The position numbers and the translations under genes were made by a program. A DNA stretch of 22,080 nucleotides from a virus: positions 1 through 22,080 of the IMG/VR virus record IMGVR_UViG_3300032213_001478. The stretch is one strand, 5' to 3'. Shown here piece after piece: positions 1-22,080 of the stretch (position 1 is the first letter of the stretch; every line of letters starts with the position of its first letter). The notes below the pieces were generated by a model that made no database searches, was not told the DNA's origin, and was given only the letters and a program-made list of their open reading frames with translations.

Positions 1-1
1 C

Positions 2-811
2 ATTTACAATCAAAGAGCCACAGCACACATCGAATCTCGAAAACAGCCAGGTGATATGATACTGTGTTTTTATGGACTGGCTAACAAAGCCACTACAGAA
101 GCACACAGTGACCTCAAAATTGTAGAACCCAGCATAGGCTATCCTCCCGATACTGTGTTCAGTCCCTATAGAGCATTTGTCAGTTATAGCCAGATGCACT
201 ATTATTATGGTGTACACGGCAAACTATTAAGCCCCAGCTGGTTTGACACAGTCATACATAATGCATTTACGCCCAGCGAATTTGAATTCAGCGCAGAAAA
301 AGATGATTATTTTGTTTATCTAGGTCGTGTGAACTTTGACAAAGGCATTGACCTTTGCATACAAGTCACTGAACGAATTGGTAAGAAGTTAAAGATTGCA
401 GGGCCTGCAGACACACTAGCACATTTGGGCTATAGTCGCATACCGGATCACGTGGAACTTCTAGGCTATGTCGGGCCCGAACAGCGCAGTAAGTTATTAA
501 GTCGAGCACAGTGCTTGATGGCACCCACTCACTACATTGAACCATTTGGTAACATTGTAGCCGAAGCACAGTTCTGTGGCACTCCGGTTATTACCACTGA
601 TTGGGGTGGATTTGTAGACAGTGTAGTACCGGGAGTAACTGGATATCGTTGTAAAGATTTTACTAGCTTTGTCGAAGCAGCTCGGGTAGTACACGAACTT
701 GATCCAAAAGTTTGCCGTAGTTGGGCTGAACAGAACTTCAGCGATCAAGTCATTCACGACAAATTTGATACGTGGTTAAAGAAAATACACAAGAACGATT
801 TTTATGCATAA
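2..811 (+). CDS. Glycosyltransferase family 4 (group 1), 5' partial
   Basis: Transfers a sugar from a nucleotide donor in a retaining GT-B reaction; acceptor unknown. The frame is open through position 2, and the residues before the first ATG (56) read like glycosyltransferase sequence (RATAHIESRKQPGD), so the true start lies left of the window. About 269 residues are visible. Counting from the ATG at 56, the donor-binding half has YLGRVNFDKGID at about 83-94, then EPFGNIVAE (E162-x7-E170), the GT4 EX7E motif, followed by CGTPVITTDWGGFVDSV. It overlaps the next gene by 8 nt and heads the visible operon. The N-terminal acceptor domain is mostly missing from view. Family call is firm; sugar specificity is not readable. 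Confidence 0.88.
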   Translation: MYNQRATAHIESRKQPGDMILCFYGLANKATTEAHSDLKIVEPSIGYPPDTVFSPYRAFVSYSQMHYYYGVHGKLLSPSWFDTVIHNAFTPSEFEFSAEKDDYFVYLGRVNFDKGIDLCIQVTERIGKKLKIAGPADTLAHLGYSRIPDHVELLGYVGPEQRSKLLSRAQCLMAPTHYIEPFGNIVAEAQFCGTPVITTDWGGFVDSVVPGVTGYRCKDFTSFVEAARVVHELDPKVCRSWAEQNFSDQVIHDKFDTWLKKIHKNDFYA

Positions 812-1214
812 AATTTACAGTAAACTCAATCCTGAAAAACATCTACACACAGTTTTTCGTTACGACGAAATCAGCGGACGTAATGAAGTAGCCGACGAAC
901 ATCAGTTCTTACAACTTGCTACATTGCGTATGGAAAAAGGCAAAACATTTCGCCCACACCAGCACATTTGGAAACCTACTCCTGTTGAGCAAATTATTGC
1001 ACAAGAGTCTTGGGTGGTTATCAAAGGCAGTGTAGAAGTCAGCTTTTACGACACCGACGGTGCGCTATTGGAAAAACAAGTCATTAATCAAGGTGATTGC
1101 TCAATGACATTTGAAGGTGGGCATACATATTTGATTCTCGAGGACGATACAGTGGTCTACGAATACAAAACTGGCCCATATCAAGGCCAAGCAATGGACA
1201 AAGTATTTCTATGA
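804..1214 (+). CDS. Cupin-fold protein of a surface-sugar cluster
   Basis: A 136-residue single-domain protein with cupin features: a histidine pair H52-x-H54, a following acidic stretch (E62, E68), the turn VVIKGSVEVSFYD at 71-83, and GDCSMTFEGGH with H107. These positions fit a metal site in a beta-barrel. It ends in a GPY...DKVFL tail that I associate with small cupins in polysaccharide loci. Its start overlaps the GT4 gene by 8 nt and its end overlaps the acyltransferase as ATGA, so it is translationally coupled on both sides. A sugar 3,4-ketoisomerase (FdtA type) was considered because it neighbours an acyltransferase and a DegT aminotransferase, but the tail does not look like FdtA. Exact activity unknown. 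Confidence 0.72.
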   Translation: MHKIYSKLNPEKHLHTVFRYDEISGRNEVADEHQFLQLATLRMEKGKTFRPHQHIWKPTPVEQIIAQESWVVIKGSVEVSFYDTDGALLEKQVINQGDCSMTFEGGHTYLILEDDTVVYEYKTGPYQGQAMDKVFL

Positions 1215-1735
1215 TCAAAGGCGATGATGTTTTTATTAGCACCATGGTAGACATTCGTCGACCTGAGCTAGTTAGCATTGGTAATCATGTTGCTATCGAC
1301 AGTTTCTTCTATTGCACTACAGAACTGAAGATAGGCGACTATGTGCATATTAGTCCACACGTTGCAGTAATTGGAGGCAAGAAGACTGCATTGTATGTAG
1401 AAGACTTTTGCTTTTTAAGTGTAGGATCAAAATACATTTGCGGCAGCGAACAATTTAACGGCAGCGGTTTAATTGGCCCACTAATTCCCGCAGAGTATCA
1501 GGACACGCAAGACTTATTGCCTATTACACTTAAACGGTTTAGTGGAGCATTGGCTAACAGTGTAGTGCTACCCGGAGTTACCATGGCAGAAGGAAGTGTA
1601 CTCGGTGCAAACAGCTTGCTCAAAGAAGATACAGAACCCTGGACAGTGTATGCTGGCAACCCAGCACGTCCAATCCGAAAACGCAGTATGTACAAAGCAT
1701 ACGAATACGCAGAGAAACTAGGATACAAATATTAA
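1211..1735 (+). CDS. Left-handed beta-helix (hexapeptide) O/N-acyltransferase
   Basis: A 174-residue protein with imperfect hexapeptide repeats (VSIGNHVAID, LKIGDYVHISPHVAVIGG, LANSVVLPGVTMAEGSVLGANSLL), which build a left-handed beta-helix. It ends with WTVYAGNPARPI (about 144-154), the usual closing motif of acetyl-CoA sugar acyltransferases. H50 is a candidate catalytic base. An extra loop at about 80-110 breaks the helix. It starts in the ATGA overlap with the cupin gene, and its stop shares a base with the next start (TAATG at 1733-1737). Sitting beside a DegT aminotransferase and GDP-mannose dehydratase, it could N-acetylate an amino sugar as PerB/FdtC-type enzymes do; that substrate is inference. 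Confidence 0.85.
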   Translation: MIKGDDVFISTMVDIRRPELVSIGNHVAIDSFFYCTTELKIGDYVHISPHVAVIGGKKTALYVEDFCFLSVGSKYICGSEQFNGSGLIGPLIPAEYQDTQDLLPITLKRFSGALANSVVLPGVTMAEGSVLGANSLLKEDTEPWTVYAGNPARPIRKRSMYKAYEYAEKLGYKY

Positions 1736-2424
1736 TGACTAAATTTAACAGTTGGCCCAGTGGCAAATTACCAAAAGAATTTCAGCGCCCTGAACTTGAT
1801 GCAGTAAAACAACTAGGATATCAATGGAACGATCCCAGAGATGTTGTGGGAATCTTTGAACGCAAAGTAGCAGAATTTGCAGGTGCAAAATATGGAGTAA
1901 GTGTAGACTGTTGTACTCATGGAGTGTTTTTAAGTTTGAAATATTTAAATGCACAAGGGCCAGTCGAAATACCTAAACACACATATCAAAGTATTACCAT
2001 GCATATTAAACATGCTGGTTGCCATCCTACGTTTAGAGATGAACAGTGGAGTGGTGCATATCAATTGAAACCTTATCCAGTATGGGATGCTGCTACACGC
2101 TGGCGTAAAGGTATGTACCTTGGAGGTATGCACGTAGTAAGTTTTCAAATTAAAAAGCGTATACCCATTGGCCGCGGCGGAATGATTCTCACAGATGATA
2201 AACAAGCGTATGATTGGTTATGCAAAGCAAGATATGATGGGAGAGATCTTGACGTCAGCCAATGGGACGACGATGCAGACATATGTGGTTGGCATATGTA
2301 TATGACTCCCGAAGATGCTGCTCGTGGTATTATTCTGATGGATCAAGTGCCTGATGATACTCCTGATTGTGGCGGCTGGGAAAATTATGCAGATTTAAGT
2401 AAAAAGAAATTGTGGAAAGAATAA
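1735..2424 (+). CDS. Short DegT/DnrJ/EryC1/StrS-type aminotransferase
   Basis: Probable PLP-dependent sugar aminotransferase of the DegT family. Visible landmarks: FAGAKYGVSVDCCTHGVFLSL (48-68; phosphate-binding region, with THG near the usual S/T-G-T), VWDAA with D118 at the pyridine-nitrogen position, and SFQIKKRIPIGRGG (136-149), where K141 matches the Schiff-base lysine of SFxxxK....GEGG. The usual GEGG is GRGG here. MTPEDAARGIILMDQ (190-204) matches the family's MTPEDAA helix, but the protein stops about 25 residues later. At 229 aa it lacks the C-terminal small domain of the usual 360-400 aa enzymes. No frameshift remnant is seen because the dehydratase gene starts 1 nt after the stop. 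It may be a compact phage version; activity unproven. Confidence 0.82.
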   Translation: MTKFNSWPSGKLPKEFQRPELDAVKQLGYQWNDPRDVVGIFERKVAEFAGAKYGVSVDCCTHGVFLSLKYLNAQGPVEIPKHTYQSITMHIKHAGCHPTFRDEQWSGAYQLKPYPVWDAATRWRKGMYLGGMHVVSFQIKKRIPIGRGGMILTDDKQAYDWLCKARYDGRDLDVSQWDDDADICGWHMYMTPEDAARGIILMDQVPDDTPDCGGWENYADLSKKKLWKE

Positions 2425-2425
2425 A

Positions 2426-3397
2426 ATGAAAAAGAAAGCATTGATCACAGGCATTAATGGCCAAGATGGTAGTTATCTGTCAGAATATTTGTTAAGCTTG
2501 GGCTATGATGTATATGGCATTGTTCGTAGACACAGTGTTCCTGAAGGCCAAAGTTCGAGACTAGAGCATATCAATGATAAGATCACACGCATCTACGGAG
2601 ATCTCACTGATGAAATGAGTATTGCTAATGTAGTAAATCAAGTTAAACCTGATGAAATTTATAATCTGGGTGCAATGAGTCATGTGCGGATTAGTTTTGA
2701 TATGCCTGCATTTACCATCAAAACTAATAGTTTAGGTGTTCTTAATATGCTAGAAGCATACAGACAGTTTGCACCCAGTGCTAAATTTTATCAAGCCAGT
2801 TCCAGCGAGATGTTTGGAAACAGTATTGATGCAGATGGCGTACAAAGATTAACTACACCAATGACTCCGGTTAGTCCGTACGGTTGCAGTAAGGTCATGG
2901 GATTTAATTTAACCAGACATTATCGCGATGCTTATAAATTACATGCCTGTAATGGTATTTTGTTTAACCATGAGAGTCCACGTCGCGGTACAAATTTTGT
3001 CACAAACAAAGTTGTAAAAACAGCAGTGGAAATTAAAAAGGGACTAGTAGATAAATTAGAATTGGGAAATCTAGACAGTAGTAGAGATTGGGGACATAGC
3101 TATGATTATGTACGAGCCATGCACCTACTATTAACTCACGATGTTCCCAAAGACTGGGTAGTGGCTACAGGTCAGAGCCATACTGTGCGAGACCTGTGCA
3201 AATATGTGTTTGAAAGTCTTGATATGAATTATGAAAACTATGTAGTTCAAAATCAAAAATTTCTAAGACCCGAGGAATTAAAATTCCTTAAAGGTGACAG
3301 CGCACCGATTCGCAATGAGCTAAGTTGGAAACCTGTTTATACCTTTGAGTCAATGTTGGATGAAATGATTGCACACTGGATGAAAGAAATTAAATGA
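2426..3397 (+). CDS. gmd: GDP-mannose 4,6-dehydratase
   Basis: Converts GDP-D-mannose to GDP-4-keto-6-deoxy-D-mannose, the branch point to GDP-fucose, GDP-rhamnose, GDP-perosamine and GDP-colitose. A 323-residue extended short-chain dehydrogenase with the NADP-binding GINGQDGSY at the N-terminus, SSSEMFG at about 125-131, the catalytic Y152-x3-K156 (YGCSK) and the hallmark NHESPRRG near 181-188. Length is near that of bacterial Gmd (about 345-375), slightly short. One base separates it from the aminotransferase, and ATGA overlap couples it to the next gene. It is the only clear sugar-nucleotide enzyme visible, so it probably supplies donor for the fucosyltransferase-like genes downstream. No GDP-fucose synthase is in the window. 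Confidence 0.96.
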   Translation: MKKKALITGINGQDGSYLSEYLLSLGYDVYGIVRRHSVPEGQSSRLEHINDKITRIYGDLTDEMSIANVVNQVKPDEIYNLGAMSHVRISFDMPAFTIKTNSLGVLNMLEAYRQFAPSAKFYQASSSEMFGNSIDADGVQRLTTPMTPVSPYGCSKVMGFNLTRHYRDAYKLHACNGILFNHESPRRGTNFVTNKVVKTAVEIKKGLVDKLELGNLDSSRDWGHSYDYVRAMHLLLTHDVPKDWVVATGQSHTVRDLCKYVFESLDMNYENYVVQNQKFLRPEELKFLKGDSAPIRNELSWKPVYTFESMLDEMIAHWMKEIK

Positions 3398-4236
3398 ATA
3401 ATCATATCTATGTAATGCCTGGCGGCGGTCCGTTCAGTAGATTTTTGCAATGCGGAGTAATACCATTGGCGGATATTGATTTTGACAGTGTATTTTTAAC
3501 ACTAAGTCCTTTTGAAGAAAATACTAATAATGATGAGTATCTCGAAGAGGCAGTGGGACACATAATCAAAAATAGATCTGCAATGCAGGCCTACGGAATT
3601 GAAAGACCTTATGATCATATTATGGGTTACGTCTTAGATCAAAAAACAGACATGACCTACGAGTACAAAGGATTCCTGCCAATCGGAAAAATGTACATGA
3701 AAGACGATCCTATAGAAGATAGTAGTCGATTGTCGGAATATAAACGTGTAATGAATAAAATTCACATTAACAATGAAATCACTACTAAAGTAGATAACTT
3801 ATGTAAGTTAGTTAATATTAATTCTCGTACATTGGGTGTGCATGTAAGAATGACTACCATGGCTGTGCATACTAATTATAATCCAATAACACACGAAGAT
3901 TATTGTAACACCATTGATAAACAATTGTCCACTGGCGACTGGGACGGCCTTTACGTTGCCACAGACAATGTAGAGTCTTTGGTTAAAATGGAACAACGAT
4001 ACGGAAATATAATTAGATATTATCCAAATTTATGGAGATTACCCACAGAACAAATCACAGAACGCTGGCAATGGTCCTGGGAGTATGAAGCGTTTTTCTA
4101 TAAAAGATTCTGGCAAGAGAGTTTTATGGAAGCAATGACTTTGGCACGATGCGGCGGCATGATATGTAGGGACAGTAATTTTAGCAATGCTGCGGTAGTT
4201 TTCAGTAATTCATTAAAACGTATAGTACATCTATGA
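3394..4236 (+). CDS. Fucosyltransferase-like glycosyltransferase (GT11/GT23/O-FucT type)
   Basis: A 280-residue protein with features of the alpha-fucosyltransferase GT-B superfamily. The N-terminal MPGGGPFSRFLQ resembles the GGxGN loop; LGVHVRMTTM (147-156) resembles the HxRxxD donor-binding motif; YVATDNVE (about 188-195) matches the 'atD' strand; and LARCGGMICRDSNFSNAAVVFS near 249-270 matches the closing 'S.FS..A' segment. These enzymes use GDP-fucose or another GDP-6-deoxyhexose, which fits the gmd gene that it overlaps by ATGA. Two positions deviate: M replaces the second R/D region of HxRxxD, and the N-terminal loop is short. Acceptor unknown. A different GT with a convergent pattern cannot be excluded. 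Confidence 0.55.
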   Translation: MNNHIYVMPGGGPFSRFLQCGVIPLADIDFDSVFLTLSPFEENTNNDEYLEEAVGHIIKNRSAMQAYGIERPYDHIMGYVLDQKTDMTYEYKGFLPIGKMYMKDDPIEDSSRLSEYKRVMNKIHINNEITTKVDNLCKLVNINSRTLGVHVRMTTMAVHTNYNPITHEDYCNTIDKQLSTGDWDGLYVATDNVESLVKMEQRYGNIIRYYPNLWRLPTEQITERWQWSWEYEAFFYKRFWQESFMEAMTLARCGGMICRDSNFSNAAVVFSNSLKRIVHL

Positions 4237-5000
4237 AACACGCATTTTTTGTAACAAGCAGTATTGAATTAGATCCAACTAAATCTTTTAAAGGTGTGCC
4301 TAAGAGAACAGTGTTTGGCACCAGCGAAAGGCTTGAGCAAACTATTGCAACTTTACAAAATTTAAAAACAAAAGATCCAACAGCTCCGATTTATTTTATC
4401 GATTCTAGTAAATCTTACTTTAAAGAATTAGACGACCTAGGCCTAATAGATTTTAATTATATTAGCTTAGAAAAAATTAATCCAGTGATAGCAGAAACGG
4501 TAAGAACCTATACTAGTAAATCGTACTGTGAATGTCTAATGATTTTAGAATTTTTTAAACATTTTAAAAAAGACTTAACAAACTTTGATTTTATTACTAA
4601 GATTTGTGGTAGATATACTTTAGGAGATGATTACAACGTCTCTGTTTTTAAACCATGGCTCAAAGATAAATTTTTTATGAAAAAAGAATTAGTATGGGCC
4701 GACGAGCATATTAACTTTTTAAGCGAACAAGCATTGCCTAGAGATTTATTAGTAGACAATAAATTATACGGATTTTATACTGTGGCTCACGCATTTGGTA
4801 CTAATAGATTAGATCATTATGAAGCAATAATGGCAGCCAGTGCTCAAATGCAAATGGAACACGGCAAGTATTATCATCAAGACGTAGAATATACATTACA
4901 TTTGTATATCAGATTATTTAATTTAATGAAAGATGTGGAAATAGTTGACTGGACTGTAGATGGCAGGTGCGGAGTCACAGGAGATTGGGTGAGGTATTAA
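4233..5000 (+). CDS. Probable GT-A-type glycosyltransferase (HtrL/YibB-like pattern)
   Basis: A 255-residue protein with a pattern I associate with nucleotide-sugar transferases of the HtrL/YibB sort: FGTSERLEQTIATLQNLK at 28-45 (repeated-stimulus helix), PIYFIDSS (52-59; beta strand with acidic end), and FDFITKICGRYTLGDD (118-133), where the K-x-x-GRY block is typical. A late DVEYTLHLY (near 217-225) may supply the acidic active-site residue. It sits between two fucosyltransferase-like genes, with ATGA overlap in front and TAATG overlap behind. Its DNA is strikingly AT-rich compared with the genes before 2400, suggesting a different origin. Sugar and acceptor are unknown, and the family assignment is from memory. 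Confidence 0.5.
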   Translation: MKHAFFVTSSIELDPTKSFKGVPKRTVFGTSERLEQTIATLQNLKTKDPTAPIYFIDSSKSYFKELDDLGLIDFNYISLEKINPVIAETVRTYTSKSYCECLMILEFFKHFKKDLTNFDFITKICGRYTLGDDYNVSVFKPWLKDKFFMKKELVWADEHINFLSEQALPRDLLVDNKLYGFYTVAHAFGTNRLDHYEAIMAASAQMQMEHGKYYHQDVEYTLHLYIRLFNLMKDVEIVDWTVDGRCGVTGDWVRY

Positions 5001-5845
5001 TGCATAAAATTACACAAATTGGTTATATGCCTGGTTATGGCTTATATGATAATCAAACTTTTACACAACTGTTTGATAAAAGAGTGTCTATTAATATAGA
5101 CAATGTGGATATCATTGAAGAAGCAGATTTTAGAGTTTTGCTACAAAGCGAACCGCCAAACTTGTACATTGCATTTGCGGGAATGGTACAAGAAAATGCT
5201 GACAAATTTGATTTAATATTAACTTATGATGATAGGCTACTGTCACTGCCTAATGCAAAAGAGTTTTGTGCAGTGGGATCATGGATCCCAGATAACTTGA
5301 TATTAGACAAACAAAATGAAATTAGTTTTTTAATGAGCAGCAAAATAAACGGAGATGCTTATCACATGCGTTTTCGAATCATGCGAAAATTAGAAAAATT
5401 AACCGACAATAAATTTAAAAAATTCGATGTAAATTGGTATCGCAGCCCTCCTCGAGTACCATCAAAAGATAAGTTTTTTAATAGAGCAAAGTTTAATATT
5501 GCCTGCGAAAATCAAATTATGACCAATATGTTTACCGAAAAATTATTGGACTGTTTTAAAACTTATACGGTTCCTATTTACTATGGATGTAAAAATATAG
5601 AAAAGTATTTTAATCCAAAGGGCATTTTAAAATTTGATACATTTGAAGAATTAGAAAAAATTTTAGATAATTTGGAACCTGAAATGTACGATGAAATGAA
5701 ACCGTACATGGAAGAAAATTATCAATTAGCTAAACCATTTTGGGAAAAGAGCATCTATCAACGAATAGAAAATGAAATAGAAAAAAGTATGGAGCTTGAT
5801 CTTGTTCAACATGACAATTTTTTACATTCAATTATCCTCGAATAA
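5000..5845 (+). CDS. GT10 fucosyltransferase-like enzyme
   Basis: A 281-residue glycosyltransferase resembling the alpha-1,3/1,4-fucosyltransferase family (GT10), which moves fucose from GDP-fucose onto GlcNAc-type acceptors. The hallmark block is clear: FNIACEN (165-171), MFTEKLLDCF (177-186) and VPIYYGCKNIEKYFNP (191-206), matching 'F.i.fEN...yvTEK..da....vPiYwG'. ATG at 5000 is chosen rather than the in-frame GTG at 4967 because it forms a TAATG overlap with the previous gene and has GAGG five bases upstream. No signal peptide or membrane anchor is visible, as expected for a bacterial or phage enzyme. It may use the GDP-6-deoxyhexose made through the upstream gmd. Fucose itself is an assumption. 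Confidence 0.85.
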   Translation: MHKITQIGYMPGYGLYDNQTFTQLFDKRVSINIDNVDIIEEADFRVLLQSEPPNLYIAFAGMVQENADKFDLILTYDDRLLSLPNAKEFCAVGSWIPDNLILDKQNEISFLMSSKINGDAYHMRFRIMRKLEKLTDNKFKKFDVNWYRSPPRVPSKDKFFNRAKFNIACENQIMTNMFTEKLLDCFKTYTVPIYYGCKNIEKYFNPKGILKFDTFEELEKILDNLEPEMYDEMKPYMEENYQLAKPFWEKSIYQRIENEIEKSMELDLVQHDNFLHSIILE

Positions 5846-5854
5846 GTACAATAC

Positions 5855-6412
5855 ATGAAAACTAATCTAATAATAACAGACAATTTTTACGGCGATCCCG
5901 ACATTGTCAGACAATTTGCACTAAGCCAGGTTTTTGATGTAAAGGGAAATTACCCAGGCGCTCGTACTAGAAGTTTTCTCACGGCAGAACTTAAAGAATC
6001 TATTCAGACTATAATTTGGAATGCCGGTGGGGAAGTTAATAACTGGTTTGAAAAAGATGGGTATACCGGATCATTTCAATTGACTACAGCAGAAGACAGA
6101 AGCTGGATCCACACTGATCATTTCAATAAATGGGCAGGTGTATTATATTTGACTCCTGATGCTCCTGTAACGTCAGGCACTGGTCTTTTTATGTATAAAA
6201 AGAATAATGCAACCACAGCCGCTGAAATGGGAGATGAATCATATGATTCTCAGGATATGACTAAATGGCACAAATACGATGTTATCGCTAATAGATACAA
6301 TCGTTTAGTGCTATATCGCGGAGATTTGTTTCATAGTAGCTTAGACTATTTTGGCAGTACATCTCAAGACTGTCGCCTTTTTCAATTGTTTTTCTTTGAT
6401 ACGGTTTATTAA
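5855..6412 (+). CDS. 2OG/Fe(II)-oxygenase-like protein, tandem copy 1 (DUF6445-like)
   Basis: A 185-residue double-stranded beta-helix protein. Candidate iron ligands are H86-x-D88 in SWIHTDH and H160 in LFHSSLDYFG; R174 in CRLFQLFFF is a candidate 2-oxoglutarate carboxylate ligand. YLTPDAPVTSGTGLF (98-112) lies between them, as in prolyl-hydroxylase-like folds. From memory the pattern matches the family called DUF6445, which is common in marine phages; its substrate is unknown. It follows the GT10 gene by 9 nt and precedes its own paralog by 1 nt. The metal triad is intact, so it is likely catalytic. Hydroxylation of a sugar, lipid, protein or nucleotide cannot be told apart here. Confidence 0.75.
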   Translation: MKTNLIITDNFYGDPDIVRQFALSQVFDVKGNYPGARTRSFLTAELKESIQTIIWNAGGEVNNWFEKDGYTGSFQLTTAEDRSWIHTDHFNKWAGVLYLTPDAPVTSGTGLFMYKKNNATTAAEMGDESYDSQDMTKWHKYDVIANRYNRLVLYRGDLFHSSLDYFGSTSQDCRLFQLFFFDTVY

Positions 6413-6413
6413 T

Positions 6414-6965
6414 ATGAGAACAAATACCATTGTTGTTGATAGTTTTTACAGTAATCCAGATGGGGTTAGAGCTTTTGCGTTGAGTCAAGAATTCGCTCAA
6501 AGGGAAAACTACCCAGGGATTAGAACTAAATCTTTTTTAAATCAAAGTACAAAAGACTGTATAGCATCTATAATTAGAAATGCAGGCGGCAATGTACTAA
6601 ATTGGAATGAACAAGACGGACTAACTGGAAGTTTTGAACTGGCCATGTCCCGGGACCGTAGTTGGATTCATACGGATCATTATAATACCTGGGCCGGTGT
6701 GTGTTATTTGACCCCCGATGCTCCTTTAACAGGCGGCACAGGATTTTTTAAATATAAAAAAACAAATTCTTTTCTTGCTTCGGAATTAGAAACATACGAG
6801 TCTCAGGATTATACTAAGTGGGAACTATGCGATAGCATTGCTAACAGATACAATAGATTGGTATTATACCGTAGCGATCAGTTTCATACAAGTTTAGATT
6901 ATTTCGGTAATACAATGGAAACAGGTAGATTGTTTCAACTATTTTTTATAACAACAGAATTTTAA
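6414..6965 (+). CDS. 2OG/Fe(II)-oxygenase-like protein, tandem copy 2 (DUF6445-like)
   Basis: A 183-residue paralog of the preceding gene, sharing DRSWIHTDH, WAGV.YLTPDAP, IANRYNRLVLYR, SLDYFG and RLFQLFF in the same order and spacing. Candidate ligands are H86, D88, H158 and R172. The start is ATG 6414, one base after the previous stop; an in-frame upstream extension to 6351 runs inside the previous gene and has no homolog in copy 1. Differences concentrate in the N-terminal third and the loop at about 113-140 (copy 1 is two residues longer there), which suggests divergence in substrate choice after duplication. Both copies keep the full metal site, so neither looks like a decaying pseudogene. 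Confidence 0.75.
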   Translation: MRTNTIVVDSFYSNPDGVRAFALSQEFAQRENYPGIRTKSFLNQSTKDCIASIIRNAGGNVLNWNEQDGLTGSFELAMSRDRSWIHTDHYNTWAGVCYLTPDAPLTGGTGFFKYKKTNSFLASELETYESQDYTKWELCDSIANRYNRLVLYRSDQFHTSLDYFGNTMETGRLFQLFFITTEF

Positions 6966-6974
6966 AGGTCGCAC

Positions 6975-7499
6975 ATGATTCACCGGCACAGCAATTTTTT
7001 AGATCAGGACGTATTGGAAGCACTAAGAAAAAAGTACGAAACTAGTCGCGGTCAAGCAGTTTTTGAAGTAAATCATATGGGCCGATGGGGCAAAGGTCTC
7101 GAAGCAGGTTCTTATGCACCTGTACTAATTTTGCCTATTCCAGAATATAGAGATTATCTAATAGAAAAATATCAAGCTTTAGATCCTAGATTTAAAGATT
7201 ATCCTAATTTGACATGCTTTATGCATGTTTGGCTCCCGGGAAGCCAGATAACATTTCATCATGATGCAAGTGATGATAATCCAAGACTTAGTAGCACTAT
7301 ATACCTTAATGAAACATGGAATTGGAACTGGGGCGGATTATTTTTGTACGATCATCCAGAAATGGGACAGGGGTGGATATTCCCTCACGGAAATACAATG
7401 ATGTGGTTTGAGCCTCCCATTTATCATGCTACTAGTATGATTAGCTCTAATGCTGAATACCCAAGATTAAGTATACAATTATTCTTTAACAAATACTAA
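6975..7499 (+). CDS. 2OG/Fe(II)-oxygenase-like protein 3
   Basis: A 174-residue protein with a prolyl-4-hydroxylase-like layout. ITFHHDASDDNPRLSSTIYLN gives H95-x-D97; WNWGGLFLYD is the central strand-turn; MWFEPPIYHATSMI supplies distal H151, and PRLSIQLFF supplies R164. The order HxD...H...R with this spacing is that of the 2OG/Fe(II) superfamily, but the sequence is not a close copy of the two preceding genes. A tryptophan/asparagine run (ETWNWNWGG) precedes the central strand. It starts 9 nt after the previous stop with AAGG upstream, and the next gene follows 1 nt after its stop. Substrate unknown. Confidence 0.72.
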   Translation: MIHRHSNFLDQDVLEALRKKYETSRGQAVFEVNHMGRWGKGLEAGSYAPVLILPIPEYRDYLIEKYQALDPRFKDYPNLTCFMHVWLPGSQITFHHDASDDNPRLSSTIYLNETWNWNWGGLFLYDHPEMGQGWIFPHGNTMMWFEPPIYHATSMISSNAEYPRLSIQLFFNKY

Positions 7500-7500
7500 T

Positions 7501-8076
7501 ATGAACTTAGACCATTGGTTTCCGTCAGTTGTTGGCCGAGAAGAACACATGGAGTGGGTTGACCCTATGATTGCTGCCATGGACAGGCAATTCCAAAAAG
7601 GGGTCAACGAAAACTTTTATTTTAACGGGCAGACTACTTACGGCACTAATAACTTAATGGAAGAGCCAGACTTTGTACAATTTGGCAAATTTATCAAGCA
7701 GCGAGCCTGCGAATTCCTAGAATTGCAAGGATATGATAGTAGTAGAGTGCCATGGCGACCATATCTGTTTGCAAACAGTTTTCTAAAAGGCAGCAGTCAT
7801 CCCAAGCATTTACATAGTCAATGTTCTGTGAGTGGTATCTTTTATCTTAAAACTCCGCCCGGCAGTAGTAATATTACTTTTTACCCCAATCAACATTTTA
7901 AAGACTTTTTTGATTATATGTTTATGATCAAAGATCCCAATAATTGGTACAGTCTTCCTAAAACAGAATATACACCTTATCCAGGATTACTATTACTGTG
8001 GCCGTCTTGGTTGTATCACGAAGTTATGCCAAACGATAGTCAAACACCTAGAACCAGCTTGGTGTTTAATCTTTGA
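7501..8076 (+). CDS. 2OG/Fe(II)-oxygenase-like protein 4 (TIGR02466-like)
   Basis: A 191-residue protein resembling the phage/bacterial family TIGR02466. It has SHPKHLHSQCSVSGIFYL (99-116), then YPGLLLLWPSWLYHEVMPN with distal H173, and PRTSLVFN with R184. The first metal motif reads H103-x-H105 rather than HxD, so the acidic ligand is either replaced or provided elsewhere. VSGIFYL and the 'P.G.LLLWPS.L.H.V.PN' block are the family signature. It is the last gene of the operon; its final 11 nt overlap the 3' end of the oppositely transcribed Nudix gene and no terminator is visible. Function unknown; activity less certain than for its three neighbours. Confidence 0.68.
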   Translation: MNLDHWFPSVVGREEHMEWVDPMIAAMDRQFQKGVNENFYFNGQTTYGTNNLMEEPDFVQFGKFIKQRACEFLELQGYDSSRVPWRPYLFANSFLKGSSHPKHLHSQCSVSGIFYLKTPPGSSNITFYPNQHFKDFFDYMFMIKDPNNWYSLPKTEYTPYPGLLLLWPSWLYHEVMPNDSQTPRTSLVFNL

Positions 8077-8500
8077 TTTTCTCGTGAGTTTGAATTTTAT
8101 TTCTAATTTTTTCAAACTTAAGAGTTCTTAGTACTCCAGGGTGCAATGGACTGGGGCTGTGTTCTATAGGCACCCAGCAATAACCTATGTGTTCATGATT
8201 AAGTGATGGTATAAATTCTTCTTCTACTTTAATTAAAAAAGTATGATATACAAATTTATTATTGTTGCTGGTATACTTTTCAATAGGTAAGATTTTAGCA
8301 CCTTGTATCTCACCGCCTAATTCTTCTTTAATCTCTCTTAATAATCCTTGTTCTATGGTTTCTCCTGGCTCAATTTTACCACCAGCCAAGCCCCATGTCC
8401 CTGGAAATTTTCCTGAACTTCTTAATAAGAACAGATACCTATTAGTTGACGAACAAACTATTATTGCTCCGCATCCTTGATTTAGATGGTTATTTGCCAT
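8066..8500 (-). CDS. Nudix hydrolase
   Basis: A 144-residue Nudix protein, which hydrolyses a nucleoside diphosphate linked to another group. The Nudix box is complete: G41-x5-E47-x7-R55-E56-x2-E59-E60-L-G (GKIEPGE...REIKEELGG), with E56, E59 and E60 as metal-binding glutamates. WGLAGGKIEPGE precedes it as usual for MutT-like enzymes. The start ATG lies inside the end of gp15 (overlap 19 nt), with AGGA close upstream, so translation is probably coupled. It is transcribed with gp14-gp15, i.e. with late structural genes. Substrate could be an oxidised dNTP, a nucleotide sugar (there is a sugar cluster next door) or an alarmone; the sequence does not decide. Confidence 0.93.
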   Translation of the reverse strand: MANNHLNQGCGAIIVCSSTNRYLFLLRSSGKFPGTWGLAGGKIEPGETIEQGLLREIKEELGGEIQGAKILPIEKYTSNNNKFVYHTFLIKVEEEFIPSLNHEHIGYCWVPIEHSPSPLHPGVLRTLKFEKIRNKIQTHEKIKD

Positions 8501-10095
8501 TTTCCTGCAGAATAAAATCCCTCATAACTTTTTGACCAATTGCTGCCATTCCATCGATATTGAATATTAGTGGTTAAATTTGTAACATATTGGGTCTGTG
8601 TTTCGTATCGGTGATCAAATTCAACTGCCCAATGACTACCGTTAAATTCTATTATATCATTAGCATACGCTTCTAGTGGGGTGTTGTCTATACCTAACCA
8701 ATTATATAAAGGTTGAGCACCTACGCTGGTAACATAATCATTCACCAATAAGTATCTTGTACCTGTAGCTAAATCTTGAAGATCTTTATTAGGTCTGCTG
8801 GCCAATGGATCTATAATCGCATTTACTGGGGATAATGTATTAACAGGGATAGTGTCAATATCCGGAGTCCATAATAAGGCAGTGTCGTCTGCTGGATTAT
8901 AAGCTACAGTACCTACAATATTGTTTCCGTCTTCGAGTTCAAATGCAATAGTGCTGGTGCCATTGGTAAGATTTCCATATACATTTATTAAATCTCTCCA
9001 AGGTTCACTCGAGCCTAATTTCTGAGTAACTGGTGTAAATGCAATTCGATCTCCAGTATTTCCTACAACTGTGTTACTAGTAAAAATTCGATCTCCGCTA
9101 ACAGATAAAACCACACAATTTGTTACAGGACGAATGGTAGTAACAGCATTGGATTGAATAGAAACAGAACTAACTATCATTTTTTCTTCAACACCGTCAG
9201 AGTCTGACACATATACTGATGTGCCATTTACGTTACCTGTTAGTTCTTTTATTATTTGCTGCCCGAAATTGTCCTGAACGTGTTGATTGTATTTTACTAG
9301 TCTTATCTCATTGCCTAATAGGATTGTGCCATACTGTAACGGAGTAAAGGTCTGCCTACTCATTAAATTTGATTCGTTATAAATTGCTTCATCGATATTT
9401 CCGTTGGCGTCGAAAATACTAGCAATAATTTTTTGTACAACTCCTAATTTTTTGACTAAAGCAGGAGCACTAATAAAAATTGGTAATTCAAAAGTTAATG
9501 TCGCAACATCTATGGGGGTATCAGTGCCAACTGGAACTGTTCTTGAGCTCCATTGTACACTGGTCAGCAAAACATAACTTAAACTAGTCCAGTCTATGTA
9601 ATTGTCAGTACTTTGTATTTCTAATGCAGGGTTGAACAGAATAGTCAGCTGTTCTAATAGTTGCAATTTTTGTTCGGTATTACTGGTCCAAATATCTAAT
9701 TTAAGAGTTAACAGATATGGAACTGGCATAAGTCTTTCGACTGTGAGAACATCTCCTTGGGTAGTAGAATATTCTCCTGTGTTAGCATCATAATATCTTT
9801 CTCGTAGATTCAATTTTCCTACATACGTTGGATTTTGAACTCTGGATCTATCGTAAGTTAAATTATCAACATAAACAGCCATGGCAGGAACGGCGTGAAG
9901 TATGTTTTCGCTATTTTGTTGTATAATGCTGGCTACTTGTCTACTGCTATCACCATATACCACAGGAACTCGTTGATATGCAATGATACCTTGTCGATCT
10001 TTGCCAAATTCGACTTGGAAATTAGACACCATACGAATGAACTGAATTATATATCTTCGTATCTGTTGATCATAAAAAAATTGTTGTAGGGCCAT
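8482..10095 (-). CDS. 15: Proximal tail sheath stabilisation protein, gp15-like
   Basis: A 537-residue protein resembling T4-type gp15, which forms a hexameric ring capping the tail at the neck and locking the terminal sheath ring. The N-terminal 120 residues carry the family pattern: FYDQQIRRYIIQFIRMVSN, then RVPVVYGDSSRQVASI, then LHAVPAMAVYVDNLTYDRSR. Another conserved stretch is VERLMPVPYLLTLKLDIWT.N.EQKLQLLEQL. It is about twice the length of T4 gp15 (about 270). The extra C-terminal half is beta-rich and ends with two aromatic modules, IIEFNGSHWAVEFD and IQYRWNGSNWSKSYEGFY. Its ATG overlaps the gp14 stop by one base. Assigned by recognition of family pattern, not by alignment. Confidence 0.82.
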   Translation of the reverse strand: MALQQFFYDQQIRRYIIQFIRMVSNFQVEFGKDRQGIIAYQRVPVVYGDSSRQVASIIQQNSENILHAVPAMAVYVDNLTYDRSRVQNPTYVGKLNLRERYYDANTGEYSTTQGDVLTVERLMPVPYLLTLKLDIWTSNTEQKLQLLEQLTILFNPALEIQSTDNYIDWTSLSYVLLTSVQWSSRTVPVGTDTPIDVATLTFELPIFISAPALVKKLGVVQKIIASIFDANGNIDEAIYNESNLMSRQTFTPLQYGTILLGNEIRLVKYNQHVQDNFGQQIIKELTGNVNGTSVYVSDSDGVEEKMIVSSVSIQSNAVTTIRPVTNCVVLSVSGDRIFTSNTVVGNTGDRIAFTPVTQKLGSSEPWRDLINVYGNLTNGTSTIAFELEDGNNIVGTVAYNPADDTALLWTPDIDTIPVNTLSPVNAIIDPLASRPNKDLQDLATGTRYLLVNDYVTSVGAQPLYNWLGIDNTPLEAYANDIIEFNGSHWAVEFDHRYETQTQYVTNLTTNIQYRWNGSNWSKSYEGFYSAGKWQITI

Positions 10096-11468
10096 TAATT
10101 GTCTGCCTTGGGTGTTAGTGCTTTACTAAGCGATTGTCTAGTAGGTAATGTCTGACCTTCCTTAGTTGTAAATGTGGTTGTATTATTTACAAATACACTA
10201 CGTTGTGTTTGATTATTTGGGCCAGGAGTTAGACTTGTTCTTACACTGTCTTCAATTTTAATCCATCTAGTGCCATTGTATCTAAACAACCTATTAGGTA
10301 CGTAATCTGTGCGTAAAGCATAGTCCCCGATTGTGGGACTGTTTGGAAAAGAGGTACCAACAGTAACAGGCCAGCCGTTAGGGGTGCTACCATCGCCTCC
10401 CAAATATGCAGGTATGTCTGTGTCCGGAGTCGTTGCTTGAACTGACGCAAAATTTAAAGAAGAATCAACGGTCATTGTGGATATATCTACTTGTACGCCA
10501 GTAGGATCCCCTGGACTTCCGTCAGGATTAATCGGTTCTATGTATAAATTATCAGTGTCTGTTCCGCTTTTAGGAACATCAATTTCTGCTTGTTCAATGA
10601 TTGCATCATTGATATTAATTAATTTGTCCAGTGTACTTAAATAATTTCCAACAGGAGTAGCATTTGCATCATTGCCTGTAAGCTGATTTAGTATATCTTT
10701 ATATTCTTGACTGTCTACTAGCGGAGTTAATTTAACTCGCCATAGATGCGGCCACCACGTTTGACTAAATCCTTCGGCGGCAAAACTAGCATCTTGTACT
10801 ACATAATACCTTTTTAACACAGCCGGAATGTCAGCATTAAGTGGGTAATAATCTTTTTTATGTTGAAGTTCTAATACATCACCTGACATTATTTTTCTAC
10901 CCAGTGCTGCTACCGTATCATTTAAATGAAACGTCATATAGATAGTATCTGCACTTAAAAAAATACCAAATTGTTTTAAATCAAAATCATTATCATTAAC
11001 ATTATAAACACCCCGAAGAGTATAGACGGAAGTCTCATATTTTCGATCCCTGTTTTCTAAAAATAACAAATCTTGAATATTTAAGGCACTTTGATTTTGA
11101 TAAACAGGTTGAGTGCCATCTTTCCAAAAAATGTTAACTGGTTGCCCTGAGCTAATAGTTGATGTGACATTAGACGAAAGTGTCACGGTATTCACTGCGG
11201 AATTTGTACTAAAAATTACAGTGTTAGCGGAAATTCCAATTCCGCTTACAGTTTGTCCTACTTCAAAAGTAGCAACATTGGAAAAGTATAAAGTACGGCC
11301 AGAAACGGTGGAATTCGAAGTTGCATACGAATTTGCTTGGGTATTCGTCCCCACATACTTGTGCAACAGAATACCGGTTCCGCCAACTGTAAATTGTTCA
11401 CTTATAACTTTATCGAAAAAGTTGTAGTCATTGGTGTGGTTTTCACGCCACATGCTTAGTCTAGGCAT
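10095..11468 (-). CDS. 14: Neck protein, gp14-like
   Basis: A 457-residue protein resembling the gp14 neck protein of T4-like phages, which with gp13 completes the head and forms the tail docking site. The gp14-like core is at about 140-265: LKQFGIFLSADTIYMTFHLND, GDVLELQHKKDYYPL, LKRYYVVQDASFAAEGFS, WWPHLWRVKLTPL. A serine/threonine-rich beta insertion (about 47-115) splits the N-terminus. The tail (372-457) has SPTIGDYALRTDYVPNRLF, NGTRWIKIED and SLTPGPNNQTQRSVFVNN, familiar from aquatic T4-like gp14. T4 gp14 is only about 256 aa. Start ATG at 11468 follows a late-type promoter at 11496-11489 and a weak GGAA site. It is the first gene of the minus-strand unit gp14-gp15-Nudix. Confidence 0.78.
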   Translation of the reverse strand: MPRLSMWRENHTNDYNFFDKVISEQFTVGGTGILLHKYVGTNTQANSYATSNSTVSGRTLYFSNVATFEVGQTVSGIGISANTVIFSTNSAVNTVTLSSNVTSTISSGQPVNIFWKDGTQPVYQNQSALNIQDLLFLENRDRKYETSVYTLRGVYNVNDNDFDLKQFGIFLSADTIYMTFHLNDTVAALGRKIMSGDVLELQHKKDYYPLNADIPAVLKRYYVVQDASFAAEGFSQTWWPHLWRVKLTPLVDSQEYKDILNQLTGNDANATPVGNYLSTLDKLININDAIIEQAEIDVPKSGTDTDNLYIEPINPDGSPGDPTGVQVDISTMTVDSSLNFASVQATTPDTDIPAYLGGDGSTPNGWPVTVGTSFPNSPTIGDYALRTDYVPNRLFRYNGTRWIKIEDSVRTSLTPGPNNQTQRSVFVNNTTTFTTKEGQTLPTRQSLSKALTPKADN

Positions 11469-11488
11469 TTTTAATTCCGTTTATTGTA

Positions 11489-11496
11489 TATTTATG
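11489..11496 (-). promoter_or_regulatory. Late-type promoter for gp14-gp15-Nudix
   Basis: Reading the minus strand, the octamer CATAAATA is a near match to the T4 late promoter TATAAATA. With T4 spacing, transcription would start near 11483 and give a leader of about 15 nt with a weak GGAA ribosome site. It is followed by T, like the other late-type motifs in the window. Confidence 0.65.
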
Positions 11497-11502
11497 GTTA
11501 AG

Positions 11503-11531
11503 TTGACACAAAAACCCATTTCATGTATAAT
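11503..11531 (+). promoter_or_regulatory. Consensus sigma-70 promoter with predicted start on the ATG
   Basis: A perfect -35 TTGACA (11503-11508), a 17-bp spacer and a perfect -10 TATAAT (11526-11531). Standard spacing puts +1 at 11538, exactly the A of the ATG of the 89-aa gene, so the mRNA would be leaderless. It lies back to back with the minus-strand late promoter at 11489-11496. Confidence 0.85.
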
Positions 11532-11537
11532 TAAAAA

Positions 11538-11807
11538 ATGGACTATCAACAGCCAGAGTTGTTAAATCGATTAAGTGTATGCGATAAAATAGTTCGCTCT
11601 TATCCTTTTGGACAGACAAAACGGGATCTTACAAAAATGTATACCAACGTTATGTCATTAAATAACGAAAGGGACAAGGCTCTAGTAGAATGCCGTCGAG
11701 TGGGGAAAACCACCAGTGAATACGAAAAGAAGCAGTCGGAATTAGAACTAGCATTGACAAATTTAGAAAGCTATATAACTATGGCAATTTTAATTAAACC
11801 GGAGTAA
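11538..11807 (+). CDS. Hypothetical 89-aa helical protein
   Basis: I do not recognise this small protein. It is charged and helical, with a likely coiled-coil stretch at about 40-80 (NNERDKALVECRRVG...EYEKKQSELELALTNLESYI). No signal peptide or membrane segment is seen. No Shine-Dalgarno is present: the bases before the ATG are the -10 box and an A-run, which agrees with a leaderless mRNA from the consensus promoter at 11503-11531. The next gene starts 3 nt after its stop, and that gene's GGAG ribosome site (11801-11804) lies at the end of this one, so the pair forms an operon. A host-type promoter suggests expression before the late structural genes. Confidence 0.8.
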   Translation: MDYQQPELLNRLSVCDKIVRSYPFGQTKRDLTKMYTNVMSLNNERDKALVECRRVGKTTSEYEKKQSELELALTNLESYITMAILIKPE

Positions 11808-11810
11808 AAA

Positions 11811-12968
11811 ATGGCAATTGTTGCTGGAATTAAGGTTAAAAAGAAAGAAGTTAAAGTTCGTAATCCGCTATTTGCGGATGAAAAATATACAGGTCCTGAG
11901 CCAGAATGGCCTTCAGAGTCTGTGAATTGGCCCGACGATCAATTTGATAATCGTTTGCGTCGAAGTTTTTACTACTACAATTATTTTTACAATCAAAAAG
12001 ATTGTAAAAAATATGTCACTGAATGGATGAAATCTGTTGGTACATGGGATAAAGAACAAATTAAAGCTTTCGACCGTGCTGGCGATCGTAGTGTGCCCAT
12101 GACTGCTTGCAGTCTAGTCATGGCCCATAAAGTCGGGATGACTCTAAGGGAAAGACACCTTACATATCTGACTAATTCTATCAATGAAGCTATCCGTGAC
12201 GCCGAGCCAGAAAAAATTGAAGTTGTGGCTACAAAAGTAGCTGAACCCTATAAACCAACAATTCAAGATAGACTTGCAGAAAAAACAAGTGAACTAATTG
12301 GCGAACTTGAAGGCTACTACGACGAAATTGATCAGACTAATGTAAAATTTTATGACTGGCTAGTCAATAATAATGTAGTACAAAGTCAATTGGTGAAGTA
12401 TGAAAATCTTTTTCAAACGCGAAAAGACGAACTTGAAAATGCAAGGCAAAAAACTGATCCTCAATTGGTTGAAGGTTACAGTCATTATAAAGTCGCAGAT
12501 TTTAAAAAACGTATTAAATGGATTGAAGATCTATTGGCCGCAATTGAACAATATCGCGGTGTAAAAAAGGCAACGAAAAAAGCAAGGGTTAAAAAAGCCC
12601 CTAGCAAAGAAAAAGTCATTTCAAAACTCAAATACGCAAAAGAAGATAAACTCTTAAAGATTGTGTCCATTAATCCTGCAGATATTGTTGGCTCAGCGGA
12701 ACTGTGGATTTATAATAATAAAACTAGAAAACTTGGAAAATACGTGGCTGCTTCATATCAAACGTTGTCAGTCAAAGGGACTACTATAATTGGATTTGAT
12801 GCAGATAAATCTGTGAGCAAGACTCTAAGAAAACCCGAGGAACAACTTAAAGAGTTTGCAAAAGCCGGCAAAATAGCACTGCGAACTTTTATGAAAGATA
12901 TCAAAGCAGTGGAAACCAAACTCAATGGTAGAATTGGCATAGATATACTGCTGTTAAAAGCCAGTTAA
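11811..12968 (+). CDS. Hypothetical 385-aa protein with basic hinge
   Basis: Function not recognised. The N-terminal third carries a lysine-rich start (KVKKKEVKVRN, 8-18), a Trp/Pro/Asp segment (PEWPSESVNWPDD) and an aromatic cluster FYYYNYFY (53-60). The middle (about 140-245) is charged and helical. A strongly basic linker at about 250-268 (KKATKKARVKKAPSKEK) resembles a nucleic-acid-binding hinge. The C-terminal domain (about 270-385) has LLKIVSINPADIVGSAELWIYN, RKLGKY and TLRKPEEQLKEF; it looks compact and conserved, and I have the impression of similar proteins in aquatic T4-like phages. GGAG at 11801-11804 gives good translation. An intrinsic terminator follows at 12987-13024. DNA or RNA binding is only a guess from charge. 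Confidence 0.85.
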   Translation: MAIVAGIKVKKKEVKVRNPLFADEKYTGPEPEWPSESVNWPDDQFDNRLRRSFYYYNYFYNQKDCKKYVTEWMKSVGTWDKEQIKAFDRAGDRSVPMTACSLVMAHKVGMTLRERHLTYLTNSINEAIRDAEPEKIEVVATKVAEPYKPTIQDRLAEKTSELIGELEGYYDEIDQTNVKFYDWLVNNNVVQSQLVKYENLFQTRKDELENARQKTDPQLVEGYSHYKVADFKKRIKWIEDLLAAIEQYRGVKKATKKARVKKAPSKEKVISKLKYAKEDKLLKIVSINPADIVGSAELWIYNNKTRKLGKYVAASYQTLSVKGTTIIGFDADKSVSKTLRKPEEQLKEFAKAGKIALRTFMKDIKAVETKLNGRIGIDILLLKAS

Positions 12969-12986
12969 TTTCATAATGTATCCTTG

Positions 12987-13024
12987 AGTCCTGTTAGCTA
13001 AATATTGCTAACAGGACTATTTTT
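12987..13024 (+). terminator. Intrinsic terminator abutting the gp13 start codon
   Basis: A perfect 12-bp stem, AGTCCTGTTAGC (12987-12998) pairing with GCTAACAGGACT (13007-13018), with an 8-nt loop TAAATATT and the U-tract ATTTTT running straight into the gp13 ATG at 13025. It terminates the 89/385-aa unit. The 3' arm holds AGGA (13013-13016), the likely Shine-Dalgarno of gp13, eight bases before the ATG, so it would be paired in read-through RNA. Confidence 0.88.
12998..13004 (+). promoter_or_regulatory. Late-type promoter core in the terminator loop
   Basis: CTAAATA followed by TT lies at the loop of the terminator before gp13. It differs from the window's other late cores by one base (CTAAATA against ATAAATA). 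With T4 late spacing the start would be near 13010, inside the 3' arm, leaving a 15-nt leader that keeps AGGA but lacks the 5' arm of the hairpin. Confidence 0.5.
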
Positions 13025-14176
13025 ATGACCGATGTTGTAATACAACCAGATTTAAAAGGGGATCTTAGTTTAAGAACTAAAAACTTAGGCGGCCCCGGCT
13101 TTATTAGCCAAGAAAGTGCCATGGCAGTAAATGAGCAAATTCAGACATTAGCTCAGTTACGCAACGAAATGATTGACTATATAAGGCTTCGTTTAGGCGA
13201 TCAAATAGTTGATGTAGAATTAGACAAAGAACATTACGATCTTGCTATTAAACAAGCACTTACAAAATACAGACAAAAAGCACAAAACAGTGTAGAAGAA
13301 AGTTATGCATTCCTGGATTTAATTCCAAACGTTCAAGAATACATTCTTCCAAATAATATTATGGAAGTCAGGCAGATTTTTAGACGGGGTATAGGCAGTA
13401 CAACCGGAACTACAGCTAGTCAATTTGAGCCGTTTGCATCGGGCTACTTAAACACTTATATGTTGGTAGCTGGTCGTGTTGGCGGACTGACAAATTACGA
13501 ATTATTTGCACAGTACCAAGAATTAGCAATGATGATGTTTGGGGGATATATTAACTATACCTGGAACAAAGTCACCAAAAAGCTTACATTAGTAAGAAAA
13601 ATTCCGTATGACGACGGCACCGTAGTTAATCTTAATTCTTTGGTAGCAGTGGGCGCTGAAATACAAATAGTTCTTCAGAGACCACAAACCCAACTTAAGA
13701 TTGGGGATAGTGTTTATATTCAAAAATGTCCCGTTCAAGGATATAACTCGCAGTATCGAATACAGACAATTAATCCAGCTGGGACACAAATTACAGTTTT
13801 GGCAAATCAAACTCTGGGGGCTACCAGCGTTACAGGAACTGACTTACAAAAAACTCAGTTTATGATACCAAATTTAGACCCTGAAAATGATAATTTTGAA
13901 GGTGTTCTTCTTTGGATTTACAATTATAAACCGGACAGTATGCTATTAAGTGATCCACAAGTTTACCCCTGGTTACAGGAATATTCTTTAGCATTTTGTA
14001 AAAGTATATTAGGACAAGCTAGAGGAAAATTTGCTAGTATTGCAGGACCACAGTCGGGCACTCAGTTGAATGGAGCAGCATTATTGGCAGAAGCTCAAGC
14101 CGAAATGGAACAGTTAGAAAAAGATTTGGCAAATTATGTTGATGGATCAGAACCGTTGACATGGGTCATAGGTTAA
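13025..14176 (+). CDS. 13: Neck protein, gp13-like
   Basis: A 383-residue protein resembling T4-like gp13, which with gp14 seals the filled head and receives the tail. Recognisable blocks: LRNEMIDYIRLRLGDQIVDVELDKEHYDLAIKQAL region (45-79), VEESYAFLDLIPNVQEYILP (90-109), IMEVRQIFRRGIGSTTGT (112-129), FAQYQELAMMMFG (161-173), VLLWIYNYKPDSMLLSDPQVYPWLQEY (294-320) and GPQSGTQLNGAALLAEAQAEMEQLE, ending EPLTWVIG. T4 gp13 is about 309 aa; the excess is a beta-rich insertion at about 196-292 (LKIGDSVYIQKCPVQGYNS...). The start at 13025 follows the hairpin with AGGA eight bases upstream. It is separated from gp14-gp15, which lie on the other strand. Confidence 0.87.
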   Translation: MTDVVIQPDLKGDLSLRTKNLGGPGFISQESAMAVNEQIQTLAQLRNEMIDYIRLRLGDQIVDVELDKEHYDLAIKQALTKYRQKAQNSVEESYAFLDLIPNVQEYILPNNIMEVRQIFRRGIGSTTGTTASQFEPFASGYLNTYMLVAGRVGGLTNYELFAQYQELAMMMFGGYINYTWNKVTKKLTLVRKIPYDDGTVVNLNSLVAVGAEIQIVLQRPQTQLKIGDSVYIQKCPVQGYNSQYRIQTINPAGTQITVLANQTLGATSVTGTDLQKTQFMIPNLDPENDNFEGVLLWIYNYKPDSMLLSDPQVYPWLQEYSLAFCKSILGQARGKFASIAGPQSGTQLNGAALLAEAQAEMEQLEKDLANYVDGSEPLTWVIG

Positions 14177-14184
14177 TGTAAAAT
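14156..14184 (+). promoter_or_regulatory. Sigma-70 promoter for dNMP kinase, overlapping the gp13 stop
   Basis: TTGACA (14156-14161), a 17-bp spacer and TAAAAT (14179-14184; one mismatch to TATAAT). The elements lie over the last codons and stop of gp13. Predicted +1 is about 14191, inside the 5' arm of the terminator at 14185-14208, so the new transcript would begin within the hairpin and leave the GGAG at 14196-14199 single-stranded. Confidence 0.62.
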
Positions 14185-14208
14185 AAGGACTCCTGGGAGT
14201 CCTTTTTT
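14185..14208 (+). terminator. Intrinsic terminator abutting the dNMP kinase start codon
   Basis: Stem AAGGACTC (14185-14192) with GAGTCCTT (14197-14204), loop CTGG, then four more Ts ending at the ATG at 14209. It would end transcripts from gp13. GGAG (14196-14199), nine bases before the ATG, spans the last loop base and the start of the 3' arm and is the likely ribosome site of the kinase gene. An A-rich stretch upstream may let it also work on the minus strand. Confidence 0.87.
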
Positions 14209-14805
14209 ATGATTATTGGTATTTGTGGTCTTATTGGTGCAGGCAAAGACACTGCCGCAGATTATTTGGTAAATTTTTATGGCTTTCGACGAGATAGCTT
14301 TGCAGCTACTCTTAAAGATGCAGTAGCATCAGTGTTTGGGTGGGACAGAGAGTTACTAGAAGGTCGCACTAAAAACGCCAGGGAATGGAGAGAACAAATA
14401 GACCCTTGGTGGTCTAATCGTTTGAACATGCCCCAATTAACGCCCAGACTTGTACTACAGTTGTGGGGCACAGAAGTTTGTCGAAAAGGATTTCATGATG
14501 ATATCTGGATTGCCAGCGTTGAAAACAAAATACGACTGGCCAAAGATAACATTGTCATCAGTGATTGTCGATTTCCCAATGAAATTCAAAGTATTCGTAA
14601 TGCAGGCGGCCGCGTAATACGTATTTCCCGCGGCCCAGATCCAGACTGGTTTAATCTAGCACGTATTGCACCAAATGAAATGCAAAAAATATATCCAACA
14701 ATTCATGCAAGCGAATACAGTTGGGCATCCACTAATTTCGATCTAATTGTAGACAATAACGGGTCAATTGAAGATTTATACGATCAACTTAAAAATCTGG
14801 TGTAA
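14209..14805 (+). CDS. 1: Deoxynucleoside monophosphate kinase, gp1-like
   Basis: Phosphorylates dNMPs to dNDPs for phage DNA synthesis. A 198-residue P-loop kinase with the Walker A motif GLIGAGKDT (7-15), RDSFAATLKDAVASVFGWDRELLEG (28-52) typical of the T4 gp1/dNMP-kinase family, VISDCRFPNE (the Walker-B-like strand with D, R and E) and a lid-side HASEYSW. T4 gp1 is about 241 aa, so this is a compact form. The ATG at 14209 comes directly after the terminator U-tract, with GGAG nine bases upstream. Its last 17 nt overlap the 3' end of the minus-strand zinc-finger gene. Enzyme genes of this type are usually early, which agrees with the sigma-70-like promoter at 14156-14184. Confidence 0.92.
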   Translation: MIIGICGLIGAGKDTAADYLVNFYGFRRDSFAATLKDAVASVFGWDRELLEGRTKNAREWREQIDPWWSNRLNMPQLTPRLVLQLWGTEVCRKGFHDDIWIASVENKIRLAKDNIVISDCRFPNEIQSIRNAGGRVIRISRGPDPDWFNLARIAPNEMQKIYPTIHASEYSWASTNFDLIVDNNGSIEDLYDQLKNLV

Positions 14806-15139
14806 GGGGACTTTCCTTCCAAGGCAACCTGCTGGCTGCCACTTCTACCCTACAATTTAAACACAATGTTCTTAGATTTGGTGTAGAAGTATTTTTAAGA
14901 TTGCCGTCTATGTGAAAAACTGTCATTTGTTTTTCTGGGTACTTACCTCGATACCCACATTTTTCGCACACAGATTTTTTTCGATACCCTGACTTAAACC
15001 AATTTGGGGGTATCGGCTTCAACTTTTTGCCTTTACGAATACAACTATCGCATAGTTTCCTATAATGATGTTGTCCTTCTTTTATATAATTTATTGCGGC
15101 TGGATTAGAATTACAGACTACACATAAAGGTCTTTGCAT
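14789..15139 (-). CDS. Zinc-finger protein with HNH-like C-terminal half
   Basis: A 116-residue protein with two probable zinc sites: C6-x2-C9 with C30-x2-C33, and C58-x2-C61 with C93-x2-C96. Between the second pair lies VFHIDGNLKNTSTPNLRTLC, close to the HNH pattern 'H.DGn..NN...NL..LC..C' (H76, D78, N89). The position where HNH nucleases often have a final histidine (CxxCH) is R97, so cleavage activity is doubtful. Similar small proteins occur, to my recollection, in aquatic T4-like phages. I start at ATG 15139; ATG 15142 is adjacent and in frame. A longer frame would need TTG at 15163, upstream of the promoter. No Shine-Dalgarno is visible. It could be a DNA-binding regulator or a degenerate nuclease. 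Confidence 0.75.
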   Translation of the reverse strand: MQRPLCVVCNSNPAAINYIKEGQHHYRKLCDSCIRKGKKLKPIPPNWFKSGYRKKSVCEKCGYRGKYPEKQMTVFHIDGNLKNTSTPNLRTLCLNCRVEVAASRLPWKESPLTPDF

Positions 15140-15143
15140 CATA

Positions 15144-15151
15144 TATTTATG
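15144..15151 (-). promoter_or_regulatory. Late-type promoter for the zinc-finger gene
   Basis: On the minus strand CATAAATA is followed by T and then ATGATG. T4 late spacing predicts a start at about 15138, one base from the A of the second ATG, so the mRNA would be leaderless or nearly so. Confidence 0.55.
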
Positions 15152-15197
15152 AAACCTTTGCAAAGGGCAACCAAACAGCCCATATTTTATTTCTTTC

Positions 15198-15205
15198 GAT
15201 AAATA
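15198..15205 (+). promoter_or_regulatory. Late-type promoter for sheath and tube
   Basis: GATAAATA followed by T. Predicted start is about 15211, giving a 23-nt leader with GAGG (15221-15224) nine bases before the sheath ATG. This is the most conventional of the late-type promoters here, in front of the gene expected to be among the most highly expressed late genes. Confidence 0.72.
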
Positions 15206-15233
15206 TCTTTACAGAATAATGAGGAAATGAAAC

Positions 15234-18200
15234 ATGGCATTAGTTTCACCAGGCGTACAAGTTACAGTTACAGATCAAAGCAATTATGCACCAACTGCAT
15301 TAGGATCGGTAGCTTACCTTCTTGTGGCAACCGCCCAAAATAAAGTTGCCCCAGGTGGTACCGCATTAGCTGCTGGTACCTTACAAGAAAATGCAGGCAA
15401 GATTTATACTATAACTAGTCAAAGAGATCTAGTAACCACATTTGGTACACCCATTTTTAAAACAACATCTGGTGGTGCACCTATAAATGGGGACGAACAA
15501 AACGAATATGGCCTGCTGGCAGCATACAGTGCATTAGGGGTCAGCAATGTAATTTATGTACAAAGAGCTAACGTTGATTTAGGTGCGTTGGGCGGAACAA
15601 CTTCTAGACCATTGGCAAATCCAAGTAACGGTAACTTATGGCTAGATGTTTCCAGTAGTGACTGGGGCGTATACGAATGGGTTTCTAGTACTCAATCGTT
15701 CTCTAAAAAATCAACTTCGGTGATTACAAATACAACATATTTGCAAGGAGATAACTTTACTCCAACAGCAAACATTGGACAAATTGGTGATTACACAGTT
15801 AACGCATATGATGTAAATAATCCAGTTTTTTACAAAAGATTTGATAATACATGGCAGCTAGTGGGTAGTAAAGGTTGGCAAGCAGCTATACCAGCAGTTA
15901 CAGGAACTGCAACTAATCCAGTAATTGCAAACACCAGTATCATTAGTATTAATAGTACTAACGTAACATTGACTGGTTCTTCTAACGTTTCTACGGTTAA
16001 CTCTGCAATTAACTCTGCAAGTATAACAGGAATTCAATCTCGTGTTTTAAACGGACAACTTGTTATCAGTGCTACAGCAGACGCCACCAATTCTGCATGT
16101 AACATTGTAAATGCAAGTGGAACAGCGTTGACCACATTGGGTATCACTGCTGGAATTTATCCAGCTGCTGTAACAGCTATAGCACCTTATAATCAAATTC
16201 CGGAATGGCAAGGAAATGCATTCGTTGGAAAACCATCTGGATCTGTTTGGCAAAAAGCCAGTACATTAGGCAGTGGAATGAATATGTCTGTTAAGGAATA
16301 TAACAGTACAACAGGCGTATGGACAGCAAGAACTGTAAACAATTATGCAAATGTGTTCACCGCAACTTACGGATTAGATCCTACAGGTGGTGGTTTAAAT
16401 ATTGCTCAAGGTACAGTTTTTAGTCAATATAATGCATTTGGAAATCTAACTTGCACAAACTATCTATGGCAACGTGTTAGCACAGGTTCTACAGTTGTTG
16501 TAGCTAATACTAATTCGGTGGTTGCACCAGGCGTTGGTAGTAGCTTTACATTGCAAACAAGAGCTAATGCAACACTAGGAACGGTCACTTCATACAATGT
16601 AACAGTTACTACAGGTACTGTAGTTGGATTTGTACAGGCTGTACTTGCTGCTGCTATTCCTAACGTAACAGCAGACCAAGATGATTCGGGTGCAGTAAGA
16701 TTAACACATACCCAAGGTGGTGATATGGTGTTTGTTGATGGGGCAGGAACTCCGTTGGCGAATGTAGGTATTAATTCTACAGCAACAAGAGTTTATCCAA
16801 CTCCACAAGTGGGTGACACCGCATTAGTTGGAACAAATTGGAAACCATTGGAAGATGTAACTTATACAGCCAGTGCTACTCAACCTTATGTGGCACCAGC
16901 TAATAATTCATTATGGTATTACAATACTCCAACCAGAGCAGATATTATGGTAAGCAACGGGTCTGCTTGGGTAGGATACAGAACATTAAGTTCAGACATT
17001 CGCGGGTATAATCTAACTCAAACAAACTCAACAGGGCCTATACTTTCTACAGAGGCTCCAACTAGGCAAGATGACAACACAGCGTTAGTATACGGTGATT
17101 TGTGGTTAGACACAGGTGATTTAGAAAACTATCCAAAAATTTATAGATGGCAAAATGTAACCGGCGTTGATCAATGGGTATTATTAGATAATACAGATTC
17201 AGTTAGTCAAAACGGAATTATTTTTGCAGATGCTCGTTGGGCGACAAGTGGGACTACAAGTCCATCATTGGATGCTATTCCAACTATCACAGCGTTATCT
17301 ATCAGCAACTACGTTGATTTAGATGCACCGGATGCTACATTATATCCACGTGGCATGCTGATATTCAATACAAGGGCCAGCGGGTACAATGTAAAAGAAT
17401 ATAGGGTAAATTATTTTAACAGTGCTTCATATCCTAACCAATCATTGCCTACGCAAAAAGATGCATGGGTAACAATAAGTGGATTCGATGCTCAAGGAGT
17501 TCCAAACTTTGGTAGAAAAGCTCCTCGTGGTGTAGTGGTTGCAGCCTTAAAATCTGCAATTGATAGCAGCACAGCACTGAGAGAAGATGCTAATAACTTC
17601 AATTTAATTTCATGTCCGGGTTATCCAGAATTAATTCAAAATATGACTGCATTGAACGAAGATCGTGATAATACAGCATTCATAATTGGGGACACTCCGT
17701 TGCGTTTACAAGGCACAGGAACATCAATTCAAGCTTGGGCACAAAATTCCGAAGGAGTAACAACAACCAGTGAAGGTGGTTTAGTTACTATAAATCCTTA
17801 TGTTGGAATATACTACCCTCAAGGACAAACCAACGATTTAAGTGGTAATCCAGTGGTAGTGCCGGCAAGTCATGCTGTTATAAGAGCAATTATTAAGAGT
17901 GATAACATCAGTTATCCTTGGTTAGCACCAGCTGGAACACGTAGGGGTTTAATTGATAACCTTAATGCTATAGGATACATTGATAGTGCAAGTGGTCAAT
18001 TTATTAATATAGGTGTAACTCAAGGTCTAAGAGATGTACTCTACACTAATAAAATTAATCCACTTACTTTCCTTCCAGGAAATGGATTGTTGATTTATGG
18101 ACAAAAGACACTGAGTTCTACTCCTAGCGCACTGGACAGAATTAATGTTGCCCGTCTGGTTAACTATCTAAGACAGACTTTAAATACTATTAGTAGACCG

Positions 18201-18488
18201 TTTGTGTTTGAACCAAATGATCCTATTACAAGAAATGCAATTCTTGCAGTAGTAAACAGTTTACTAAACGATTTAGTAGCAAAACGAGGTGTGACAGACT
18301 ACTTAGTAGTGTGTGACACAACAAACAACACGCCTGAGCGTATTGCCAGAAATGAGTTGTATGTAGATGTAGCAGTTCAACCAACTAAAGATGTTGAATT
18401 TATTTACATTCCTATCAGACTTAAGAATCCTGGCGAAATACAGGATGGTAATTTAGCAAGTGCATCAGCAGTAGGAACAGGAGCATAA
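15234..18488 (+). CDS. 18: Tail sheath protein, gp18-like
   Basis: The contractile sheath subunit, 1084 residues against 659 in T4. The N-terminus SPGVQVTVTDQSNYAPTALGS and YLLVATAQN, then ITSQRDLVTTFGTP (54-67) and EYGLLAAYSALGVSNVIYVQRA, are sheath hallmarks. The conserved C-terminal domain (about 905-1075) holds GLRDVLYTNKINPLTFLPGNGLLIYGQKTL, INVARLVNYLRQTL, FVFEPNDPITRNAILAVVNSLL and VDVAVQPTKDVEFIYIPIRL. The enlarged middle carries two related beta modules (about 229-310 and 424-520) that each end in GT.L..(L/V)GI, plus several aromatic 'LW..../W' units near 133, 335, 557 and 621. These probably decorate the outer surface. A late promoter and GAGG precede it; the tube gene follows after 1 nt. 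Confidence 0.95.
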   Translation: MALVSPGVQVTVTDQSNYAPTALGSVAYLLVATAQNKVAPGGTALAAGTLQENAGKIYTITSQRDLVTTFGTPIFKTTSGGAPINGDEQNEYGLLAAYSALGVSNVIYVQRANVDLGALGGTTSRPLANPSNGNLWLDVSSSDWGVYEWVSSTQSFSKKSTSVITNTTYLQGDNFTPTANIGQIGDYTVNAYDVNNPVFYKRFDNTWQLVGSKGWQAAIPAVTGTATNPVIANTSIISINSTNVTLTGSSNVSTVNSAINSASITGIQSRVLNGQLVISATADATNSACNIVNASGTALTTLGITAGIYPAAVTAIAPYNQIPEWQGNAFVGKPSGSVWQKASTLGSGMNMSVKEYNSTTGVWTARTVNNYANVFTATYGLDPTGGGLNIAQGTVFSQYNAFGNLTCTNYLWQRVSTGSTVVVANTNSVVAPGVGSSFTLQTRANATLGTVTSYNVTVTTGTVVGFVQAVLAAAIPNVTADQDDSGAVRLTHTQGGDMVFVDGAGTPLANVGINSTATRVYPTPQVGDTALVGTNWKPLEDVTYTASATQPYVAPANNSLWYYNTPTRADIMVSNGSAWVGYRTLSSDIRGYNLTQTNSTGPILSTEAPTRQDDNTALVYGDLWLDTGDLENYPKIYRWQNVTGVDQWVLLDNTDSVSQNGIIFADARWATSGTTSPSLDAIPTITALSISNYVDLDAPDATLYPRGMLIFNTRASGYNVKEYRVNYFNSASYPNQSLPTQKDAWVTISGFDAQGVPNFGRKAPRGVVVAALKSAIDSSTALREDANNFNLISCPGYPELIQNMTALNEDRDNTAFIIGDTPLRLQGTGTSIQAWAQNSEGVTTTSEGGLVTINPYVGIYYPQGQTNDLSGNPVVVPASHAVIRAIIKSDNISYPWLAPAGTRRGLIDNLNAIGYIDSASGQFINIGVTQGLRDVLYTNKINPLTFLPGNGLLIYGQKTLSSTPSALDRINVARLVNYLRQTLNTISRPFVFEPNDPITRNAILAVVNSLLNDLVAKRGVTDYLVVCDTTNNTPERIARNELYVDVAVQPTKDVEFIYIPIRLKNPGEIQDGNLASASAVGTGA

Positions 18489-18489
18489 T

Positions 18490-19107
18490 ATGGCAGTTTC
18501 ATCGTTAACAAGATTCACAGTCCCATTGGGTGGTAACCAAAGTGCTACCAACCAAGGCTTATTAATGCCAAAACTTAAATTTAGATTTAGAGCTACATTT
18601 GATAATTTTGGTGTGAGTAATCCTAAGACAGAATTAACAAAACAAATTATGACGTTTGCTCGTCCGCAAGTAACATTTGATCCAATCGAAGTTCCTGTGT
18701 ACAACAGCCGAGTTTATTTGGCTGGTCGCCCAACTTGGAATGCAGTTGCAGTATCATTGCGTGATGATGCAGGCGGTAACGTTTCTAGACTAGTAGGAGA
18801 ACAGTTACAGAAGCAATTCGACTTCATGGAACAGGCAAGTGCAAGTTCTGGAATTGATTACAAGTTCATGACTACATTAGAGATGTTAGATGGTGCAAAC
18901 GGTACAGTTGAGCCAGTAGTACTAGAAACATGGCAGCTATACGGATGTTTCTTAACAGATGTAAATTATAATGACGTCGACTATGGTAGCAATGACATGG
19001 TTACTATAACTATGAGTATACGTTACGATAATGCTATACAAACAACAGGCGGCGGAGTAGGCGCTCCTGGTATAACACAGTTTAACACTGCTGCTATCAC
19101 AGGATAA
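18490..19107 (+). CDS. 19: Tail tube protein, gp19-like
   Basis: Major subunit of the inner tail tube. A 205-residue protein with the gp19 pattern: PKLKFRFRATFDNFG (27-41), TKQIMTFARPQVTFDPIEVPVYNSRVYLAGRPTWNAVAVSLRDD region (50-93), LEMLDGANGTVEPVVLETWQLYGCFLTDVNYNDVDYGSND and a final MVTITMSIRYDNA strand. T4 gp19 is 163 aa. GGAG (18480-18483) at the end of the sheath gene, six bases before the ATG, serves as its ribosome site, so it is translated from the sheath message. A strong terminator follows at 19127-19151, closing the sheath-tube unit. Confidence 0.95.
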   Translation: MAVSSLTRFTVPLGGNQSATNQGLLMPKLKFRFRATFDNFGVSNPKTELTKQIMTFARPQVTFDPIEVPVYNSRVYLAGRPTWNAVAVSLRDDAGGNVSRLVGEQLQKQFDFMEQASASSGIDYKFMTTLEMLDGANGTVEPVVLETWQLYGCFLTDVNYNDVDYGSNDMVTITMSIRYDNAIQTTGGGVGAPGITQFNTAAITG

Positions 19108-19126
19108 AAAGGAATACTTTACACAC

Positions 19127-19151
19127 AAAGCTCGCTTCGGCGAGCTTTTTT
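19127..19151 (+). terminator. Intrinsic terminator with UUCG loop after the tube gene
   Basis: Stem AAAGCTCGC (19127-19135) with GCGAGCTTT (19140-19148), a stable TTCG tetraloop and a run of six Ts (19146-19151). It lies 20 nt after the tube stop and just before a new late-type promoter, so the sheath-tube message is closed off from the next unit. Confidence 0.95.
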
Positions 19152-19155
19152 ATTG

Positions 19156-19163
19156 AATAAATA
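19156..19163 (+). promoter_or_regulatory. Late-type promoter with predicted start on the ATG
   Basis: AATAAATA followed by T. T4 late spacing places +1 at 19169, the A of the ATG of the 821-aa gene, and no Shine-Dalgarno lies between. It would give a leaderless late mRNA. Confidence 0.65.
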
Positions 19164-19168
19164 TTAGT

Positions 19169-21634
19169 ATGGCCTCATTATATAACGCTGATTTAAAACC
19201 TTTAGCTAAAGGGACGTTCACACATCCGTATGATCATGCAACTAAATTGTTTGTTACAGATACATATAGATTAGCACCCAAGCAAAGTTTTTTATATTAT
19301 GTTGTAATTAATATAGATCCAAGCCAAACTCAGTTGGGTAGTGGATTTCTTGGGGGAGTTTTAAGTTTTGCCGATAGATTCCAAAATTTAGAAACTGGGA
19401 TGTTAGTTAAAAGAGTTGAATTACCAAAATTTAGCATAGGTACTAAGACTCTGAATGCATATAATAGAAAAAATATTGTACAAACTAATATTCAATATGA
19501 ACCAGTTAATTTTACTTTTCATGACGATGCAGCAGATGTAATTACAAATTTTTGGAATGATTATTATACGTATTACTATAGAGATAGTGATTATGGTGTA
19601 AATGATTACTCCCGACCAGAGAAGTATGCGCCAAGAAACAAAATTGGTTGGGGTTATAGCCCAAGAAATAGTTCGTTACCGAATTTTATAAAAAATATCA
19701 GAATTTTTAGTTTACACAATAAACGATTTACTGAGTACCTTTTAGTCAATCCTATCATAACAGGTTGGCAACACGGTGAACATGATTCTTCAAATGATAG
19801 AAGTTTAATGGAAAACAAAATGACGGTGACATATGAAACAGTCAAATATTTTACAGGGTTTGTAAACCCAGTTAGCGTAGACGGTTTTTCGTTATTGCAT
19901 TATGATAATGCTAGTAGCCCAATTAGCACCAGTGTAACTAATATCTACACGGATGCAGGATTTTTAGGTGTATTAGATTCAGTTCCCAAAGATCTTAGAA
20001 AACCAGATGGATCAAATGGTGCTGGCGGTCCGTTGTCTAGTCTATTGTCTATGTTTAGATTATATAATAATTTAAAAAATGTAAATCTTAAAACAGTGGT
20101 TGGAACAACTTTGGGCTCAGCGGGTGTTGGTATTCTTAACAGTGCAGTTAATCAAGGATTGAATTATGTATTTCCTACATTAGGTGGCGGCCCAGCCGGT
20201 ATTAACGGGTCAGGAGTTGTGTCTGGCGGAGCAATAGGAAATTATCCTTATGCTAGCACTGTGCCTAATTTTGGCGCAACTATAGCAGGCAGTGCTGTTG
20301 GTGCAGTAACAGGAGCTGCTGTTAATGCAGTAAATGGCGGAATAAACTATGTAAGTTCTCAAATAAATCGAGGAATCGATAACGCAGTAAGTGGCATATT
20401 CCCCCCAACTGTCGGCAGCACTGCGGTAACAGACGTGGTAGACAATACAGGTCGAGTGATTGTAAATTCTTCTTCATTGCAGCCAATTACCGGAACTTCT
20501 ACTGCTGTTTATTATGATAGTCAAGGTAATCCAATATCCAGGATACAGGTATCTGGTACACAGTCAGGCAGCTATAATCCCAGCAACTTAAGTGAAAATT
20601 TATTGTATGCACAAACAGTCACAGATCCATCAGGTCAAGAAATTATTGTTAATCAATACCGCGACGGAACACAAGTCAGATATGATTCAGTAACAGGTAA
20701 CACTTTACAAGTTATTCCAGGTTCAAACAGTAATAACGTCATAGGATTACCAAATCAAAATATTAATACAAATCCAATTGACTCGCGAACTCTAGCAGCA
20801 CAGGGAGTTGTATCACCGGCAAACAGTGTTCAATATAGAACAGATCCTGGAACTGGGTTAATATACACTGTGGGAAATAGCACAACTGCACTATTTACTA
20901 ATACTCTTGCAGGGGCAACTGGCGCTGGTGTAGGATTATATGCAGGTCAGAGCTTAAATAATGCATTGAATAAAACCGGACTAGGAAATTCTGTTATTGG
21001 TCGGGTTGTGTCTGGCGCAGTGGCTACCGCAACAGGGGCAGCCGTGGGTCGTGCGGTTAATAACGGATTACAAGTTGTAATTAATAAAGCAACAGGCGCA
21101 ATAACACAAGGATTTGACCCCGCATCAGGACAAATTAGAAACGTTGCAAGTACATGGACCGGATCAGGCGGATACAATGCAACTAAACCATTGGATAATA
21201 CTGTATCTAAACAAATATTTGATGACGGGTCTTCATTGTTTGTATATAAAGATGGAACAGTTCGTGCTATCAGTTCGGACGGTAAAGAAACATTGACACC
21301 AGGATCAAATGATTCTGGTTTACTAAGTTTCTTCAACAAGCCGCCAGGACAAAATATAGACTCGGCTGCTGTGGAGGCACCGTATGGTGGTATATGGACA
21401 GATGGTAGCGGAAATCCAATATATACTGGATCTGGAGAATATGTGTATTATGGAGATCCATCGCTTCAACCTACAGCACTCACAGAAGAACAATGGAATT
21501 CAATGAATCAATCTGCTATTGATAATATAAACAATATAGTTGCACAAGACGTGGCAAATGGTGTCGATTTAAGCGGCCCCAGTGATTCAGATATTTTGGA
21601 ATATCAAAAAAGTTTAGGTGATTTCTTTGGATAA
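19169..21634 (+). CDS. Large virion protein: tube-like N-terminus, glycine-zipper C-terminus
   Basis: An 821-residue protein placed right after the tube gene. Residues about 1-240 look like a gp19/gp54-type tube domain: FLYYVVINIDPSQ, LETGMLVKRVELPKFSIGTKTLNAYNRKN, PVNFTFHDDAADVITNFWNDYYTYYY and VNPIITGWQHGEHD. The rest is low-complexity, Gly/Ala/Asn/Ser-rich. It has two hydrophobic glycine-zipper stretches, at about 370-396 (ATIAGSAVGAVTGAAVNAVN) and 581-634 (VVSGAVATATGAAVGRAV), and Tyr/Asp-rich repeats (YDSQGNPIS, YRDGTQVRYDSVTG, FVYKDGTVRAIS). It might be a tube initiator/terminator or hub component with a membrane-active or chaperoned tail. No Shine-Dalgarno; probably a leaderless late mRNA. 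Exact role unknown. Confidence 0.8.
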   Translation: MASLYNADLKPLAKGTFTHPYDHATKLFVTDTYRLAPKQSFLYYVVINIDPSQTQLGSGFLGGVLSFADRFQNLETGMLVKRVELPKFSIGTKTLNAYNRKNIVQTNIQYEPVNFTFHDDAADVITNFWNDYYTYYYRDSDYGVNDYSRPEKYAPRNKIGWGYSPRNSSLPNFIKNIRIFSLHNKRFTEYLLVNPIITGWQHGEHDSSNDRSLMENKMTVTYETVKYFTGFVNPVSVDGFSLLHYDNASSPISTSVTNIYTDAGFLGVLDSVPKDLRKPDGSNGAGGPLSSLLSMFRLYNNLKNVNLKTVVGTTLGSAGVGILNSAVNQGLNYVFPTLGGGPAGINGSGVVSGGAIGNYPYASTVPNFGATIAGSAVGAVTGAAVNAVNGGINYVSSQINRGIDNAVSGIFPPTVGSTAVTDVVDNTGRVIVNSSSLQPITGTSTAVYYDSQGNPISRIQVSGTQSGSYNPSNLSENLLYAQTVTDPSGQEIIVNQYRDGTQVRYDSVTGNTLQVIPGSNSNNVIGLPNQNINTNPIDSRTLAAQGVVSPANSVQYRTDPGTGLIYTVGNSTTALFTNTLAGATGAGVGLYAGQSLNNALNKTGLGNSVIGRVVSGAVATATGAAVGRAVNNGLQVVINKATGAITQGFDPASGQIRNVASTWTGSGGYNATKPLDNTVSKQIFDDGSSLFVYKDGTVRAISSDGKETLTPGSNDSGLLSFFNKPPGQNIDSAAVEAPYGGIWTDGSGNPIYTGSGEYVYYGDPSLQPTALTEEQWNSMNQSAIDNINNIVAQDVANGVDLSGPSDSDILEYQKSLGDFFG

Positions 21635-21641
21635 TAACAGT

Positions 21642-22028
21642 ATGGATCAATTAAGTCAATTACAAGTGTCGGGCCCGACAAATCTTAATAGTTCGGGATT
21701 GACTAAAACTACAAAATATTTTAACAATTATTTTGACCCTTCTTTGGAATTAAATCAAAATATCAATGATGCTATATTGAGTTATTTTCAACAACAGACT
21801 GATAATATTGAAAGTGCAAAAATACTTGTGCAAGCAGTAATTGAAACTGCACAGGCACAGAGAGAAGATCCGTTAACAGTTCTTAGTTCTTTTCAAAGCA
21901 TGTCCTCATCGGACTTATCGGCGGCACTGGCTTTATATCTAAATATTTCTAGAGTCAACACAAGCTATCTTGGAATAAAGCAGCAACCAACAACAAATTC
22001 TTATGTAACTAGATCTATTGTGTCATGA
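21642..22028 (+). CDS. Hypothetical 128-aa protein
   Basis: Not recognised. The start ATG at 21642 is seven bases after the stop of the 821-aa gene; a GTG at 21618 would overlap that gene by 17 nt and has only AGG-like bases nearby, so I prefer the ATG, with modest confidence. The protein has a Ser/Thr/Asn-rich N-terminus (LQVSGPTNLNSSGLTKTT), a middle helical part (NINDAILSYFQQQTDNIESAKILVQAVIETAQAQ) and SSFQSMSSSDLSAALALYLNISRVNTSYLGIK. No membrane segment or signal peptide is seen. Its TGA overlaps the gp4 start as ATGA. Lying between a tail gene and head-completion gene, it is probably structural or an assembly factor. Confidence 0.75.
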   Translation: MDQLSQLQVSGPTNLNSSGLTKTTKYFNNYFDPSLELNQNINDAILSYFQQQTDNIESAKILVQAVIETAQAQREDPLTVLSSFQSMSSSDLSAALALYLNISRVNTSYLGIKQQPTTNSYVTRSIVS

Positions 22029-22080
22029 GCAAGTATAGTCAGGGAAAATACACAGTACAAAATCCTGCCAAATATGTCGG
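22025..22080 (+). CDS. 4: Head completion protein gp4-like, 3' partial
   Basis: Only the first 18 codons are in the window (MSKYSQGKYTVQNPAKYVG begins it). This opening, a short basic 'KY.QGK....NP.KY.G' segment, resembles the start of gp4 in aquatic T4-like phages, where it precedes the nuclease-like YRSSWE core. gp4 acts in head completion before tail joining. It starts in an ATGA overlap with the 128-aa gene, so it is translationally coupled. The call rests on very little sequence. Confidence 0.6.
   Translation, partial: MSKYSQGKYTVQNPAKYV

Follow-up and report, generated by a model that had tools for sequence, protein, structure and literature searches.

The window, as we call the whole stretch of 22,080 nt that was analysed, carries on its forward strand a gene for a gp13-type neck protein, which is preceded by two genes with their own sigma70-type promoter and followed by a deoxynucleoside monophosphate kinase gene. 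The features at this locus are as follows.

11503-11531, + strand: sigma70-type promoter of the upstream operon, TTGACA-17-TATAAT (12/12).
11538-12968, + strand: two upstream genes (89 aa and 385 aa), the 385-aa product matching phrog_11903 of unknown function.
12987-12998, + strand: 5' arm of the hairpin, present in read-through RNA only, wholly upstream of the predicted +1.
12999-13004, + strand: TAAATA, a T4-type late promoter core in the loop, assigned by its conservation, its clustering before gene starts and the CBB/GAP32 late motif.
13007-13018, + strand: 3' arm of the hairpin, assigned by complementarity, folding and the alignment of relatives.
13010, + strand: predicted late transcription start (+1), placed by T4 spacing.
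13013-13016, + strand: AGGA Shine-Dalgarno (SD) sequence inside the 3' arm, assessed by its predicted unpaired probability.
13020-13024, + strand: run of five Ts, both terminator-like tail and spacer between SD and ATG, assigned from the sequence and from runs of at least four Ts in relatives.
13025-14176, + strand: gp13-type neck protein, head-tail adaptor Ad2 (phrog_211, E 1.1e-30).
14156-14184, + strand: sigma70-like promoter of the next gene, TTGACA-17-TAAAAT (11/12).
14185-14204, + strand: second hairpin, spanning a predicted +1 at 14191, with an SD-like GGGAG (14195-14199) in its loop and 3' arm, then four Ts and the ATG.
14209-14805, + strand: deoxynucleoside monophosphate kinase (phrog_139, E 3.6e-53).

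Positions 12987-13018 form a perfect 12-bp hairpin with six G-C pairs and an eight-base loop, TAAATATT (12999-13006), which is followed by an A and five Ts (13019-13024) and then directly by the gp13 ATG at 13025; the AGGA in the 3' arm lies 8 nt from that ATG, and the whole intergenic gap measures 56 nt. A first-pass annotation of this DNA had pointed to the hairpin, to the T-run reaching the start codon and to the AGGA within the 3' arm, all of which are confirmed in the sequence, and the hairpin exceeds chance in shuffles. It had also put CTAAATA (12998-13004) in the loop, which holds for TAAATA only, because the C is the final base of the 5' arm. The hairpin is the sole terminator-like site with 12 pairs in a scan of positions 9000-19000, and no other perfect stem of at least 12 bp with a loop of 3-12 nt occurs in the window, nor does any in 60 dinucleotide-preserving shuffles. 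Folding of the 101 nt around it gave z = -3.3, with 0/200 shuffles folding as well, and a chance hairpin was rejected on these grounds. Its stable, G-C-containing stem and T-run are those of an intrinsic terminator; since the 5' side has no A-run, such a terminator would work in one direction.

The window appears to be a piece of a jumbo phage like RaK2, CBB and PA5oct. Among named phages, the proteins related to its neck protein are all less than 60% identical and come from jumbo phages of the RaK2/121Q/CBB/PA5oct/Atu_ph07 kind; one relative with 75% identity is carried by a record of 338,510 bases (G001). TAAATA occurs 20 times in the window, fewer than the 38 sites expected, and CTAAATA twice against 6.5 expected; the motif is not rare by itself, and it is therefore its position that counts and not its presence. 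The T4 late core TATAAATA is reported to sit at -13 to -6, and the late promoter of Aeh1 to have CTAAATA from -12 (PMC1524935); another account describes T4 late promoters as a TATA box lying roughly one turn ahead of the start (PMC2988020). The T4 geometry of TATAAATA therefore places the predicted +1 at 13010, in the 3' arm and three bases before AGGA, and with that spacing a late RNA is predicted to lack the 5' strand of the stem.

ATAAATA has been reported as the late motif of CBB and GAP32, standing before structural genes in CBB, alongside a gp55-like sigma factor, with gp33 and gp45 co-activators reported as undetected in CBB (PMC5259590). We found relatives of the CBB sigma, a query that itself matches the late sigma families phrog_12791 and phrog_234, in all nine genomes searched, G001 included; a record of only 22 kb, such as that of the window, is too short to reveal one. 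TAAATA clusters ahead of gene starts in six jumbo genomes and is conserved before gp13, as expected of a T4-type late promoter with a TATAAATA-like core at -13 to -6 before virion genes, the start position itself being a prediction. In G001, the sites just 5' of a start mostly fall into two classes, with ends 4-7 nt (24 sites) and 15-27 nt before it; none end at 8-14 nt, and others scatter farther out. The 24 close sites correspond to predicted leaderless late mRNAs, and a further candidate lies in the window at 19158-19171, where TAAATA ends 4-7 nt before a start and a GCTCGC hairpin with six Ts comes just before.

To compare gp13 loci, 138 rows were assembled: the window itself, ten named phages, 80 relatives of the window protein (the best among 277) and 47 loci contributed by three further scans; some rows represent one phage from two collections (e.g. 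L104 and L204). TAAATA lies 13-50 nt before a start at 129/138 of these loci, which reduce to 76 distinct leaders, and a chance TAAATA was rejected because the motif, common overall, is yet fixed in place before gp13 among relatives. Among the other nine rows, L236 starts only at the gene itself, and in L235 and L244-L250 the motif is, by eye, nearer to where the gene might start. In L235, L244 and L248, TAAATA stands a few nt before a possible ATG with a divergent gene upstream, possibly giving a leaderless late gp13. A helix of at least 8 bp across the predicted +1, one-base bulges allowed, is found in 58/76 distinct leaders and often consists of unrelated sequence; many leaders are close relatives and the counts are therefore not independent. 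By orientation of the upstream gene, hairpins are present in 55/68 codirectional and 2/6 divergent leaders, which again include related lineages. Hairpin and loop motif ahead of gp13, for which a scan of related genomes had been suggested by the first-pass annotation, are thus both widely kept.

An alignment (A1) was made of 25 leaders chosen from 40 candidates, leaving out the near copies L009 and L011 as well as leaders with a bulged stem, another register or no such stem (L034, L041, L042, L047, L056, L058, L064, L071, L076, L078, L079, L081 and L082). TAAATA is invariant in A1, the other two loop bases vary and the stem cells change in step; loci that keep the stem while the loop motif varies freely, which had been named beforehand as evidence against the idea, were not seen there. 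Pairing holds in 88.7% of stem cells against 25-47% when the arms are slid, and 14 cells are changed on both sides against 4.7 in shuffles (0/500); four rows scored as broken do pair, by eye, one column off. Counted per pair, changes on both sides affect three pairs, not above shuffles (2.2; 175/500 as high), and the nine further pair types are fewer than in shuffles (10.3), so that the evidence for compensation rests on the per-cell counts and the slid controls. One pair is G-U in 13/25 rows. These changes bear on a rival idea that the perfect dyad around a promoter core might suggest, in which a regulator acting on the late promoter would bind the inverted repeat as a DNA operator or as a cruciform. 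The arms are replaced among relatives while pairing stays and G-U is allowed, which points to pairing in RNA; a fixed protein operator was rejected because the arms turn over between relatives in A1, and we consider any operator or cruciform reading very improbable.

Stems unrelated in sequence keep the same layout in CBB, XaC1, 121Q, SD-2 and RaK2, with arms ACCCCTAAATATG...CATGTTTAGGGGT in CBB, AATCCTC...GAGGATT in XaC1 and AGCACCTC...GAGGTGCT in 121Q. The arms are thus altered in a compensatory manner or replaced wholesale around a fixed motif, and judged by these comparisons the gp13 element is real and appears to be under selection for pairing. PA5oct has a codirectional gene upstream of gp13, yet only a weak stem. 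In RaK2 (L106, NC_019526) the annotated start of the neck gene (2941) falls inside the hairpin, and the ATG directly after the stem is likelier to be the better start. Long perfect stems can undergo processing, and the hairpin might accordingly be an RNase III-type processing site or an mRNA-stability element, with TAAATA kept solely as a promoter. We give little credence to this explanation, which does not account for an SD in the 3' arm, or for a 5' arm lying ahead of the predicted +1, in one unrelated version after another.

Predicted accessibility of the SD is in keeping with a gate on translation. In the window the mean unpaired probability of AGGA is predicted as 0.000 (to three decimals) in read-through RNA and 0.812 in late RNA, so that by prediction the ribosome site is buried in read-through RNA in the manner of T4 e and soc. 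The comparison was extended to 71 of the 76 leaders, L054, L057 and L058 having no SD by the rule used and L223 and L226 no orientation. For the 65 codirectional leaders the predicted median is 0.0003 in read-through against 0.54 in late RNA; the value falls below 0.2 in read-through RNA in 52/65 and exceeds 0.5 in late RNA in 41/65, some late RNAs being only partly open. The six divergent leaders give 0.34 against 0.54, with 1/6 below 0.2 in read-through RNA, a contrast with codirectional leaders that is a trend only, since the lineages are related. By eye, the hairpin of L056, L058 and L064 instead runs between the region of the motif and that of the SD or ATG, with its 5' arm mostly upstream of +1, as does that of several PA5oct-like leaders (L225, L231, L232, L237, L239, L240, L242 and L243); the SD prediction yields no clear gate for most of these alternative hairpins, and none for L056 and L064.

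A run of at least four Ts is found in the final 14 nt before the start in 36/58 hairpin leaders and in 4/18 others (counted at the folded stem end only, 32/58 hairpin leaders have one, a figure that misses runs folded into the stem). Termination at the gp13 hairpin, which the first-pass annotation had proposed as the other half of its function, is plausible in view of these runs and is not universal: 22/58 hairpin leaders, RaK2 among them, have no such run. The same counts inform a simpler explanation, in which the hairpin is just the intrinsic terminator of the upstream genes, the late promoter and SD are squeezed in by short intergenic space and the hiding of the SD is a by-product. The T-run in the window and in most hairpin leaders, its enrichment at hairpin late genes generally (see below), the gap of 56 nt and the one-way character of a stem without a 5' A-run all fit it. 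The stem is nonetheless kept in those 22 leaders that have no T-run, and T4 genes 9, 36 and alt have, by eye, a terminator-like hairpin wholly upstream of TATAAATA, so a promoter in the loop is not forced by the presence of a terminator. The motif-to-ATG hairpins of L056, L058 and L064 also fit gating by the start site better, yet for L056 and L064 the SD prediction gives no gate. Taken together, we regard a terminator with an incidental effect on the SD as unlikely, though deserving of some weight.

The layout also recurs before other late genes of the six jumbo genomes. The comparison took in all 369 called genes whose start is preceded by a TAAATA that ends 13-60 nt away, and the helix between DNA upstream of +1 and the leader was compared with that of permuted partners. 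The mean helix energy lies below all 500 permutations in G001, CBB, RaK2, XaC1 and 121Q (0/500 each) and below 487/500 in PA5oct (13/500), and helices of -15 kcal/mol or lower occur at 43/369 genes against about 6.8 expected, one gene of the CBB terminal repeat being counted twice. No helix excess was seen in a sample of 120 of the 360 G001 genes without the motif. Recurrent hosts of the helix are gp13 (G001, CBB, RaK2, XaC1 and 121Q) and the tail sheath gene (CBB, RaK2, XaC1, 121Q and PA5oct); of ten proteins scanned, the remaining ones with a name include a nuclease and a phosphate transporter subunit as well as a tail fibre protein and virion proteins, and four have unknown function or no family. 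Runs of at least four Ts accompany 14/41 hairpin late genes and 28/328 other late genes (p = 3e-5), or 13/40 hairpin late genes without the duplicate CBB gene (p = 9e-5). In CBB (214541-215485, L126) and XaC1 (252280-253179) a terminator-like hairpin surrounds TAAATA and the SD lies downstream of it, possibly a termination-only version that would be useful to separate both functions.

As a control, 45 T4 genes were picked, of which 24 have the motif, and each was ranked among 24 upstream partners. Six of the seven known gated genes, segB, I-TevI, I-TevII, I-TevIII, soc and e, rank first or second (0.04-0.08), and the seventh, gene 49, ranks just 0.33. Genes 53, 4 and inh have helix energies stronger than e and soc with less special ranks (0.21, 0.21 and 0.12), and a cut-off of -15 would miss e and soc, which reach only -9.8 and -10.7; the energy cut-off used is therefore neither complete nor specific.

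A further proposal, that the element insulates neighbouring operons so that no cross-talk occurs, found no backing in two genome-wide tests. In the six genomes, strong helices (-12 or lower) occur equally often behind divergent (15/75) and codirectional neighbours (59/293), and in G001 hairpin late genes do not follow early promoters (early, 1/10; late, 4/16; none, 2/15), a result resting on crude promoter and gene calls, which placed gp13 under "none" although a gene on its strand, some 1.7 kb upstream, is preceded by a sigma70-like match. The total of such matches in G001 barely exceeds a backward-read control (202 against 185), so that only their position near starts is informative.

The genes on either side of gp13 have promoters of the sigma70 type. 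The -10 element of the upstream operon ends so near the ATG at 11538 that its RNA is predicted to be leaderless (+1 being the A of the ATG) and to run towards the gp13 hairpin; this promoter is conserved, its -10 ending 5-7 nt ahead of the ATG in all 11 distinct leaders found, window included. The 89-aa and 385-aa genes are presumed to be the source of read-through RNA and are probably early. Leaderless early mRNAs are likewise predicted in G001, where 13/43 ATG-linked sigma70-type matches have their -10 end 5-7 nt before the ATG, and at G001 99096-100142 (- strand) the -35 TTGACT of the next promoter, also predicted leaderless, shares bases with a terminator-like T-run.

Downstream, the layout is repeated before the kinase gene with a sigma70-like promoter in place of the late one. 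Its -35 TTGACA (14156-14161) lies within the end of the gp13 reading frame, in relatives as well, so that coding and promoter constraints overlap. The 42 distinct kinase leaders divide into 27 in which a sigma70-like promoter is followed by a leader of SD length, nine predicted leaderless and six with no clear promoter. The 27 SD-length leaders show a mean helix of -6.2 against -3.8 permuted (0/500) and a run of at least four Ts in 16/27; most have a hairpin, and three fold none in that stretch. An HNH endonuclease-like reading frame (14789-15163, - strand) lies antiparallel between the kinase and tail sheath genes.

We therefore favour, with a probability of about 0.78, a reading in which the hairpin encloses a late promoter, sequesters the SD and can probably act as a terminator too. 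RNA entering from upstream, probably from early genes, would carry both arms and fold in vivo, and may then terminate at the T-run; RNA reading past the T-run would have its AGGA buried and leave gp13 untranslated. Late in infection, a gp55-type sigma would bring RNA polymerase to TAAATA, and RNA starting near 13010 would lack the 5' arm, leaving AGGA free 8 nt before the ATG, with the result that the neck protein would be made only at that stage. The central idea of the first-pass annotation, that a late promoter between the arms frees an SD which upstream RNA hides, is in this way strongly supported by the comparison (motif at 129/138 loci, helix in 58/76 leaders, predicted burial in 52/65).

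More tentatively, and with the balance of our judgement against it, the 5' end of the RNA itself could gate translation at many early and late genes of this jumbo lineage, either by a leaderless start on or near the AUG or by a hairpin straddling +1 that hides the SD unless the gene's own promoter is used. Early and late genes could then be interleaved on one strand although their transcription is not cleanly separated, and a hairpin gate and a leaderless start could take each other's place at one gene, as the division of the kinase leaders suggests. If the favoured reading of the gp13 hairpin is true, giant phages would make recurrent use of a trick familiar from a few T4 genes (lysozyme, soc, gene 49 and homing endonucleases), one that survives complete replacement of its arms and is often joined to transcription termination. 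It would help to explain the time slots of early and late genes on one strand and would offer compact promoter-terminator-ribosome-binding-site parts; the many independent stem versions make the gate directly testable.

The gp13 hairpin is predicted to share its sequestration arrangement with T4 e, soc, 49 and I-TevI, for which a long early or middle RNA is described as hiding the SD or start codon, with the late promoter placed so that late RNA lacks the 5' strand; gating of this type is likewise described for I-TevII, I-TevIII, segB and Aeh1 mobE, and the virion genes soc, 25 and 26 are named as repressed by RNA structure (PMC3014915, PMC2988022), so that a structural gene as target is not new. 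Unlike jumbo-phage gp13, gene 13 of T4 itself lacks TAAATA in the stretch 10-60 nt upstream. The jumbo-phage element also differs from the T4 gate in the terminator-like T-run that often follows the stem, in being kept across genera with unrelated arms and in the sigma70 counterpart borne by the next gene in the window. The ATAAATA promoters of CBB and GAP32 have the same motif and belong to the same broad phage group as the window, with gp55 relatives in G001 and eight other genomes; their published account, in its accessible part, treats promoters and 74 terminators separately and makes no mention of promoters inside hairpins (PMC5259590). In the accessible parts of the open-access literature we found no description of a late promoter inside a terminator hairpin, which is weak evidence of absence. 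Like an intrinsic terminator, the gp13 hairpin has a G-C-containing stem followed by five Ts; unlike a plain one, its stem encloses a promoter core and an SD and is kept in leaders without a T-run. The gate mechanism is known from T4, and what differs is the frequent T-run (36/58) and the wide conservation of the element despite turnover of its sequence.
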